Source: Sneathiella limimaris (GTDB taxonomy: Bacteria; Pseudomonadota; Alphaproteobacteria; Sneathiellales; Sneathiellaceae). Taken from it: a DNA stretch of 64,000 bases. The notes below the pieces were generated by a model, which was not told the origin of the DNA, did no database searches, and saw nothing but the letters and a program-made list of their open reading frames with translations. Position 1 is the first letter of the stretch, and each line of letters starts with the position of its first letter. This document shows positions 1 through 64,000 of the stretch, piece by piece. The stretch is from assembly GCF_012932565.1 (NCBI RefSeq), contig NZ_JABBYJ010000001.1:1550001-1614000 (forward strand), written 5' to 3'. A program made the translations under genes and the position numbers.

Positions 1-1442
1 CCGGCCGGACCAGCCCGGTCTATAACCCAAGCACGGGCGAGCAGACAAAAGAATGCCCTTTGGCAACTGAGGCAGAAGTTGGTGATGCAATTGCCAATTC
101 CCTGGAAGCTTTTCCAGAATGGGCAAATACATCGCCGATTACGCGCGCACGGGTAATGTTCAAGTTTAAGCAGCTTGTTGAAGATAACATGGATGAGTTG
201 GCAGCTCTGCTCTCCAGCGAACATGGTAAAGTTCACTCCGATGCGAAAGGCTCCATCATCCGAGGTTTGGAAGTTGTTGAATTTGCCTGCGGTATTCCGC
301 ATCTCCTGAAAGGCGAGTTCTCTGACAATGTTTCCTCTGGCATTGACATGTACAGTATGCGGAAACCTCTTGGCGTTGTTGCCGGTATTACACCGTTTAA
401 CTTCCCGGCCATGGTTCCAATGTGGATGTTTGCAGTTGCCATCGCCTGCGGTAATACTTTTGTTTTGAAACCATCTGAGAAAGACCCATCTCTGCCAGTT
501 CGTCTGGCTGAGCTGATGTTGGAGGCAGGCGCTCCTGCAGGTGTGCTGAATGTTATTCACGGTGACAAGGTTGCAGTGGATACGCTCCTAGACGATGAGC
601 GCGTTAAAGCCATCAGCTTTGTGGGTTCTACCCCTATTGCGAAATATGTCTATTCCCGCGCGGCAGCGGCCGGCAAGCGGGTACAGGCCATGGGTGGTGC
701 GAAAAACCACATGGTCATTATGCCAGACGCAGATATGGATAAAGCTGCTGACGCTCTGATCGGTGCTGGTTACGGTTCTGCCGGTGAGCGCTGCATGGCG
801 ATCTCTGTTGCCGTTGCGGTTGGCGATGCTGGTGACCAGCTGATGGAACGTCTTGCTCCGCGAGTTGCGGAACTGAAAGTCGGTCCAAGTGCTGATGATG
901 GCGATATGGGTCCACTGGTAACCAAAGAGCATCTTGAAAAAGTGAAGGGTTATGTTGACCTTGGTATCACTGAAGGTGCGGATCTGGTTGTTGATGGCCG
1001 GAACTTCTCCATGCAGGGCTATGAAAACGGCTATTACATGGGTGGTTGTCTGTTTGATAATGTGACAACTGACATGCGGATTTACAAAGAGGAAATCTTT
1101 GGTCCAGTTCTGTCTGTTGTTCGCGCGCCAGACTTCAACGATGCGATCTCAATGGTCGACAAGCATGAGTTTGGTAATGGTACCTCAATCTTCACCCGGA
1201 ACGGTGACGTGGCTCGTGCCTTCTCCAACAATGTGGAAATCGGTATGGTTGGTGTGAACGTTCCGATCCCCGTGCCGCTTGCCTTCCACAGCTTCGGTGG
1301 CTGGAAAGCATCTGCATTTGGTGATCACAACCAGCATGGTCCAGAAGGCGTCCGCTTCTATACAAAAGTGAAAACCGTGACATCCCGTTGGCCGGACTCA
1401 ATCAAGGCCGGTGCGGAATTTGTCATGCCTACACATAAGTAA
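1..1442 (+). CDS. mmsA: Methylmalonate-semialdehyde dehydrogenase (CoA-acylating), 5' partial
   Basis: The gene enters from the left edge: the reading frame is open from base 3 (GRTSPVYNPSTGEQ, typical of residues ~15-30 of MmsA), so the start lies outside the window. About 480 codons are visible, against ~500 for the family. It is an aldehyde dehydrogenase: the Rossmann segment has PFNFPAMVPMWMFAVA, the NAD-site segment FVGSTPIAKYVY, and the catalytic Cys lies in GERCMAISVAV, the MmsA-specific form. MmsA converts methylmalonate and malonate semialdehydes to propionyl-CoA and acetyl-CoA in valine and inositol catabolism. mmsB follows directly, as in classical mms operons, although a terminator hairpin separates the two. 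Identification is firm. Confidence 0.93.
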   Translation, partial: GRTSPVYNPSTGEQTKECPLATEAEVGDAIANSLEAFPEWANTSPITRARVMFKFKQLVEDNMDELAALLSSEHGKVHSDAKGSIIRGLEVVEFACGIPHLLKGEFSDNVSSGIDMYSMRKPLGVVAGITPFNFPAMVPMWMFAVAIACGNTFVLKPSEKDPSLPVRLAELMLEAGAPAGVLNVIHGDKVAVDTLLDDERVKAISFVGSTPIAKYVYSRAAAAGKRVQAMGGAKNHMVIMPDADMDKAADALIGAGYGSAGERCMAISVAVAVGDAGDQLMERLAPRVAELKVGPSADDGDMGPLVTKEHLEKVKGYVDLGITEGADLVVDGRNFSMQGYENGYYMGGCLFDNVTTDMRIYKEEIFGPVLSVVRAPDFNDAISMVDKHEFGNGTSIFTRNGDVARAFSNNVEIGMVGVNVPIPVPLAFHSFGGWKASAFGDHNQHGPEGVRFYTKVKTVTSRWPDSIKAGAEFVMPTHK

Positions 1443-1450
1443 CAAAGATA

Positions 1451-1482
1451 AGGCGTTCCGAAAAACTCGGGACGCCTTTTTT
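1451..1482 (+). terminator. Rho-independent terminator after mmsA
   Basis: Stem AGGCGTTCCG / CGGGACGCCT with a short A-rich loop, followed by a run of six T. It starts 8 bases after the mmsA stop and ends before the mmsB ribosome site, so it probably attenuates read-through rather than isolating mmsB. Confidence 0.75.
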
Positions 1483-1497
1483 GCCTGGGAGGACACA

Positions 1498-2385
1498 ATG
1501 GCAAAAATAGGATTCATCGGTGTTGGAAATATGGGCGGCCCAATGGCCCTAAATCTTCTGAATGCCGGACATAATGTCAAAGTTTTCGATCTCTCTGAAG
1601 CTGCTGTTAAAACCTGTGTCGATGCAGGTGGTGAAGCCGCTGCCAGCGCAAGCGACGCTGCAAAAGGCGTCAACATCGTCGTCAGCATGTTGCCCAAAGG
1701 GGATCATGTGCGGGGTGTTTACCTTGGAGATGATGGCGCCCTTGCTGCCGCTGATGAAGGGACTTTGTTTATTGACTGTTCTACGATTGATGTCGCGACG
1801 GCTCGTGAAGTTGCCGAGGCTGCAGCAGCTCGCGGCATGATGATGGTAGATGCACCGGTCTCCGGTGGTGTTGGTGGTGCCGCTGCGGGAACCCTGACCT
1901 TTATGGTAGGTGGTCCAGCAGGTGCTTTTGAAGCGGCAAAACCAGTTCTAGAGGTGATGGGTGCCAATATTGTTCATACCGGCGCATCTGGTAATGGTCA
2001 GGCAGCCAAAATCTGCAACAACATGATCCTCGGGATTTCCATGATTGCGGTATCAGAGGCCTTCGTGTTGGGTGAAAAGCTGGGGCTGGATCACCAGACC
2101 CTTTTTGATATTGCATCGACAGCTTCTGGTCAGTGTTGGTCACTCACAACTTACTGTCCAGTTCCAGGGCCTGTTCCGACGTCACCGGCCAATAATGACT
2201 ATAAGCCTGGCTTCACGGCGCAAAATATGCTGAAGGATTTGAACCTGTCGCAGGAAGCGGCCAAAGGGTACGACGCCAATACAGCACTTGGTGCAGCCGC
2301 CATGGCACTTTATGAGAAATATGCGGCCAGTGATGGTTCCGAGATGGATTTCTCCGGGATCATCAATATGATCCGCGAAAGCTAA
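1498..2385 (+). CDS. mmsB: 3-hydroxyisobutyrate dehydrogenase
   Basis: A 295-residue beta-hydroxyacid dehydrogenase. The N-terminal NAD(P) fold has GFIGVGNMGGPMALNLL (GxGxxG). The family substrate-binding motif DAPVSGGVGGAAAGTL lies near residue 120, and the catalytic Lys is in GNGQAAKICNNM near residue 170. It oxidises 3-hydroxyisobutyrate to methylmalonate semialdehyde, the substrate of the upstream mmsA product, in valine degradation. I chose ATG 1498 because GGGAGGA lies just upstream. The in-frame extension back to 1411 would run through the mmsA stop and the terminator. Confidence 0.93.
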   Translation: MAKIGFIGVGNMGGPMALNLLNAGHNVKVFDLSEAAVKTCVDAGGEAAASASDAAKGVNIVVSMLPKGDHVRGVYLGDDGALAAADEGTLFIDCSTIDVATAREVAEAAAARGMMMVDAPVSGGVGGAAAGTLTFMVGGPAGAFEAAKPVLEVMGANIVHTGASGNGQAAKICNNMILGISMIAVSEAFVLGEKLGLDHQTLFDIASTASGQCWSLTTYCPVPGPVPTSPANNDYKPGFTAQNMLKDLNLSQEAAKGYDANTALGAAAMALYEKYAASDGSEMDFSGIINMIRES

Positions 2386-2390
2386 GAGAT

Positions 2391-2425
2391 AGGGCCATGA
2401 CCAACATCATGGCCCTTTCTTTTTG
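2391..2425 (+). terminator. Rho-independent terminator after mmsB
   Basis: Perfect stem AGGGCCATGA / TCATGGCCCT around CCAACA, followed by TTCTTTTTG. It lies 5 bases after the mmsB stop. Confidence 0.8.
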
Positions 2426-2456
2426 AGTATTGATCCCCCACAGACAGGATTTAAAG

Positions 2457-2831
2457 ATGGTCAAACATATTTCTTCGGGCTCTCCTTTTGAGGAGCAAAT
2501 TGGCTACTCCCGTGCAGTTGTTGATGATATGTACGTGCATGTGGCCGGAACCACAGGCTATGATTACAGCACCATGTCCATGCCTGAAACGCCGCTTGAG
2601 CAAACCGTTCAGTGCCTCAAAAATATTGAGCAAGCTTTACAGGAGGCAGGCTCCTCCCTCGATAAGGTGGTACGGACAACCTATATCCTGCCCGACCGCA
2701 ACGATTTTGAAGCCTGTTGGCCGGCGCTTCGTGAAGCTTTCTCTATTGCCAAGCCGGCCGCGACCATGTTTCAGGCCGAATTAATGGATAGTTCCATGAA
2801 AATTGAAATTCAGGTAACGGCCCTCAAATAA
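2457..2831 (+). CDS. Rid (YjgF/YER057c/UK114) family protein
   Basis: A 124-residue single-domain protein with the Rid fold signature: an N-terminal strand with YSRAVVDDMYVHVAGTTG, a middle helix EQTVQCLKNIEQALQEAG and a C-terminal KPAATMFQAELMD segment. RidA proper hydrolyses reactive enamine/imine intermediates with an Arg in the PARxTVQV motif. Here that position reads AATMFQ, so the guanidinium is missing and the protein belongs to an Arg-less Rid subfamily of uncertain activity. ATG 2457 follows CAGGATTTAAAG. A TTG 27 bases upstream is less likely. The downstream HAD gene is convergent. Confidence 0.85.
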   Translation: MVKHISSGSPFEEQIGYSRAVVDDMYVHVAGTTGYDYSTMSMPETPLEQTVQCLKNIEQALQEAGSSLDKVVRTTYILPDRNDFEACWPALREAFSIAKPAATMFQAELMDSSMKIEIQVTALK

Positions 2832-2847
2832 AAAGGATGAAGGCTTA

Positions 2848-3552
2848 TCAATTATCTGCTGAAATCTCAGCAATGAGCGCTGGAAGTTCAGTTATCGTTT
2901 CCAGATGATGATAGCGGGCGTTTCCGGTTGGGGCGTCCGCTTTTTCCATGGCCCATTCAATTTCGGAAGGGACATGTACGCCCCAGGCACCAACGGCGAC
3001 CGCTGGCACAATATCTGATTTCAGCGAGTTGCCGACCATCATGCTCCGCTTTGGTCCATCTCCATACTGTTCAAAAATTCGAAGGTATGTTTCCTCTGTT
3101 TTTTCTGAAACAATCTCCACACCATCGAACAATTCTCCGAGGCCAGATTGAGCAAGCTTTCGTTCCTGGTCAAACAAGTCACCCTTGGTAATCAGAAGGA
3201 TCCGATAGGTTCCTGCTAATTGTTTGAGTGTTTCAGTAACGCCCGCCATAGGCTCTGCCGGGTGATCATGCATTTCCCGTCCTGCATTCAGAATTTCCTG
3301 AATGATATGGGCAGGAACTGTCCCGTTTGTGATCCGGATTGCCGTCTCGACCATGGATAACGTAAATCCTTTGATGCCATACCCGTAATAACGCAGATTT
3401 TGTCTTTCGGTTTCCAGCAAATGATCGTACAGACTTTCATCAGCGCCATGATCATAGAGAAGTTCAAGAAAGCGCTTTTCGGTCAATTTGAAGATTTTTT
3501 CGTTCTCCCAAAGCGTGTCATCTGCATCAAAGGCAATTGTCGAAAGAGGCAT
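2848..3552 (-). CDS. HAD-superfamily hydrolase
   Basis: A 234-residue HAD phosphatase/dehalogenase-type protein. Motif I is AFDADDTLWENEK (nucleophile Asp near residue 9), motif II is LLITKGD near residue 135, the Lys motif lies around SEKTEETY, and the motif III/IV region is MMVGNSLKSDIVPAVAVG. The helical cap between residues 15 and 85 is C1 type, as in YjjG and haloacid dehalogenase-like enzymes. A phosphomonoesterase role on a small metabolite is most likely, but the substrate cannot be read from sequence. It is convergent with the Rid gene and divergent from the EamA transporter. Confidence 0.82.
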   Translation of the reverse strand: MPLSTIAFDADDTLWENEKIFKLTEKRFLELLYDHGADESLYDHLLETERQNLRYYGYGIKGFTLSMVETAIRITNGTVPAHIIQEILNAGREMHDHPAEPMAGVTETLKQLAGTYRILLITKGDLFDQERKLAQSGLGELFDGVEIVSEKTEETYLRIFEQYGDGPKRSMMVGNSLKSDIVPAVAVGAWGVHVPSEIEWAMEKADAPTGNARYHHLETITELPALIAEISADN

Positions 3553-3654
3553 GGGGATCGCTTTCTGTCTCAGGCGATTATCAGGTCGCGGTTAAGTTGC
3601 ATTGCACTATAAAAAGAGATTGCGCTTTTTGTAAATCTAGACCTAATAGATTTT

Positions 3655-4530
3655 ATGAAAACAAACCTCTCCGAGAATATGCAGGGGGCTCTTCTGATGG
3701 CCGCCTGTATGGCTTCCTTCGCCATTAATGATGCCTTGATCAAATCCTCGTCAGCTTATTTTCCGCTGGTGCAGGCGATCTTTTTGCGGTCTCTCTTTAC
3801 CACAGGTTTTCTGGGCGCGATGGCAATTTACAAGCGGACTCCGTTTCGCGTAATTGCTCTGTCCGACTGGAAGCTTATCGGGCTTCGGAGCTTTGGCGAA
3901 GTTATCGGAGCGTTTTTGTTTCTCTATGCGGTTTTCAATATGCCGCTGGCGAATGCGACAGCCATTCTGCAATCCCTGCCATTAGCTGTGACAGTTGGCG
4001 CCGCCATATTTTTGAAGGAACCAGTGGGTTGGCGCCGCTACATGGCGGTAGGTATTGGCTTCTTGGGGGTAATAATCATTGTGCAACCGGGGACGGAAGG
4101 CTTCACATCTATCTCCTTCTTTGCGCTGGCAGCTGTGGTTTTTATCATGATCCGCGATCTTTCGACCCGGCGGATTTCAAGGGCTGTACCATCGTCGGCT
4201 GTCTCCTTGATAACTTCTGCCTGCATTACCGTTGTTTCAGGAATCGCACTGGCCTTCATTGATTGGGAACCAGTTACCTGGACAGGGATTTCCATCCTCT
4301 TCGCCGCGTCTATTTTCGTCATTTGTGGCTATATCCTGAGTGTTAGCGCTGTCCGGGTCGGTGAGGTGGGGTTTGTTTCTCCGTTCCGCTACACGATCCT
4401 GATCTTCTCAATGATCCTCAGCATCCTCGTCTTTGGCGATATCCCCGATGCGGGCATGCTGATCGGCAGCGCAATCGTTGTCGCCATGGGCATCTACACC
4501 TTCTACAGAGAGCGAAAAGTAAAGGCGTGA
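3655..4530 (+). CDS. EamA/DMT-family transporter
   Basis: A 291-residue hydrophobic protein with about ten transmembrane segments arranged as two EamA repeats. Repeat one carries GEVIGAFLFLYAVFNMPLANA, typical of the drug/metabolite transporter superfamily, and the C-terminal half ends in a short basic tail (FYRERKVKA). It probably exports small metabolites or amino acids across the inner membrane. The substrate is unknown. Repeat two starts after a cytosolic loop near RDLSTRRISR. The first ATG is used. No strong ribosome site is visible, and ATG 3679 is an alternative. Confidence 0.85.
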   Translation: MKTNLSENMQGALLMAACMASFAINDALIKSSSAYFPLVQAIFLRSLFTTGFLGAMAIYKRTPFRVIALSDWKLIGLRSFGEVIGAFLFLYAVFNMPLANATAILQSLPLAVTVGAAIFLKEPVGWRRYMAVGIGFLGVIIIVQPGTEGFTSISFFALAAVVFIMIRDLSTRRISRAVPSSAVSLITSACITVVSGIALAFIDWEPVTWTGISILFAASIFVICGYILSVSAVRVGEVGFVSPFRYTILIFSMILSILVFGDIPDAGMLIGSAIVVAMGIYTFYRERKVKA

Positions 4531-4648
4531 GGTCTTTGGTAAAAAATCTACACAGAGAAAAAAGATAAATGGCGCAGAAGCCGTGTGTTGAATTTATTTT
4601 TATGTCCGGATAGGTTGAAACCTTCATGTTTATTGGGAGGGGGAGCAG

Positions 4649-5119
4649 TTGCGTCATTTATTTCTGCTATCATTAGTATTGAGCTTTATAGTCTTGGCTA
4701 ATCCATTTACATCGCTTTATGCAGATGAAGTTGATGAGATGGTTAAAATTTTGAATGAGGAAGTTCGCAAGGGAAATGCTGACGAGTTTGCGAAGAAAAT
4801 CGCAGAAACTTCAAAAGATGAAGACCGGTTTTCAGAATTCAACTACGTAAAATTTGGCAAGCAGGCTGGTGACTTTATCGATGCAATAAAAATTTACGGT
4901 GATTATGTTAGTCACGACAGCCTAAAAAAACGTGAGTGCGGAGAGAGAATTGCTCGTGTGGTTTCTGTATTTTTTATGACGGAAGGCCACGTCGCAATAG
5001 ATTACTGGTTTTTTAAGCCAGTAGACAAATGGGTTTTGTCCTCTTTTAATGTTAAAGGACAGGCTGGGGCAACAAGCTTCATCCAAAAGCTATCGGAGAT
5101 ATCGAGCACAAGCTGTTGA
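4649..5119 (+). CDS. Small exported hypothetical protein
   Basis: A 156-residue protein starting at TTG 4649, preceded by a very strong GGGAGGGGGAG ribosome site, which decides this rare start. Residues 1-25 form a signal peptide (LLSLVLSFIVLANPF, likely cleavage after SLYA), so the mature protein is periplasmic or exported. The mature part is charged, with two Cys (KKRECGERI and the C-terminal SSTSC), and has no motif I recognise. The base composition is more AT-rich than its neighbours, which may mean lateral acquisition. It is convergent with the amidotransferase gene, with only about 20 bases between them. Confidence 0.7.
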   Translation: MRHLFLLSLVLSFIVLANPFTSLYADEVDEMVKILNEEVRKGNADEFAKKIAETSKDEDRFSEFNYVKFGKQAGDFIDAIKIYGDYVSHDSLKKRECGERIARVVSVFFMTEGHVAIDYWFFKPVDKWVLSSFNVKGQAGATSFIQKLSEISSTSC

Positions 5120-5140
5120 TAATCGCCATCATTGTATTAT

Positions 5141-5824
5141 TCACATTTTCTCAAAAAACGCTTTGAGGGAGCTTGCGTACTCAGCGTGGGAATTGTCTTG
5201 CTGCAACCCTTCAAGGGCGATGTCAGCGACGCTTTCCTCGATGGCTTTGCCGCGGCGCTCTTTCAACAAGGCCTCTGTAAAGCCCGGGCCATGTTCTGGA
5301 TGAGGTTGCAGAGACTGACAGCTTTCAGAATAACGAATACCTGCAAAAGGGCAGAAGTCGGACCGATGGGTAACTGTTGCCCCATTTGGTAGCTTGATCA
5401 CCTGATCCTGGTGGAAGGCGAGGAGCTTGGCTCTCTTGCCGGTTTCCAGATTTTCATACTCATGGAACCCAACGCCCCAGCCTTTATCAGATTTGACAAC
5501 TTCACCGCCGAGAGCCTGCGCCATGATCTGATGACCAAAGCAGATACCGACAGTTGGCCGGTTGCTTTTTGCTAACGCGCGAATAAAAGCTTCAAGGGGA
5601 GGGATCCAGTCATGATCCTCATAGGCGCCATGTTTGGAACCTGTAATGATCCAGCCGTCACAGTCCTCGATACTTTCAGGAAATTCCCCATCTACAACCG
5701 CATAGGTTACATAGTCAAAGCTATCGGCCCCCAGCATGTTGATAAACATGTCTGGATATTCACCAAATTGTTCGCCTAGTGGGCCGCCGACCTTGCCGGT
5801 CTGCAATATACCTATTCGTTTCAC
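5141..5824 (-). CDS. Class I glutamine amidotransferase (GATase1)
   Basis: A 227-residue triad amidotransferase. The nucleophile Cys is in TVGICFGHQIMAQALGG, the oxyanion region is in WIITGSKHGAYEDHDW, and the catalytic His/Glu pair is in SLQPHPEHG. This places it among GMP-synthase-like stand-alone GATases of unknown acceptor. A longer reading frame (to 5926) overlaps the end of fdsA. I use GTG 5824 because homology begins at VKRIGILQTGKVG and it leaves the fdsA end free. It lies 22 bases downstream of fdsA in the same direction and is probably co-transcribed, although no link to formate metabolism is known to me. Confidence 0.85.
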   Translation of the reverse strand: MKRIGILQTGKVGGPLGEQFGEYPDMFINMLGADSFDYVTYAVVDGEFPESIEDCDGWIITGSKHGAYEDHDWIPPLEAFIRALAKSNRPTVGICFGHQIMAQALGGEVVKSDKGWGVGFHEYENLETGKRAKLLAFHQDQVIKLPNGATVTHRSDFCPFAGIRYSESCQSLQPHPEHGPGFTEALLKERRGKAIEESVADIALEGLQQDNSHAEYASSLKAFFEKM

Positions 5825-5846
5825 TTCTATCGTACCTGGGACGGAA

Positions 5847-8591
5847 TTAGGATTGAGAGGAATTCTCCACCTGAACGGCGCAGAACTTGACTTCAGCAAT
5901 CTTACCAAATGGGTCCAGGGCATCATTTGTCAAGAGATTAGCGGCCGCCTCTGCATAGCAGAAGGGGATAAACACCATACCCTGTTGTATCGCTGCATCG
6001 GCACGGGCGCGAAGGCGCAATTCTCCCCGGCGGGAGCGAACAGTGACAAAATCCCCCGAGGTGAGCTGAAGACTTTCCATCATGGCCGGAGAGATCTGAA
6101 CCGTGGGTTCAGGCTCTACCGCATCCAGGACTGTGGCCCGGCGAGTCATGGACCCTGTATGCCAATGTTCGAGCAATCGCCCGGTTGTTAGAATGATCGG
6201 GTAGTCTTTGTCCGGAACTTCATCTGGCGCAATGAGATCAGCAGGTACAAACTTGCCGCGTCCGCTCGGGGTTGGGAAGCTATCCGTGAAGATCAGCGGA
6301 TGCCCCGGATCGTCCTCAGAGCTACAGGGGTAAGTAATGGAGTGCTCACGATCCACCCTCTCCCAACTCATGCCTTTTATGCTGTCCATTACCTGGGTCA
6401 ACTCAGCAAAAACGTCTCTTGGGTGGTCGTAATGCCAATCTAGGCCAAATCGCTTGGCCATTTCCTGAATAATCCAAAGATCTTGACGCGCATCGCCCGG
6501 GGGATGAAGAGCTGCCCGGCCCATCTGGACCTGACGGTTGGTGTTGGTAACTGTCCCGTCCTTTTCCGGCCAGGCGGAAGCGGGCAAAATGACATCTGCA
6601 TAAGCCGCAGTCTCCGTCAGGAACAGATCCTGCACGACCAGCATATCCAACATGCTAAGAGCTTCTCTGGCATGGGTTACGTTGGGATCGGACATTGCGG
6701 GGTTTTCACCCATGATATACATGCCGCGAATATCGCCCTTGTGAACTGCAGCGGTAATTTCGACAACTGTCAGCCCATTGTTTGGGTCGAGTTCTGCCCC
6801 CCAGAAGTTTTCAAATTTTTCGCGAACAATGGGGTCCTCAACTGACTGGTAGTCGGGGAGGAACATAGGGATCAAGGCCACATCGGAAGCCCCTTGTACA
6901 TTATTTTGGCCGCGAAGCGGATGCAGGCCGGTACCGGGGCGTCCAACCTGTCCAGTCATCAGAGAAAGAGAGATCAGGCAGCGAGAATTGTCTGTCCCAT
7001 GGACATGTTGGCTAATGCCCATACCCCAAAAAATGATTGCCGCCTTGGCTTTCGCAAACAGGCGGGCTGCGCCGCGGACATCATCAGCCGGGACGCCCGT
7101 TATGTCTTCCATCTCTTCTGGGCGATAGCCATGAAGGTGAGATTTCAGGCTTTCAAAATCTTCGGTTTGATTGGCGATATAATCCTTGTCGACTAGGTCT
7201 TCATCAACGATGACCTGCATCATGGCATTGAGAAGCGCAACGTCGCTGCCCGGTTTTTCCTGCAGATGGTAGGCCGCGTGTCGGCTAAGCGCCTGATGCC
7301 GCGGATCAATGATGATCAGTTTTGTTCCTTTCTTGGCAGCGTTTTTAAAGAAAGTCGCTGCGACGGGATGATTAACCGCTGGATTGGCCCCGATGATGAT
7401 TATGACATCTGAATTCTCGGCCTCATTAAACGGGGCGGAGACGGCACCAGATCCTACTGTTTCCAGTAGCGCCGCAACCGAGGATGCATGGCAGAGCCGG
7501 GTGCAGTGATCCACATTGTTGGAGCCAAAACCCGTTCTCACCAATTTCTGGAATAGATAAGCCTCTTCGTTTGATCCTTTGGCAGATCCAAATCCAGCGA
7601 GCCCACGGGGCCCTTTTTTCTCTTTCACTGCCAGCAGCCCCGATGCAGCTTTATCCAGTGCCTCTTCCCATGTTGCTTCGCGAAAATGGGTGTAAGGATT
7701 GGCAGGGTCCAATCCTTCTATATCTGATTTGGCAATTCCGTCTTTTCGAATGAGCGGCTTGGTGAGCCGATCTGGATTGTGAATATAGTCAAATCCAAAA
7801 CGCCCTTTAACACAAAGCCGCTCTTCATTGGCCGGGCCATCTCGCCCATCAACAGAGATAATCCGATTGCCTTTTACGTTGTAGGTTAGCTGACACCCCA
7901 CACCGCAGAAAGGGCAGACACTGTCTACTTTTCGCTCAATTTGACTATCAGGAACCCAGGATTTTTCCAGCAGGGCGCCTGTCGGGCAAGCCTGCACACA
8001 TTCCCCGCACGCAACACAGGTGCTATCACCCATTGGATCATCGAAGTCGAACACAATCTTTGAGTTGAACCCACGACTTGCCATTCCGATCACATCATTA
8101 GCCTGAACCTCCCGGCAGGCCCGGACACAAAGGTCGCAGTTGATGCAGGCTGTAAGGTCCACATTCATGGCGGGATGAGTTATGTCCTGAAGGTCCGCAT
8201 CGCGATCTCTGGCAAATCGGCTGTTTTTTATTCCTGTAAGATCCGACATTTGCCAAAAGTGGCTTTCCGGATCAGGGGCCTTGTTTCTGGTGGGCTGATC
8301 CGCGATCAGCATTTCCATGATCATCTCACGTGCCTTGCTGGCCCGCTCAGTTTCTGTTTTGACAACCATTCCCTCACTTGGAGTTCGCATACAGCTTGGT
8401 GCGAGGACGCGTTCGCCCTCGATTTCCACCATGCAAGCCCGGCAATTGCCATCAGCTCTGTAACCTGGTCGATCCGCATGACAAAGATGGGGGATTAAGT
8501 TGCCAGCCTCTTTCGCAATTTCCCAAATGGTTTGACTGCCGTCCGTCTCGATTTCCTGTCCGTCCAGGGTGAAGCGAATGCTCTTTGTCAT
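5847..8591 (-). CDS. fdsA: Formate dehydrogenase alpha subunit (molybdopterin)
   Basis: A 914-residue catalytic subunit of an NAD-dependent FdsABG-type enzyme. The order is an N-terminal [2Fe-2S] ferredoxin (HLCHADRPGYRADGNCRAC), a NuoG-like His/Cys segment, two [4Fe-4S] ferredoxin motifs (CINCDLCVRAC, CVACGECVQACPTG), a further Cys cluster (CPFCGVGC), then the bis-MGD domains. The Mo ligand is a Cys in HCTRLCHASSVAALL, at the site where E. coli FdhF has selenocysteine. The C-terminal molybdopterin-dinucleotide-binding domain includes LTTGRLLEHWHTGSMT. ATG 8591 overlaps the fdsGB stop by four bases, so translation is coupled. The small FdsD subunit and FdhD are not seen nearby. Confidence 0.95.
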   Translation of the reverse strand: MTKSIRFTLDGQEIETDGSQTIWEIAKEAGNLIPHLCHADRPGYRADGNCRACMVEIEGERVLAPSCMRTPSEGMVVKTETERASKAREMIMEMLIADQPTRNKAPDPESHFWQMSDLTGIKNSRFARDRDADLQDITHPAMNVDLTACINCDLCVRACREVQANDVIGMASRGFNSKIVFDFDDPMGDSTCVACGECVQACPTGALLEKSWVPDSQIERKVDSVCPFCGVGCQLTYNVKGNRIISVDGRDGPANEERLCVKGRFGFDYIHNPDRLTKPLIRKDGIAKSDIEGLDPANPYTHFREATWEEALDKAASGLLAVKEKKGPRGLAGFGSAKGSNEEAYLFQKLVRTGFGSNNVDHCTRLCHASSVAALLETVGSGAVSAPFNEAENSDVIIIIGANPAVNHPVAATFFKNAAKKGTKLIIIDPRHQALSRHAAYHLQEKPGSDVALLNAMMQVIVDEDLVDKDYIANQTEDFESLKSHLHGYRPEEMEDITGVPADDVRGAARLFAKAKAAIIFWGMGISQHVHGTDNSRCLISLSLMTGQVGRPGTGLHPLRGQNNVQGASDVALIPMFLPDYQSVEDPIVREKFENFWGAELDPNNGLTVVEITAAVHKGDIRGMYIMGENPAMSDPNVTHAREALSMLDMLVVQDLFLTETAAYADVILPASAWPEKDGTVTNTNRQVQMGRAALHPPGDARQDLWIIQEMAKRFGLDWHYDHPRDVFAELTQVMDSIKGMSWERVDREHSITYPCSSEDDPGHPLIFTDSFPTPSGRGKFVPADLIAPDEVPDKDYPIILTTGRLLEHWHTGSMTRRATVLDAVEPEPTVQISPAMMESLQLTSGDFVTVRSRRGELRLRARADAAIQQGMVFIPFCYAEAAANLLTNDALDPFGKIAEVKFCAVQVENSSQS

Positions 8592-10306
8592 GACAGCTCC
8601 TCCGGAAAATATTTCATCAGGCAAAGAAGGGCATTGGGTGCAGCCTGACCGAGGCCGCAGATAGAGGCATCGCGCATCACGGCACTCAACTCTTCTAGTA
8701 AAGGTTGGTCCCAGCTGTCAGCTGCCATAAGATCGAGAGCTTTGATCGTTCCGATCCGGCAGGGTGTGCATTGACCGCAGCTTTCATCCTCAAAAAACCG
8801 CATCAGGTTACGGCAAACATCTTTCAGGTCATCCTGATCTGACAGGACAATGACCGCAGCAGAGCCAATAAAGCATCCATGTTCTTCCAGCGTTCCAAAG
8901 TCGAGCGGGATATCCGCCATGCTGGCAGGCAGCATCCCACCTGAGGCCCCGCCCGGCAGGTATGCGCGGAAAACATGCCCGTCTTCCATGCCGCCGCCAT
9001 ATTCTGTAATCAGTTCTGTCGCTGTTATACCGGCGGGAACCCTATAAACCCCAGGTTTCTTCACATGACCGGAGAGGGAAAAAGTCCTGAACCCTTTTGA
9101 GGAATGGCGGCCTCCGTCCTGATACCAGTCGGCACCTTTGGTTAAGATGTCGGGCAGCCAGTAAAGGGTCTCCACATTATTGATAAGGGTCGGACGACCA
9201 AAAAGGCCAACATGTGCTGGAAATGGCGGCTTTTGGCGGGGCAGGGCACGTTTCCCCTCCAGGCTCTCAAGCATGGCGCTTTCCTCGCCGCAGATATAAG
9301 CGCCTGCGCCGCGCCTTAAATGTATGGGCCGTCCCTTTGTCAGTCCTGCAATCTCAAGATCTGCAATCGCAGTTTTCAAAATACGGGCTGTATCCGGATA
9401 CTCATCTCTCAGAAAGATGTAGATAGCCTCAGCATCTACCAGATCTGCCCCGATCAGCATGCCTTCCAGAAACTGATAGGGATTTGTGTTCATGTAGTAG
9501 CGGTCTTTGAACGTACCTGGCTCGCTTTCATCTGCGTTCACGGCCATCAGGCGCGGTCCGGGGATGGAGCAGACAGATTCTATTTTCATGGCATGCGGAA
9601 AACCGGCCCCACCAAGTCCGCGATGCCCGCTTTTCTTCAATTCATCAATGACAGTCTGATAATCCAGATCCCCGTCACAGATTTTCTGGAGCAGCTTGAA
9701 ACCACCATTTTCGCAATAGTCCGAATAGGACAAGTGATCCAAATCGACTTGAGATGCAGTATTGCCTGTCAGCGCTTTATCAATGGCGAATTTACTATTC
9801 TCTATTGTTGCCTTGGTGACGTATTGATCCTCAAGGCGCACAACAGGTGCTTTATCGCAGCGCCCCATACAGGCGCCATGGGTAACCTGGACTGACTTGC
9901 CATAGTTTTCCGTCAGCTGTTCTGTAAGGTTTCTGGAACCCTTAAGCTCACAAGTTAAACTATCGCAGACCTTGACGGTCAGCCTCGGTAAATCCTCCTC
10001 TGTCTCAGCAACAACAAAGTTGTGATAGAAGGTCGCAACTTCGTAAACCTCTGCAAGTGACAGACGTGTTTCTGTGGCAAGCGCGGCCAGATGATCTTTA
10101 GCCAGATAACCGAACTCATCCTGTAACCGATGGAGATGTTCAATTAGAAGGTCTTTGTCCCGGGGCATATCTTTCAAGATCGCCCTGACTTCTTCTAAAG
10201 CCCGCGGGCTCGCCTGACGGCCTCTTGGGGCATAGCGACCTTTGCGGTTCTGACGTGCCTTGCCCGGCGCAGCAGTTGTCTGCGCAAATGATGCGGTCTT
10301 GCTCAA
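8588..10306 (-). CDS. fdsB: Formate dehydrogenase gamma-beta fusion (NuoE-NuoF-like)
   Basis: A 572-residue fusion. Residues ~30-190 are a NuoE/FdsG thioredoxin-like [2Fe-2S] domain (CDSLTCELKGS ... GACMGRCDKAP). Residues ~205-572 are the NuoF/FdsB part, with the FMN/NADH site (GLGGAGFPHAMK, ESEPGTFKDRYYM, RGAGAYICGEESA) and a [4Fe-4S] motif CGQCTPCRIGT plus a later Cys in SICGLGQ. It passes electrons from the FdsA clusters to NAD+. The TTG start at 10306 follows GAGGATAGG. The first 30 residues are basic and low in complexity. FdsG and FdsB are separate in Cupriavidus and Rhodobacter, and here they are one chain. Confidence 0.92.
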   Translation of the reverse strand: MSKTASFAQTTAAPGKARQNRKGRYAPRGRQASPRALEEVRAILKDMPRDKDLLIEHLHRLQDEFGYLAKDHLAALATETRLSLAEVYEVATFYHNFVVAETEEDLPRLTVKVCDSLTCELKGSRNLTEQLTENYGKSVQVTHGACMGRCDKAPVVRLEDQYVTKATIENSKFAIDKALTGNTASQVDLDHLSYSDYCENGGFKLLQKICDGDLDYQTVIDELKKSGHRGLGGAGFPHAMKIESVCSIPGPRLMAVNADESEPGTFKDRYYMNTNPYQFLEGMLIGADLVDAEAIYIFLRDEYPDTARILKTAIADLEIAGLTKGRPIHLRRGAGAYICGEESAMLESLEGKRALPRQKPPFPAHVGLFGRPTLINNVETLYWLPDILTKGADWYQDGGRHSSKGFRTFSLSGHVKKPGVYRVPAGITATELITEYGGGMEDGHVFRAYLPGGASGGMLPASMADIPLDFGTLEEHGCFIGSAAVIVLSDQDDLKDVCRNLMRFFEDESCGQCTPCRIGTIKALDLMAADSWDQPLLEELSAVMRDASICGLGQAAPNALLCLMKYFPEELS

Positions 10307-10430
10307 TGACCTATCCTCACATTCCCAAACACTGTGCTTACCCTATCGTTCTCTCGAGGGCTGGCTTGTGCTGGATCGACTCCCATTATCTTATCAGCGG
10401 CGATTGGTTGTCCCTTTTTTGACAGGGGGA

Positions 10431-10643
10431 TTAATCTTCACCAAAAGCCTTTTTTTGCATTTCCTGCAGTTCTTGATCACTCAGTCCTTCCAGTTCAACG
10501 ATGCTGGCAATGATGAGTTGTTTGCCAGCATGCTGGAAATTGACCGTGACCCGATCAGCTATCGCTGATTGAACCTGTCCAATGCCCCAGTCAGGTTTTC
10601 CGGGGTGTTTTACAAATTGGCCAGGAGAAAAAAATGCAATCAT
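10431..10643 (-). CDS. DUF3553 family small protein
   Basis: A 70-residue protein with FVKHPGKPDWGIGQVQS followed by RVTVNFQHAGKQLI, the DUF3553 signature. These are short SH3/CarD-like beta-barrel proteins widespread in alphaproteobacteria and of unknown function. The acidic tail ends in FGED. It is divergent from chpT and upstream of the formate dehydrogenase genes on the same strand, with about 120 bases between. Confidence 0.8.
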   Translation of the reverse strand: MIAFFSPGQFVKHPGKPDWGIGQVQSAIADRVTVNFQHAGKQLIIASIVELEGLSDQELQEMQKKAFGED

Positions 10644-10736
10644 TTGAAATCACTTGGTTGATTGTTAGGGGTAGAGTGTAGCAAACTGTCCGCCACGGGT
10701 AAAAGGTTCCTTTCAACCTCAATGTGATTATGCGGG

Positions 10737-11387
10737 ATGCCAAAGACAATGATTGATCTGAAATTGACGGCCTTGATGAGTTCAAAGCTTTGTCACGATA
10801 TCATCGGGCCGGTTGGGGCGGTGAATAACGGTATCGAGTTGCTGCAGGACGAGAGCAATGCCGATATGCGGGAGCAGGCGGTTGAGCTCGTGAGCCAAAG
10901 TGCCGGAGAGGCGGCGGCCCGGCTTCAGTTTTATCGTCTGGCCTATGGTCTTGCTAGTGGTATGGGTGCAGAAGTGTCCGTTCGGGATGCAAGAGCCCTA
11001 TGTCGTTCGTTTCTTTCATTTGGAAAAGTGGAGCTGGATTGGCCGGATGAAGCAGGAGGTGCTGAAAATCTGCCGAAGGAAGCCATTAAGGTAATTTGTA
11101 ATCTGACAGCGATTGCGGCTGGTGCTTTGTCAAGAGGAGGCAAGCTTGTCGTCTCTGGTGATGTGGCGGATGGAAATTGGTCCTTTGAATTTCGGGCAGC
11201 GGGAATGCGGGCAGGACTTCGTGAGGAAATCACCAAGACACTTGTAGATGGCTACAACGAAGAGGAGCTCTCGACCCAAAATGTTGGCGCTCAGTACATG
11301 ATGGCAATCTGCGAAAACTATGGTTTCAAGGTGGAAATTGCCAGCATGGAGGAAGACCTTGTAGTTCTGACTGCAAAATCCGCTTAA
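10737..11387 (+). CDS. chpT: Histidine phosphotransferase ChpT
   Basis: A 216-residue protein. The dimerisation helix carries the phosphorylatable His near residue 20 in SSKLCHDIIGPVGAVNNG, followed by ELLQDE, and a degenerate HATPase-like domain lacks ATP-binding boxes. This is the ChpT family. ChpT relays phosphate from the hybrid kinase CckA to CtrA and CpdR in the alphaproteobacterial cell-cycle/flagellar phosphorelay. Its target gene ctrA lies only 6 kb away on the opposite strand, and a chemotaxis operon follows. ATG 10737 has only a weak ribosome site (GCGGG directly before it), and ATG 10749 is an alternative. Confidence 0.88.
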   Translation: MPKTMIDLKLTALMSSKLCHDIIGPVGAVNNGIELLQDESNADMREQAVELVSQSAGEAAARLQFYRLAYGLASGMGAEVSVRDARALCRSFLSFGKVELDWPDEAGGAENLPKEAIKVICNLTAIAAGALSRGGKLVVSGDVADGNWSFEFRAAGMRAGLREEITKTLVDGYNEEELSTQNVGAQYMMAICENYGFKVEIASMEEDLVVLTAKSA

Positions 11388-11416
11388 ATAATTCTTGGTA
11401 AAAAAAATTGGTTAAT

Positions 11417-11441
11417 AAGGGCACCCTCGGGTGCCTTTATT
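11417..11441 (+). terminator. Terminator after chpT
   Basis: Hairpin AGGGCACC / GGTGCCTT with a CTCG tetraloop followed by TTATTTG, 30 bases after the chpT stop. It separates chpT from the che operon. Confidence 0.7.
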
Positions 11442-11542
11442 TGTTTGCCGGCGCAAGATTAGGTCCTGCCTAGGCTGCGGCTTTCCTGATTTCACTCTAA
11501 TTTTCACAAACTTCTAATTTTCTTCCAAAAGGGGTCGCTGGC

Positions 11543-11558
11543 GTAACCGCTTGTTAAC
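11543..11558. promoter_or_regulatory. Putative CtrA site upstream of cheA
   Basis: GTAACCGCTTGTTAAC matches the CtrA consensus TTAA-N7-TTAA with one mismatch (GTAA in the left half). It lies 79 bases before the cheA start, in the only gap large enough for the che operon promoter. Confidence 0.55.
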
Positions 11559-11636
11559 CTCTTTCCATCATTCTACGCTCATCTTAGTGGCAAAGTTTAT
11601 ATGTAAGGCCTGCTGTGGCGGGGAGAAAATAAGACC

Positions 11637-14438
11637 ATGGATGATCTGTTAAGCGAATTTTTGACCGAAACCAACGAAAATATTGGAATCGTAGACGCGG
11701 CGTTGGTTGCGCTTGAACAAAATCCTGACGATCCTAGTCAGATTGACAACATTTTCCGACTTGTTCATACCATCAAGGGTACTTGCGGCTTCCTCGGACT
11801 TCCCCGTTTGGAAGCAGTCGCCCATGCCGGTGAAAACGTTCTCGGTAAAATTCGTGACAACGAACTGACTGTGACCCCGGATGTGGTGACGATCATTCTC
11901 GAAGCCATGGACGTGATTAAAGATCTCTTGGATACGCTGGAGCAGACAGAGCAGGAACCAGAAGGTGATGATGCAGACCTCATTGCCCGCCTGAACGATG
12001 TTGCTTATGGAACAGGTGCCGCCGCCACTGCCGCGCCTGCCGCTTCAGATGATAACGTTGTTGAGCTAGCAGGCGAGGTAAGTGAAGCGGAACTGGAAGC
12101 CGCGTTCCAGGCAGCAGAAGGACCTGAAGAAACACCTGCCGCAGCTCCGGTTGAGCCGGAACTAGATCGGGATCTAAAACCAGGTGAGGTTTCACTGGAA
12201 GAATTGGAAGCAGCGTTTAACGCAGCGCCAGGACCAGATGATGAGCCTGTATTGGAAGCCGAACCGGTGGAAGAACCAGCACCAGTAGTAGCAGAAGCGC
12301 CAGCAGAAGCGGCTGTTTCTAAGAAGCCTGCCGGTGGTGAAGAAGCCAAGAAAGAATCCTCTCTTGCCAACCAGAGCATCCGCGTAAACGTGGAGCTTCT
12401 GGAAGATCTGATGACAATGGTAAGTGAGCTTGTCCTGACCCGTAACCAGCTTTTGCAGATGGTTCGCGGAATGGATGATAATGAGTTTACTGTGCCGCTG
12501 CAGCGCTTGAGCCATGTAACAACTGAGCTTCAGGAAGGTCTGATGAAGACCCGGATGCAGCCAATTGGCAACGCCTGGTCCAAGCTGCCACGTATTATTC
12601 GGGATCTCAGCCACGAACTTGGCAAGAAGATCGATCTGGTCATGCACGGCGCAGAAACAGAACTGGACCGTCAGGTTCTCGAACTGATCAAGGATCCTTT
12701 GACACATATGGTTCGGAACTCTGCTGACCATGGTCTTGAAACTCCTCAAGAGCGGGTGCAAGCCGGTAAGAAGGAAACAGGTCGCGTAGTCCTGGATGCG
12801 TATCACGAAGGTGGTCACATCATCATCACCATTTCGGATGATGGTCGCGGTCTGAACGTTGACAAGATCAAGAAGAAGGTCATTGAAAACGGTCTGGCTT
12901 CTGAAGCTGAGCTTGAGAATATGAGCACTCAGCAAATCCAGAACTATATTATGCGTCCTGGTTTCTCGACAGCTGAGAAAATTACAAACGTATCTGGTCG
13001 TGGTGTGGGAATGGACGTGGTCCGCTCCAACATCGAGAAAATTGGCGGTACGGTTGAGCTGAAATCCGAAGACGGTAAAGGCTCTATTTTCACCATCAAG
13101 ATTCCACTGACACTGGCAATTGTCTCTGCTCTTATCGTTGAATGTGCTGGTGAGCGTTTTGCAGTTCCACAAATTAGTGTTGTTGAACTGGTTCGCGCCT
13201 CAACGGATGGTGAGAGCGAAAACACAATTGAGCAGATTAATGACTCTCCGGTCCTGAGACTGCGGGATCGTCTGCTGCCACTTGTTCACTTGAATGACAT
13301 CCTGCGTTTGGAAACTGCTGCAGATGAAGTTGCTGAACAGAGTGAAGTTAAAGGCTCTGAAGAGTTTATTATCGTAACCCAGGTCGGCGCCTACACATTT
13401 GGTATTGTTGTTGACCGCGTCTTCGACACTGAAGAGATCGTTGTGAAGCCGGTTGCTCCAATCCTGCGTCACCTCTCCATCTTCTCCGGAAACACAATTC
13501 TGGGTGATGGTAGCGTGATCATGATCCTGGATCCAAACGGTATTGCCTCACAAACTGGCGAAAACGTCATCGCGGATCACCAGGTTGAGGAAGAAGCAGG
13601 CAAGAGCTCAATGGAAACTGACAAGGTTGCAATGCTGATCTGCCGTGCAGGTGGACAGGAGCCGAAAGCTGTACCGCTTTCTCTGGTTGCTCGCCTCGAA
13701 GAAGTTGATGTGGACAGCATTGAAATGACAAATGGTCAGATGGTTGTTCAATATCGCGGCAAGATCATGCCTCTGGTCACTATGAGCCCGGATTGCAAAA
13801 TGGTCGAAACCGGCCGTCAGCCAATTCTGGTCTTTACGGATAATGACCGGACCATGGGTCTGGTGGTCGATGAAATCGTTGATATCGTAGAAGATACGCT
13901 GAATGTCGAAATGTCCTCTCATGTCGAGGGAATGATTGGTAGTGCCATCATCCGCGGTAAGGCGACAGATGTTCTGGATGTCGGTTACTATCTGCAGAAA
14001 TGCTTCGGTGACTGGTTCGGTGGTAACGAAACAGCAGCCTTTGGATCTGACCGTGCTCACCAGAGAATCTTGCTAGTGGACGACAGCCCGTTCTTCCGGA
14101 ACATGCTGGTTCCACTCCTCTCTGTAGCTGGATATGAAGTCAGCACTGCGGAAAACCCAAAACAGGCGCTGGCACTCCGGGAGGCTGGCAAAGAATTCGA
14201 TATCATTGTCAGCGATATTGAGATGCCTGAAATGGATGGCTTCCAGTTTGCTGAAGAAGTTCTCAAAGATGATCGCTGGGCGGACACACCAATTATCGCC
14301 CTTTCATCCCATACAACACCACAGGATTTCGATCGTGGTCGTCAGGTTGGTTTCTCCGACTATGTGGCTAAGTTTGATCGGGATGCCCTGATGAATACAT
14401 TGTCTCAAACATTGCGTGCTGGCGGAGGTGCTAGATGA
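11637..14438 (+). CDS. cheA: Chemotaxis histidine kinase CheA with C-terminal receiver
   Basis: A 933-residue hybrid CheA. The P1 HPt domain has the phospho-His near residue 44 (RLVHTIKGTCGFLG). A Glu/Ala/Pro-rich linker spans ~140-240. The P3 dimerisation and P4 ATPase domains follow (LTHMVRNSADHGLE, ISDDGRGL, GRGVGMDVV). Two CheW-like domains lie at ~505-640 and ~660-785, and a C-terminal REC domain at ~805-930 (LLVDDSPF, phospho-Asp in VSDIEMPEMDG, Lys in VAKFDRD). It phosphorylates CheY and CheB on receptor signals. The extra CheW-like domain and the receiver are unlike E. coli but known in alphaproteobacteria. It overlaps cheW by four bases. Confidence 0.95.
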   Translation: MDDLLSEFLTETNENIGIVDAALVALEQNPDDPSQIDNIFRLVHTIKGTCGFLGLPRLEAVAHAGENVLGKIRDNELTVTPDVVTIILEAMDVIKDLLDTLEQTEQEPEGDDADLIARLNDVAYGTGAAATAAPAASDDNVVELAGEVSEAELEAAFQAAEGPEETPAAAPVEPELDRDLKPGEVSLEELEAAFNAAPGPDDEPVLEAEPVEEPAPVVAEAPAEAAVSKKPAGGEEAKKESSLANQSIRVNVELLEDLMTMVSELVLTRNQLLQMVRGMDDNEFTVPLQRLSHVTTELQEGLMKTRMQPIGNAWSKLPRIIRDLSHELGKKIDLVMHGAETELDRQVLELIKDPLTHMVRNSADHGLETPQERVQAGKKETGRVVLDAYHEGGHIIITISDDGRGLNVDKIKKKVIENGLASEAELENMSTQQIQNYIMRPGFSTAEKITNVSGRGVGMDVVRSNIEKIGGTVELKSEDGKGSIFTIKIPLTLAIVSALIVECAGERFAVPQISVVELVRASTDGESENTIEQINDSPVLRLRDRLLPLVHLNDILRLETAADEVAEQSEVKGSEEFIIVTQVGAYTFGIVVDRVFDTEEIVVKPVAPILRHLSIFSGNTILGDGSVIMILDPNGIASQTGENVIADHQVEEEAGKSSMETDKVAMLICRAGGQEPKAVPLSLVARLEEVDVDSIEMTNGQMVVQYRGKIMPLVTMSPDCKMVETGRQPILVFTDNDRTMGLVVDEIVDIVEDTLNVEMSSHVEGMIGSAIIRGKATDVLDVGYYLQKCFGDWFGGNETAAFGSDRAHQRILLVDDSPFFRNMLVPLLSVAGYEVSTAENPKQALALREAGKEFDIIVSDIEMPEMDGFQFAEEVLKDDRWADTPIIALSSHTTPQDFDRGRQVGFSDYVAKFDRDALMNTLSQTLRAGGGAR

Positions 14439-14887
14439 GTAGCAACGAATTGCAGGAATTTGTAACGGTTACGATTGCCGGACAGATGTTCGGAATCCCT
14501 GTTCTGCAGGTTCATGATGTCCTTGGCAGCATTAAACTGACAAATATTCCACTCGCTCCAATGGAAGTGGCTGGTGCACTGAACCTCCGGGGACGCATTG
14601 TGACATGCATTGATGTTCGTAAGCGTCTTGGGCTTCCAACGCCGGATGATGCAGCTCATCAGATGAGCGTGGTTGTGGAGCATCACGGTGAACCCTATTC
14701 ACTTCTTATTGATAGCGTCGGGGAGGTTCTCAGCCTGAAAACGGATCAGATTGAAATGAACCCGGCAACACTTGAGCCGAGATGGCGGGAAGTTTCTTCA
14801 GGGATCTACCGGTCTGAAAACAAGCTGATTGTGATCTTGCAGATTGATCGTCTGCTTGATTTCGCAGGAGCATCCGTCGCGGCCTAA
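14435..14887 (+). CDS. cheW: Chemotaxis coupling protein CheW
   Basis: A 150-residue single CheW domain (residues ~10-145). Recognisable segments are GQMFGIPVLQVHDVLG, ALNLRGRIVTCIDVRKRLG and LIDSVGEVLSL. It bridges chemoreceptors and CheA at the polar array. The start ATG overlaps the cheA stop (ATGA), indicating translational coupling. Confidence 0.93.
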   Translation: MSSNELQEFVTVTIAGQMFGIPVLQVHDVLGSIKLTNIPLAPMEVAGALNLRGRIVTCIDVRKRLGLPTPDDAAHQMSVVVEHHGEPYSLLIDSVGEVLSLKTDQIEMNPATLEPRWREVSSGIYRSENKLIVILQIDRLLDFAGASVAA

Positions 14888-14911
14888 TAAACTATAAGGG
14901 ATAATATCGTT

Positions 14912-15277
14912 ATGACCTCGTGTCTGATTGTGGATGATTCAAAAGTTGTCCGTATGGTGGCCAGGCGGATTTTGCAGGATCTGAATTTTGCCTGTATTGA
15001 AGCGGAGGATGGCAAGGGAGCCATGGACGTGTGTCTGGACAAGATGCCAGATGTCATTCTATTGGACTGGAACATGCCAGTTATGAACGGCATCGATTTT
15101 CTTCGGGAACTTCGAAAAGCAGACGGGGGATCTGAGCCTGTTGTTGTCTTCTGTACGACAGAAAACGATATGGCCCATATTCGGGAAGCAATATCAGCCG
15201 GCGCGAATGAATATATCATGAAGCCTTTTGATCGGGCGATTATTGAAGCCAAATTTTCGCAGGTAGGGGTCCTTTAG
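14912..15277 (+). CDS. cheY: Chemotaxis response regulator CheY
   Basis: A 121-residue stand-alone receiver: acidic pair in LIVDDSKVVRM, phospho-Asp near residue 52 in VILLDWNMPVMNG, Thr in CTTEND and Lys in YIMKPFDRA. Phospho-CheY binds the flagellar switch (FliM/FliN) to set rotation. It lies between cheW and cheB in the operon. Its TAG stop shares a base with the GTG start of cheB. Confidence 0.92.
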   Translation: MTSCLIVDDSKVVRMVARRILQDLNFACIEAEDGKGAMDVCLDKMPDVILLDWNMPVMNGIDFLRELRKADGGSEPVVVFCTTENDMAHIREAISAGANEYIMKPFDRAIIEAKFSQVGVL

Positions 15278-16452
15278 TGAACCAGATTGTTCCGTCGTTG
15301 ATCGGGGAAACTAGAACGAGAATGAAAACACCATATCGGGTAATGATTGTTGATGACTCCGCGGTTATCCGGGGGTTCCTATCACGTTGGCTGAACGAGG
15401 AAGCCGACATTGAAGTTGTTGCCTCAGCTGTAAATGGTGCCGTAGCACTTAAAGAATTTGAAAAACACCGTCCTGAGATTGTGGTTCTGGATATCGAAAT
15501 GCCAGAAATGGACGGGATGACGGCGTTGCCGAAACTGATCGAGATGGATCGGGACGTTAAAGTCATCATGGCATCCACTTTGACCTTGCGAAATGCTGAT
15601 ATCAGTATGAAAGCCTTGGCAAAGGGGGCTGCTGACTATATTCCAAAACCGGAAAGCACACGTCAGGCTGACGATAAGGAGATTTTTCATCGGGATTTGG
15701 TCGCTAAGATCAAGGCTCTTGGTGAAACCCGTCGCCGGAAGCTCGGCGAGCAGACACCTCCGCCAGTCCAGCCTACGCGTAAAGAATTGCCTCCTGTCGC
15801 CTCAGCGAGTGGCGGGCTTTACAAAGGCGCGAATGTGGAGCTGCGACCTTTCCGCTCCAACGGTTTGTTGCCAAAAGCCTTAGCAATCGGTTCATCTACA
15901 GGTGGCCCACAAGCTCTTTTCTCTCTGTTTGAGAAGTTGAAAGGGAAGCTGGCATCAATTCCTGTGTTTATTACGCAGCACATGCCTGCGACTTTTACCG
16001 CCATTTTGGCAGAGCATCTTTCCAAGATCGCAGGCATCCCGTGCCGCGAAGCTGTCGATGGTGAAAAAGTTGAGAACGGTCATATTTATCTCGCACCGGG
16101 TGACTGGCATATGACTGTCGTTAAAGATGGTACTGACTTGAAAATCAGTCTCAATCAAAATCCGCCGGAAAATTTCTGTCGCCCGGCGGTTGATCCTATG
16201 CTCAGGAGCCTGGATACCGTTTTTGGTAGCCGTCTTCTAACGGTCATCTTGACCGGTATGGGGCAGGATGGACAGAAAGGTTGTGAGCAATTGGCAAAAT
16301 CCGGGGGGTACGTAATTGCTCAAGATGAAGAATCGAGTGTTGTCTGGGGTATGCCTGGTGCAGTTGCAACTGCAGGACTGTCAAATGCGGTACTGCCGCT
16401 GACAAGCATTCCAGGAGCCATCGAGAACGCACTAACAGGGAGACCGTCATGA
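15277..16452 (+). CDS. cheB: Chemotaxis methylesterase CheB
   Basis: A 391-residue protein with an N-terminal REC domain (IVDDSAV, phospho-Asp in VLDIEMPEMDGM) and a C-terminal CheB esterase domain. The catalytic Ser is in AIGSSTGGPQAL, the His in ITQHMPATFT and the Asp in LTGMGQDGQKG. It demethylates and deamidates chemoreceptors for adaptation. GTG 15277 is preferred because GGTAGGGG lies seven bases upstream and it couples to the cheY stop. ATG 15322 begins closer to the receiver domain and is an alternative. Confidence 0.93.
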   Translation: MNQIVPSLIGETRTRMKTPYRVMIVDDSAVIRGFLSRWLNEEADIEVVASAVNGAVALKEFEKHRPEIVVLDIEMPEMDGMTALPKLIEMDRDVKVIMASTLTLRNADISMKALAKGAADYIPKPESTRQADDKEIFHRDLVAKIKALGETRRRKLGEQTPPPVQPTRKELPPVASASGGLYKGANVELRPFRSNGLLPKALAIGSSTGGPQALFSLFEKLKGKLASIPVFITQHMPATFTAILAEHLSKIAGIPCREAVDGEKVENGHIYLAPGDWHMTVVKDGTDLKISLNQNPPENFCRPAVDPMLRSLDTVFGSRLLTVILTGMGQDGQKGCEQLAKSGGYVIAQDEESSVVWGMPGAVATAGLSNAVLPLTSIPGAIENALTGRPS

Positions 16453-17285
16453 ATAGTCAGGACTTCCAGCTTTTTAGTACCCTCGTAAGAGATCGATCTG
16501 GGCTCGTGCTGAGTGAAGACAAGGTCTATTTGCTTGAAAGCCGACTTGTCCCATTGGCGCGTCAGCGGGGCCTCAATACACTTGAGGATCTGGCAAACGA
16601 GCTTCGCCGGTCGAACGATGAAAAGCTGAAAGAAGATATCACGGAAGCGATGACGACGAACGAAACGTTCTTCTTCCGGGATAATAAACCTTTCGACATC
16701 TTCAAGGAAAACATCCTGCCGCATCTTCTGAAGACACGGTCTGCCAACAAGACTTTACGGATTTGGAATGCAGCCTGCTCAACAGGGCAAGAGCCATATT
16801 CTGTTGCGATGCTGTTAAAAGAGGAAGCGGCCAAGATGGCAGGGTGGCGTGTTGAAATACTCGCGACCGATATCTCAAATGAAGTTTTGGAGAAAGCCAA
16901 ATCTGGTCTTTATTCCCAGTTTGAGGTTCAGCGGGGTCTTCCGATCCAATTGCTCATCAAATATTTCCAACAAATCGGGGAAATGTGGCAGATTGATAGC
17001 TCTATTCGGGCTATGGTCAAATTCCAGAAACTGAACCTTCTGGAGCCTTTGAGTAGCCTTGGGACGTTCGATGTCATTTTCTGCCGGAATGTGTTGATCT
17101 ATTTTGATCATCCGACAAAAGCTCAGGTTCTCAAGCAGATGCATAAGATCATGGCGCGTGATGGTGCCCTGTTCCTTGGCGGTGCTGAGACGGTTCTGGG
17201 GATTTGTGATGATCTGAACCCTGTGAGCGGCCTTAAAGGTGTATACACGCCAGCCCAGGGTGGGGTGCTCGCAGCAGCGGGTTGA
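16449..17285 (+). CDS. cheR: Chemotaxis methyltransferase CheR
   Basis: A 278-residue SAM-dependent methyltransferase. The N-terminal helical domain is followed by the SAM-binding motif WNAACSTGQEPYSVAM, LATDISNEVL and the CheR hallmark CRNVLIYFD. It methylates receptor glutamates, opposing CheB. The start overlaps the cheB stop (ATGA). It is the last gene of the che operon, ending at a bidirectional terminator before convergent ctrA. Confidence 0.94.
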   Translation: MNSQDFQLFSTLVRDRSGLVLSEDKVYLLESRLVPLARQRGLNTLEDLANELRRSNDEKLKEDITEAMTTNETFFFRDNKPFDIFKENILPHLLKTRSANKTLRIWNAACSTGQEPYSVAMLLKEEAAKMAGWRVEILATDISNEVLEKAKSGLYSQFEVQRGLPIQLLIKYFQQIGEMWQIDSSIRAMVKFQKLNLLEPLSSLGTFDVIFCRNVLIYFDHPTKAQVLKQMHKIMARDGALFLGGAETVLGICDDLNPVSGLKGVYTPAQGGVLAAAG

Positions 17286-17333
17286 TCTATATCCATTTCT
17301 TGTTAGCGGTTATGCCGCAGCAGTAATCCATTT

Positions 17334-17366
17334 AAAAAAGCCGCCTTGTGAACAAGGCGGCTTTTT
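17334..17366. terminator. Bidirectional terminator between cheR and ctrA
   Basis: AAAAAAG, then a perfect stem CCGCCTTGT / ACAAGGCGG, then CTTTTT. A-run and T-run flank the stem on both strands, and it lies between convergent cheR and ctrA. Confidence 0.85.
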
Positions 17367-17389
17367 GGTTGAGAGATGTTATTTTGAGT

Positions 17390-18091
17390 TTAGCTTGCTT
17401 TGGCACTCCGGCTTTCCTCTGGATCCCGAAGTACGTATCCGCGTCCCCAAACTGTTTCGATGTAATTGTCCCCATTTGTTGCTGACGCCAGTTTCTTGCG
17501 CAGTTTACAAACAAATACGTCGATGATTTTCAGTTCAGGCTCATCCATACCGCCGTAGAGGTGGTTGAGGAACATTTCTTTCGTCAGGGTCGTGCCCTTG
17601 CGAAGGCTCAAGAGTTCCAGCATACCATATTCCTTACCTGTAAGATGTAGACGCTGTCCGTCCACTTCTACAGATTTGGAGTCCAGGTTGACCGTGAGCT
17701 TGCCTGTTGAGATGGTTGATTGCGCATGCCCTTTAGAGCGACGGACAATTGCGTGGATCCGTGCAATCAGCTCATCTTTATTAAATGGTTTGGTTAAGTA
17801 ATCGTCTGCACCAAAGCCCAGTCCTTTAACCTTGTCGTCTGGTTCAGACATACCGGAAAGGATCAGGATGGGAGTTGACACTTTGGCTGTCCGTAGTTTT
17901 TTCAGAACATCGTAACCGGACATGTCTGGCAATCCCAGATCCAGGATAATGATGTCGTAATCATACAGTTTGCCAAGATCTACGCCTTCTTCGCCAAGAT
18001 CAGTGGTATAAACATTCAAACCTTCGGCATTTAGCATCAATTCGATGCCACGTGCCATTGAACTATCGTCTTCGATTAATAATACCCGCAT
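17390..18091 (-). CDS. ctrA: Cell-cycle master regulator CtrA
   Basis: A 233-residue OmpR-type response regulator. The receiver has the phospho-Asp at residue 51 ([15 protein letters not shown], the same position as in Caulobacter) and [14 protein letters not shown]. The winged-helix DNA-binding domain has [18 protein letters not shown] and [11 protein letters not shown]. The near-invariant [12 protein letters not shown] segment marks CtrA. It receives phosphate from ChpT and, in this lineage, chiefly controls flagella and chemotaxis. The C-terminus ends SAKAS rather than the Ala-Ala ClpXP tag of Caulobacter, so regulated proteolysis may differ. A perfect CtrA box lies in its own upstream region. 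Confidence 0.95.
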
Positions 18092-18134
18092 TGAGTTGGA
18101 CCTCCTATTAAGGCGATATTGTTAAGATTCTAGC

Positions 18135-18150
18135 TTAACAAATGGTTAAC
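18135..18150. promoter_or_regulatory. Perfect CtrA box between ctrA and fliI
   Basis: TTAACAAATGGTTAAC is an exact TTAA-N7-TTAA palindrome in the 189-base divergent gap between ctrA and fliI. A further TTAA half-site lies at 18122. It could serve ctrA autoregulation, fliI activation or both. Confidence 0.8.
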
Positions 18151-18280
18151 GGCAAAGCTAAAAAATTAACTAATTTATCAAGGAGGATTATTTATCCTTT
18201 ACGAAACTTTAAAAGATGTCAGGCAAAGTGTATGTCCAGAGGATAAATGTCAGTGAACAAAAGTAGTCAGGGAGCATCGG

Positions 18281-19624
18281 GTGCTTAGTGTTATCTCCGA
18301 GATTAGTCGGGTGTCTACACAACAATTCTATGGACGCGTTGCCGCGATCCAGGGCTTGCTTGTGGAAGTTGGTGGAATTCAGCGCCACTTAAGTATTGGC
18401 AGTCGTGTTGATCTCCTCGCCCGTGGCGATAAGGTCGTTCAGTGTGAAGTTGTCGGCTTTCGCGATGACCGGGCCTTGCTTATGCCATTTGGCTCTCTTG
18501 AGGGGGTGGGCATGGGCTGTAAAGCCCTGATTGCAGATCCCGATCCCGTTGTGTTTCCAGATCAAAGCTGGCTTGGTCGTGTGGTCAATGCCATGGGTGA
18601 ACCCATTGATGGTGGCCCGCCACTTCGGAAAGGCAGCATGCCTGTTCCGTTGAAAAATGCAGCGCCGCCTGCCCATTCCCGCCAACGAGTTGGGGAGAAA
18701 ATTGACCTTGGCGTTCGAGCACTGAATTCGTTTGCAACCTGCTGCCGTGGGCAGAGAATGGGGATTTTCGCGGGATCTGGCGTTGGTAAGTCAGTCCTGT
18801 TATCCATGCTGGCGCGTTACACTCAGGCTGACGTCAACATTATTGGTCTGATTGGGGAGCGGGGTCGCGAGGTCCAGGAATTCCTCGAGGATGACCTGGG
18901 GCCAGAAGGTTTGGCAAAGAGTATCGTTGTCGTTGCAACTTCCGATGAGCCGGCCTTAATGCGCCGTCAGGCAGCCTATTTGACATTGGCTCTTTCTGAA
19001 TATTTTCGGGATCAGGACAAAGACGTGCTGTGCCTGATGGATAGTGTGACCCGCTTTGCTATGGCGCAGCGGGATGTGGGGCTCTCTGGTGGGGAGCCGC
19101 CAACCAGTAAAGGCTACACACCTACAGTCTTTAGTGAGCTTCCAAAATTGCTGGAACGCGCTGGACCAGGCCCCGGAAAGGGAACCATTACAGGGCTCTT
19201 TACCGTTCTTGTTGAGGGGGATGATCATAATGAGCCGGTCGCTGATGCGGTGCGCGGTATTCTGGATGGTCATATCGTGATGGAACGGAAAATTGCTGAA
19301 CGGGGACGTTACCCGGCGATCAATGTATTGAAGTCGGTTTCCCGAACCATGCCGGGCTGTAATACACCTGAAGAAAGCCAGGTAATCATGGCGGCAAAAC
19401 AGCTTTTATCCACATATGAGGATATGGCGGAACTGATTCGGCTTGGGGCCTATCGTCAGGGAAGCGATCCAAACGTGGATGCAGCCATTCATTACTATCC
19501 ATTGCTGGAGCAGTTCCTCGCCCAGCAGAAGGATGAAAATACATCACTTGAGGAATGCTATCAGTTGTTGGCTGAGATATTGAACGTTGCGCCGCAGGAA
19601 ACGGCAGCAGCGCCAGTAGAATAA
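18281..19624 (+). CDS. fliI: Flagellar export ATPase FliI
   Basis: A 447-residue F1-type ATPase of the flagellar type III export apparatus. Walker A is [16 protein letters not shown] near residue 165, Walker B lies around [18 protein letters not shown], and the substrate-engagement segment is [15 protein letters not shown]. It powers unfolding and delivery of export substrates with FliH and FliJ. The GTG start is supported by GGGAG 8 bases upstream. The first gene after the CtrA box; fliJ follows after 29 bases. Confidence 0.94.
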
Positions 19625-19653
19625 TTGCCATGTTGAAGAGGGGTACATAGTTC

Positions 19654-20073
19654 ATGGCCGGTATTGGAAACCTGATCAGGGTTCAGAAATTTAAAGTCGA
19701 TGAAAAACGTCGGGAAGTGTCCGATCTTGAAGAATTACGGGCAAATTTCGTGGCTCAGTTGGAAAAACTGAACCAGGAACAGGTTCGTGAGCAAGAGATT
19801 GCCTCCGGTGATTCGACCGCTGCCCTGCATTATGCCAGTTATGCTGAGGGGGCGCGTTTGCGCCGCGAAAACCTGCAAGCCAGCATTCAAGAACTTGATA
19901 GTCGAATCGAACAAGCTCGCTCTGAAATGGCGGAACTGTTCCAGGAACTGAAGAAATACGAAATTTCAGAGGAAAATCGTCTCAGGCTTCTGAAAGAGCA
20001 GCAGGAAAAACGCTATCAGGAAGAGATGGACAGCTTCTCCATCGAAATGTATCGCCGCAAATCCATCTCATAA
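19654..20073 (+). CDS. fliJ: Flagellar export protein FliJ
   Basis: A 139-residue, almost entirely helical and charged protein (long antiparallel coiled coil, residues ~5-135) beginning IRVQKFKVDEKRREVSDLEE. FliJ is the general chaperone and stalk of the FliI hexamer. Position directly after fliI supports the call as much as the sequence does. It is convergent with the FliK-like gene, 16 bases away. Confidence 0.85.
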   Translation: MAGIGNLIRVQKFKVDEKRREVSDLEELRANFVAQLEKLNQEQVREQEIASGDSTAALHYASYAEGARLRRENLQASIQELDSRIEQARSEMAELFQELKKYEISEENRLRLLKEQQEKRYQEEMDSFSIEMYRRKSIS

Positions 20074-20089
20074 GTTAGGGAGCTGACCT

Positions 20090-21982
20090 TCAAACCTGTG
20101 TCAGGTTGGGATTTCTAACTTCCCATTCTTCGGTTGGGTGAATGGGAAATGTTGGGAGTTGCCGGAAAGTTAAGCTGCCAGTTAGACCGGTAATTTCCAT
20201 ATTCTCGATGAAAATCTGGCTGACCTGGTCTTTCAGGCTTGTCTCCAATTCTTTTTGATGACGGAACAGCAAGTCAAAATGCTTAGGCCTGAATAATCCG
20301 TCCAATTGAACCGGTCCGCTCTTGCTGAGATCGAGTTCAATGATAAACCGGGTTTCATCTTCAATTTGGCCATCATTTTCCCGACCATGGCGACGATAGA
20401 ACATCTTAAGTTGTTCAAGCCGCCCTTCTATCAGGAACGGGAAGGTGAAATTCTTCCAGTCATGTCCACCTTGATCCGAGTTGAGCCTGGAAAAGGTTGC
20501 AAAATCGTCCTGAAGATTGCGCATGAGATCCCCGTGACCACTTCGCTCCATCAAGTTCTGAAAGTCCTGACCCAACCATTTATTGATATTTCCGCCGTTC
20601 AAGGCTGAAAGGAAAAACAGAAGGCTTGCTCCCAGGCCGGAGCTGGCCGTCGGGATTCGAGAGTTCAGTAGTAAGTTGGCAAGATCCGGGTCATGGGACG
20701 CCGTAATGTTGAGGGCTAGGCGCAAGTTTTCCCAACCACTTAACAAAGGCAGATGTGGGGTTTTAAAAAGGCCGCTACTGCCCAGAGAGGCAAGTAAGGG
20801 GAAGGCTTCCAGTTTCTCTGATACAGCCAAAGCGATCTGGCTTCCGTTGGCTGGGGGATTTGTCGTTACAAATCGCAAAAGACCAAGTTCGGGAGACTGT
20901 ACATGCACCTGAACGGCTCTTGCGCCGCCTTTCCCGGCGAGACTGCCAGATAGGCTGATAACAGTTCCGGTGGCGATACCTTTTTGCAGGTCTGGTGCTG
21001 CATTGGGAACCGCGTCTGGAGAGAGCACAACCATCGACATTTTCGTGCCGGGTGATAGGGGCGCCATGCCAAGGGAGGTTATCAATCGTTGGTTGAGAGA
21101 AGGATTATCTATTGTGGCGCGAACCAGTTCCAGTCCCAAAGCGACAGGCTGCTGACCGGTTGGTGTTGTCCCTGACGCTGGCGGTGAAGTTGCTGCTTGT
21201 GGGCCAACAGGGCCTTGAGCCGTCGTGGGTTGCGATCTATAGCCCGGGCTTTTCGTATGGGCATAGGCGGCAATTGGTCCAGCTGATGACGGCGGTGTTG
21301 GGCTTGTGTTATTTCCTGCGGATAAAGATGCGGCAAGCAAGGTGCTGTTAAGTGCAGAGGTGTTTTGCCCTTGGGCCGTATTGCCCGGGATCAAGAACGA
21401 GGTTGCAGCATTGGTTGGATTTTGCCCTTGGCCTTGTGTTGCAGCTGGCGGAACGTTTGGTGCAACTGGCGAGCGCGCTGGTGCTTTGTTCAGCGCGGCT
21501 GTCAGATTTTGTAACTGATTTTCACTTCCCCCTTGCTGATTGGCTAGCTGATTAACCAGTGCATAGGCATCCTGTTTCGGAGCGTTTACCACAGGCAAGA
21601 GTGATACGGAGGGCGGCGCTGCCAGTTTTTCACCATTAATGGCAATCACCCTTGCAACGATCATGTCATCCAGAGCTTCCAATTCCAGTACCACATGGCT
21701 ACCCACTGGAATGGGGGAGCGACTATGCATACGAAAATTGCCAACCTCTGTATGCAGCATCGTATCACCGCCAGACGCTCGTGCGGTGACCACTGCGGCC
21801 AACATGGATCCTTCAGAAAGGCTGGAAATACTGTTTGGTTGCGGGACTGCGGGATTGGATTGACCCCCAGCCGGATTAGAGGGACTAACGGGTGTAATCT
21901 GTTGGGCGGACGTCCCCGCAGGCCTGTTACTTTCAACAGGTGTCGGTGGCGTTGAGCCTGATGTGGATTTTATTCCGCTCAT
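20090..21982 (-). CDS. FliK-like hook-length control protein (second copy in window)
   Basis: A 630-residue protein. Residues ~1-300 are low-complexity and rich in Pro, Ala, Gln and Thr, and the rest is ordered. The C-terminal ~150 residues (RLEQLKMFYRRHG, then FIIELDLSKSGPVQLDGLF and LTFRQLP at the end) resemble the FliK C-terminal substrate-switch domain: a strand with a polar SGPV turn, then paired helices. I infer a FliK-like export or hook-length role from this layout and from its place behind flhG. A more canonical FliK lies at 35.1-36.8 kb, so the two may have distinct jobs. It may be an accessory protein unrelated to hook length. Confidence 0.55.
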   Translation of the reverse strand: MSGIKSTSGSTPPTPVESNRPAGTSAQQITPVSPSNPAGGQSNPAVPQPNSISSLSEGSMLAAVVTARASGGDTMLHTEVGNFRMHSRSPIPVGSHVVLELEALDDMIVARVIAINGEKLAAPPSVSLLPVVNAPKQDAYALVNQLANQQGGSENQLQNLTAALNKAPARSPVAPNVPPAATQGQGQNPTNAATSFLIPGNTAQGQNTSALNSTLLAASLSAGNNTSPTPPSSAGPIAAYAHTKSPGYRSQPTTAQGPVGPQAATSPPASGTTPTGQQPVALGLELVRATIDNPSLNQRLITSLGMAPLSPGTKMSMVVLSPDAVPNAAPDLQKGIATGTVISLSGSLAGKGGARAVQVHVQSPELGLLRFVTTNPPANGSQIALAVSEKLEAFPLLASLGSSGLFKTPHLPLLSGWENLRLALNITASHDPDLANLLLNSRIPTASSGLGASLLFFLSALNGGNINKWLGQDFQNLMERSGHGDLMRNLQDDFATFSRLNSDQGGHDWKNFTFPFLIEGRLEQLKMFYRRHGRENDGQIEDETRFIIELDLSKSGPVQLDGLFRPKHFDLLFRHQKELETSLKDQVSQIFIENMEITGLTGSLTFRQLPTFPIHPTEEWEVRNPNLTQV

Positions 21983-22013
21983 ACAATCTACCCGACATGT
22001 TGATCCGAGGCCC

Positions 22014-22817
22014 TTAGCTTCGGATCAGGCTTTGGGCAAGATGCTCTATCTCGCTTGCCGCTTCACTGGTTGGATATCGGCTTAACAATGCCGACTGGGA
22101 CCTGATAGCCTTACCGACAGTGTCATCCTGGGGAATAATCCCGGCAAGATGCGGCTCCAACTGCAAAAAGTTACGGCAGGCGGCTAACAACTTTTCGTAG
22201 ACTTTCTGCCCGTCATTTCGCGATTTTACCATATTTACGAGAATTCTGGTATCTGCATTTTGATGGGCCTGATGGGTCACCTTGATAAAGGCATAGGCAT
22301 CGGTGAGCGAAGTTGGTTCCCCATTGGTGACCACCAGTTTTGGCCCCTTGGCAGAGGAAAGGGTCCTGACAGCGGCATCAATACCGGCGCCAAGGTCTAG
22401 AATGATGTAATCATAATCCTTGCCAAGCTCGACCAGCTCCTCGTGGACGGCCTGTAGATGATCAGAATCCAAGGTTCCAAGAGAGCCGGAACCTGATCGT
22501 CCTGCGATAATATCGAAACCACCGGGCTCATAGTGAAAAGCGACATCTTTCAGTTTTTTCTCACCACTGATGACAGACGCCAGATCATATTCCGGCATGA
22601 CACCCAGCTGAATATCCACATTGGCAAGTCCCACGTCTCCATCGAAAAGCAGTACTTTCTTTTCAAGCTTTGCCAGGGCATGCGCCAGTGTGGTGGAGAT
22701 AATTGTTTTTCCCACGCCGCCTTTGCCAGAAGCGACAGTAATCAGGTTCTTGCCCGCTGTGGCGGTTGCGGGATGGGCCGTGGGCCGTTGGGTTAAAGGA
22801 CTATGTGTATCTGTCAT
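22014..22817 (-). CDS. flhG: MinD/ParA-like ATPase FlhG (FleN)
   Basis: A 267-residue P-loop ATPase with the deviant Walker A SGKGGVGKTIISTTLAHAL near residue 30, the Asp motif VLLFDGDVGLANVDIQLG and IILDLGAGID. FlhG antagonises FlhF to limit flagellar number and placement. The start overlaps the flhF stop by four bases, so the pair is translationally coupled. An ~25-residue polar N-terminal tail precedes the ATPase domain. Confidence 0.9.
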   Translation of the reverse strand: MTDTHSPLTQRPTAHPATATAGKNLITVASGKGGVGKTIISTTLAHALAKLEKKVLLFDGDVGLANVDIQLGVMPEYDLASVISGEKKLKDVAFHYEPGGFDIIAGRSGSGSLGTLDSDHLQAVHEELVELGKDYDYIILDLGAGIDAAVRTLSSAKGPKLVVTNGEPTSLTDAYAFIKVTHQAHQNADTRILVNMVKSRNDGQKVYEKLLAACRNFLQLEPHLAGIIPQDDTVGKAIRSQSALLSRYPTSEAASEIEHLAQSLIRS

Positions 22818-24058
22818 TTTTGAACCTTGTCAAATTCGCTACTGACGCCCTGCTGGGTCGGATCACGTAAGATTAATCGGGCGAGATTTACGGGGGTAAG
22901 AACGTGCAATCCCGTGGCAACTGCTGGTGAGACACTTGCATAGGAAAAGCTGAGTCCAGCCTTGTCGGCTGCCGTGAGGACGCCGCCATATCGACGGGTC
23001 GTATCCAGTCGTGTAATCAGCAACCGTCTGGCTCCAATAGAAGACAGCTTGGCTGCGGTATCACTCATTTCGGCGGCATCCAGTCCAGCGGGCAGAACCG
23101 CTAGGGTTTCGGCACCGCTGGCGATAATTTGATCCGCCAGCTCTTCAAGATCTTTCATCTCGTAACAATTGATGCCGCCTGTATCGATCAGAATATGGGC
23201 GCCATCTCTGAGTTCTTTTTTGGCCAGGGTTTCCGGCAGTCCGTCCGCCCCATTTGTCACCCAGAGTTTCAACTTAAGGATATCCGTGAAGGCCTTTAGC
23301 TGATCGACGGCTCCCGCACGGCTCTTATCTGTTGTAATGACGTGGACAGGGCGACCATCCACTGTTGCAGATGCCGCCATTTTTGCGATGGTCATGGTTT
23401 TACCCACTCCCGGCGGGCCCACAAGCATCAATGGCTTGTTCCGTGCAGTGAATTTTGGCGCGAAGTTGAAATGCTCATCAAGTGACGCGGCTAGCGCCAG
23501 ATTGGTGTCATCCGTATTGGCGCTGATTGCGGTTCGAATGATCCTCTCCGCCAGTAACGTTGGAACGCCATGAAATGCCATGGCCTGAACCAGAGTTTCC
23601 ACCTGCGGGGTAACCTGAATTGGCTGCGCACCTGAAGTCTTTGCTCGCGCCTGTTTGGGGGCCGCTTTTGGTTTTACTTCCTGCTCTGCTTTCTGGCGCA
23701 GGAATAGACGATCTTCCGGTTCTGCTGTATCCGCTTTGGCCGGGCTGGCTTTCGGGGCCGCTGCTACCGGCTCAGGCGTTTTCTTTTTAATAACCCGCTT
23801 TGGCAGTGTTTTGCGTTTTTCATGGGGTTGTTCTGCTTCCAGTCGCCAGTCACTATCCCAGTCCATTGCCCAGCCATTTGATTTTTTGGGCTGATAGGTT
23901 GGTGGTGCAGGGTCTTGTTTTTCAATTGCCGCAGTCACTTGAGCCTCTCCTGATGGCAGGTCCTGAGTGGAGAGGATGATCGCATCATCTCCTAACTCGT
24001 TGCGAACCTGTGTCATGGCATCAGCCATGTCTTTGCCGGTGAATGATTTGATACGCAT
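22814..24058 (-). CDS. flhF: Flagellar SRP-like GTPase FlhF
   Basis: A 414-residue protein. The N-terminal B domain begins MRIKSFTGKDMADAM, followed by a charged Pro/Lys-rich linker (~60-130). The N and G domains of an SRP54-type GTPase follow: P-loop LVGPPGVGKTMTIAKMA near residue 212, DTGGIN, and TRLDTTRRYGG as the specificity motif. FlhF directs polar placement and assembly of the flagellar base with FlhG. It lies 11 bases after flhA. Confidence 0.93.
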   Translation of the reverse strand: MRIKSFTGKDMADAMTQVRNELGDDAIILSTQDLPSGEAQVTAAIEKQDPAPPTYQPKKSNGWAMDWDSDWRLEAEQPHEKRKTLPKRVIKKKTPEPVAAAPKASPAKADTAEPEDRLFLRQKAEQEVKPKAAPKQARAKTSGAQPIQVTPQVETLVQAMAFHGVPTLLAERIIRTAISANTDDTNLALAASLDEHFNFAPKFTARNKPLMLVGPPGVGKTMTIAKMAASATVDGRPVHVITTDKSRAGAVDQLKAFTDILKLKLWVTNGADGLPETLAKKELRDGAHILIDTGGINCYEMKDLEELADQIIASGAETLAVLPAGLDAAEMSDTAAKLSSIGARRLLITRLDTTRRYGGVLTAADKAGLSFSYASVSPAVATGLHVLTPVNLARLILRDPTQQGVSSEFDKVQK

Positions 24059-24069
24059 TTACTGTTGCC

Positions 24070-26184
24070 CTACAGCTGCGCCAGAGTTTTCAATTTGGCT
24101 TTGGGATGAATTTCATTTTGTGACATGACCACAGTGCTGGGGCGGAACCTTTCAATAATTGATCGAACGTAAGGACGAATTGCTGGGCTGGTCAACAGAA
24201 CAGGATTGTGTCCCTGTTGCGCAAGCCGGTCAAAATTATCCCGAATGTTGGCGATGAATTCCTGTAGCAGGCTTGGCGCCATGGAAAGCTGTTTTTCTTC
24301 ACCCTGACCAATGATTGCATCTGCGAAATTCTGCTCCCATTGGGGGGACAGAGTAACCAGCGGAATAAAGCCATCCGGGGCAGTGTTGGTCGCAGAAATC
24401 TGCCGTGCCAATCTCGCACGAACATGCTCGGTAATCATATTGATATTCTGCGTATATCCTGTCGCTTCAGAGATACCTTCCAGAATGCTGGCGAGATCGC
24501 GGATGGAAATCCGCTCGGTAAGCAGGTTTTGCAGGACACGCTGGACACCACTGACCGTAATCTGGGTTGGGATTACATCGGCAACCAGCTTCTGATGGGC
24601 ACTTGGCAATTCGTCCAGTAGTTTCTGGGTTTCTGCATAAGATAACAGATCCGCCATGTGATCTTTCAGGATCTCGGTCAGGTGAGTTGTGATAACGGTT
24701 GCAGGATCGACAACAGTATAACCACGGAAGGAGGCTTCCTCACGTTGACCTTCATCTACCCAAACGGCAGGCAGACCAAACGTTGGCTCAGTTGTCTCTT
24801 CACCGGGCAGGTCAATGGGTAGACCTTGTGGGTCCATGACAAGAAGCTGGCTCGGCCGGACATCACCTTCACCTGCTTCCAGCTCTTTGACCCGAACCAG
24901 ATAATTATTGGCGGGCAATTGCATGTTGTCGAGGATCCGGACGCTTGGCATCACAAAACCCATATCACCAGCGATCTGGCGGCGCAGGGCCTTGATTTGA
25001 TCGGTCAGGCGATAGCCTTCAGTATCATTGATCAGGGACAGCAATCCATATCCCAGCTCCAGACGCAGATCGTCAATGGCGAGGGCCGTTGAAATTGGCT
25101 CTTCTGCTGGGATTGCTTCTTTCTGCTCTTCAATAACCTTTTGTTGTTCGGCCACTTCTTCCTGTTGGCGTTGTCGGGATAGGTAATAGCTCGCATATCC
25201 TATTGTACCTGCCAGCAGCAGAAACGGGATCATTGGAATACCTGGCAGGAACGAAAGACTAACCAGAAGGAAGGCACTAACCCCAAGGGCACGTGGATAT
25301 CCACCCAGCTGTCCGATCAGGGCCTTGTCCGCGGTTCCAGTTACACCCCCGCGCGACACCAGCATGCCGGCCGCAACCGAAACGATCAGCGCCGGAATTT
25401 GACTGACAAGTCCATCACCAACCGTCAGCAGCGTATAGCTTTCTGCCGCCTGGGAGAAACTCAAGCCGTTTTGCGCGACACCAACAATGATACCGCCGAT
25501 GATATTGATGAAGGTAATCAGAAGGCCGGCAATGGCATCACCGCGAACGAATTTAGACGCACCATCCATTGAACCGAAAAAGCTGCTTTCGTCCTCCAGT
25601 TCCTTCCGGCGGGAGCGGGCAGTGTTCTCGTCAATCATGCCAGCGGAGAGATCGGCATCGATTGCCATCTGTTTACCAGGCATGGCATCCAAGGAGAAGC
25701 GGGCTGCGACCTCAGCAATACGGCCAGAACCCTTGGTGATAACCACAAAGTTCACAATTACCAGAATGGCAAAGACAATAATCCCGATCACGAAATTACC
25801 GCCCATCACAAAGTTACCAAAGGCCTCAATTACATGACCTGCGGCGGCAGGTCCCGTATGTCCCTCTGACAAGATAAGTCGCGTTGATGCAAGGTTAAGC
25901 GATAACCGCATCATTGTGGCGATCAGCAAAACCGTTGGAAATGAGCTGAAATCCAGAGGCTTTGCGATAAACAGACAGGTCATCAGAATGATGACCGAGA
26001 AGGTAATCGAGAGCGCCAGACTAAAGTCCAGCAGCCAACTTGGCATGGGCAGGATCAGAACAACAAGAATACAGACCACGCCAAGGGCAAGGCCTATGTC
26101 TCCTTGTCCAAGGATGTTCCGGATGTCGCGCAGGCTATACCCACCGGGTCCTGCGCTTTGCTGCTGTTCCTGACTGTCACTCAT
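24070..26184 (-). CDS. flhA: Flagellar export gate protein FlhA
   Basis: A 704-residue protein with about eight transmembrane helices in residues ~30-335, the FHIPEP-family conserved cytosolic loop (GSMDGASKFVRGDAIAGL), then a large cytosolic domain (~360-704) that docks chaperone-substrate complexes. It forms the nonameric ring of the flagellar type III gate. The family start region DIGLALGVVCILVVLILP is intact. Its partners flhB and fliPQR are not in the window. Confidence 0.96.
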   Translation of the reverse strand: MSDSQEQQQSAGPGGYSLRDIRNILGQGDIGLALGVVCILVVLILPMPSWLLDFSLALSITFSVIILMTCLFIAKPLDFSSFPTVLLIATMMRLSLNLASTRLILSEGHTGPAAAGHVIEAFGNFVMGGNFVIGIIVFAILVIVNFVVITKGSGRIAEVAARFSLDAMPGKQMAIDADLSAGMIDENTARSRRKELEDESSFFGSMDGASKFVRGDAIAGLLITFINIIGGIIVGVAQNGLSFSQAAESYTLLTVGDGLVSQIPALIVSVAAGMLVSRGGVTGTADKALIGQLGGYPRALGVSAFLLVSLSFLPGIPMIPFLLLAGTIGYASYYLSRQRQQEEVAEQQKVIEEQKEAIPAEEPISTALAIDDLRLELGYGLLSLINDTEGYRLTDQIKALRRQIAGDMGFVMPSVRILDNMQLPANNYLVRVKELEAGEGDVRPSQLLVMDPQGLPIDLPGEETTEPTFGLPAVWVDEGQREEASFRGYTVVDPATVITTHLTEILKDHMADLLSYAETQKLLDELPSAHQKLVADVIPTQITVSGVQRVLQNLLTERISIRDLASILEGISEATGYTQNINMITEHVRARLARQISATNTAPDGFIPLVTLSPQWEQNFADAIIGQGEEKQLSMAPSLLQEFIANIRDNFDRLAQQGHNPVLLTSPAIRPYVRSIIERFRPSTVVMSQNEIHPKAKLKTLAQL

Positions 26185-26214
26185 TTATGCGACTGATCCC
26201 TGTCCAAAAGGTCG

Positions 26215-27609
26215 TTACATTGCCGGACGGCTTGTTCCGGCTTGCGGAACTTCCACACCTTCGCCTGAATACTGTTTCAGTTTGTTCCGAAGGGTTCGAA
26301 TAGAAATTCCAAGAATGTTGGCTGCATGTGTCCGGTTGCCAAGACAATGTTCAAGCGTGTTGAGGATCAGATCCTTTTCAACATCTGCAACTGTTCGGCC
26401 AACCATGCTGCCGCCCTCTGCAGCCTCTGCAGTTGCTGCGGATGCTGATGGGCTCGCCATTGCTGCAGGCGCTGCTGCACCTGCCATTGCAGGAGTTTCA
26501 GGAACTGCGCTGCCATCTGGCATGAGAATGGCTTCTGGACCAATGTCATCACCCTGCGCCAGCAATACTGCCCGGTGCATCGTATTCTCCAGTTCCCGAA
26601 CATTACCTTTCCAGCCATTGCGTTTCAGTTTTTCAAGCGCAGCCTGACTGATTTCCCGCTCTGGGATGGAATTCATTTCAGAATATTTTTTGGCGAAATG
26701 TTTGGATAGGGTCACGATATCAGATGGACGTTCCCGAAGCGGTGGGATTTTCAACGTCACAACATTCAGCCGGAACAGCAAGTCTTCCCTGAAGGTTCTC
26801 TCCTGAACAGCTTCTGCCAGATCCCGGTTGGAGGTTGCGAGAATTCGAATATCCACTGGAACTGGCTTGGTACCACCAACCCGGTCAATCACCCGCTCTT
26901 GAATGGCCCGAAGTAGCTTCGCCTGCAGTTGGATATCCATTTCGCTGATCTCGTCCAGCAGCAAGGTTCCGCCATTGGCTTCTTCAAACTTACCAATCCG
27001 CCGGGCAATCGCGCCGGTAAAGGCACCTTTTTCATGTCCGAATAATTCAGATTCCAGAAGGTTTTCAGGGATTGCTGCGCAGTTTACACAAACAAACGGC
27101 TTATCAGAGCGGTTGCTTTTCTTATGTAGATAGCTTGCCATCACTTCTTTACCGGTACCGGTCTCACCGTTGATGAGAACGGAGGCAGAGGAGGGGGCAA
27201 TCTGATCAGCAAGTTTCACAACCTCGGCCATAGCCGGGTCACTGAAAATCAGTTGGGAATTATCTTCCGCGACGGCTTCCAGAACGGCAGCAATCAGCTC
27301 CGGATCTGGGGGCAGCGGCAAAAATTCCTTGGCACCTGCGCGAATGGCATTGGCCGCAGCCTTGGCTTCGGTGTTAATGCCACAGGCAATAATGGGCAGG
27401 TTGATCCGCTCGTTTGTCAGGCTTTCAACCAGTTGCGAAATAGGCAGATTGACATCAATCATCGCCATATCTGCACCCCGACCTGAGCGCAAGGAGGTCA
27501 ACGCGGCTTCAATATCTTCAACCTGGCTGACTTTCGCGCCCCGGGACATAGCAATTTTGCTGGCCGCCCCGATTTGTCCGTTTAATGATCCAATTATAAG
27601 CAAACGCAT
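26215..27609 (-). CDS. flbD: Sigma54-dependent flagellar regulator FlbD
   Basis: A 464-residue NtrC-type activator. The N-terminal receiver-like domain starts MRLLIIGSLNGQIGAASKIA and lacks a clear acidic pocket, as in Caulobacter FlbD. The AAA+ domain has Walker A GETGTGKEVMASYLHKKS, the GAFTGAIA sigma54 contact loop and Walker B GGTLLLDEISEM. A Fis-type HTH is at the end (AANILGISIRTLRNKLKQY). FlbD activates late flagellar promoters with sigma54 and represses fliF in Caulobacter. Sigma54-type sites before fliK and flgK in this window are plausible targets. Confidence 0.92.
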   Translation of the reverse strand: MRLLIIGSLNGQIGAASKIAMSRGAKVSQVEDIEAALTSLRSGRGADMAMIDVNLPISQLVESLTNERINLPIIACGINTEAKAAANAIRAGAKEFLPLPPDPELIAAVLEAVAEDNSQLIFSDPAMAEVVKLADQIAPSSASVLINGETGTGKEVMASYLHKKSNRSDKPFVCVNCAAIPENLLESELFGHEKGAFTGAIARRIGKFEEANGGTLLLDEISEMDIQLQAKLLRAIQERVIDRVGGTKPVPVDIRILATSNRDLAEAVQERTFREDLLFRLNVVTLKIPPLRERPSDIVTLSKHFAKKYSEMNSIPEREISQAALEKLKRNGWKGNVRELENTMHRAVLLAQGDDIGPEAILMPDGSAVPETPAMAGAAAPAAMASPSASAATAEAAEGGSMVGRTVADVEKDLILNTLEHCLGNRTHAANILGISIRTLRNKLKQYSGEGVEVPQAGTSRPAM

Positions 27610-27629
27610 CTGCTTATTCTCCCGATACT

Positions 27630-28403
27630 CTAATTATAAAACTGCACGCGCTCGGTCGGCGGCAACAAGGTATTCAGTACCATTTCCAGGCGACGGGGAT
27701 TTTCCTGTCTGCCGATGGAGGTGGCGCTGGCGATATAAATGCGGTTAATCAGTACTTCCTCAGCGGAATTGCGTTCCAGTTTCGACGCAAGTGGGCTGAA
27801 AAACATATTGGCGAGAACCGCGCCGTAAAATGTTGTCAGAAGGGCAACTGCCATGGCTGGTCCGATTGTCGACGGATCATCCAGGCTGCTGAGCATCTGG
27901 ACAAGTCCCACCAGTGTTCCGATCAGGCCCATGGCGGGTGCAACTTCGGCTGCCCGATGAAGCATACCCGCAGAAGAGTTGTGACGGGCTGACATGGCTT
28001 TTAACTCGTTACTGAGGATCCGGTTGACCTCGTCAGCAGGCAGACCATCCACAACCAGTTGAAGGGATTTGTTCTGGAAGCTCTCTGGATCTCCCTGACT
28101 GATATAGTCCTGTAATTTTAGAATACCTCTGCCCCGGCAGCGCTCTGCCAGTTCAATCATATCCATGGCGACCTCAATGGGGCGCCGATGCGGCTTGAAA
28201 AGGGCCCTTAAGATCAGGCGTTGAGAGCGCAAGACCTCAAAGAGCGAATAGCTCATGGTTGTGACCAGGAAAGTGCCCCCCAGCACAATAAGAACTGATG
28301 GCAGGTTATAAAAAGCTGTTGCGGAGCCGCCAATGAGGACGGCTGCCGTAATCACAGCAAAACTGCCAAAAAGCCCAAAAATTGTCGCAAAATCCAAGTT
28401 CAT
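27630..28403 (-). CDS. motA: Flagellar motor stator protein MotA (PomA-like)
   Basis: A 257-residue MotA/PomA family protein with four transmembrane segments: two at residues ~5-55 and two at ~150-205. The conserved GLIGTLVGLVQMLSSLDDP segment opens the third helix. The cytosolic loop has RRPIEVAMDMIELAERCRGRG, which contacts FliG. MotA with MotB forms the ion-conducting stator. No motB is seen in this window, so the partner is elsewhere. The protein is shorter than E. coli MotA and closer in form to PomA, so the coupling ion could be H+ or Na+. Confidence 0.88.
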   Translation of the reverse strand: MNLDFATIFGLFGSFAVITAAVLIGGSATAFYNLPSVLIVLGGTFLVTTMSYSLFEVLRSQRLILRALFKPHRRPIEVAMDMIELAERCRGRGILKLQDYISQGDPESFQNKSLQLVVDGLPADEVNRILSNELKAMSARHNSSAGMLHRAAEVAPAMGLIGTLVGLVQMLSSLDDPSTIGPAMAVALLTTFYGAVLANMFFSPLASKLERNSAEEVLINRIYIASATSIGRQENPRRLEMVLNTLLPPTERVQFYN

Positions 28404-28417
28404 TATTGGTTATCCAG

Positions 28418-28819
28418 TTATCTGCGATCCGACTTGATAATCTCGGTCATTGTGACACCCAGCCGGTCCTCCACAACAACAACCTCTCCGCGGGCGACAA
28501 GACGGTTGTTGACATAAATATCGATCGCTTCACCGACTTTGCGGTCCAGCTCAACAACGGCCCCCCGGCCGAGTTTTAGAAGCTGGCTGACCTGCATTCT
28601 GGATTTGCCCAGAACAGCAGAAACATGCACTGGAATATCAAACACAGCTTCCAGATCGGCGGCTGTGCGGGCGATATCGGAATCATCCTGAATATCGTGA
28701 TCCTCTGCTCCGTCTTCGGCAGCGGCGTTAGCCCCTTCCTGATCGGCCCCTTCAGCACCTGCCTCGTCCGTAGGCTGGGCGCTCAGATCATCAAGCTCTA
28801 AATCTTCATTATCTGCCAC
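28418..28819 (-). CDS. fliN: Flagellar switch protein FliN
   Basis: A 133-residue protein with an acidic N-terminal tail (~55 residues) and a C-terminal SpoA domain (FDIPVHVSAVLGKSRMQVSQ ... GEAIDIYVNNRLVARGEVVVV). FliN forms the lower C-ring and binds FliH. The acidic extension is common in alphaproteobacteria. fliM is not in the window. Confidence 0.92.
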   Translation of the reverse strand: MADNEDLELDDLSAQPTDEAGAEGADQEGANAAAEDGAEDHDIQDDSDIARTAADLEAVFDIPVHVSAVLGKSRMQVSQLLKLGRGAVVELDRKVGEAIDIYVNNRLVARGEVVVVEDRLGVTMTEIIKSDRR

Positions 28820-28862
28820 TGTTACTCTCCATAACTGTCATAAGCATCTTCCTTCAGGACCC

Positions 28863-29513
28863 TTATGACTTTGCTTCATCTGCCGAATTGACAAATCGGT
28901 GAATGATCTCTTCTAGTTTCTGTGTTGTGTCGGTGACGTCTCTTTCCACGCCGCCATCTGCCCACTCAATGCGGCAGTCACTATCGATTTTTGTATCGTC
29001 CGGTAACAGGATGATATTTCCCTGAAATCCGGATTGTTGGGCCAGGATATCCACTTTCTCGGATAGACTGTTACAAACCTGTTCATTGGCTCTGAGGACA
29101 ATGCGCGGCTCGTCATGTAAATCAGCCAGGCAATCCTGTACCATCTGCAGCACTTCTTGCTCCGGTTGGCGGGCAATTAGGGAAGGGGCCAGTTTCTTGG
29201 CAATGGCAAAGGCAAGGCTAGCGGCCTCGCAGCGAACATTTTCCATCTGTGCCTCATGGGCCTGCGCAAGTTGCTGCAGTTGACTGCTCAGGTCACTCAT
29301 GATTTGGGCAGTTGTCGCTTCAACACTTTGCAGAACCTCTTCCCGGCCGGCAGCTTGTCCGGCGCTATGGGCTTCGGCACATAATCTTTCCTTGTCTTCT
29401 TCCGTGTAGATAGCCGGTGGCAATTCCGGTTCCGGGGCCTCTACTTTTTCAGGCTCCTTCTTAACGGAACTACCGAATTCGGTATCAAACAGGAATTTGG
29501 AAGTTGCACTCAT
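28863..29513 (-). CDS. fliH: Flagellar export ATPase regulator FliH
   Basis: A 216-residue FliH/SctL-type protein. The N-terminal acidic/Pro region is followed by a long helix with glutamines (SDLSSQLQQLAQAHEAQMENV) and a globular C-terminal domain with PEQEVLQMVQDCLADL and CRIEWADGGVERD. It holds FliI at the C-ring through FliN. It sits between fliG and fliN in the classical order. Confidence 0.88.
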   Translation of the reverse strand: MSATSKFLFDTEFGSSVKKEPEKVEAPEPELPPAIYTEEDKERLCAEAHSAGQAAGREEVLQSVEATTAQIMSDLSSQLQQLAQAHEAQMENVRCEAASLAFAIAKKLAPSLIARQPEQEVLQMVQDCLADLHDEPRIVLRANEQVCNSLSEKVDILAQQSGFQGNIILLPDDTKIDSDCRIEWADGGVERDVTDTTQKLEEIIHRFVNSADEAKS

Positions 29514-29524
29514 TACTAACGCCC

Positions 29525-30538
29525 TTAATAAACCAGCTCGTCGTCACCGCCACTGTCAGCGAGCATAATTTCACCTTTATCAGCCAGGTCTTTCGCGATA
29601 TTCACGATTTCCATCTGGGCCTCATCCACATCCCGCAGACGAACCGGACCCAGGGCCTCCATATCCTCGCGAAGGATCTTGGCCGCACGCTCAGACATAT
29701 TGCTGAAGAAAAGGTCCCGAACGGCATCGGAAGCGCCTTTCATGCAAATGCCCAACCGATCCTTGTCCACATTGCGAAGCAGGGTTTGGACACCTGCAGG
29801 ATCGAGTTTGAGAAGATCTTCAAACGTAAACATCAGCGCCTTGATCTTCTCTGCACTGTCGCGGTTCCGCTCTTCCAGGGCGGCAATGAACCGACCTTCA
29901 GTGTTGCGATCAAAATTGTTGAAGATCTCAGCCATCATTTCGTGGCTGTCGCGCTTGTTGGTCTTGGCAAGGTTGCTCATGAACTCGCTGCGAAGTGTAT
30001 CTTCGATCTTGTCCAGAACCTCTTTCTGAACAGATTCCATCTGCAGCATCCGGTTCACCACTTCGAGGGAGAAATCCTCTGGAAGCGTGGAGAGTACCTT
30101 GGCCGCATGATCTGGATTGATCTTGCTCATGACCACAGCCACGGTCTGCGGATATTCGTTTTTCAGATAATTGGCCAGCACCGCTTCGTTCACATTGGCC
30201 AGCTTGTCCCACATGGTCCGACCCGCCGGCCCGCGGATCTCTTCCATGATGTTGTCGACCTTGTCGGAAGGCAGGGCTTTCAGCAGAAGTCGCTCTGTTG
30301 CCTCATATGTGCCGATCAGGTTACCGGTTGAGGAGATGCTGCCAGCAAACTCAACAAACAGGGCTTCCATAACTTCTGAGGACACTGTACCAAGATTCGA
30401 CATGGACTGAGAAATCTCCTTGATTTCCTCTTCATCCAGTCGGCTCCAGATCGGAGCAGCATGTTCTTCCCCAAGCGCCAGCATCATGATGGCCGCTTTG
30501 TCATTTCCAGACAGTTGTTTGATATCTGTGATCGCCAT
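29525..30538 (-). CDS. fliG: Flagellar switch protein FliG
   Basis: A 337-residue three-domain FliG. Features are [20 protein letters not shown] at the start, the middle EHPQ-like region replaced by [20 protein letters not shown] near residue 130, and a C-terminal torque domain with the charged helix [19 protein letters not shown]. It joins the MS-ring (FliF) to the C-ring and contacts MotA. It follows fliF by 14 bases. Confidence 0.95.
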
Positions 30539-30552
30539 GAGACTTCCCTGGA

Positions 30553-32289
30553 TTACTTATCGTGATAGAGCCAGTTGCGAATGATCGCGACGGCTTCATC
30601 TGGATGTTTTTCAACGATTTCGCCAACCTTATTGAGGGCAGAGGTTTTGACCTGTCCATCAACCTTGGCAATGTCGATCATTTCATCCAGCTCAGATAGG
30701 GTTTCGGATTGCAGGCCAAGATCCTTTTCACCTGCAGGGCCCTCAAGGGCTGCGGTAGTACCGCCGGCGCCGCCCGGTATCTGGGCAACACCTCCACCTG
30801 CTGCTGCGTAGCCTGGCGCACCTGCAATTGCACCGACGGCGCCGCCAGGACCCGCCAAAGCATTACCAGCATCATCTGCGCTTAAAGCCCGTGTTAGCAA
30901 TGGCCGTACGACCAGAAGCAGAGCAAGGATGGCAACGATCGCAAGGACAGCCATCTCACCCATCTTGAACAGGTCGCGTTTGGTGAGGCCCATGAACAGT
31001 TCAATTGTTTCCGGATCTTCCTCAAACTCGACAGGAGCCAATTGCACGAAAGGCATATTGACGACTTCAACAAGGTCACCGCGATCCTCATCGAACCCGA
31101 TTGAGGATTTGACCAATCGGGCGACCTGATCAAGGGCATCCTGATCCAGTGGTTCATAGGTTTGATTGCCATCTGCATCTACCGCGGCACGCCCGTTCAC
31201 CAAAACAGCAACTGTTAGGCGTTGGATAAGACCACTTTCCTGAACCTCTGTGGTGATGGTTTTGGAAATTTCGTAGTTGACTGTCTCTTCGACCCGGTTG
31301 GAGGCACTTTCAGATCCTGCACCCCCTTCTTGAGCTGCTTCTGCTTCTGGAAGGTTGTTGCCAACGGTAACACCTTCAGCGCCCCCTGTTGTATCGGAGG
31401 AAGAGTTACTTTCCTCAACAGTCTGGGTGGAGCGGACAACCTGTCCATCTGGGTCATATGTTTCTGATTTGACCGTTTTCTGGTCAAAGTTCATTTCCGC
31501 ACTGACTTGGGCACGGACATTTCCTTTGCCCAGGGATTGTTCAAGCAAGGCTTCGATTTGTTCACGCAGGCGCGCTTCATAAGAAACCCTCATGAACTCG
31601 CTTTGGCTGCTGAAACCGTTGCCTGGGTTTTCTTTACCATCGCCCCGTGCCAGCAGATTTCCGCGGCTATCGACAATTGAAATCCGGTTCACGGCCAATG
31701 TGGGGACTGCTGCAGCGACCATGTGCTGAATAGAAGCAACTTGGTCTTCGCTGAGACGGCCTTTAAGTTTTAGAACGATTGAGGCAGAGGCTTCCCGTTT
31801 TTCCCGGCTGAAGACCTGCCGTTTTGGCAAGACGATATGAACACGAGCTGTCGAAACATTGTTTAGCGCGCGAATGGTTCGGGACAATTCCCCTTCCAGG
31901 GCGCGCACCAGATTAACATTCTGAACGAAAGCCGTTGTGCCGAAAGCGTCTGAATTATCAAAGATTTCATAGCCAACAGAGCCACCATTTGGCAGGCCAT
32001 CCTGCGCCATGCCCAAGCGGAGTTTATCCACTTGATCGCGCACTACCAAAATATCCCGGCCACCATTCTCAAGTTTGTAGGGAATGTTTTGAGCGTCCAG
32101 CCGGCTGATCACAGCTCCGGAATCCTCTGGTTCCAGATTGCCATAGAGCAGCGCATAGTCTGCGTTTCCAAGCTGCGTGGACATAAACATGATCAGGGCG
32201 ATCAGACCCACGGCGACAGACCCCAGTATGGCGAGCCTGATAGTACCGAGGTTCTGTAGAAGCTGACTTAATCCGTTCACGATCGACAC
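30553..32289 (-). CDS. fliF: Flagellar MS-ring protein FliF
   Basis: A 578-residue protein with an N-terminal transmembrane helix (~25-45), the YscJ/FliF ring-building motifs ([18 protein letters not shown]), a periplasmic Ser/Gly/Glu-rich insertion (~300-340) and a second transmembrane helix (~445-470). A Gly/Ala-rich cytosolic linker leads to the FliG-binding tail ([14 protein letters not shown]). It is the first gene of the nine-gene flagellar operon reading toward flhG, and a CtrA-type site lies about 65 bases upstream. Confidence 0.95.
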
Positions 32290-32352
32290 CTTTAAAGCAA
32301 AAAGTACAAGTTAGAACACTGTCCGATGAGACCGTAATCTAACGACTTGTTA

Positions 32353-32367
32353 TAAACAGAAGGTTAA
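32353..32367. promoter_or_regulatory. Putative CtrA site upstream of fliF
   Basis: Read on the minus strand: TTAACCTTCTGTTTA, i.e. TTAA-N7-TTTA with one mismatch from the CtrA consensus, 64 bases before the fliF start. This is the expected place for class II flagellar control. A weaker two-mismatch match begins at 32340. Confidence 0.5.
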
Positions 32368-32441
32368 CGACCGGCAATATTTGCCGAGTTTTAGGAAAAA
32401 ATTGCCTATTTTTAGGAAGTCATTGAATTAGAAAAAGAAAA

Positions 32442-32478
32442 TAAAAAAGCGATTTGGCGGGTTTCAGGCCAAATCGCT
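32442..32478 (-). terminator. Terminator after sciP
   Basis: On the minus strand a perfect 11-bp stem AGCGATTTGGC / GCCAAATCGCT with a 9-base loop is followed by TTTTTTATTTTC. It closes the sciP transcript before the fliF promoter region. The 32290-32534 gap holds only this and the CtrA-type site. Confidence 0.85.
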
Positions 32479-32534
32479 GCGCGAAAAGTCAGTTTTTAGG
32501 GTGTGATATTTTTGACTCGTTTCCCTAAAAAAAG

Positions 32535-32834
32535 TTAATTTTCAAATTCTGGAGGGCTCGGAGGCCGGTATTGCTGGATCCGGGTGGTCCGAAGTCCGGG
32601 CAAACCGTGCTTGTCGATTGCCTTTTGCCAGGAAAGGAATTCTTCGACTGACAACTTATACATTGTGCAGGCTTCATCCAGGCTGATCAGGCCACCGCGA
32701 ACGGCTTGGACAACCTCGGCCTTGCGACGGATCACCCAGCGCTTGGTGTCTCTTGGTGGCAAATCATCAACGGTCATCGGCTTGCCATCGAGGCCGATGA
32801 TTTTACTGGTTCTTTGTTCTGATAAGGGCTGCAT
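32535..32834 (-). CDS. sciP: CtrA-inhibitory protein SciP (DUF1153)
   Basis: A 99-residue helix-turn-helix protein with the near-invariant DUF1153 core: TKRWVIRRKAEVVQAVRGGL, ISLDEACTMYKLSVEEFLSW and KHGLPGLRTTRIQQY. SciP binds CtrA and blocks activation of CtrA-dependent flagellar and pilus promoters in Caulobacter. In that organism sciP is itself CtrA-activated, which fits the CtrA-type box 62 bases upstream here. The position between fliF and flgE is flagellar context. The C-terminal PPSPPEFEN tail extends past the usual end. Confidence 0.93.
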   Translation of the reverse strand: MQPLSEQRTSKIIGLDGKPMTVDDLPPRDTKRWVIRRKAEVVQAVRGGLISLDEACTMYKLSVEEFLSWQKAIDKHGLPGLRTTRIQQYRPPSPPEFEN

Positions 32835-32895
32835 TATGGTGCTACCTTACTCCAACTCGTAATCTTTGCTGAGATCGGATAGTAGCGCCGGTAAT

Positions 32896-32911
32896 TTAAC
32901 AAACTGCTAAA
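32896..32911. promoter_or_regulatory. Putative CtrA site upstream of sciP
   Basis: TTAACAAACTGCTAAA matches TTAA-N7-TTAA with one mismatch (CTAA), 62 bases before the sciP start. A second TTAA lies at 32930. Confidence 0.6.
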
Positions 32912-32954
32912 GCCGATGGTTAATTTTATCTTTCGGCAAAAAAAGGCAGAAATT

Positions 32955-32982
32955 CCCGACCAAAAGCAGCATTTTGGCCGGG
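32955..32982 (-). terminator. Hairpin after flgE
   Basis: An 11-bp stem CCCGACCAAAA / TTTTGGCCGGG (one G-T type mismatch) about 32 bases after the flgE stop. On the minus strand a T-run comes only about 10 bases after the stem, so it is an imperfect terminator. Confidence 0.4.
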
Positions 32983-33013
32983 AAAAAAGGAGTATTTTCA
33001 GTTACTTAAGAAT

Positions 33014-34342
33014 TTATCGCTTAATTCGGATAAGTTCTTCAAGCATTTCGTCTGCAGTGGTGATGATCTTACTTGCAGCTGAATAGGAGCGCTGGGTTAC
33101 AATCATCTTTGTAAATTCGTTTGCAATATCCACTGTCGAAGCCTCGGTCGCCGAACTAATGACTCGGCCAGCGCCGCCAATGGTTGCCTCCCTGAGGGAA
33201 AATGTTCCAGATTCAGGGGTTTCATCATAGGCGTTACCGTCCAAGTTGCCCATTTCGTTAGGGTTCGGGAAGGTCGCGACCGGGATTTTGTAGATATATT
33301 TTGATGTACCGTTGTCAAACTTGGCAATCACGTTTCCTTCTTCGTCAATAAAGACAGAGTTGAAGGAGCCAAACAAGGCACCGTTCACTTCTGAAGAAAC
33401 CAGTTCAGAGTTACCGGCGAAATGTGTAAATCCGTCAGATTGATCATCCGTACCAAAATCAAGGGTCAAGGCTTGTGGAGTCTCAATACCCAGTGTTGCA
33501 GCCCATGGAATGTTAATGGTGTTGGTCTGGGTCGTTGCGCCTGAAGACAGATCTATCGTGCCGTCTGTATTAAAGGCAACAATTTCAGTTGAAAGAACGT
33601 CTTCATTACCATCCGCATCAAGGTCGGCGGTAATTTCAAGCGTCCATTCGTTTGGCGTGACACCCGTGCCGGTTTTCAGGAAGTTGAAGGTAACGGAATG
33701 AGCCGCACCTACACTATCATAAATCTGGAAGGACCGTGCAAAGTGAGGCGTTGTTGTGCCATTGGCCATATCACCAGCGACATAACCAGCACCAAATGTA
33801 GCCTGCTCTTTCGCCAGGTTAGCTTTCAACTCAATCGTTGTGGTTGGCTCAGCGTTACCGGTCAGGCCTGAAATATTAACAGGCTCCAGTGCTGCCAAGT
33901 CAGATTGGTTGGTTGGAATATTTCCGTCCGGATCAATCGCCCAACCTTGCAGATAATATCCTTGTGCATTACGCAGAAGGCCTGTTTCATCCGGCTCAAA
34001 AGTTCCTGCACGGGTGAACAGGTAGTTACCGCCTGATGCGGTTGGATCACTTTGGGTGTGCACAACGAAGAACCCGTTGCCCGCGATTGCCATATGTGTG
34101 TCGGCATCCGCTGCTGTGATCAAACCTTGTGTATCAACCCGCTGGCTTGGGTGAACAATCACACCACCAGGGGAATAAGTTGTGTTGGTTGTACTTTCTG
34201 TCACCAGGGTGGAGAAAACCGCCCGAGTGTCTTTGTAACCAATTGTGCTACTGTTTGAGATGTTATCAGAGATAATGCCCATTGACATGGACTGGGCTGC
34301 TAGGCCCGATACCCCGGAGAACATTGCTGCTGTAAGACTCAT
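33014..34342 (-). CDS. flgE: Flagellar hook protein FlgE
   Basis: A 442-residue axial protein. The N-terminal rod-like motif is MFSGVSGLAAQSMSMGIISDNISNSSTIGYKDTR in part, and the C-terminal heptad helix has NEFTKMIVTQRSYSAASKIITTADEML, both typical of FlgE, with the hook D1/D2 domains between. It forms the hook after export. It lies 62 bases downstream of flgD and is the last gene of the fliK-flgD-flgE unit. Confidence 0.95.
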   Translation of the reverse strand: MSLTAAMFSGVSGLAAQSMSMGIISDNISNSSTIGYKDTRAVFSTLVTESTTNTTYSPGGVIVHPSQRVDTQGLITAADADTHMAIAGNGFFVVHTQSDPTASGGNYLFTRAGTFEPDETGLLRNAQGYYLQGWAIDPDGNIPTNQSDLAALEPVNISGLTGNAEPTTTIELKANLAKEQATFGAGYVAGDMANGTTTPHFARSFQIYDSVGAAHSVTFNFLKTGTGVTPNEWTLEITADLDADGNEDVLSTEIVAFNTDGTIDLSSGATTQTNTINIPWAATLGIETPQALTLDFGTDDQSDGFTHFAGNSELVSSEVNGALFGSFNSVFIDEEGNVIAKFDNGTSKYIYKIPVATFPNPNEMGNLDGNAYDETPESGTFSLREATIGGAGRVISSATEASTVDIANEFTKMIVTQRSYSAASKIITTADEMLEELIRIKR

Positions 34343-34404
34343 TTCTTTACTCCTTTAATCAGGTCTGCTCCGGTTAAAGAGGCAGACAGGTTACTAATTA
34401 CGCT

Positions 34405-35106
34405 TTACGCGCCGTCAGTATCAGTGTTCGCGACCTCAACAGTCGTGATATTTGCAAGTCCAAGTGGGACCCCGCCCACCATAAGGACCGGTTGTCCATC
34501 GATTGTTTCTACTTTGCTGGCCAGCCCTTTAAAGCTGTAGTTCACATCTACCTGGCTGCCACCGTCGGTCTTGGCATCTACCACCAAATAGTAAGCCCCT
34601 TCAGGAGCCTGGCCGCCATTAACCAGCGATCCATCCCACGTAAAAGTTTGGTCGCCCTTACCAAGTGTGCCTGCACTTTCCGTATGAACTTTGTTTCCGG
34701 CTTTGTCATAGATTGAGTAGGTCACCTCATCTGCAGTTGTCTGCAGATTGATGTTCCAGGCCGCGCCTTCACCATCCAATTTGGCCACGTTCAGATCAGT
34801 ACCAACCGTCTTGCCAAGATAGCTGATCAGGGTTGTCGCCTCATTGTTCTGCTGGCTGATGGATTGCAGTTGGATCAGGGCTTCCAGATGCTGGTTTGTC
34901 GCAATGGACTGCTCAACCCCGGTGAAGGAGACCAATTGATTTGTGAATTCGTTGGAATCCGTCGGGTTTAGCGGGTCCTGGTTCTGCAACTGGGTGGTCA
35001 GCATGGTCAGGAAGTCGTCAAAATTATCGGCTAGGTTCACCGCAGATTTATTGGCGGTGCTATCTGCCTTATAATATTGAGCATTTGCTTCTTCGATATT
35101 CATCAC
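34405..35106 (-). CDS. flgD: Flagellar hook-capping protein FlgD
   Basis: A 233-residue protein. The N-terminal FlgD motif is DDFLTMLTTQLQNQDPLNPTD (~30-50) with EFTNQLVSFTGVEQSIATNQ following, then Ig-like and Tudor-like domains. It forms a transient cap for FlgE polymerisation. It lies between fliK and flgE in one direction. Confidence 0.94.
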   Translation of the reverse strand: MMNIEEANAQYYKADSTANKSAVNLADNFDDFLTMLTTQLQNQDPLNPTDSNEFTNQLVSFTGVEQSIATNQHLEALIQLQSISQQNNEATTLISYLGKTVGTDLNVAKLDGEGAAWNINLQTTADEVTYSIYDKAGNKVHTESAGTLGKGDQTFTWDGSLVNGGQAPEGAYYLVVDAKTDGGSQVDVNYSFKGLASKVETIDGQPVLMVGGVPLGLANITTVEVANTDTDGA

Positions 35107-35122
35107 ATTACTCCTTCAAGGG

Positions 35123-36787
35123 TCAGACCTGGATATCCAGACCACTGTCTGATCCTGCCGCATTTGAATAGGCTGCTGTTTCCAGTGCCATTTCTTCATC
35201 AGCGGCTTCTGAATTGAGTGGTGAACCACCAGCAAACTGCTGATTGGCATCACCCTGATCGTTGCCCTGGTTCAAAGTGAAGTTCAGGCTGTCAGAGCCT
35301 GTTTTGAAACCTGCATCCTGCAGAGCTTTTGCCAGTTGGTTAGCGTCCTGACGCAGAGTTTCCAGGCTGTCTGGGTTGTCTGCGGAAATAACCGCCATGA
35401 CCCGTCCGTCATGACCCAGTTCCATCTTTACGTCGACCCGACCCAGCTCCGCAGGGTTCAGTTGAACCTTGATCTGATCAACCCCATCCTTGGCAGCTTT
35501 GCTCAGCTGGGCAGAGACTTGCTCAGCAGGACTTCCAGCCTGGGCTGTTGCCCTGTTGGCCTGAGTTGCCTGGCTGGCTGAACTGCTGCTGGTTGAATCA
35601 ACGCCAGCGATTGCAGCGCCTGGGGCGGCAGTGGAGCTCGTCACGGCGTTCGTGTCTGTCTGCACTTGTGGTGTCAGCAAGGAGGTCGCCAAATCACCGT
35701 TTGGAATGATGATCGGTGTCTCAGCCTGTTGGGCTGACTGGGTGACCATTGCGATTGCAGTGTCAGCTTTTGGAGCCGATGCTGCTGCGGATTGCTGAGT
35801 TGCGGCAGTGCTGGCTTGTAGTGTATTTCCACCACTGACCATGGATCCAGCAGACGCGGTTGCTGTGCCAGTCTTGGCGGCCGAGGCTACTGTAATCTTG
35901 CCCTTGCCGCTGGCCAGCATTTCAGAAATCTTGGCGGAAAGGACCTCTTTCTCGGTCATCTTTGCCATTTCATCCTGCCGCATTTTTTCAAGCGGATTGA
36001 CAGTTTGTGCCTGGTTGGCTGTTTTTGACTGAACTTCCTCAGTCTGTGTCATGTTGGTTGCCGCCGCCTGAGCAGGCGTATTGTTCTTTGCCTTTGCAGC
36101 GGTATCCGCAACCTGACCATTCTCGCCTTTGGTTACTTGTTTACCCACTGCTGTAGCGGCTGCTGTTGCGGCTGGTGTGCTGGACGCTGCCGCAGTCGCT
36201 GATTTTGGATCAGCGCTTTGCTTTTGGCTAGCGGCTGCAATGGCAGCACCGGCTTGTTCAGCTGCCTGGCCGCTTGTTCTGGTGGCTGCATTCTCAAGAC
36301 CTACTTCTTTAGTGGTGCCTGAAACATTACCTGTTTCACCTTCACCAGAAGCTGCTTCGGCGTTTGCACTCTTCGATTTCGGGTCCGCCACAGATGTCGC
36401 TGCAGTTTCATCTGCAGTGGTGCTGCCAGTGGTCACTGCTGCTGTAGCCTCACCATCACCCTTGGGCGTTGTTACCTGGCTTGCTGCTGCCGGAACCTGT
36501 TGAGGAGCGACGGTAACTGTCTCAGTGCTGTCAGCGGCAACTGCTGGTTTGTCGGAGTAGGTATCGTCGTTCTGCTCAGCAGTATCCGTATCCTCTACTC
36601 GGTCATCATCGTGATCGTTGACATCATCGACATCCTCGCGGGCTTTGACCTTTTCTTCGGGTTCTGGACGCTCGGCGCGATCTGCATCGGCAAGGTGCCG
36701 GGCGAAATCGTCCTTGGCTTCATCCTTAAAGGTTGGGCCCCAGTTAAAGGACTTGTCGGTATCATGTCTGACTTGTGATACATCCAT
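35123..36787 (-). CDS. fliK: Flagellar hook-length control protein FliK
   Basis: A 554-residue protein. A long Ala/Thr/Ser/Gln-rich, highly acidic region (~1-420) acts as the ruler. The Flg_hook C-terminal domain (~425-520) has QIKVQLNPAELGRVDVKMEL and LETLRQDANQLAKALQDAG. It measures the hook and switches export specificity through FlhB. I use ATG 36787, which has GTGAG about 10 bases upstream and a reasonable 44-base leader from the sigma54 site. GTG 36814 is also in frame. Confidence 0.9.
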   Translation of the reverse strand: MDVSQVRHDTDKSFNWGPTFKDEAKDDFARHLADADRAERPEPEEKVKAREDVDDVNDHDDDRVEDTDTAEQNDDTYSDKPAVAADSTETVTVAPQQVPAAASQVTTPKGDGEATAAVTTGSTTADETAATSVADPKSKSANAEAASGEGETGNVSGTTKEVGLENAATRTSGQAAEQAGAAIAAASQKQSADPKSATAAASSTPAATAAATAVGKQVTKGENGQVADTAAKAKNNTPAQAAATNMTQTEEVQSKTANQAQTVNPLEKMRQDEMAKMTEKEVLSAKISEMLASGKGKITVASAAKTGTATASAGSMVSGGNTLQASTAATQQSAAASAPKADTAIAMVTQSAQQAETPIIIPNGDLATSLLTPQVQTDTNAVTSSTAAPGAAIAGVDSTSSSSASQATQANRATAQAGSPAEQVSAQLSKAAKDGVDQIKVQLNPAELGRVDVKMELGHDGRVMAVISADNPDSLETLRQDANQLAKALQDAGFKTGSDSLNFTLNQGNDQGDANQQFAGGSPLNSEAADEEMALETAAYSNAAGSDSGLDIQV

Positions 36788-36840
36788 TGATTTAATCTCA
36801 CTTATGTATTTCACGAACCTATTGCGGTTTGCCCCATACC

Positions 36841-36857
36841 AAGCAAAAGGCGGGCCA
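36841..36857 (-). promoter_or_regulatory. Sigma54-type promoter upstream of fliK
   Basis: On the minus strand TGGCCCGCCTTTTGCTT keeps the invariant GG-N10-GC spacing of the -24/-12 consensus (TGGCACG-N4-TTGCT), with one mismatch in the first block. The predicted start of transcription is near 36831, just before fliK. FlbD is the obvious activator. Confidence 0.65.
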
Positions 36858-37088
36858 GTTTTTCAAAAAAAATAAAAATCAATAAAATCAATGGTTTGTG
36901 CGTTGTTGGGCATATCAAGGTTCGGTGGGTCTAGTCGGTTCAGGCAATTTCTGCCAGCTCCACGAGTCCCTTTCTTGCCTAGGGTGGCAAAAACCGTCTT
37001 TCAGGGTGACCACCAGAGGGGGCTTCTCTTCGGAAAACTGGTTACACTTTATAATAGGGGGATCTTTTCAGGCTCAGTTTCGAGGAGT

Positions 37089-37104
37089 TGGCATCCATAT
37101 TGCA
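37089..37104 (+). promoter_or_regulatory. Sigma54-type promoter upstream of flgK
   Basis: TGGCATCCATATTGCA matches TGGCACG-N4-TTGCA with two mismatches and exact GG-N10-GC spacing. Predicted transcription starts near 37115, giving an unusually long leader of about 195 bases before flgK. Confidence 0.6.
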
Positions 37105-37122
37105 TAGTATGGGGTGAGATTA

Positions 37123-37164
37123 ATGTCAGTTGTGGCATGTCCAGTTGAAAATATAGGTCTCTAA
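37123..37164 (+). CDS. Possible 13-codon leader peptide before flgK
   Basis: ATG 37123 follows GGGGTGAG at a good distance and encodes 13 residues (MSVVACPVENIGL) ending in TAA. It lies in the long leader between the sigma54-type site and flgK. The only support is the ribosome site and position, so chance is a real possibility. Confidence 0.25.
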   Translation: MSVVACPVENIGL

Positions 37165-37310
37165 AATCTATTAAGGTCAGTATTTTCAATTAGTTAAAGC
37201 AGTTTTCAGGATTGTGGAGAGATCGGAAAAAACTGCCTTTTAGACAGGTTACAAAGAGTAACCCGGCGAAAACTGCCCATAGGCTGAAGCCAGGTTAAGT
37301 GGAGAAGAAC

Positions 37311-39407
37311 ATGAGTTTGACTGCAATTATGAATTCGGGTGTCACGGGTATGCTGGCTCACCAGCAGGCGCTCAATGTTACGTCGAACAACATCGCCAAC
37401 GTCCAGACCGAAGGCTATGCCCGCAAAGTCGTGGACTACAGCACAATTGTTCTTGGCGGGCAGGGCGCTGGTGTGGATATCGAAGATGTCCGCCGTGTCA
37501 CTGACGAGTTCATTCAGCGCGAACTGCGCCTTTCCACTGCGAGCACCGAACAATATGCTGCCATGTCCGATATTTATGGCAAGTTACAGGCCCTGCTTGG
37601 AGATCCGGCAGAAAACACATCCTTAACTGGCAAGGTGGATAGCATTCATACCTCTTTGTCCCAGTTGACAGTGGATCCAACGCTTTCGGTTGCCCGCTCC
37701 TCTGCGTTGACAGAAATTCAGAATTTCGCAATCGAGGCAAACCGGCTGCAGACACAGATCCAGGCCCTGCGCAAAGAAGCAGATAATCATATTGTCACAG
37801 AGATTGAGACTGTAAACCGGGCGATCCTCCGGATCCACGAGTTGAACCAGGAAATTTCCTCCGCAACAATCAGCGGCAAGCCAACCGGTGAATTGGAAGA
37901 TAAACGGGATCAGGCTCTCTCTGAGATTGCTGATATTGTGGATGTGAAAACCTATCCGCAAGGCAATAACTCCGTGGCCGTTATCACCAATGCCGGTCAG
38001 CAGCTTCTCGATTTTATACCTCGTCAGCTGGTTTACGATGCAGCTGCAACTGTGACTTCGGAAACGATTTTCGATCAGGTGACGATTAACGTTTATAACA
38101 CGACAACAGAAACAGTCGCGGCAACTGGTCTTGCCCTTGATCCGGAATTAACCGGCGGTTCCTTGCGGGGCTGGCTGGATATGCGGAATGTGGAATTGCC
38201 AGGCATGGCAAATCAGATCGGCGCGCTCGCTGGTGAAATGGCTGAACAGTTGAACGCTGTCCATAACGCCAATGTGGCGGTGCCACCTCCTGCAACATTG
38301 ACAGGCCACAATAGCGGTGTCGTCGCAACAGACGATCATGGCTTCACCGGTCAGGCAACATTCTACAGTTTTGATACCAATAACGACATCGTGGCTTCCT
38401 ATACCGTTGATTTTGATGCGGGCGGAACGACAACAATGGCCGATGTGCTGGCTGAGGTGAACGGTGCCCTTGGTGCAGGAACACTGACCCTGACAAATGG
38501 CGTTCTGGAAATGACGGCCCAGGGCGGTGCAACGGGCGTCGGTGTTCAGCAGGTGGATACAGATCCTTCCCTGCGAGGCGGCAAGGGCTTTTCCCATTTC
38601 TTCGGCCTTAATGACCTTGTGGAAGCTTCGGTTCCAACAAATTTTGATACAGGTCTGGCGGCCGGTGATGCGCACGGGTTCACTGGAACCATTGATATTG
38701 AAAACCGAGGGCCAAATGGCGAGGTTCAGAGCAGCTTCACAATTGACTTTGGCGCTATTGGCGGCACCGTCAATGATATCATTAACGAGCTGAACACAAA
38801 CCTCTCACCCGCTGCAACGGCAAGCCTGACATCAGACGGAGCCATTGTGATCTCAAATGTTACAGGCTATGAGAACTACAGCATCAATGTCAGTAATGAT
38901 ACGTCTGATCGAGGCGCTACCGGTGTCTCCTTTGCCGACATGTTCGGGGTGGGTCTTCGCTATCCTGTTGATCAGAGTTCCGGCCTGACTGTCCGCTCGG
39001 ATATTCTGGCGTCTCCCATGTCAATGGCGTTGGCCCGTGTGGATGCAACAGGAACACCAGCCTTGAACCTTTCTGATAACCGGGGTGCTCTCTCTTTTCA
39101 GGATCTGGCAAATACAGCGACCAGCTTTGATACCTGGGGTGGTCTGCCCGGCTCAAATGTGACTGTCGGTGAATATGCCGCACAGATCCTGGCCAAGTCC
39201 GGTTTGGACGCAGCCCGTGCCGACAGCCTAAGAGAGGACCGTGCTGCGCTCGCCGGGGTTTTAGAGGAAAAACTTCTGGAATCTGCCGGCGTCAATATGG
39301 ACGAGGAACTGGCCAATCTAATTGTCTATCAGAATGCCTACAATGCGGCGGCTCGTGTGATCACAACCGCCCGCGACATGTATGACATTCTGATCAACAT
39401 CGTTTAA
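37311..39407 (+). CDS. flgK: Flagellar hook-associated protein 1 FlgK
   Basis: A 698-residue protein. The N-terminal axial motif is TGMLAHQQALNVTSNNIANV with GYARKVVDYS, and the C-terminal helix has ELANLIVYQNAYNAAARVITTARDMYDIL. The large variable middle contains two related ~100-residue segments around VVATDDHGFTGQATFYSFD and AAGDAHGFTGTIDIENRG. FlgK joins hook and filament. ATG 37311 has GTGGAG six bases upstream. flgL follows after 23 bases. Confidence 0.94.
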   Translation: MSLTAIMNSGVTGMLAHQQALNVTSNNIANVQTEGYARKVVDYSTIVLGGQGAGVDIEDVRRVTDEFIQRELRLSTASTEQYAAMSDIYGKLQALLGDPAENTSLTGKVDSIHTSLSQLTVDPTLSVARSSALTEIQNFAIEANRLQTQIQALRKEADNHIVTEIETVNRAILRIHELNQEISSATISGKPTGELEDKRDQALSEIADIVDVKTYPQGNNSVAVITNAGQQLLDFIPRQLVYDAAATVTSETIFDQVTINVYNTTTETVAATGLALDPELTGGSLRGWLDMRNVELPGMANQIGALAGEMAEQLNAVHNANVAVPPPATLTGHNSGVVATDDHGFTGQATFYSFDTNNDIVASYTVDFDAGGTTTMADVLAEVNGALGAGTLTLTNGVLEMTAQGGATGVGVQQVDTDPSLRGGKGFSHFFGLNDLVEASVPTNFDTGLAAGDAHGFTGTIDIENRGPNGEVQSSFTIDFGAIGGTVNDIINELNTNLSPAATASLTSDGAIVISNVTGYENYSINVSNDTSDRGATGVSFADMFGVGLRYPVDQSSGLTVRSDILASPMSMALARVDATGTPALNLSDNRGALSFQDLANTATSFDTWGGLPGSNVTVGEYAAQILAKSGLDAARADSLREDRAALAGVLEEKLLESAGVNMDEELANLIVYQNAYNAAARVITTARDMYDILINIV

Positions 39408-39430
39408 CGCATCGTCGTAGGAGAAAGCTC

Positions 39431-40393
39431 ATGACACGCGTATCCACATTCCACCAAAGCCAGACGCTGCTCAGCTACATGCAGGGTGCCCAGGCGCGGG
39501 TTGACAAAGCCCAGTTTCATGTGACCACAGGTCACGTGGCGGAATTCTACAAGGATATCTATCAGGATACCTCGACATTGACAGGGTCGAAATCACTACT
39601 GTCGCGCCTTGAACAGCATAAAGAGAATAACGGCGTCGTGTTGTCAGAGTTGGCAGCCTATGATCAGGCGCTTGGCGGGATGGAAAGTGCTGCAACTGAC
39701 CTGAAAGAGGCCGTTATGGGCGCGATCAATGCGTCCTCCGCCCTTGGTCTGGAAGCCACCATCGAGGGTGTATTTGATGCAGTTGTCGGGTTTATGAACA
39801 GTCAGAATACGGAAGGCTACTTGTTCGCAGGGAGTAAGAAAGATACGTCTCCCATCAACATTTCCGATATGAACGATCTGCTGACAGCGCTCGAGCCTCC
39901 AACCGATGTTTTTGACAACAATACATTGAAACGCACCGTTCGCGTGGATGAAAACCGGACCCTGGAAATCGGCTTGGTGGCGGATGAGGTCGGGCTCGAC
40001 ATCATGACGGCGGTTCAGCGTCTTGTCATGTGGCAGAACGGAACTCTTCCAACAACTGCGCCCGTTCCAACCGGGCCAGCAGGACCTGTAACCACACCGC
40101 TTCGCGATGAGGATCAGGCTTTCCTGACGGGCGAGATCGCCAATTTGGAGAATCTGGTGCGGGATCTGGGTGAGCTCCGCGGTGAAAACGGTCTCAACCA
40201 GAAAGTGATGGAACAGACCGTTGAGGCGATCGATGTGCAGATCACACAAACCAAAATCTTCATCAGCAATATTGAGGATGTGGATGCCGCCGAAGCGATC
40301 ACGAAGTTGAACGAGGCGAACTTTGCGCTTGAGGCGTCTTATAACGTCCTCTCCCAGCTCAATCGGACAACGCTTCTGAATTATCTCAGCTAG
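39431..40393 (+). CDS. flgL: Flagellar hook-associated protein 3 FlgL
   Basis: A 320-residue flagellin-like protein with an N-terminal coiled helix (VDKAQFHVTTGHVAEFYKDI), an LSRLEQHKENN-like central helix, GYLFAGSKKDTSPI in the family position and a C-terminal helix NEANFALEASYNVLSQLNRTTLLNYLS. It is the junction protein between FlgK and the filament. It is translated from the flgK transcript and followed by a strong terminator. Confidence 0.9.
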   Translation: MTRVSTFHQSQTLLSYMQGAQARVDKAQFHVTTGHVAEFYKDIYQDTSTLTGSKSLLSRLEQHKENNGVVLSELAAYDQALGGMESAATDLKEAVMGAINASSALGLEATIEGVFDAVVGFMNSQNTEGYLFAGSKKDTSPINISDMNDLLTALEPPTDVFDNNTLKRTVRVDENRTLEIGLVADEVGLDIMTAVQRLVMWQNGTLPTTAPVPTGPAGPVTTPLRDEDQAFLTGEIANLENLVRDLGELRGENGLNQKVMEQTVEAIDVQITQTKIFISNIEDVDAAEAITKLNEANFALEASYNVLSQLNRTTLLNYLS

Positions 40394-40423
40394 TACGCCT
40401 TAAAAAAGGAACATCTCCAGAGA

Positions 40424-40458
40424 AAGGCATCTCGTCCCAAGGGACGGATGCCTTTTTT
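40424..40458 (+). terminator. Terminator after flgL
   Basis: Long stem AAGGCATC(T)CGTCCC / GGGACG-GATGCCTT followed by a run of T. It ends the flgK-flgL transcript 31 bases past the stop. Confidence 0.85.
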
Positions 40459-40519
40459 GCATGGCTATAGTGTGACGGTTATACTTGCATCCGCTAAAAA
40501 CCAGCCTATATTGCGCGCC

Positions 40520-41650
40520 ATGAATTCATTAGGTTTTGATACAGCACCGGAAGATACCCGCGTTGTCGTCGCCATGTCAGGCGGCGTGGACAGCTCGGTT
40601 ACGGCTGCGCTTTTGAAAGATCAGGGCTATGACGTGGTCGGGATCACGCTGCAGCTTTATGATCATGGCGTTGCGGTTCAGAAAAAAGGCGCCTGTTGTG
40701 CCGGGCAGGATATTCACGATGCCCGCCGGGTCGCTGATGCCATTGGCATTCCCCATTATGTGCTGGATTATGAAAGCCGCTTTCAAGACAGTGTGATGGA
40801 AGAATTTGCCGACAGTTATCTGCGCGGCGAAACCCCTGTCCCGTGCGTGCGCTGTAATCAAACCGTGAAATTCCGCGATTTGCTGGAAACCTCTCAGGAT
40901 CTAGGCGCCGTTGCCCTGGCGACCGGGCATTATATCCGCCGCGAAGGCGGCCTTAGCGGCGCTCGTCTATATCGCGGTGCAAATGCCATCAAGGATCAGA
41001 GCTATTTCCTTTTTGCGACGACGCAGGAGCAGGCGGATTATCTGCGGTTTCCTCTTGGCGGTCTAACCAAGGAAGAAACCCGGGCGCTGGCAGAAAAATA
41101 CAATCTCGCCGTTGCGGCCAAGCCTGAAAGTCAGGATATCTGCTTCGTTCCCAATGGCAATTATGCCAGCGTGATTGAGCGTATTCGCCCAGGCGCCGGT
41201 CGGGAAGGGGACATTGTCGATCTTTCCGGTAAGGTTCTGGGAAGTCACAATGGCATCATCAACTACACCATTGGGCAGCGCCGTGGCCTTGGCATTGCGG
41301 TTGGCGATCCGCTGTATGTGGTGCGGCTGGACCCGGAAGGAAACCGGGTCGTGGTCGGACCGCGCGAAGCCCTGCTGGTCTCCAAGCTCAGCCTTCGGGA
41401 AATGAACTGGATTGGTGATGAGCCGCTGTCTGATCAGGGCACAGAGGTCATGATCAAGGTGCGCTCTACGCAGGATCCGTTCCCGGCAACCGTTTATGGT
41501 GCGGCCAATGGCTGGGCCGAGGTTCACCTGACAGAGCCCGAAGCCGGTGTTTCTGCTGGGCAGGCCTGTGTCATGTATGACGGGGATCGCCTTTTGGGCG
41601 GTGGCTGGATCGCTGGAACAGAAGCACCGCTTACCCTCGAGGTTGCTTAA
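40520..41650 (+). CDS. mnmA: tRNA-specific 2-thiouridylase MnmA
   Basis: A 376-residue enzyme. The PP-loop ATP pyrophosphatase motif is [16 protein letters not shown], the catalytic Cys pair lies in [10 protein letters not shown] and [12 protein letters not shown], and the C-terminal barrel has [12 protein letters not shown]. It thiolates U34 of Lys, Glu and Gln tRNAs using sulfur from the Tus/IscS relay. ATG 40520 is chosen because homology begins about 15 residues later. A longer frame to 40448 runs back into the flgL terminator. It sits directly before a tRNA gene. Confidence 0.95.
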
Positions 41651-41752
41651 CGACTTGCCGCCGATGACCTCTTTTCAGGTCTTCAAGATCCGCAACATCC
41701 GGGCCGTTCACGCCTGCGCTAATCCTGCAGCTAATTTTGTTGATTTCTTCGC

Positions 41753-41781
41753 TTGACAGCCTCAGCAAAAGACCCTAAAAA
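41753..41781 (+). promoter_or_regulatory. Predicted promoter of tRNA-Met
   Basis: A perfect -35 box TTGACA, a 17-base spacer and TAAAAA as -10, about 40 bases before the tRNA. Confidence 0.6.
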
Positions 41782-41821
41782 CCGGGCTCCAGACGGCCTG
41801 ATCCACGGCCGTTCTTCGTGT

Positions 41822-41898
41822 GGCGGAGTAGCTCAGCTGGTTAGAGCAGCGGAATCATAATCCGCGTGTCGGGGGTTCAAGTCCCTCCTCCGCTACCA
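41822..41898 (+). tRNA. tRNA-Met (anticodon CAT), elongator type
   Basis: A 77-base tRNA with encoded CCA. The acceptor GGCGGAG pairs with CTCCGCT (G1-U72 wobble), the anticodon loop contains CAT at about 41855-41857, and the T loop is TTCAAGT. The paired 1-72 position excludes an initiator tRNA. A lysidine-modified tRNA-Ile is possible but the sequence looks like elongator Met. The 3' half from 41850 is repeated at 52372, marking it as the attachment site of the adjacent element. Confidence 0.95.
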
Positions 41899-41899
41899 A
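41850..41899 (+). repeat. attL: 50-bp direct repeat within tRNA-Met
   Basis: The stretch from the base before the anticodon stem through CCA plus one base (41850-41899) is identical to 52372-52421. The tRNA stays intact at this end, as expected when an element integrates into a tRNA 3' half and brings its own copy of it. Confidence 0.9.
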
Positions 41900-41921
41900 A
41901 ATTCCTTTAAGTAAGAATACT

Positions 41922-43276
41922 TTTGGTTTTGGTTATACTTTTCCAGAGTGCTATAACAAATCCAAATGGGGGTCTTGGTAATGCCAGTTGCGGTTGGCTC
42001 AACTTTTCCAGAGTGCTATAACCTTTTGCGTTGAGGCAAAAGCCGCGCCGAGGTTTCGGTTGGCTCAACTTTTCCAGAGTGCTATAACTACTAGCAAGGT
42101 GTATTGAGGGAGGCCCCAGTTGCGGTTGGCTCAACTTTTCCAGAGTGCTATAACGAGGGCGACAAAGGCGTCGGAAATCACCGCGTTGCGGTTGGCTCAA
42201 CTTTTCCAGAGTGCTATAACAACCGGTGGGCGGCCACCCTTGGCAAATTGGTTGCGGTTGGCTCAACTTTTCCAGAGTGCTATAACTCACTTCGCTTTAT
42301 GGCGGAGCGGTTTCAAGTTGCGGTTGGCTCAACTTATCCAGAGTGCTATAACGTCTTCCGTTCGGTGCCTTCAGCTCAATGAGTTGCGGTTGGCTCAACT
42401 TTTCCAGAGTGCTATAACTTGCACTATTCACTAGACCCTGACCAACTGGTTGCGGTTGGCTCAACTTTTCCAGAGTGCTATAACTGCCGCTTCCAGAACC
42501 ATTAGCTTGTCTTCGTTGCGGTTGGCTCAACTTTTCCAGAGTGCTATAACGGCAAGCTGGTAAAGGTTCGGACCTTATATGTTGCGGTTGGCTCAACTTT
42601 TCCAGAGTGCTATAACTCCAGCCAGTCAGCACCACACTATATATTAGTTGCGGTTGGCTCAACTTTTCCAGAGTGCTATAACGATCGAGGAGCACAAGAA
42701 ACAAGCGCGGATGTTGCGGTTGGCTCAACTTTTCCAGAGTGCTATAACCTGACAGGTAATTACCATTCAGGGTATTGAGTTGCGGTTGGCTCAACTTTTC
42801 CAGAGTGCTATAACCGCTTCGTCTTGTACCCATAAACCAACCGTGTTGCGGTTGGCTCAACTTTTCCAGAGTGCTATAACTATTGAAGCTTGGGAGCTTG
42901 GTTTCCATCTGTTGCGGTTGGCTCAACTTTTCCAGAGTGCTATAACTCAAATTTATCTGTTAATTCAACTTTCATAGTTGCGGTTGGCTCAACTTTTCCA
43001 GAGTGCTATAACTCGGGGAGCCGGTCGGATCATCCTGGGTTAGTTGCGGTTGGCTCAACTTTTCCAGAGTGCTATAACTATTGAAGCTTGGGAGCTTGGT
43101 TTCCATCTGTTGCGGTTGGCTCAACTTTTCCAGAGTGCTATAACAAGTCTGCCCATGCATCCCCCGAAGCCACTGTTGCGGTTGGCTCAACTTTTCCAGA
43201 GTGCTATAACGGGGTCGCAATTGACTATGTTGCAGGATATGTTGCGGTTGGCTCAACTTTTCCAGAGTGCTATAAC
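41922..43276 (+). CRISPR. Type II-C CRISPR array, 21 repeats and 20 spacers
   Basis: The 36-base repeat starts GTTGCGGTTGGCTCAAC and ends CAGAGTGCTATAAC. Copies begin at 41922 (degenerate 5' half), 41987, 42053 (GTTT variant), then every 66 bases from 42119 to 43241 (one T-to-A variant at 42317). Spacers are 30 bases, the first 29. Spacers at 42881-42910 and 43079-43108 are identical. Orientation on the plus strand follows from the tracrRNA anti-repeat. The degenerate repeat sits at the tRNA side, so the youngest spacers are probably at the cas2 side. Each repeat carries a promoter-like TTGGCT-17-TATAAC. Confidence 0.97.
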
Positions 43277-43349
43277 TGATCGCAATATAAGGTATTGAAA
43301 TAACGAGATTTATTGGGTTTTGAAATGACAAAAAACATATCGTTATTTT
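43277..43349. other. Probable leader between CRISPR array and cas2
   Basis: A 73-base AT-rich stretch (AATATAAGG, AAATAACGAGATTTATTGGG) between the last perfect repeat and the end of cas2. Because the degenerate repeat is at the other end, this side is where new spacers are expected to enter, as in other II-C loci. Confidence 0.4.
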
Positions 43350-43697
43350 TTAAAATAGAATGAACTGTTCCGGGTTTTTAAGGGATAATCTGCGCTGATT
43401 CCCTCTAAAACACACGATGTTCTCATATTGTTTGTCCGTAAATTGTAAGATGTCTACTTTTCCCATTGGTGGCATGGCGCGTTCGATTTTTCGAATAATT
43501 GCCTGCACGGCATCTTTGCCAGAGGTGTGTCGCACATATACAGAATATTGAGCCATCTCAAAGGCGTTATCAAGCAGGAAGTTGCGGAATTTGGTATAGT
43601 GATACCGTTCTTTCTTCGTTGCGGTCGGCAGATCGAATAACACCATCACCCACATGAATTTATATCCGCTCAGTTCTGTGTATCTCTGACGTGCCAT
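43350..43697 (-). CDS. cas2: CRISPR-associated endonuclease Cas2 (type II)
   Basis: A 115-residue Cas2. The ferredoxin-like first strand ends in the conserved Asp (VMVLFDLPTATKKERYHYTK), followed by FLLDNAFEMAQYSVYVRH and a C-terminal strand VDILQFTDKQYENIVCF, typical of subtype II-C Cas2. It forms the Cas1-Cas2 spacer integrase. Its start shares one base with the cas1 stop. An internal Met (MWVMVLFD) could be an alternative start. Confidence 0.95.
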   Translation of the reverse strand: MARQRYTELSGYKFMWVMVLFDLPTATKKERYHYTKFRNFLLDNAFEMAQYSVYVRHTSGKDAVQAIIRKIERAMPPMGKVDILQFTDKQYENIVCFRGNQRRLSLKNPEQFILF

Positions 43698-44617
43698 TAT
43701 ATTGGCTGGCCAAGTGTTAAGGGAATTGGTGGGGCTGGTAATTCCAGCTTCTTTCGATTGCCGAGAAAAACCTGGGCGAGGGACTGGGCCATTCGGTCCA
43801 TGCAGACTTGCATCGGGCTCGCCCCTTCAGCAGCTTGCATATCTATCGTCAGCACCGCTGCGAGTGCCGCTTTATGTTGAGGCGTCAGGGAAAACTCCTG
43901 TCCCTCAATTTGCTCGGAAATTCGTTTGACTCGATCATCAACCCAAGGACGATATGGCTCCATTAGATCATCTGCGAGGCGCAGGGCATCTCCCTTGCTT
44001 TGATGGTGAATTGAGAGGGAAGGGTGAAGGCCTGCCGCCAGCAGGGACCGGGCTGTCGCTGCCCTTAAAATGGTGTACCCATAATTCAGGGCGGTATTGA
44101 TTGCTCCTTGGTGGCTGCTTCGTATAAAATCTTCTCCCATTAGCCGCTTCCAGTATTTTCGGGCTGCCTGCGCTTCCAGATTATCTATATCTCCTGATTT
44201 GACGCGACCAGCCATAGAGGCAATGTCTTCGAATTCTTGGTTGTATAATCTTAGGACTTCGGCCTGATTTTCAATTTTACTCTTGACCAACTGTGCCCAT
44301 AACCGCTTTTGCATCGGTTTGTTTGCAACGGCTTGGGCCTGCATGGTCAGGCCTTGTGTGAAATGACCGCTGACAGGCCAGATCACCGAAGCAGGTGACT
44401 GGTTGGTGTTGCAGATGACAATTGGTACATTGACGTCTGCCAGTCGGGCGCAGATATTGGCTGAAAAAGACGCGCCATGTCCGCGAATGATCAAGGCAGA
44501 CATATCTTCAATGGCAACCTTTCCAACACATTCCCTGCCCATTGCAACTGACAGAAACCCCCGGTCGACAGACAGGTGTGCCCCGTCCGAGGATATTTCG
44601 ACGACACGGTTTTTCAT
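43697..44617 (-). CDS. cas1: CRISPR-associated integrase Cas1 (type II)
   Basis: A 306-residue Cas1 with an N-terminal beta domain (VEISSDGAHLSVDRGFLSV) and a C-terminal helical catalytic domain. Conserved features are ARKYWKRLMGEDF, AINTALNYGYTILRA, GLHPSLSIHHQSKGDALRLADDLMEPYRPWVD with the metal-binding His and Asp. It catalyses spacer integration. Cas1 is intact in length. No csn2 or cas4 lies nearby, which assigns the locus to II-C. Confidence 0.96.
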   Translation of the reverse strand: MKNRVVEISSDGAHLSVDRGFLSVAMGRECVGKVAIEDMSALIIRGHGASFSANICARLADVNVPIVICNTNQSPASVIWPVSGHFTQGLTMQAQAVANKPMQKRLWAQLVKSKIENQAEVLRLYNQEFEDIASMAGRVKSGDIDNLEAQAARKYWKRLMGEDFIRSSHQGAINTALNYGYTILRAATARSLLAAGLHPSLSIHHQSKGDALRLADDLMEPYRPWVDDRVKRISEQIEGQEFSLTPQHKAALAAVLTIDMQAAEGASPMQVCMDRMAQSLAQVFLGNRKKLELPAPPIPLTLGQPI

Positions 44618-44671
44618 CTTTTCCCCTCACTTGTGTAGGAAAAGATATATTAGATTGAGTTAAATTTTTAT

Positions 44672-47600
44672 TTATTCTCTAATTTGATGTGATTTGGAAA
44701 CTCCTGATGGACTAACGGTTAAGAGCACTGCGTTGGCATTTTGTAAAGAGCTAGGGGACTTGAATATGAACTTTAACTCATCATCCTTGTCCCGCACGCG
44801 TGCATCTACATTTGCTTCCATATGCTCTGCTAAAGCAAGAGTACCATCAGTAAATTTCACAACCTGGACAATGATGTCTCGGTTTTCATGATGGATTTTC
44901 AGGTAGTCATTTTTGCGAAGTCGCATCAGCAGCTTCTGACCTTGCTGTCCAACCGGCTTTTGCCACCAGTTTTCATCTTTTCTGGCCAGTTGATAGGCCT
45001 GGAAGGTTGAGATGACTTCGCCCGTCCATTTTCCGGTATTTGTCTTCCAGATGTCGTAGCAGTAATTGCCATCCCCCTTATAAGATTTGTATTCCTTGCC
45101 CTTTGTATCTTTCATTGGAATGACGCGCAGCTTTTCTTCGATACGGATTTTGTATACCGGCGGGCTCATGGCATTCCCTGCTGCGAGGAGGGCTTCCTTG
45201 AAGCTGTTTCCAGTCAATCCGGCCGTTTCGGACATCAGATGTTCGCGAATGTCGGGGTCACGAATTTTCTCCAGATCCTCCTGCTTCTTAAAGCTGTCGC
45301 TATCCAATGGTTTGCGGGTGACAACTGTGCGAACGCCTTTCTTATCTGGCTGTCCTTCTTCGCCTTTTGGAATGCCATAGGCGGTGTCGTTATGCATGGC
45401 GGCCTGAATGCCATGGTCCGGCTGATGGCTGACGATTATGTCGCGAACTGACTGTTCCACATCCTCGCGAAACCCCTCCCAAGGCTCTGCAATACCTGCC
45501 ATTAGCTTTTCACTGAAATTGTCTTCATTCTTTTTGGCCTGTGTTGCGATATGCTGAACCAGTCTCTGATCCGTACATCCGGCCACAATCGCATCAATCG
45601 CATGATGGCGGTGATCGTTGCGGTTCTTTCTCTGGGCCTCTGCCTCCGGCTCGTTATGTCCTCTCAAAACCGCGTTTAATCCCCACTCATGTCGTAGATC
45701 GGCCGTCAGACGGCCTGGAATGACGCGGACACGGTTTTTGGCCCCTTTGTACCCCTGACCCCCGTACAGGGCTTCTAGGTAGGATTTGGTGAGCCTGGAG
45801 ATATATTGTGTGTCTGTCAGTTGCCGGGCAAGAAAGCCCCCTTCAAATTCCGTGTATCGCTTTAATGCGTCCGGGCTAAATCGCCAGCGTTTGTTATAGG
45901 GGAGTTCTGTCGCCCGATCCGCTATTGCTTGCCAGTCATATCCGTTGGGAGAGTGGCCGAAAGCGTCATAGGGTGCTTTCTTGCCCTTGTCCCGGTTGGC
46001 TTTTCGCGTAGCAAGTGTCTTGTTCCCATAACTATCATCAAAAGTGATGGAAAACGGAAGAATATGCTCTACCTCGACCCGATCAGAGAACAAATTCGTT
46101 AAGCTGATGGGCTCTCCTGAGAAGGGACAGCATTTGTCAAGGGCCTTCAGGTCTTCATAAAGGCGCAATCGCATGCGGTTCTCGTAGCTGTCTTGTACCC
46201 CAAGTTCATCTAGGATTTCTCTTCGTTTATTATTCGCGTCCTGATTTTCCCTTTGCAGCTTTTCCAGCTCGCTTTTGCGTTTTGCAGATAGAGGAAGATC
46301 CCGCGCCAATTCAACCACGATTTCCTCTGGCGTGCCAAAGCGTCTCATCAGGTCATTGACCACCGCTCTGATTTGATTGAGAGCGACATGAACAGTTGGA
46401 TTTGCAACTTTTCCATAGCGTTTTTCGTCAGGATCATTTGGATCTCCTGAGCCAAAGGCAACTGATCTCTCAAGAATGTAACCGTAATAGGGAAGCCCAT
46501 CGTCAAAGATCTCGCCGGTTGCAAATTGGCTGTGGCTGCCGAGCCCGGCGCGTTCTACCGCCTCAGAATAGACGATCACGTCATTCTCAAGTGCAGGGAC
46601 TATTTTTTCGAGAGCTTTCAGGCTAAGTCTTCCATGGCCATCGGGTAGGGGACAGTTGGATACTTGATAGGCTTGTTCCGGACTGAGTTCCCAAGTGTTA
46701 CAAAGCCATTTGATCAGGGCTTCCTCATTCTCTTCGTGAAGAAGTTGGTAAACGATCTGGTGTTGCTGATCAGCGGTTAGTTCCAGCCATGCTAGTCCCC
46801 AACGGTCCGGTTGCATAAGTTTGGCAGCTGTTTCGTCTCCCTGGAGCTCTTGACGCTTATCAGACTCCAAATTGAATAAGACATCAGCTTCTAAACCAAG
46901 CAGCTTCTTTAGCTGCTTAAATGTGACTTTCCCAGTCTTACTTGTTGGAGTAATCAGTCGATTAACAACCTTGTTGCGCTGCTCGATGGAAAGAGCGTAT
47001 TCAGCTTTTCCCGCATCTGAAACTCTCAATGCGTTTACTTCCTGAAGGATCCGTGCCCGTTGATACACAGGATAGGCCTTGGCGGCTCGTTCTTCTTCCG
47101 GTAGGAGGGTGCATCGTCCTACTGGTTGGGCTTTGAGCGGGTGTTGCCATTCTATTGTGTCTGCCAGTCGGGCGTAGGCTTCATCTGTTAGGACTTCTGG
47201 ATGGTATTTCTTTTGAGCTTCCCAGATGAGATGAAACTCTTCCATGATCAGTGCGCGAGTTGGGTAATAATCATACTGCCATTTTGATCCGGATCCGGAT
47301 TTTCTGACACGGGCGAGGGGTTGTGGTTTACGCTCACCCTTTGGCGCCGTTTTGTTGAAGCAAGCAGCTTCGTATCGGGAGTGCCCAAACAGCTCGCCCA
47401 ATGTGCGGGCATCATTCTCCTCCAATGCAACAGATGTTCGCTGTGTTGCCTCAAAGACCTTGCCGCTTTCTGAATCCGCACGGTCTGTTTTTCGGTTAGA
47501 CTTGAAACCTCTCCGTTGGTGGAGGTGGAAAATCGCGCGCCCCAACTGGAATAGGCTGATTTCTTCGTTGAGGGCTCGGTAGCGCAGAATCCATGGATCA

Positions 47601-47929
47601 GTATCCTCTAAAAGAGTGTGTTTTCCACCTTCAAGTTTTTTGCGCTCTGAAGGATCCGTCGGCATGAGTTTGAATTCAGTGAGTTCGCGCATGAGTCGCT
47701 CGGTTCGGCGTTTGGCTCGATCTCTATTTTTTCTTGCGCTGCGGGGTTCGCGCCGTTTCGCAGCGTTGGATTGTTTGTCTTTGGGATTGCGTCCATCTGA
47801 GAAAATTCGAACACCACTGGCAACAATACCAATGGGTGTAGTCTTGGCATGATTTAGCTCTAATGCTGCCCAGCCGAGTGAATTGGTTCCCAAATCAATT
47901 CCTAATCTCCATGGTGTCCGTGTTTGCAT
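44672..47929 (-). CDS. cas9: CRISPR-associated nuclease Cas9 (type II-C)
   Basis: A 1085-residue compact Cas9. The RuvC-I Asp is residue 12 (RLGIDLGTNSLGWAALE), the Arg-rich bridge helix lies near 60-85 (RREPRSARKNRDRAKRRTER), RuvC-II has EEIVVELARDLP, and the HNH domain has EVEHILPFS with His near 622 and NKTLATRKANRDKG. RuvC-III HHAIDAIV has Asp near 779. The C-terminal PAM-interacting region follows. The Asp that usually precedes the HNH His is Glu. All other catalytic residues are present, so it is predicted active. ATG 47929 follows AGGGGGAAAC. tracrRNA is divergent upstream. Confidence 0.97.
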   Translation of the reverse strand: MQTRTPWRLGIDLGTNSLGWAALELNHAKTTPIGIVASGVRIFSDGRNPKDKQSNAAKRREPRSARKNRDRAKRRTERLMRELTEFKLMPTDPSERKKLEGGKHTLLEDTDPWILRYRALNEEISLFQLGRAIFHLHQRRGFKSNRKTDRADSESGKVFEATQRTSVALEENDARTLGELFGHSRYEAACFNKTAPKGERKPQPLARVRKSGSGSKWQYDYYPTRALIMEEFHLIWEAQKKYHPEVLTDEAYARLADTIEWQHPLKAQPVGRCTLLPEEERAAKAYPVYQRARILQEVNALRVSDAGKAEYALSIEQRNKVVNRLITPTSKTGKVTFKQLKKLLGLEADVLFNLESDKRQELQGDETAAKLMQPDRWGLAWLELTADQQHQIVYQLLHEENEEALIKWLCNTWELSPEQAYQVSNCPLPDGHGRLSLKALEKIVPALENDVIVYSEAVERAGLGSHSQFATGEIFDDGLPYYGYILERSVAFGSGDPNDPDEKRYGKVANPTVHVALNQIRAVVNDLMRRFGTPEEIVVELARDLPLSAKRKSELEKLQRENQDANNKRREILDELGVQDSYENRMRLRLYEDLKALDKCCPFSGEPISLTNLFSDRVEVEHILPFSITFDDSYGNKTLATRKANRDKGKKAPYDAFGHSPNGYDWQAIADRATELPYNKRWRFSPDALKRYTEFEGGFLARQLTDTQYISRLTKSYLEALYGGQGYKGAKNRVRVIPGRLTADLRHEWGLNAVLRGHNEPEAEAQRKNRNDHRHHAIDAIVAGCTDQRLVQHIATQAKKNEDNFSEKLMAGIAEPWEGFREDVEQSVRDIIVSHQPDHGIQAAMHNDTAYGIPKGEEGQPDKKGVRTVVTRKPLDSDSFKKQEDLEKIRDPDIREHLMSETAGLTGNSFKEALLAAGNAMSPPVYKIRIEEKLRVIPMKDTKGKEYKSYKGDGNYCYDIWKTNTGKWTGEVISTFQAYQLARKDENWWQKPVGQQGQKLLMRLRKNDYLKIHHENRDIIVQVVKFTDGTLALAEHMEANVDARVRDKDDELKFIFKSPSSLQNANAVLLTVSPSGVSKSHQIRE

Positions 47930-47954
47930 GTTTCCCCCTTTAAACGCATTATGG

Positions 47955-47983
47955 TTGCATTAATTTCTTTCGTCTAGTAAGAT
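47955..47983 (+). promoter_or_regulatory. Predicted tracrRNA promoter
   Basis: TTGCAT, 17 bases, TAAGAT on the plus strand in the cas9 upstream gap. Transcription would start near 47990, just before the anti-repeat. Confidence 0.5.
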
Positions 47984-47989
47984 CAACGA

Positions 47990-48100
47990 ACATTTTGTAG
48001 CACTCTGGAAAAGTTGGGCTTTCCGTTAACAAGGATTTAGTCCACAAAATGTAACTAATAGGGCGGTTTATGCTTTAAGCGTAAGCCGTTCTATTTGCTT
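47990..48100 (+). ncRNA. tracrRNA
   Basis: The anti-repeat at 47998-48030 pairs with nearly the full 36-base repeat: a continuous upper stem from GCTCAAC to the GTGCTA end (with G-U pairs), a UU/UU internal loop, then a lower stem with one bulge. It leads directly into AAGGATTTAGTCC (48031-48043), which resembles the nexus AAGGCTAGTCC of known tracrRNAs. A strong terminal hairpin follows at 48057-48095 (AATAG...CGGTTTATGC / GCGTAAGCCG...CTATT). The geometry fixes both the tracrRNA and the crRNA on the plus strand. Exact ends are estimates. Confidence 0.85.
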
Positions 48101-48205
48101 CTATGCTCTTAATTTGCTTCTTCTATGCGCCACTTTCTCAACTGAGATTTTGTATATTCCCTAAATCTAGCGGCATGGGATGTCTATATTTGCCGACTAG
48201 GACTT

Positions 48206-48415
48206 CTAACGTGCGAGTAGAAAAATCAGCCTTCCCACCATAAAAGAAGATAAGAACTTAATGAACTCAAGTAGGTATCGCCAGTCATCGCCTGGAATGG
48301 CTGTAATCATGAGCAACATCAAGCCCAATAAGACGATGATTAGGGAGAAAACCACTATTTCAAATGGATGAGCTCGAAATGAGCAAATGAGAAAATCTAG
48401 TATTCGAAATTGCAT
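48206..48415 (-). CDS. Small membrane protein of the element
   Basis: A 69-residue protein with two predicted transmembrane helices: ~18-40 (FEIVVFSLIIVLLGLMLLM) and ~50-67. A strong GGAGGTCAGATCA ribosome site precedes ATG 48415, which makes it a credible gene despite its size. It lies between the tracrRNA and the recombinase-like gene inside the element. No function is recognised. Small membrane proteins beside CRISPR loci are sometimes accessory effectors, but nothing in the sequence shows that here. Confidence 0.55.
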   Translation of the reverse strand: MQFRILDFLICSFRAHPFEIVVFSLIIVLLGLMLLMITAIPGDDWRYLLEFIKFLSSFMVGRLIFLLAR

Positions 48416-48420
48416 TGATC

Positions 48421-48802
48421 TGACCTCCAGTTCATTGTCGAGATTATAGAGGAAAGATTAAAAAAATAAACAAAAACAATAACTTAAGTCACTCGTGACT
48501 TACTTTGGTTTCTATCTATAAGGTTTGAAAAATAATCAAAGGTCCTTGGGCTGTGACCAAAAGATATTGAGATGTAATCCTTATATCTAGAGTGTCGAAA
48601 TATATGGTGGACTGGTACTGTAAGGATCCGATTGGTGTCTCTTAAAACTCTGGAGCCATGCCCCTAAAGCATCCCTGTTTATTCCTAGGACTTCGCTTTG
48701 ATAGCGGACGCATGTGAGGAGCATGCAAATGAAAAAAGCCGAAATAGCCGTGACAAAGTGAGACATTTCGAGACATTTTTACATTTCGTAAGCTTTTAGT
48801 TC
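48421..48802. other. Gap between small membrane protein and recombinase-like gene
   Basis: About 380 AT-rich bases without a convincing gene. It contains short imperfect repeats of GAGACATTTC/ACATTTCG near 48760-48787 and a few stop-rich stretches. I see no promoter or RNA structure with confidence. Confidence 0.4.
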
Positions 48803-49516
48803 TCAATTCATATGGTCGATTTCTAGCTTTTTAAGTGTGTGAGCTAAATTGCCTCGCGACCAGACCCTACCATTTTGGGTTCTTATTCCCCGTGCATTTA
48901 GTTCATCAGCGATTGTTTGTATCGACGGTTTTTTAGCCTTTTTTAGTTCAGCGATAACCGCCTCAATTTTTGGTTTTAAAATGCTTCGAGTATATCTGGC
49001 CCAACTGGCTGCAACTGATGATGCTTTGGTCGTGTCGTTTTCATGTGTGAGGTGGCTTTGCTTCCCCAGCCATCTTCTGTAACCTTCTTCCATTTTGATT
49101 CTGTAATTTAGTGGGGTAAAAATTGTTTCAGGTGGTATCCTTATTGGTATCCCATAAAGTGTATCTATTATTTCAACCTTATCGCTAAACAATACGCCCA
49201 ACACATTTTCAATTTCATTTTCATCACTTTTCATAAGCCACAGAAGCGAGAAAATATCATGTATCAGCAATAAGCTGTTACTTTTCTCAGCTTCACATAG
49301 AGCTTCTTTGAACTCTTGATCATTAAAAAAATTATGCGTTTTACCAGAAGAGTATTTGAAATAGGACCTCTGTGCAGGCTGCAAATCGTGCTTTAACCTA
49401 TAGTATTGGTGCGTTATATTCTGAAATTTAGTTCCAGGATACATTATTGGCTGGTTCCAAAACTGCCTTTCAGGGCGTCTCCTGGCGTAGAAAAATGATA
49501 TTGCTTTGTTTGACAC
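48803..49516 (-). CDS. Recombinase-like protein of the element
   Basis: A 237-residue protein. The C-terminal 60 residues (KPSIQTIADELNARGIRTQN ... WSRGNLAHTLKKL) match the helix-turn-helix-like segment found in the Recombinase domain of large serine recombinases. The N-terminal ~170 residues show no resolvase catalytic fold: no YxRxSxxxQ motif and no clear active-site Ser. It may be an accessory DNA-binding factor, a degenerate recombinase or an excision factor. GTG start with GGAAG about 10 bases upstream. AT-rich, in the element's foreign-looking half. Confidence 0.5.
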   Translation of the reverse strand: MSNKAISFFYARRRPERQFWNQPIMYPGTKFQNITHQYYRLKHDLQPAQRSYFKYSSGKTHNFFNDQEFKEALCEAEKSNSLLLIHDIFSLLWLMKSDENEIENVLGVLFSDKVEIIDTLYGIPIRIPPETIFTPLNYRIKMEEGYRRWLGKQSHLTHENDTTKASSVAASWARYTRSILKPKIEAVIAELKKAKKPSIQTIADELNARGIRTQNGRVWSRGNLAHTLKKLEIDHMN

Positions 49517-49608
49517 TGGGGCTGACTTCCGGCGAATGCCTTACTTGTGAAGATAGCTAGCAATCTAAATTATTTCTTCTCAAGTTGCCCAGCGTTTATT
49601 GAAAATAT

Positions 49609-50094
49609 TCAAATTACGTGGTTGATTGTATAAATGCGCTTTGCCTCTCGATTTAAGCTTTGTGAGCATGAAATCAGAGAATTATCAGTGCAAAGAATGG
49701 ATTGCGTCTTTTTAGTTTCCTTTGCGCAATACTGAGACCAGCCCGCAATTCCATTTTTCCCTTGAAACCCAAGATCCCAGTTTGGTTTATCCGTATGAGT
49801 GGCTTTCCGGTCATAGAAAAACTCCGCAGTAAACCCTTTCAGTTTCCTCTTGTCGCCACTAATTTTTTGAAGACCAGTTCGAATTTCCTCTTCTGAGAGG
49901 GATCCTCCATGTAATGCACCATGTATATGCTTTCTGGAAGTCCCCTTATTGAGTTCGATGACAAAGAAATAAGGAACTTTGGGAAACTGTCTTCTAAACC
50001 TCTGGGCAATGTAGTGCTTAATCGATGTTTGACTGTCCATGCGCCGGTGGATGTCCTGAGTGAAGTGTACTGTGAACGTGACAGGGCTTCCCAT
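49609..50094 (-). CDS. HUH Rep-like endonuclease, possibly N-terminally broken
   Basis: A 161-residue protein. KHIHGALHGG (HxH, near residue 56) looks like the metal-binding HUH motif, and GWSQYCAKET carries a Tyr with a following Lys, as in rolling-circle Rep nucleases. The alternating strand VPYFFVIELNKG precedes the HUH motif in the expected order. Upstream of ATG 50094 the frame stays open to 50235 with protein-like sequence (RLWFYAAALNSMG) but no usable start or ribosome site, so the gene may be truncated or frameshifted. It could support circular-form replication of the element. Confidence 0.5.
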   Translation of the reverse strand: MGSPVTFTVHFTQDIHRRMDSQTSIKHYIAQRFRRQFPKVPYFFVIELNKGTSRKHIHGALHGGSLSEEEIRTGLQKISGDKRKLKGFTAEFFYDRKATHTDKPNWDLGFQGKNGIAGWSQYCAKETKKTQSILCTDNSLISCSQSLNREAKRIYTINHVI

Positions 50095-50359
50095 TGAGTT
50101 GAGTGCGGCAGCATAAAACCATAACCTGTCTTTCTCTTTAATATGTCTCCATTGCCTGGGAACGATCGGTGCTGTTCCAGGATCGAAGGGGCGGGAGGTA
50201 AGGGGTTTACATGTCGTAGGAATAATTGGACCTCATATACTGATGAGAGGTGTGAGTTTGTTGTGTTTCTGTAAATCGGTTTAGTACTTAACGCCCAGCA
50301 CTCTTCTTTTTTCCAAGGAGCAAAGCTCTTAATCCTAAAAAATTTTATAGTCACTAAAG

Positions 50360-50749
50360 GACGGTGTTAAGGAGCAGTTGAGGTGTGAACGGATGTAACT
50401 CAAATTATTCATTTTTTTGCTTTGTTGTTTTGAGCTTCAATGTTTTCATTTTGGCTATCTTTGTTTGTAATTCTCTCAAATTCTCTATCTGTTTTATACA
50501 TGCAATTATAGCATCTTAGGTCTTGTCTGTCGGGCTAAAAAGGCCAGATTTCTGCGATCTTCGATTCTTGTTTGCAGATGTATAAAATCAGTGTATACGC
50601 GGATTTTATACAAAAAAATGATAAGCCTTGTGTCCGTCTGGACACCAGCCAGAACTAATCTTGATCGGGCCGGGAAAGAGCCCGACACCAATTTCCGCTC
50701 GTCCTAGAATGTTGTCATTGAATACGAAATTGTGAGGAAAGAGGTTTCA
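50360..50749. other. Gap upstream of the integrase gene
   Basis: About 390 AT-rich bases between the Rep-like region and the integrase. It contains the palindromic site at 50580-50611. A 61-residue minus-strand frame here lacks a ribosome site and is not called. Confidence 0.5.
50580..50611. repeat. 32-bp palindromic site upstream of the integrase
   Basis: Perfect 10-bp inverted arms GTATAAAATC / GATTTTATAC around AGTGTATACGCG, whose centre GTATAC is itself palindromic. It lies 138 bases before the integrase start and could be an operator, an excisionase arm site or a Rep nicking hairpin. Confidence 0.6.
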
Positions 50750-51691
50750 ATGACTACACAGGAACATACAATAAGAGATGCCGCGGAGATATGGTTGAAA
50801 CGATGCCGGTTACGTGGATTAGAACGCGCGACTATTCGATCTTATCAAGGGCATTTTGATCATCATATTGAGCCGAAGATCGGGGATCTGCGGCTCAATG
50901 AATTGAAGCGCTCTCAGCTACAAGAGTTCATTGATGAGATGCTTGAGAAGAACTCCCTCGCGATGACGAAGAAGGTACTTGCGAGCCTAAAGGCAATACT
51001 TGCTGAAGCTGTCTCTCGAGACATGATTGAGGTTAATCTGGCCAATGACATAAGGCTACCTCGTTCTCGTCGCAATGAAGCTGAAAAGATCATCCCCACA
51101 AAAGCAGAGATCAAAGCCTTGATTGAGAAAGCTCCGGAACGTCACAAGCCTCTAATAGTTACAGCGATTCTGACGGGTATGCGCGCAAGCGAGCTCCGAG
51201 GTTTGACCTGGGATCACATAGATTTTGAAAATCGGGTGATCAAAGTACGTCAGCGCGCGGATCGTTATAACGAGATGGGGAACCCTAAGAGCCGTGCTGG
51301 GCGCCGTGACATACCAATGACACCCAAGGTATGTGAAACACTATTAGAATGGCGTCAGCGCTGTCCTGGGGGTGAATTACGATTGGTCTTTCCAAATGGG
51401 GCAGGGAACGTCGAAACGCTCTCAAACATCACGAATAGGGTGTTTAATCCGTTGATGAGAAAATGCAAGATCACAAAAGCAAATAGTAAGCCGAAATTCA
51501 GTTTCCATTGTCTCCGGCATGCCGCTGCTTCCCTCTATATTGAGCAAAGCTGGTCCCCTAAAAAAATTCAATCTATACTAGGGCATTCATCTATTAATAT
51601 GACGTATGATGTGTATGGACATCTTTTCCATGACCCTTCAGAGGACGTTGAGTTAATGGCCAAGATGGAACAGGATTTGTGGGCTGCATAG
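50750..51691 (+). CDS. int: Tyrosine recombinase / integrase
   Basis: A 313-residue phage-type integrase with an N-terminal SAM-like core-binding domain (~5-95). The catalytic domain has the first Arg in TGMRASELRGLTW, HxxR in FHCLRHAAASLYIEQ, LGHSSINMTYDVYGH with the nucleophile Tyr near residue 293, and a Lys in the hairpin before RAGRRDIPM. It is expected to integrate at the tRNA-Met 3' end. ATG 50750 has AGAGG five bases upstream. The reading direction is toward attR, unusual in that the intact tRNA is at the far end. Confidence 0.93.
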   Translation: MTTQEHTIRDAAEIWLKRCRLRGLERATIRSYQGHFDHHIEPKIGDLRLNELKRSQLQEFIDEMLEKNSLAMTKKVLASLKAILAEAVSRDMIEVNLANDIRLPRSRRNEAEKIIPTKAEIKALIEKAPERHKPLIVTAILTGMRASELRGLTWDHIDFENRVIKVRQRADRYNEMGNPKSRAGRRDIPMTPKVCETLLEWRQRCPGGELRLVFPNGAGNVETLSNITNRVFNPLMRKCKITKANSKPKFSFHCLRHAAASLYIEQSWSPKKIQSILGHSSINMTYDVYGHLFHDPSEDVELMAKMEQDLWAA

Positions 51692-51736
51692 TTAGTAATA
51701 ATAGTTTGCATTATTGAGAATAGTTTAGGAGATAGT

Positions 51737-52360
51737 GTGTCCAATTTTGATCAAGAAACGGTGTTCGGGAAAGCTGAAACAATAGCAGTTATTGCGATTT
51801 TTGCTGTTGTCATATTGTCGTTATTGGATTTTTTGGATGCTGAGAACGCTAGCGTAACTGATTACGTAATGGCTGTATCCTCTGCTACAATTGCAGTTTT
51901 TACAGTTTCGCAGTTTTTGCTTCAATTTAGAACTCATCGACTTAGCCGAAGATTGTTTTTTGCGAAACGTGATGAGGCTTTATTCGAAAAGCGAATGGAA
52001 GTGTACCAAGCGGTTATACATTGCTTTGACTGCTTTTTGCGTGAAGGAAAACCAAATGAAGATGCAGTGAGACAGGCTAACTTTCTTTGTAGACAACTTG
52101 AGTTCATTCTTGATGAAGAACAAATAGATTATATTAAAGAAATTTCGGAACAATCGACTGATTTTTTCATCAACCAAAATCTGAGGGAGCCTCTGCGAGC
52201 TAGAGCGTTTGCAGGTGAAGACTTGTCTGAAATTGAAAGAGAGCAAAAAGACAGTTATTTGCGAAAAATGCAGGAAATACGTACTTGGTTTCGTGACCAG
52301 ATTGATCAGAACCTACCCCGCGCTAAATTTAAAAATATACTTGATATGTCAAAATTTTAG
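51737..52360 (+). CDS. Unknown membrane protein adjacent to attR
   Basis: A 207-residue protein with two transmembrane helices at ~15-35 and ~45-62 and a soluble C-terminal domain rich in charged helices (RLSRRLFFAKRDEALFEKRM onward). GTG 51737 is preceded by AGGAG. The overall form, two N-terminal helices and a cytosolic helical domain, is common among phage and island hypothetical proteins. No known family is recognised. It is the last gene before attR, a frequent cargo position. Confidence 0.6.
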   Translation: MSNFDQETVFGKAETIAVIAIFAVVILSLLDFLDAENASVTDYVMAVSSATIAVFTVSQFLLQFRTHRLSRRLFFAKRDEALFEKRMEVYQAVIHCFDCFLREGKPNEDAVRQANFLCRQLEFILDEEQIDYIKEISEQSTDFFINQNLREPLRARAFAGEDLSEIEREQKDSYLRKMQEIRTWFRDQIDQNLPRAKFKNILDMSKF

Positions 52361-52371
52361 CGGGAACCAAT

Positions 52372-52421
52372 CGGAATCATAATCCGCGTGTCGGGGGTTC
52401 AAGTCCCTCCTCCGCTACCAA
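52372..52421 (+). repeat. attR: 50-bp copy of the tRNA-Met 3' half
   Basis: Identical to 41850-41899 across 50 bases and preceded by unrelated sequence, so there is no 5' half and no second tRNA. It is the displaced chromosomal tRNA end at the far edge of the element. Confidence 0.92.
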
Positions 52422-52677
52422 TTTTTCCTAATGGATTGAATACAATTTTTTGATATTTTTGTGTTCACCTTTTCAGGTTGGTATCTTTTTCACTCTAGGT
52501 AGTTCTCTGTGCTGCCCTCTTATTCAAGAAATCACTTAAGGTTTCGTCCCTCAAAAAGCAATTCCATCCTATTTGTTTATCGAAAAATTATTGTATAAGA
52601 TTATTTAAATGTGTGGCGATGGCGAGCTTTGCGGCGAAAAAATATTGGATAGAATTTGAAACTTGAGGGGGTGGAAT

Positions 52678-53340
52678 TTGGAGAAATATTTACATTTGTC
52701 GGAGGGTGCGCATGCGACCACTTGGGTAAATGGCGGTTCAATTCCCCTGAAGGTAGCTAGTACCTACTATGAACAAGAAAGGCATGGAACTCAAACTCTG
52801 GATGAAGGCCTTACAATTCAAGGAATCGAAGTAAGCCAAAGCATAAGAAATCCTGTCGTTAGGGATGGTAATAGAGTCTCAGTTGGGCCCTTAAATTTGA
52901 AAGCTAAAAAAGTTCTAATCGAAAATTGTACATTTGAGAATACATACTCCCCTTTTGAGGGGATTATAGAAAGAATGCATGTTGGTAGAGTCGAGACGTG
53001 GGATGGTCTCGTCTTCTGCTGCTCAAACCGCTATTCAGTACCAACTGCCCTGAAATTCAAAAAACATTATTGCGTCAAGATTTTAGATATTGATGCATTA
53101 AAGAAGGTGTTGGATAACGCTGTAGGGGATCAGAGTAACCAAGGACCATGTAACTATGTACATGGGATTTCAAGGGATCCATTTACAAAATCAATAGAAG
53201 ATAAATGGCAAAACGAATATCGCTTATTTTGGCCCGATAAAGAAAATACCTGGGTAGATATTCCGTCTGGGCTTGCAGTTCCTTATGCGAATTTGGAGTT
53301 TAGGGATACGCAGGAGTTTCCCACAACAGTGTATTTTTGA
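52678..53340 (+). CDS. Hypothetical protein of the post-attR region
   Basis: A 220-residue protein of no recognised family. TTG 52678 is preferred, with GAGGGGGTGG directly upstream; the frame also extends to a TTG at 52663. It lacks signal and transmembrane segments. It has several Cys (IENCTFENTYS, VFCCSNRYS, GPCNYVHG) and Trp/Tyr-rich segments that could bind metal or a ligand. It lies in AT-rich DNA between attR and a degenerate tRNA-like end, consistent with accessory cargo. Confidence 0.5.
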   Translation: MEKYLHLSEGAHATTWVNGGSIPLKVASTYYEQERHGTQTLDEGLTIQGIEVSQSIRNPVVRDGNRVSVGPLNLKAKKVLIENCTFENTYSPFEGIIERMHVGRVETWDGLVFCCSNRYSVPTALKFKKHYCVKILDIDALKKVLDNAVGDQSNQGPCNYVHGISRDPFTKSIEDKWQNEYRLFWPDKENTWVDIPSGLAVPYANLEFRDTQEFPTTVYF

Positions 53341-53393
53341 TATTCTAAATTGCGCGGTTTGGTGCTCTTGTTGTTTTAACGTATAAATGAAAT

Positions 53394-53441
53394 CCTGTTA
53401 AAATCGGCGTCTCAGGGTTCAAGTCCGTACCGAAACTACCA
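53394..53441 (+). pseudogene. Degenerate tRNA-like 3' end
   Basis: CTGTTAA (Asn-like anticodon loop), then GGGTTCAAGTCC (T loop) and CTACCA. The T stem and acceptor stems do not pair well, and no 5' half precedes it. It reads as an eroded tRNA 3' fragment, possibly a relic attachment site from an older integration. Confidence 0.35.
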
Positions 53442-53561
53442 CCTTTTTCTTCTGTGAAAAGAATATGAAGACATGCAGCTCTGGGCGACGCTGTTTGCTG
53501 CTCAGGATCTATACCTGCCCAACACTTGCTTTACTAACCACAAAAAACGTCAGAATAACCC

Positions 53562-54152
53562 TTAAAGCAACGAATAAATAGCCAGAACGACAACCACCAT
53601 CAAGGAGCAGGCCATCATCATATTGACCCGAAACTGGATGTGGGGCGCGAGCTCCATGCGCTCGACATAAATCCCTGCGGCCAGCCACAACAGATGAATG
53701 GGGATCCAGATTGCGTTGAGGATCCCGAACTTGATCACGGTCTCCATCAATAACGCATCCGGCAGGATGGCAAATCCGGAAAAGAGGGCCGTATTCACCG
53801 CGTAGGCTTTGGGGTTTATGGCCTGCAGGGTGACGCCGGAAAAGAAGCCGGGTTGGCTGTCCGCTTCAATAAAGGCGATTTTTGATCCCGCTGTGGCAAT
53901 CCGGAACGCCAGATAGGACAGATACAGCGCCGACAGGACCAGGAGAATGGTTCGGACCCAGGGAACGGCGAAGATGATGGCCGCCAACCCTGTGACCACG
54001 GCAAGCCCGACAAGCGCATTGCCGACGCATAATCCTGAAACATACTGCAATCCTGCCTTGCGGCCAAACGCGGCCCCAACACCTGCGGTCGTGAGAACCC
54101 CAGGCCCCGGCGTAATCAACAGGAAAAAAACTGCAACGGCAAATGTCAGCAC
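53562..54152 (-). CDS. LysE/RhtB-family amino-acid exporter
   Basis: A 196-residue, six-helix protein of the LysE/RhtB family. The N-terminal motif FFLLITPGPGVLTTAGVGAAFG and the later QAINPKAYAVNTALFSG are family hallmarks. It probably exports amino acids or derivatives such as homoserine. GTG 54152 starts directly before the first helix with GGGGG about 9 bases upstream. A TTG start at 54203 would add 17 residues that are basic and atypical. Confidence 0.85.
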   Translation of the reverse strand: MLTFAVAVFFLLITPGPGVLTTAGVGAAFGRKAGLQYVSGLCVGNALVGLAVVTGLAAIIFAVPWVRTILLVLSALYLSYLAFRIATAGSKIAFIEADSQPGFFSGVTLQAINPKAYAVNTALFSGFAILPDALLMETVIKFGILNAIWIPIHLLWLAAGIYVERMELAPHIQFRVNMMMACSLMVVVVLAIYSLL

Positions 54153-54523
54153 GGCTTGATACCCCCGCAGGCAACTATGTTTCCGCCGAGCGGCGCTGGG
54201 CAATGGTGGGATGTCGACTTAGTCATCGTGAACGGTTTAACTCGCGAGGGTTTTTGACGCTATTTTCAAAACTTGTTCCCTCATTCATATTCGCGTCAGT
54301 TTCAGAAGTATAGGATATTTTGAAAAAGGGACCTCATCTGGCAATGCCTGTTTCCTTTGAGGGAAAGGGAGGTTTTTAGTCGGAAATACAATCCGCACAT
54401 CCGGGGGGGCAGCTCGCCCCGAAGCTGCCAACTGTCGTCTTGATGTATAAATCGGTTTTTGTGTTTTAAGTTTTTAGTGTTTTTATTAATCCGAGCGATC
54501 TGGGTCTGTTACTGAACCTCGCC
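54153..54523. other. Gap between LysE exporter and histidine kinase
   Basis: About 370 bases. A G-rich run (CCGGGGGGGCAGC) lies near 54403. No gene or clear promoter is visible. Confidence 0.4.
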
Positions 54524-56434
54524 TCAGGCGTTAAATTCGGGATCTGGAGGTACTCTCTTAAGAGTGTTTTCCCTTACGGAAACTGTATTTGGGAACCGAT
54601 TGAGCCGCCGGGCGAGAAGTGCTTCCTTGATTTCTCTTTGTTTACCATCTGCATGATTAGCGATGCTGATGTCCCGCGCTAATATGTGACTGCGCCACCA
54701 ATCGCGAAGAAAATGTTGCAACTTATGTAAAGTTTCGGGGGTCGGTTGGTCCCGCCAAGACTTGGCGAGCTCGTCGACTTGTTCTTCCAGCTTGCGATGA
54801 CCGTTTAAGTGATTGTCTATATCGGGATATCCGGCAATCTGCATGATGACTTCTTCACGCTTAAAATGGTATCGAGTGTAAGCGATCATTTGCTCAATGA
54901 TCTCAGCGACTTGGCCTTTCTCCAGACTTAGGCGTGACGCCCGATTGATTAAAACGAAGATTTGCTGATGGTCTTGGTCAATCTCATCAACACCAACACG
55001 CAAATCATCGGTCCAAATCAAGGCGTCCTTATTCGCGGCCAACGGTACTGCAATCCAGAATTCGCTTCCGATGCCAATCTCGCTCTTATAGTCGATCCAA
55101 CCTCCGAGCCTTTCTATGATGCTTTTAGAAACTGCGAGACCTATGCCGCTTCCTCCTCCAGCGACTTCAGGATTATCAATGCCGCGATCAAATAGATCGA
55201 AAATCCGATTTCGGTTTTCCGGTTGGATGCCGATCCCGGTATCTTTGACCGCAAGACGTAAATACCCATTTTCTAACAACTCTGCCTTGACCTCAATCAT
55301 GCCGCCGTCGATGTTATAGCGCTCTGCATTGGATAACAGATTAGACAGGACCTGAGCTAAGCGAACTTTGTCGCTTCTAACGGCATGTTTTTGGCGATCT
55401 TCAAGTGAGACGTCTATGCGAATATTGCGGCTTATACATTTTTTATGGACCCATTGAACACATTCTTCGATTGTTTCACTTGCATCAAAATCTTCGAGTT
55501 TTAGCTGCAACTGGTTAGACTCGATGCGTGCTAGGTCCAGAACGTCGTCCACAAGCCGCGATAAATGATTGCCACCGTTCAAGATATTCTCGATGACTTC
55601 CGCTTGTTTTCTGTTTAATGACCCGTATACGCCTATTTGTAACATTTGCGAGTAACCCAGGATCGCGTTCAACGGAGTTCGCAGTTCATGGCTCATGGTC
55701 GCGAGAAACTCTGATTTTACCTGGCTCGCCAACTCGGCCTCTTCTTGCTGTTTTTTCACCCAGGTAATATCCCATCCTGTTGAGATAAAATATTCGCCCA
55801 AGGGGATACTTGTCATTTGCAGATGTTGGTCCAGGTCGGGAAAATAAGTCGTCCAGGAATAAGGCTTGCCAGTTTTAAATATTCGATTGACCATGGGCAT
55901 GAAGAGTTTGACCGCCTCGGGAGAGAAGATAACGTCAGCTGTTTTGCCAATCACGTCTTCCCGTTCCATCTCCCAAGATTTTACAGCGGCAGGGTTTATG
56001 TCTATCAGTCGCCAGTTCCTGATCTCACCAGTTTCGTCCCGGACCACTTCCCAGAAGTGAACCTCATCCATCATGTTATTGAAGAGTGAGCGATACTTGC
56101 CCTCACTTTCAATCAGTGCCGTATGCAACCGCTGTTGTTCTGAGATATCTCGGGTTAAGCAAATGATGAGATGTTCGTCCTCAAAATGAAATGGTGCCGC
56201 ACTTACAGAAGCGATGAATGTCGTGCCGTCTTTCTTTTTATGAACCGTCTGAAATTCAACTCGCTGCCCACCTACCAGAATTTTTTCGATTAACGACTCA
56301 ATCTCTTTTTCAGTTAAAGCCTCATCCCATAATACTGGCTGTGATCCAATTAACTCGTCACTCGAATAACCCAGCATCTCACAAAACCGATTACTGACTT
56401 CTACAACTTTGCCATCCGAGGAAACAACACACAT
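54524..56434 (-). CDS. PAS sensor histidine kinase with hemerythrin domain
   Basis: A 636-residue protein. Two PAS domains lie at ~1-110 and ~110-225, HisKA at ~240-305 with phospho-His in ATMSHELRTPLNAILGYS, and HATPase_c at ~345-465 (NLLSNAERYN, DTGIGIQPENRNRIFDLF, GSGIGLAVSKSI). A bacteriohemerythrin domain at ~475-600 has the di-iron ligands (DQDHQQIF, YHFKREEVIM, HLNGHRKLEEQ, HILARD). It is likely an oxygen- or redox-sensing kinase. The in-frame ATG 56434 cuts into the first PAS domain. Its true start is likely TTG 56504, out of frame by one base because of an A7/T7 run at 56453-56459. Confidence 0.85.
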   Translation of the reverse strand: MCVVSSDGKVVEVSNRFCEMLGYSSDELIGSQPVLWDEALTEKEIESLIEKILVGGQRVEFQTVHKKKDGTTFIASVSAAPFHFEDEHLIICLTRDISEQQRLHTALIESEGKYRSLFNNMMDEVHFWEVVRDETGEIRNWRLIDINPAAVKSWEMEREDVIGKTADVIFSPEAVKLFMPMVNRIFKTGKPYSWTTYFPDLDQHLQMTSIPLGEYFISTGWDITWVKKQQEEAELASQVKSEFLATMSHELRTPLNAILGYSQMLQIGVYGSLNRKQAEVIENILNGGNHLSRLVDDVLDLARIESNQLQLKLEDFDASETIEECVQWVHKKCISRNIRIDVSLEDRQKHAVRSDKVRLAQVLSNLLSNAERYNIDGGMIEVKAELLENGYLRLAVKDTGIGIQPENRNRIFDLFDRGIDNPEVAGGGSGIGLAVSKSIIERLGGWIDYKSEIGIGSEFWIAVPLAANKDALIWTDDLRVGVDEIDQDHQQIFVLINRASRLSLEKGQVAEIIEQMIAYTRYHFKREEVIMQIAGYPDIDNHLNGHRKLEEQVDELAKSWRDQPTPETLHKLQHFLRDWWRSHILARDISIANHADGKQREIKEALLARRLNRFPNTVSVRENTLKRVPPDPEFNA

Positions 56435-56504
56435 CCCATCACTAAGATTTTTAAAAAAATGCTAAGGCTTTTTCATACTCTCGTCTGAGATTATTAGAGC
56501 TCAA

Positions 56505-56819
56505 TATTCTCTCCCACGGTCATAAAAATCTAACTGTTGAAAAAAAACACTGCCGAGGCCGAAACATTAAAAATCAATTATTTAGTATATTACTAATAAA
56601 TATTAAACCGTATTGGAGATTTAGCTGAGGAGCTGTGGTATTCTCGACAACCTTCTTTGACTAGGAAGGGCCACCTAGAATAAGCCCGATTGTTGTCGGT
56701 CTATTTATGTCCCAAGAAACAAAAATAACCCCAAGTGGAGTTGTTTTCATTGCGAACTCAACTTATAATATGTTTCTAATGTAAATTGGACCTAGTCTGG
56801 AACCTTGGGGGAGGGGAAG
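56505..56819. other. Gap between histidine kinase and DUF2235 gene
   Basis: About 315 AT-rich bases. It holds the promoter of the DUF2235 gene at 56741-56769 and no gene that I can support. Confidence 0.45.
56741..56769 (+). promoter_or_regulatory. Predicted sigma70 promoter of the DUF2235 gene
   Basis: TTGTTT, a 17-base spacer and a perfect TATAAT, 51 bases before ATG 56820. Confidence 0.55.
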
Positions 56820-57845
56820 ATGAAACGGATTGTAGTCTTTGCTGACGGCACATGGAATTCACCAGAAGAAGAGGGTGTGACCAATGTCTTGATGATGGCC
56901 AGAAGCGTAAAGCCTGTCGCGGATGATGGGAGCAAACAGGTCGTCTTCTATGACTGGGGTGTTGGGACGGATCGCAAGAAGCTGATGGGCGGTGTGTCAG
57001 GCGAAGGGATCGACAAAAATATCCAGGATTGCTACCGCTTCATTGTTCATAATTACGATCCGGGGGATGAGCTTTTTTTCTTCGGCTTCAGCCGGGGCGC
57101 CTATACGGTTCGCTCTCTGACCGGCTTTATTCGCAATTGCGGACTGCTAAAGCGCGAGCACGCGATCCGAATTCCCGAAGCTTATGCTTTGTACCGTAAG
57201 CGCACCAAATCCAGCCATCCAGACGAAGATATGGCCAAGCAATTTCGGGCGGATTATTCTGTCGCAAATAAGACCCCGGTCAAATTTGTGGGGGCGTGGG
57301 ATACGGTTGGCGCCTTGGGGATCCCGGTTCCTTTCTGGGGAACACTTGGCAAGAAGGAATTCCTGTTTCATGACACCTCTCCAAGCGGCATTATTCGGCA
57401 CTTGCGGCATGCGATGTCGATCGATGAGGATCGGGAGGATTTCCAGGTCACCCGCTTTGATTTAAAGCCCAACTCCACCATAGACCTCAAAGAGGTGTGG
57501 TTCCCTGGCGTTCATTCGGATGTGGGCGGCGGCTATAAGGTACATGGGTTGAGCGATGCGGCCTGCAAGTGGATGAAGGGGGAAGCAGAAAGCTTTGATC
57601 TTGAGTTTGAAGATCAAATCAACACCTGGATAGACCCTGATCATGGTTCTAAAATCCATGCCGAGCGCAAAGGTATTTATCTGCTCAGGGACAAGATTAC
57701 GCGCGATGTCGCTGGGGCAATCCACAAGTCTGCAAAGGACCGATGGGACAATGATGTTGAGGGTTATCAGAAACGCAGCAAGGCCCTCGCCAAATTCCTG
57801 AAGGCCCATGGCAATAACTGGGCAAATGTGGAAATTGTCCCCTAG
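56820..57845 (+). CDS. DUF2235 alpha/beta hydrolase
   Basis: A 341-residue protein starting VVFADGTWNSPEE, the DUF2235 entry motif. The nucleophile elbow GFSRGAYTVRSL (GxSxG) lies near residue 85, and the catalytic Asp/His region is around FPGVHSDVGGGYKVHG. DUF2235 includes type VI secretion phospholipase effectors (Tle1) and other lipolytic hydrolases. No secretion genes, vgrG or immunity gene lie nearby, so an effector role is not supported here. ATG 56820 has GGGGAGGGGAAG upstream. Confidence 0.88.
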   Translation: MKRIVVFADGTWNSPEEEGVTNVLMMARSVKPVADDGSKQVVFYDWGVGTDRKKLMGGVSGEGIDKNIQDCYRFIVHNYDPGDELFFFGFSRGAYTVRSLTGFIRNCGLLKREHAIRIPEAYALYRKRTKSSHPDEDMAKQFRADYSVANKTPVKFVGAWDTVGALGIPVPFWGTLGKKEFLFHDTSPSGIIRHLRHAMSIDEDREDFQVTRFDLKPNSTIDLKEVWFPGVHSDVGGGYKVHGLSDAACKWMKGEAESFDLEFEDQINTWIDPDHGSKIHAERKGIYLLRDKITRDVAGAIHKSAKDRWDNDVEGYQKRSKALAKFLKAHGNNWANVEIVP

Positions 57846-57860
57846 CGGAAGGTCGAACCC

Positions 57861-58394
57861 TTAATCCTTACCCAACTCAAATGGCGATCCGACGGCGAAG
57901 AGTTTGGTGACCTCGCCCGCCTCGTTGGCAAGCGGGCAAACGAGGCCGAGCAGATGCCGTTTGAAGCCTTGGACATGAACGAATTCATAGACATCAAGTG
58001 CGGCAAAGCGATGTTCGACCACATCCCGGAACCGAGTTAGGATAGAGGAAACCTGGACCCGCTCGGACATGGTAGAGACCAATTCCTTGGTTTTTAGAAC
58101 CTGCCAGTCCGAAACTTTTTCACCAAAGATTTTCGCCATAAAATCGGCCCCGCCATCAATGACTTCGAAAAAGCCGATATGCTCGAAGCAGATGGGTGGT
58201 ATTGCCTCGGGCCTCAAGTCTTTTTCCTTGGGGATTTTGTTGCCATTACACAGTGACAACCAAAACTCATACCCAATTCTAGACGGGCAGTCGGGCATAT
58301 ATTGCAATAGGCTACCGCGCTGATCTCCTTCTGTCAGGTAGCCGTCTTTACACAGTTTGGCTAGTGTCTCAAAACTCGCGTTGTTTGTAGTCAC
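57861..58394 (-). CDS. PAS-domain protein (PAS_5-like)
   Basis: A 177-residue soluble protein. Residues ~55-165 look like the alphaproteobacterial PAS_5 domain: LRPEAIPPICFEHIGFFEVIDGG, then DFMAKIFGEKVSDW and a terminal FKRHLLGLVCPLANEAGEVT. No output domain is attached, so it probably acts as a sensor or partner protein. GTG 58394 start with GAGG about 10 bases upstream. It is convergent with the DUF2235 gene, 15 bases away. Confidence 0.72.
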   Translation of the reverse strand: MTTNNASFETLAKLCKDGYLTEGDQRGSLLQYMPDCPSRIGYEFWLSLCNGNKIPKEKDLRPEAIPPICFEHIGFFEVIDGGADFMAKIFGEKVSDWQVLKTKELVSTMSERVQVSSILTRFRDVVEHRFAALDVYEFVHVQGFKRHLLGLVCPLANEAGEVTKLFAVGSPFELGKD

Positions 58395-58923
58395 TCGGAT
58401 TTGTCCTCACATATCTTTGCTCATGCGGTCCCGCCGTTCAGGCTCTCAGCAGCCCGACCGTATTGCCAATTCTTCTTTTTGCAACAGCGTCGCCCCCACT
58501 CCCCCTTTTGCGATTATTATAATATAATGAGTATATGATTTGTGAAAGTGTTTTCAGATGTGGATTTCCACAAACACACGTGTGAAGTGGTGAAATCTAT
58601 TCACATTTTGAGTGTGTATTCATGTTTTAAGATAGGGGAATACCATGAGGATGAGGCGTACCTGCTCAAACCCTGCGATCTAATCCTAACTGGTTGTTTT
58701 TAAATTAATTTCATAAAATGTGTGGTTGGTGAAATTTAATTACATCATATTTATTCTTAGAAAAATATTATTTCCCCCTGTTCAAATGGGTTCAAGTTTG
58801 TCAGAATTAGGGAACAATAAATTAAGAATACGTTTTATGGGAGGGGCACTCAGGTGCCAAGGGGCGTAATTCTATAAAAAGCAAGAATATGCATCTTGTG
58901 GCCTGTGTAGCCAATGGTAGTGT
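58395..58923. other. 530-base gap upstream of the liv operon
   Basis: AT-rich, no gene supported. It contains palindromes GTGGATTTCCAC (58560-58571) and CACACGTGTG (58575-58584), in tandem, which could be regulator-binding sites for the liv operon or the divergent PAS gene. Confidence 0.4.
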
Positions 58924-59736
58924 TTGAATAATAATCTAGCGAGCAAAGTCGTGCCCGAGAGCGGGCGCGCGCGGCCCTTATTGAGTGTCCGGGATGTTAG
59001 CGTGAATTTTGGCGGCATCATCGCGCTTGACGGGGTTTCCTTTGATATCGAGGCGGGTCATATCGTTGGTCTGATCGGGCCTAACGGGGCTGGTAAAACC
59101 ACCCTGTTTAACTGCATTAGCCGGCTCTACAACGTCAATGCAGGGGACATCCTTTTAGAGGATCACTCCATCCTGAATGAGCCGGTTCACAATATGTGTT
59201 CCCTCGGCGTTGGTCGGACCTTTCAGAACCTGGCCCTTTTTGCCAATCTAACGGTTCTCGACAACATCATGATTGGCGGTCACAGCACCGGAAAAACCGA
59301 TTACATCAGCAATGCCCTGCATTTGCCCTGGACCCGGCGGGAGGAACGGCGTCTACGGGAGCAGGCGTTGGAGGTTCTTAGCTTTCTGGGGCTTCAAGAT
59401 ACGGCCCAGCAACGGATCAGTGACTTGCCATTTGGGGTGAAGAAGCGGCTGGAAATTGCCCGGGCGCTGCTGAGCAAGCCAAAGCTTTTATTGATGGATG
59501 AACCCGCGGGCGGGCTTAATCACAATGAGCTGTCGGATCTGATCGCCACCATTCATAAAATCCGCAACGAGTATGGCGTGACTGTCCTTTTGGTTGAACA
59601 TCACATGGGCCTTGTCATGGAGGTGTCCGACACGGTGGTTGCCATGAGCCTGGGACGCAAACTGGCGGAAGGACCGCCCAGCGTTATCCAGCAGCATCCA
59701 GACGTTATCGAAGCATATCTTGGGACAGGCAAATGA
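58924..59736 (+). CDS. livG: Branched-chain amino-acid-type ABC transporter ATPase LivG
   Basis: A 270-residue ABC ATPase. Walker A GLIGPNGAGKTTLFNCISRL lies near residue 48, followed by the Q-loop region, the signature SDLPFGVKKRLEIARALLS and Walker B LLLMDEPAGGLNHNE, with the C-terminal extension typical of LivG. It energises a HAAT-family importer. The start is uncertain: TTG 58924 gives an 18-residue polar extension, while GTG 58951 is closer to the conserved region. It overlaps livF by four bases. Confidence 0.92.
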   Translation: MNNNLASKVVPESGRARPLLSVRDVSVNFGGIIALDGVSFDIEAGHIVGLIGPNGAGKTTLFNCISRLYNVNAGDILLEDHSILNEPVHNMCSLGVGRTFQNLALFANLTVLDNIMIGGHSTGKTDYISNALHLPWTRREERRLREQALEVLSFLGLQDTAQQRISDLPFGVKKRLEIARALLSKPKLLLMDEPAGGLNHNELSDLIATIHKIRNEYGVTVLLVEHHMGLVMEVSDTVVAMSLGRKLAEGPPSVIQQHPDVIEAYLGTGK

Positions 59737-60446
59737 GTAGTTTACTGGAAGTCAAAGGGCTGGAGGCCTCCTATGGGCAATCCAAGGTCCTGAACGGTCT
59801 TGATTTTAACCTGGAACAGGGCGGCGTGACCACCATTCTGGGCGCGAACGGGGCCGGCAAAACCACAACATTACGGGCCATCAGCGGCATGGTTTCCTTG
59901 AAAGGATCCATCAAGCTTGCGGGTCAGGAACTTGCGGGAACCCGTGCGGCGGATATTACCCGCTGCGGTGTTGCCCATGTGCCGGAAGGGCGGGGGACAT
60001 TTGTTCGTCTTTCCGCGCAGGAAAATCTGACGCTTGGTGCTTATACCCGCAATGACAAGGCCGGCATCGCCGAGGATATGGAGCGGGTTTACAGCTATTT
60101 CCCGATCCTCAAGCAGCGCCGCAATCAGCAGGCCGGAACCTTGAGTGGCGGTGAAGCGCAAATGCTGGCCGTTGGCCGGGCGCTAATGCTGCGGCCACGA
60201 CTCTTGTTGCTGGATGAGCCGTCTTTCGGTCTTGCCCCGCTGATTGTCGCTGAATTGTTTGAAATCCTGAGACGGATCAACGCGGAGGAAGGGGTCAGCA
60301 TGTTGCTCGTCGAGCAGAACGCCTCCCTTGCACTTGATCTGGCTGACCATGCCTACTTGCTGGAGACAGGGAGTATCGTCCTTTCCGGCACGGCGGATTC
60401 AATTTTGGAAAATGAGACCGTCCGGCGGTCCTACTTGGGATACTAG
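59733..60446 (+). CDS. livF: Branched-chain amino-acid-type ABC transporter ATPase LivF
   Basis: A 237-residue ABC ATPase. Walker A TILGANGAGKTTTLRAISG, the LivF-typical CGVAHVPEGRGTFVRLSAQEN, signature LSGGEAQMLAVGRALM and Walker B LLLLDEPSFGLAPL are present. It is the second ATPase of the importer and overlaps livG (ATGA), so translation is coupled. Confidence 0.94.
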   Translation: MSSLLEVKGLEASYGQSKVLNGLDFNLEQGGVTTILGANGAGKTTTLRAISGMVSLKGSIKLAGQELAGTRAADITRCGVAHVPEGRGTFVRLSAQENLTLGAYTRNDKAGIAEDMERVYSYFPILKQRRNQQAGTLSGGEAQMLAVGRALMLRPRLLLLDEPSFGLAPLIVAELFEILRRINAEEGVSMLLVEQNASLALDLADHAYLLETGSIVLSGTADSILENETVRRSYLGY

Positions 60447-60456
60447 GAAAAACGCT

Positions 60457-61329
60457 ATGGATCTTTTTTTACAACAAATCCTGACGGGACTGGCTAACGG
60501 CTCGATTTATGCCTGTCTGGCGCTGGCTGTGGTGATGATTTACCAGGCCATCGATCACTTCAACTTCGCCCAGGGCGAAATGGCCATGTTCAGCACTTAT
60601 ATCTGCTGGAGCATGATTGCAGTGGGTGTGCCTTACTGGCTCGCCTTTTTCCTGACCATTGTCATTTCCTTTGTTGCCGGTGTCACCATTGAGCGGGTGA
60701 TATTCAAGCCCCTGCATAACGCACCGGTTCTCAGTCATATTATTGTGTTTATTGGGCTTTTGGCCATCTTCAACAGTATGGCGGGCGCCATTTGGGATCA
60801 CACCATCAAGACCTTCCCATCTCCTTTCCCTGAAGGCTCTTTCCAGGGGCTCATCGGAATGCATGAGGTGGGCATGTTCTTTGTCACGCTGATTATGTTG
60901 CTCTGCATCTTCTGCTTCTTCCGCTATACGCGCATCGGCATGGCCATGCAGGCGGCAGCGGCCAATCCGGATAGTGCCGAACTGGTTGGTATTCGGGTGA
61001 GTTGGATGCTGGCACTGGGCTGGGGACTTGCTGCAGCCATTGGTGCGGTTGCGGGGATGATGATTGCCCCGATCGTGTTCCTCGATCCGAACATGATGCT
61101 CGGTATCCTGCTTTATGGATTTGCCGCGGCTATTGTGGGCGGTATCTCCAATCCTGGCGGTGCCGTGGCAGGGGGCTTTCTCGTTGGAATTATCGAGAAC
61201 CTGGCCGGAACCTATCTGCCAGCAATCGGAAGTGAACTGAAACTGACAGTGGCTCTTGTCCTGATCGTCACGGTTCTCCTGTTCAAGCCGAACGGTCTGT
61301 TCGGAAAATCAATTGTGACCCGGGTGTAA
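60457..61329 (+). CDS. livH: Branched-chain amino-acid-type ABC permease LivH
   Basis: A 290-residue permease with about eight helices: GLANGSIYACLALAVVMIYQ at the start and the conserved cytosolic EAA-like region around RYTRIGMAMQAAAANPDSAE. ATG 60457 has AGGAAAAA upstream. A longer open frame beginning inside livF has no support. The substrate class is set by livK. Confidence 0.93.
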   Translation: MDLFLQQILTGLANGSIYACLALAVVMIYQAIDHFNFAQGEMAMFSTYICWSMIAVGVPYWLAFFLTIVISFVAGVTIERVIFKPLHNAPVLSHIIVFIGLLAIFNSMAGAIWDHTIKTFPSPFPEGSFQGLIGMHEVGMFFVTLIMLLCIFCFFRYTRIGMAMQAAAANPDSAELVGIRVSWMLALGWGLAAAIGAVAGMMIAPIVFLDPNMMLGILLYGFAAAIVGGISNPGGAVAGGFLVGIIENLAGTYLPAIGSELKLTVALVLIVTVLLFKPNGLFGKSIVTRV

Positions 61330-61333
61330 TGTC

Positions 61334-62335
61334 ATGACTACAGATGTAAACGTCAATATGGAAAAACCGGCAGACAAAAGCCTGCTGGAGGGTCGCAAGA
61401 TTAATGTGAAATGGGTGGCCCTGTTCATTGCCATTGGGTTGGTTGTCCCCTTTGTACTGGATGGCTATACGGTCTTTCAGGCGACTATGGTGGTTATCTA
61501 TGCCATCGCGATTTTGGGGCTTAATCTGCTCACCGGGTTTAACGGGCAGTTCTCCTTAGGTCATAGTGCCTTTTATGCGATCGGCGCCTACACGGCGGCG
61601 GTTCTGGTCAACCATCTGGATTTCCCCGTTTATGTGACCATTCCGCTTGGTGGGGTTGTCTGCTTTGTGGCGGGTTTTCTCTTTGGGCTTCCGGCCCTCA
61701 GGCTGGAGGGGCTCTATCTGGCGCTGGCGACATTTGCCCTTGCGGTGGCAGTTCCGCAAATCCTCAAATCCTCCCATCTGGAAGGATTAACCGGTGGGGT
61801 GCAGGGAATGGATCTGTTCCGCCCAAGCGTGCCGGAATTCCTGCCGATCAGTATGGATCAGTGGTGGTACCTGATTGCCTTTGGCATCATGCTCCTGTTG
61901 TTCTGGGTGGCATGGAACCTGATCAACAGCCGCTCTGGCCGGGCCATGATGGCCATTCGCGATAACCCGATTGCGGCCCGCTCCATGGGTATAAACACGT
62001 CCCTTTACAAATCTCTGACCTTCGGTGTGAGTGCCTTTTACACAGGTGTTGCCGGGGCATTGGGGGCGATTATCGTGGAATTTGTCGCACCGGACAGTTT
62101 TACGTTCCAGCTCTCGATCCTGCTCTTTATCGGCCTTGTGGTCGGCGGAACAGGAACCATCTGGGGCGCTATCTTTGGCGGAATGTTCATTCTGCTGGTG
62201 CCGAACTTTGCCGAACAGATTTCTACCGGACTGTCCTATGCGGTGTTCGGGGTCATACTAATTCTTGTCATTTACGTCATGCCCTCAGGTTTTGCGGGCT
62301 TGGTAAATCTGTTGTTGGCGCGCCTTCGAAGATAG
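61334..62335 (+). CDS. livM: Branched-chain amino-acid-type ABC permease LivM
   Basis: A 333-residue permease with a ~25-residue cytosolic N-terminus, about nine helices and the LivM hallmarks GLNLLTGFNGQFSLGHSAFY and RSGRAMMAIRDNPIAARSMG. It pairs with LivH. It lies four bases after livH. Confidence 0.94.
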   Translation: MTTDVNVNMEKPADKSLLEGRKINVKWVALFIAIGLVVPFVLDGYTVFQATMVVIYAIAILGLNLLTGFNGQFSLGHSAFYAIGAYTAAVLVNHLDFPVYVTIPLGGVVCFVAGFLFGLPALRLEGLYLALATFALAVAVPQILKSSHLEGLTGGVQGMDLFRPSVPEFLPISMDQWWYLIAFGIMLLLFWVAWNLINSRSGRAMMAIRDNPIAARSMGINTSLYKSLTFGVSAFYTGVAGALGAIIVEFVAPDSFTFQLSILLFIGLVVGGTGTIWGAIFGGMFILLVPNFAEQISTGLSYAVFGVILILVIYVMPSGFAGLVNLLLARLRR

Positions 62336-62402
62336 AGGCGGGCCCACAATTGCATCAGTGAGGAGAAGCTCACTTTAATCAAGCAGATAACAGGAGGAAA
62401 AC

Positions 62403-63620
62403 ATGCTAACCGGGAAAAAACTGGCAATGACTCTGATTGCGGCGGCAGGCCTCAGCCTGTCCACACAGTCAGCGTCCGCCGACAAAATGTATGGACCAGG
62501 TGTCACCGACACGTCCATTAAAATTGGCAATACCATGCCCTATAGTGGCCCAGCTGCTGCTTATGGCACTATCGGCAAGGCCTCTGCCGCTTATTTCGCC
62601 AAAATCAATGCGGAAGGCGGGATCAACGGCCGTAAGATTGAGTTTATCTCACTCGATGATGGTTACAGCCCACCAAAAACCAAGGAACAGACCCGGAAAC
62701 TGGTCGAGCAGGAAGGTGTTCTGCTGATGTATGAAGGCCTTGGAACCCCAACCAACTCCGCGGTTCATGCGTATCTGAACCACAAAAAGGTGCCTCAGCT
62801 CTTTGTCGCGACAGGGGCCACCAAATGGGGTCAGCCAGATAAATTCCCATGGACCATGGGCTGGCAGCCAAGTTACCAGACCGAGGGGAAACTTTTTGCC
62901 CGCTACGTGCTGGATAATGTGAAAGACGCCAAGATCGGCATTCTTTATCAGAATGACGACTACGGCAAAGACTATGTGCACGGCATGAAAGACGAGCTGG
63001 GTGACATGGCGGATAAACTGATCGTGGCCGAAGAAAGCTACGAGGTAACAGATCCAACCATTAACTCCCAGATCATCAAGCTCAAAGACAGTGGCGCTAA
63101 CGTGTTCTTTAACGTGGCAACACCAAAATTTGCGGCGCAAGCGATCAAGAAAGTCCGGGAACTGGAATGGTATCCTGTATTCCTGAACAACTCCGTCTCC
63201 AACTCAGTGGGTGCGGTTTACAAGCCAGCTGGTCTTGAAAACTCCAAGGATATCATTTCTTTGCAGTATTACATGGATCCAACAGCCCCTGAAACTCAGG
63301 AAACCGAAGCCTATAAAAAATGGGCTGCCTGGATGAAGGAATATTACCCAGAAGGCGATATGCTGAACACCTTTAACGTCTACGGGTATTTGAACGCCCA
63401 GACACTGGTGCAGGTGCTGAAGCAGGCTGGTGATAACCTGACCCGCGAAAACATCATGAAAGAAGCTGCTAATCTGGATTTTGAAATCGACATGTTCCTG
63501 CCGGGCGTGAAGATTAAAACCAGCGCGACAGACTTCTATCCAATTGAAGGCATGATGCCGGTCAAATTTGACGGCCAGCGCCCTGTCCCAATCGGAGAAG
63601 TGGTGTCCTTGGACAAGTAA
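62403..63620 (+). CDS. livK: Periplasmic substrate-binding protein of the liv-type transporter
   Basis: A 405-residue protein with a signal peptide (residues 1-26, cleavage near SASA), then a Leu/Ile/Val-binding-type two-lobed fold starting DTSIKIGNTMPYSGPAAAYG. Conserved GYSPPKTKEQTRKLVEQEGV and YQNDDYGKDYVHGMK lie in the first lobe and hinge. The family also binds amides, urea and aromatic acids, so the ligand may not be a branched-chain amino acid. AGGAGG lies just upstream. Last gene of the operon before a strong terminator. Confidence 0.92.
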   Translation: MLTGKKLAMTLIAAAGLSLSTQSASADKMYGPGVTDTSIKIGNTMPYSGPAAAYGTIGKASAAYFAKINAEGGINGRKIEFISLDDGYSPPKTKEQTRKLVEQEGVLLMYEGLGTPTNSAVHAYLNHKKVPQLFVATGATKWGQPDKFPWTMGWQPSYQTEGKLFARYVLDNVKDAKIGILYQNDDYGKDYVHGMKDELGDMADKLIVAEESYEVTDPTINSQIIKLKDSGANVFFNVATPKFAAQAIKKVRELEWYPVFLNNSVSNSVGAVYKPAGLENSKDIISLQYYMDPTAPETQETEAYKKWAAWMKEYYPEGDMLNTFNVYGYLNAQTLVQVLKQAGDNLTRENIMKEAANLDFEIDMFLPGVKIKTSATDFYPIEGMMPVKFDGQRPVPIGEVVSLDK

Positions 63621-63650
63621 TCTGAGAGACCCTTTTTAAGGAGTATCAAG

Positions 63651-63681
63651 AATGGCGGGGCCCAAAACCCCGCCATTTTTT
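63651..63681 (+). terminator. Terminator after livK
   Basis: Stem AATGGCGGGG / CCCCGCCATT with a CCCAAAA loop followed by TTTTTTG. It ends the livGFHMK transcript. Confidence 0.88.
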
Positions 63682-63714
63682 GTTTGGTTTGGTCAATTTC
63701 AGGGGAAGTCGCGT

Positions 63715-64000
63715 TTAGCGATATCTTGCAAAACGAGAGGTGCCGAACATGCGTCTATGTTCAGCTGGTGTCAGGCCCGTTTTCCGTTTAAAGAGCCGCC
63801 GAAAGGAAGGGGTGTCCATATAGCCGACCTGTTCACCAATGTCAGTGATGGAAAGATCCGTTGTCTCCAACAGTTGCCGGGCTTCTTCAATCCGGACTGA
63901 CTGGATATATTCCATGGGGCTTCTGCCTGTTGCCTTTCGAAACCGGCGGGCAAAGGTGGTGGCAGGCAGTTTGGCATTTTCCACCATCTCGGCGACTGGA
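63715..64000 (-). CDS. AraC-family transcriptional regulator, 5' partial
   Basis: The C-terminal two-helix-turn-helix AraC/XylS domain: LPATTFARRFRKATGRSP, EYIQSVRIEEARQLLETTD and the second HTH with GYMDTPSFRRLFKRKTGLTPAEHRRMF. The frame stays open beyond the right edge, so the N-terminal sensing domain (probably GlxA/DJ-1-like, judged from the HTH form) is not visible. It is convergent with livK, so control of the liv operon is possible but not shown. Confidence 0.9.
   Translation of the reverse strand, partial: PVAEMVENAKLPATTFARRFRKATGRSPMEYIQSVRIEEARQLLETTDLSITDIGEQVGYMDTPSFRRLFKRKTGLTPAEHRRMFGTSRFARYR

Follow-up and report, generated by a model that had tools for sequence, protein, structure and literature searches.

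Probable extended −10 promoters at the ends of type II-C CRISPR repeats in Sneathiella limimaris and related arrays

Results

Organization of the CRISPR-Cas9 locus

The window, which is the whole 64,000-nt stretch of Sneathiella limimaris DNA analysed here (contig NZ_JABBYJ010000001.1), contains a type II-C CRISPR-Cas9 locus in which the array runs in the direction opposite to that of the cas genes. The array (41922..43276, plus strand, with the crRNA sense taken from the tracrRNA) has 21 repeats of 36 nt and 20 spacers of 30 nt, the first spacer having 29 nt. The cas genes, all on the minus strand, are cas9 (44672..47929, 1085 amino acids; TIGR01865, 4.5e-207), a cas1 of type II (NMENI; 43697..44617; TIGR03639, 7.4e-69) and cas2 (43350..43697; TIGR01573, 2.3e-16). 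The array lies beyond cas2, from which it is separated by the leader (43277..43349, plus strand). The tracrRNA gene is located upstream of cas9 (47992..48100, plus strand, ends approximate), and includes the anti-repeat at 47995-48019, GTTAACAAG at 48025-48033 and a strong hairpin at about 48064-48088. On the other side of the array a tRNA-Met gene (41822..41898, plus strand) is aimed into it, ending 23 nt before the first repeat, R1, and is preceded by a promoter-like TTGACA-17-TAAAAA (41753-41781, plus strand) that was read by eye.

The assignment to type II-C is based on the gene order cas9-cas1-cas2 with no fourth cas gene between the array and the tracrRNA, on the presence of a tracrRNA whose anti-repeat matches the repeat of the array, and on the orientation of the array opposite to the cas operon with the leader at the cas2 side, the old end being recognized by its mutated repeat. 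A search of positions 40000-50000 with Rfam returned the tRNA and two matches below the gathering score, and no CRISPR or tracrRNA family.

One spacer is present twice in identical form (42881-42910 and 43079-43108), with two other spacers in between, which reflects either a duplication or repeated uptake. The CRISPR-Cas9 system looks patchy in the genus, as a Cas9 match was found in only 3 of 23 same-genus genomes (G001-G023), one with 70% identity and one a short fragment, several of these genomes being incomplete.

Sets of related arrays

Two sets of relatives were used. Set 1 was obtained from a Cas9-alignment scan, which gave 80 loci; 57 of these plus the window provided 61 arrays with 36-nt repeats (56 distinct repeats), while L050, with a repeat of only 26 nt, and 22 loci without an array were left out. 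For set 2, 31 genomes of the phylum and three relatives contributed 34 stretches in total, in which 28 arrays were found. The 31 genomes were taken from 39 over the cut-off, leaving out the window's own genome and seven with fragments; among the stretches, six had no array and L146 had only 18 nt. Both sets combined comprise 81 distinct repeats. These are not all independent samples: two arrays come from a single locus in three cases in set 1 and in one case in set 2, there are repeats common to more than one array, and the set-2 genomes may belong to species already present in set 1. The two sets have no identical combination of repeat and oldest repeat in common.

A tRNA gene within 600 nt of the far end was observed in 8 of 70 arrays, in all eight cases aimed into the array, and may perhaps reflect an insertion habit of these loci.

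Strand of the crRNAs

Apart from the array itself, the sequence of the window that best matches the repeat is the anti-repeat at 47995-48019. Downstream of it on the plus strand are GTTAACAAGG and the strong hairpin, a tail that is common to the window and to the relative with a 70% identical Cas9. The pairing of repeat and tracrRNA in the window covers 33 of 36 nt, with −53.1 kcal/mol. In a two-sided survey of the relatives with a wider mask, an anti-repeat was found in 50 of 58 loci in set 1 and in 25 of 27 in set 2. In set 1 the tail motif was present on the side that fits crRNAs opposite to the cas genes in 46 of the 50 loci and on the other side in none, and a terminator hairpin in 45 and 4 loci, respectively. 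For the 25 loci of set 2, in which the tail sequences are often different, the corresponding values were 9 versus 1 for the motif and 20 versus 2 for the terminator. A separate pairing survey used 52 loci, after six of 58 without the tail motif were set aside, and 51 of them have the tracrRNA gene on the strand opposite to cas9. The side of the tail motif and of the terminator indicates that crRNA transcription runs against the direction of the cas operon, in agreement with reports on type II-C (PMC8092290; this and the other articles cited are drawn on in part). We therefore rejected minus-strand crRNAs, since the tracrRNA tail of the window is found on the side expected for plus-strand crRNAs, and the tails of the relatives are on the corresponding side, with the other side serving as control; the plus strand given in the original prediction is the one that the tracrRNA supports.

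A promoter-like element in each repeat

The repeat, GTTGCGGTTGGCTCAACTTTTCCAGAGTGCTATAAC, includes TTGGCT (nt 8-13) and terminates in TGCTATAAC; in repeat 2, for example, these correspond to 41994..41999 and 42014..42022 of the plus strand. The original prediction described TTGGCT and TATAAC (nt 31-36) separated by 17 nt, with TG ahead of the latter, and this arrangement was confirmed: TATAAC together with TG (nt 28-29) is present in 21 of 21 copies, in which the 9-nt end TGCTATAAC is uniform, and TTGGCT in 20, copy 1 having TTGGTT. As an extended −10 element, every copy has the TG and five of the six bases, the last base being C and not T. In 20,000 dinucleotide shuffles of the repeat, with both strands considered, the chance of such a hexamer pair was 0.25%, that of an extended −10 with at least five of six matches 0.84%, and that of both together 0.04%. 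The 15-mer CCAGAGTGCTATAAC occurs 21 times in the genome, every time in the array. A stricter promoter scan requiring T as the last −10 base left the array repeats unflagged, because this base is C here. The last base of a −10 element is strongly important, and C in place of T should weaken the box of the window.

The copies differ by one change each in copies 3 and 7 and by seven in copy 1, and the youngest repeat (43241..43276, plus strand), which adjoins the leader, equals the consensus. That the arms are unchanged in nearly all copies, as originally noted, is correct, but its use as evidence for selection had to be rejected: a new repeat arises as a copy of the adjacent one, so that near-identical copies say little about selection. 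This argument was replaced by a test with the oldest repeat (see below).

Among the 81 distinct repeats, T31 and A32 are present in 79, and together with T36 in 68, nt 33-35 being more variable. TAnnnT was searched in all 31 frames of these repeats and found in 73 cases, 68 of which are at nt 31-36; at the opposite end, on the reverse strand, it was found in 0 of 81. The three positions TA...T are those that count most in a −10 element, and in terms of sequence the pattern at the repeat end is that of such an element. G29 is present in 69 of the repeats and the full TG with TA in 36, whereas a TAnnnC box, as in the window, is a minority form (11 of 81).

In the 52 loci surveyed, the pairing between repeat and tracrRNA spans nt 1 to about 30, and nt 33-36 are paired in only 19-44% of them. 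In the 14 loci with at most one pair at nt 31-36, T31 and A32 are retained in all 14 and T36 in 13, and thus the motif is not explained by tracrRNA pairing. In the window the potential pairing with the anti-repeat extends as far as nt 35, so that at this locus alone pairing could by itself hold the motif.

Pattern of changes in the oldest repeat

In type II-C arrays the oldest repeat is the one farthest from cas2, located before the first spacer. It is part of no crRNA and could thus decay at random if the repeats were not promoters. Arrays close to contig ends were left out, namely 11 of the 61 of set 1 (window included), lying within 74 nt of an end, and two of the 28 of set 2, which gave 50 and 26 usable arrays. 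The oldest repeat is mutated in 45 of these 76, with 200 changes in nt 1-18, 10 in nt 19-27 and 2 in nt 28-36, counts that come from arrays of relatives that are not fully independent and for which no null control (another CRISPR type with a functionless oldest repeat) was found. In set 1 (19 intact, 31 changed) the respective numbers are 136, 9 and 1, while random placement leads to an expected 36.5 changes in nt 28-36 and never gave fewer than 19 in 20,000 trials. In set 2 (12 intact, 14 changed) they are 64, 1 and 1, and a Neisseria-type repeat of this set (L128) shows the same behaviour. The two substitutions within nt 28-36 each replace C by T at nt 33, which makes the box more similar to TATAAT. 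The inner repeats have no such slope, with 15 changes in nt 1-18 and 10 in nt 19-36 in 1110 repeats, after leaving out those with more than six changes, which are mostly mis-steps of the repeat walk. Beyond 30 oldest repeats that are intact, half-remnants were not overrepresented, so the pattern is not made by the threshold.

The extra repeat R1 of the window (41922..41957, plus strand) fits this pattern, with seven changes, at nt 1, 5, 6, 7, 12, 14 and 15, and none after these, nt 16-36 being intact with TGCTATAAC included. The retention of the 3′ part by mutated oldest repeats argues, on the basis of sequence, for the extended −10 element that had been predicted. The protected stretch, approximately nt 19-36, exceeds the length needed for an extended −10, which counts against the promoter reading.

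The oldest-repeat test confirms and sharpens a pattern that has been published since 2025, and is not new. Feussner et al. (2025, PMC12080349) also found the oldest repeat mutated mainly at the 5′ end, the extra repeat of II-C arrays being mostly changed in its first 15 nt, and in the parts of their article considered here the stress is on the lost tracrRNA pairing, whereas we examined the protection of the 3′ part and a leader terminator. Their interpretation is that the 5′ changes avert an extraneous read-through crRNA, and such changes may indeed have been favoured because they prevent a useless crRNA. Taken further, the loss of the 5′ part could be all that was selected, with the 3′ half merely unchanged so far and uninformative on promoters. 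Besides the published interpretation (PMC12080349), the duplex energy in the window agrees with this, as the changes in R1 weaken the tracrRNA duplex from −53.1 to −36.9 kcal/mol. We nevertheless consider this explanation improbable: in L036, L043 and L093 the first 17-19 nt are altered at most positions and the remainder is perfect, whereas neutral decay would hit both halves. Selected 5′ loss is also compatible with the promoter reading, and according to the same article (PMC12080349) the extra repeat may need to retain its promoter. The slope of changes along the oldest repeat is, in our reading, better accounted for by a promoter in its 3′ part.

The C-ending box of the window raises the separate question of whether the array of this lineage is silent, or barely expressed, for want of a sufficiently strong −10 element. 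The minority status of TAnnnC (11 of 81 repeats) and the importance of the last −10 base speak for it, and nine mutated oldest repeats of the C-ending form, in which a count by eye gave no change in nt 28-36, speak against it, because the element still looks selected. A silent array is thus unlikely in our view.

No support for a fixed −35 element

The original prediction included TTGGCT at nt 8-13 as a −35 element. Selection on this hexamer is not supported, and we rejected it, since only 14 of the 81 repeats have four of six matches to TTGACA at these positions and 22 of the 45 mutated oldest repeats are altered there. When any distance of 15-19 nt is allowed, 50 of 81 repeats have a −35 match of four of six, with about 9% expected from base composition; in 27 of the 50 it is supplied by one common TGGACC (nt 9-14), which is paired with the tracrRNA in most loci. 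A −35-like match at 15-19 nt is found in 19 of the 45 mutated oldest repeats, as compared with 25 of their 45 consensus repeats. From these sequences, a weak −35 contribution at another spacing is possible.

Possible transcription from upstream of the array

A different origin of the crRNAs would be one long pre-crRNA transcribed from upstream, for example by read-through from tRNA-Met, with all ends made by RNase III. The tRNA gene is on the same strand as the array, no terminator was found in the 23 nt between them, and the duplex of repeat and tracrRNA is long (−53.1 kcal/mol). At this locus, read-through is possible also alongside promoters in the repeats. A tRNA gene in this position is found in no more than 8 of 70 arrays, the oldest repeat retains its 3′ end in spite of belonging to no crRNA, and a relative cloned without upstream DNA still yields crRNAs (PMC7708072), so that a single pre-crRNA has little probability as the explanation.

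Promoters in the repeats also account better for the conserved 3′ end than recognition of the leader-side end by Cas1-Cas2 or tracrRNA pairing would. The latter, with the promoter look as a by-product, is the least probable of the alternatives: the repeat 3′ end does abut the leader, pairing in the window reaches nt 35 and a TAG is also known near the leader end of II-A repeats, yet the oldest repeat keeps its 3′ end although it does not serve for integration and contributes to no crRNA, and T31, A32 and T36 are kept where pairing is absent.

A putative terminator in the leader

The leader of the window has a weak terminator-like hairpin (dG −8.5; arms at about 43298-43314 and 43332-43348) followed by a T run. 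We analysed 76 leaders, one per distinct 36-nt repeat and with the youngest repeat intact, with a hairpin threshold of dG ≤ −12. A terminator-like hairpin in the crRNA direction was present in 36 of them (for example L022, L024, L043 and L128), whereas 20 rounds of dinucleotide shuffling gave a mean of 5.5 and a maximum of 10. The T run of the 36 starts 32-65 nt past the youngest repeat, in 34 of them at 32-49 nt. In the cas direction a hairpin was found in 12 of the 76 leaders (shuffles: mean 4.3, maximum 8), which is also above the shuffles, so the leader is not strictly unidirectional. Before the oldest repeat, the number was 2 of 63 (shuffles 3.6).

Since all repeats would fire towards cas2, the last one would fire into the leader, where the hairpin would stop the RNA started from the youngest repeat. 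The predicted terminator supports the direction of transcription. The window would be a poor example of it, because its own hairpin is weak. No mention of a leader terminator was found in the literature searched or in the parts of PMC12080349 covered. It may still have been published elsewhere; a terminator shortly after the youngest repeat is perhaps new.

Discussion

Taken together, the sequence comparisons indicate that each repeat is very probably an extended −10 promoter without a fixed −35, which gives every guide RNA its own start. The strand, the element and its conservation can be read from the sequences themselves. In the mechanism that we propose, for which start sites, promoter strength and processing are modelled on related systems, RNA polymerase would start about 5-8 nt into the following spacer, and the transcript would consist of the rest of this spacer (about 23-25 nt) and the next repeat. 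This repeat would pair with the tracrRNA, and a cut by RNase III would produce the 3′ end. All the repeat promoters would face the leader and, beyond it, the cas operon, which converges on the array with its 3′ end. This overall model, in which nt 19-36 or so act as the promoter of each repeat, with starts inside the spacers, tracrRNA pairing and 3′ ends made by RNase III, is one that we hold with high confidence.

A type II-C array of N. meningitidis with promoters in its repeats was reportedly described by Zhang et al. in 2013. The parallel with this organism drawn in the original prediction is supported, as there too each repeat ends in an extended −10 (PMC5052741, PMC7038990), and RNase III is dispensable for interference (PMC5052741). 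The Neisseria-type array L128 likewise has 36-nt repeats, is located downstream of cas9 and has the same oldest-repeat pattern. The repeat sequence of N. meningitidis is different, with TACAAT in place of TATAAC, and the element described here is predicted from sequence. In C. jejuni, which has a minimal II-C array, there is also one −10 box per repeat; transcription starts at nt 5 of each spacer, and the 3′ ends are made by RNase III with the tracrRNA (Dugar et al. 2013, PMC3656092). The repeat end of C. jejuni is GGTAAAAT, and its starts were mapped (PMC3656092), whereas ours are predicted. The original prediction that crRNAs would arise without RNase III was overstated: given the pairing over 33 of 36 nt, RNase III would be expected to generate the 3′ ends, as in C. 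jejuni (PMC3656092), and independence from this enzyme would be limited to the 5′ ends.

Two cloned systems are closer in layout. In Defluviimonas sp. 20V17, four repeats next to the cas genes were cloned and gave crRNAs in E. coli; as in the window, their transcription runs against that of the cas genes, and they have 24-25 nt of spacer and 24 nt of repeat (PMC7708072). The array of Clostridium cellulolyticum is also opposite to the cas genes, with crRNAs of 23-26 plus 24-28 nt, and its extended −10 has been noted (PMC7038990). Both differ from the present case in that expression was from plasmids in E. coli, and in the parts cited the authors leave open or pass over the choice between internal promoters and processing (PMC7708072, PMC7038990). 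The motif is not universal in II-C, as the repeats of F. columnare are described without the usual motif (PMC8092290).

More tentatively, II-C arrays might be series of extended −10 promoters that point towards the 3′ end of their own cas operon, with the leader doubling as a transcription exit. We consider this general picture possible but rather doubtful; if true, spacer insertion and transcription exit would be linked at one spot. If the leader terminator holds, the II-C leader would gain a second, testable role.

A promoter in each repeat is already known for this Cas9 subtype, and the array of S. limimaris is a well-supported further case and no surprise. What the present analysis adds is a comparative footing for this design in alphaproteobacterial Cas9 systems, in which the array direction, the guide length and the element that is kept, an extended −10 with no fixed −35, follow from the sequence. 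For users of such Cas9s, the strand of the guides is indicated, and a few cloned repeats should suffice for expression.
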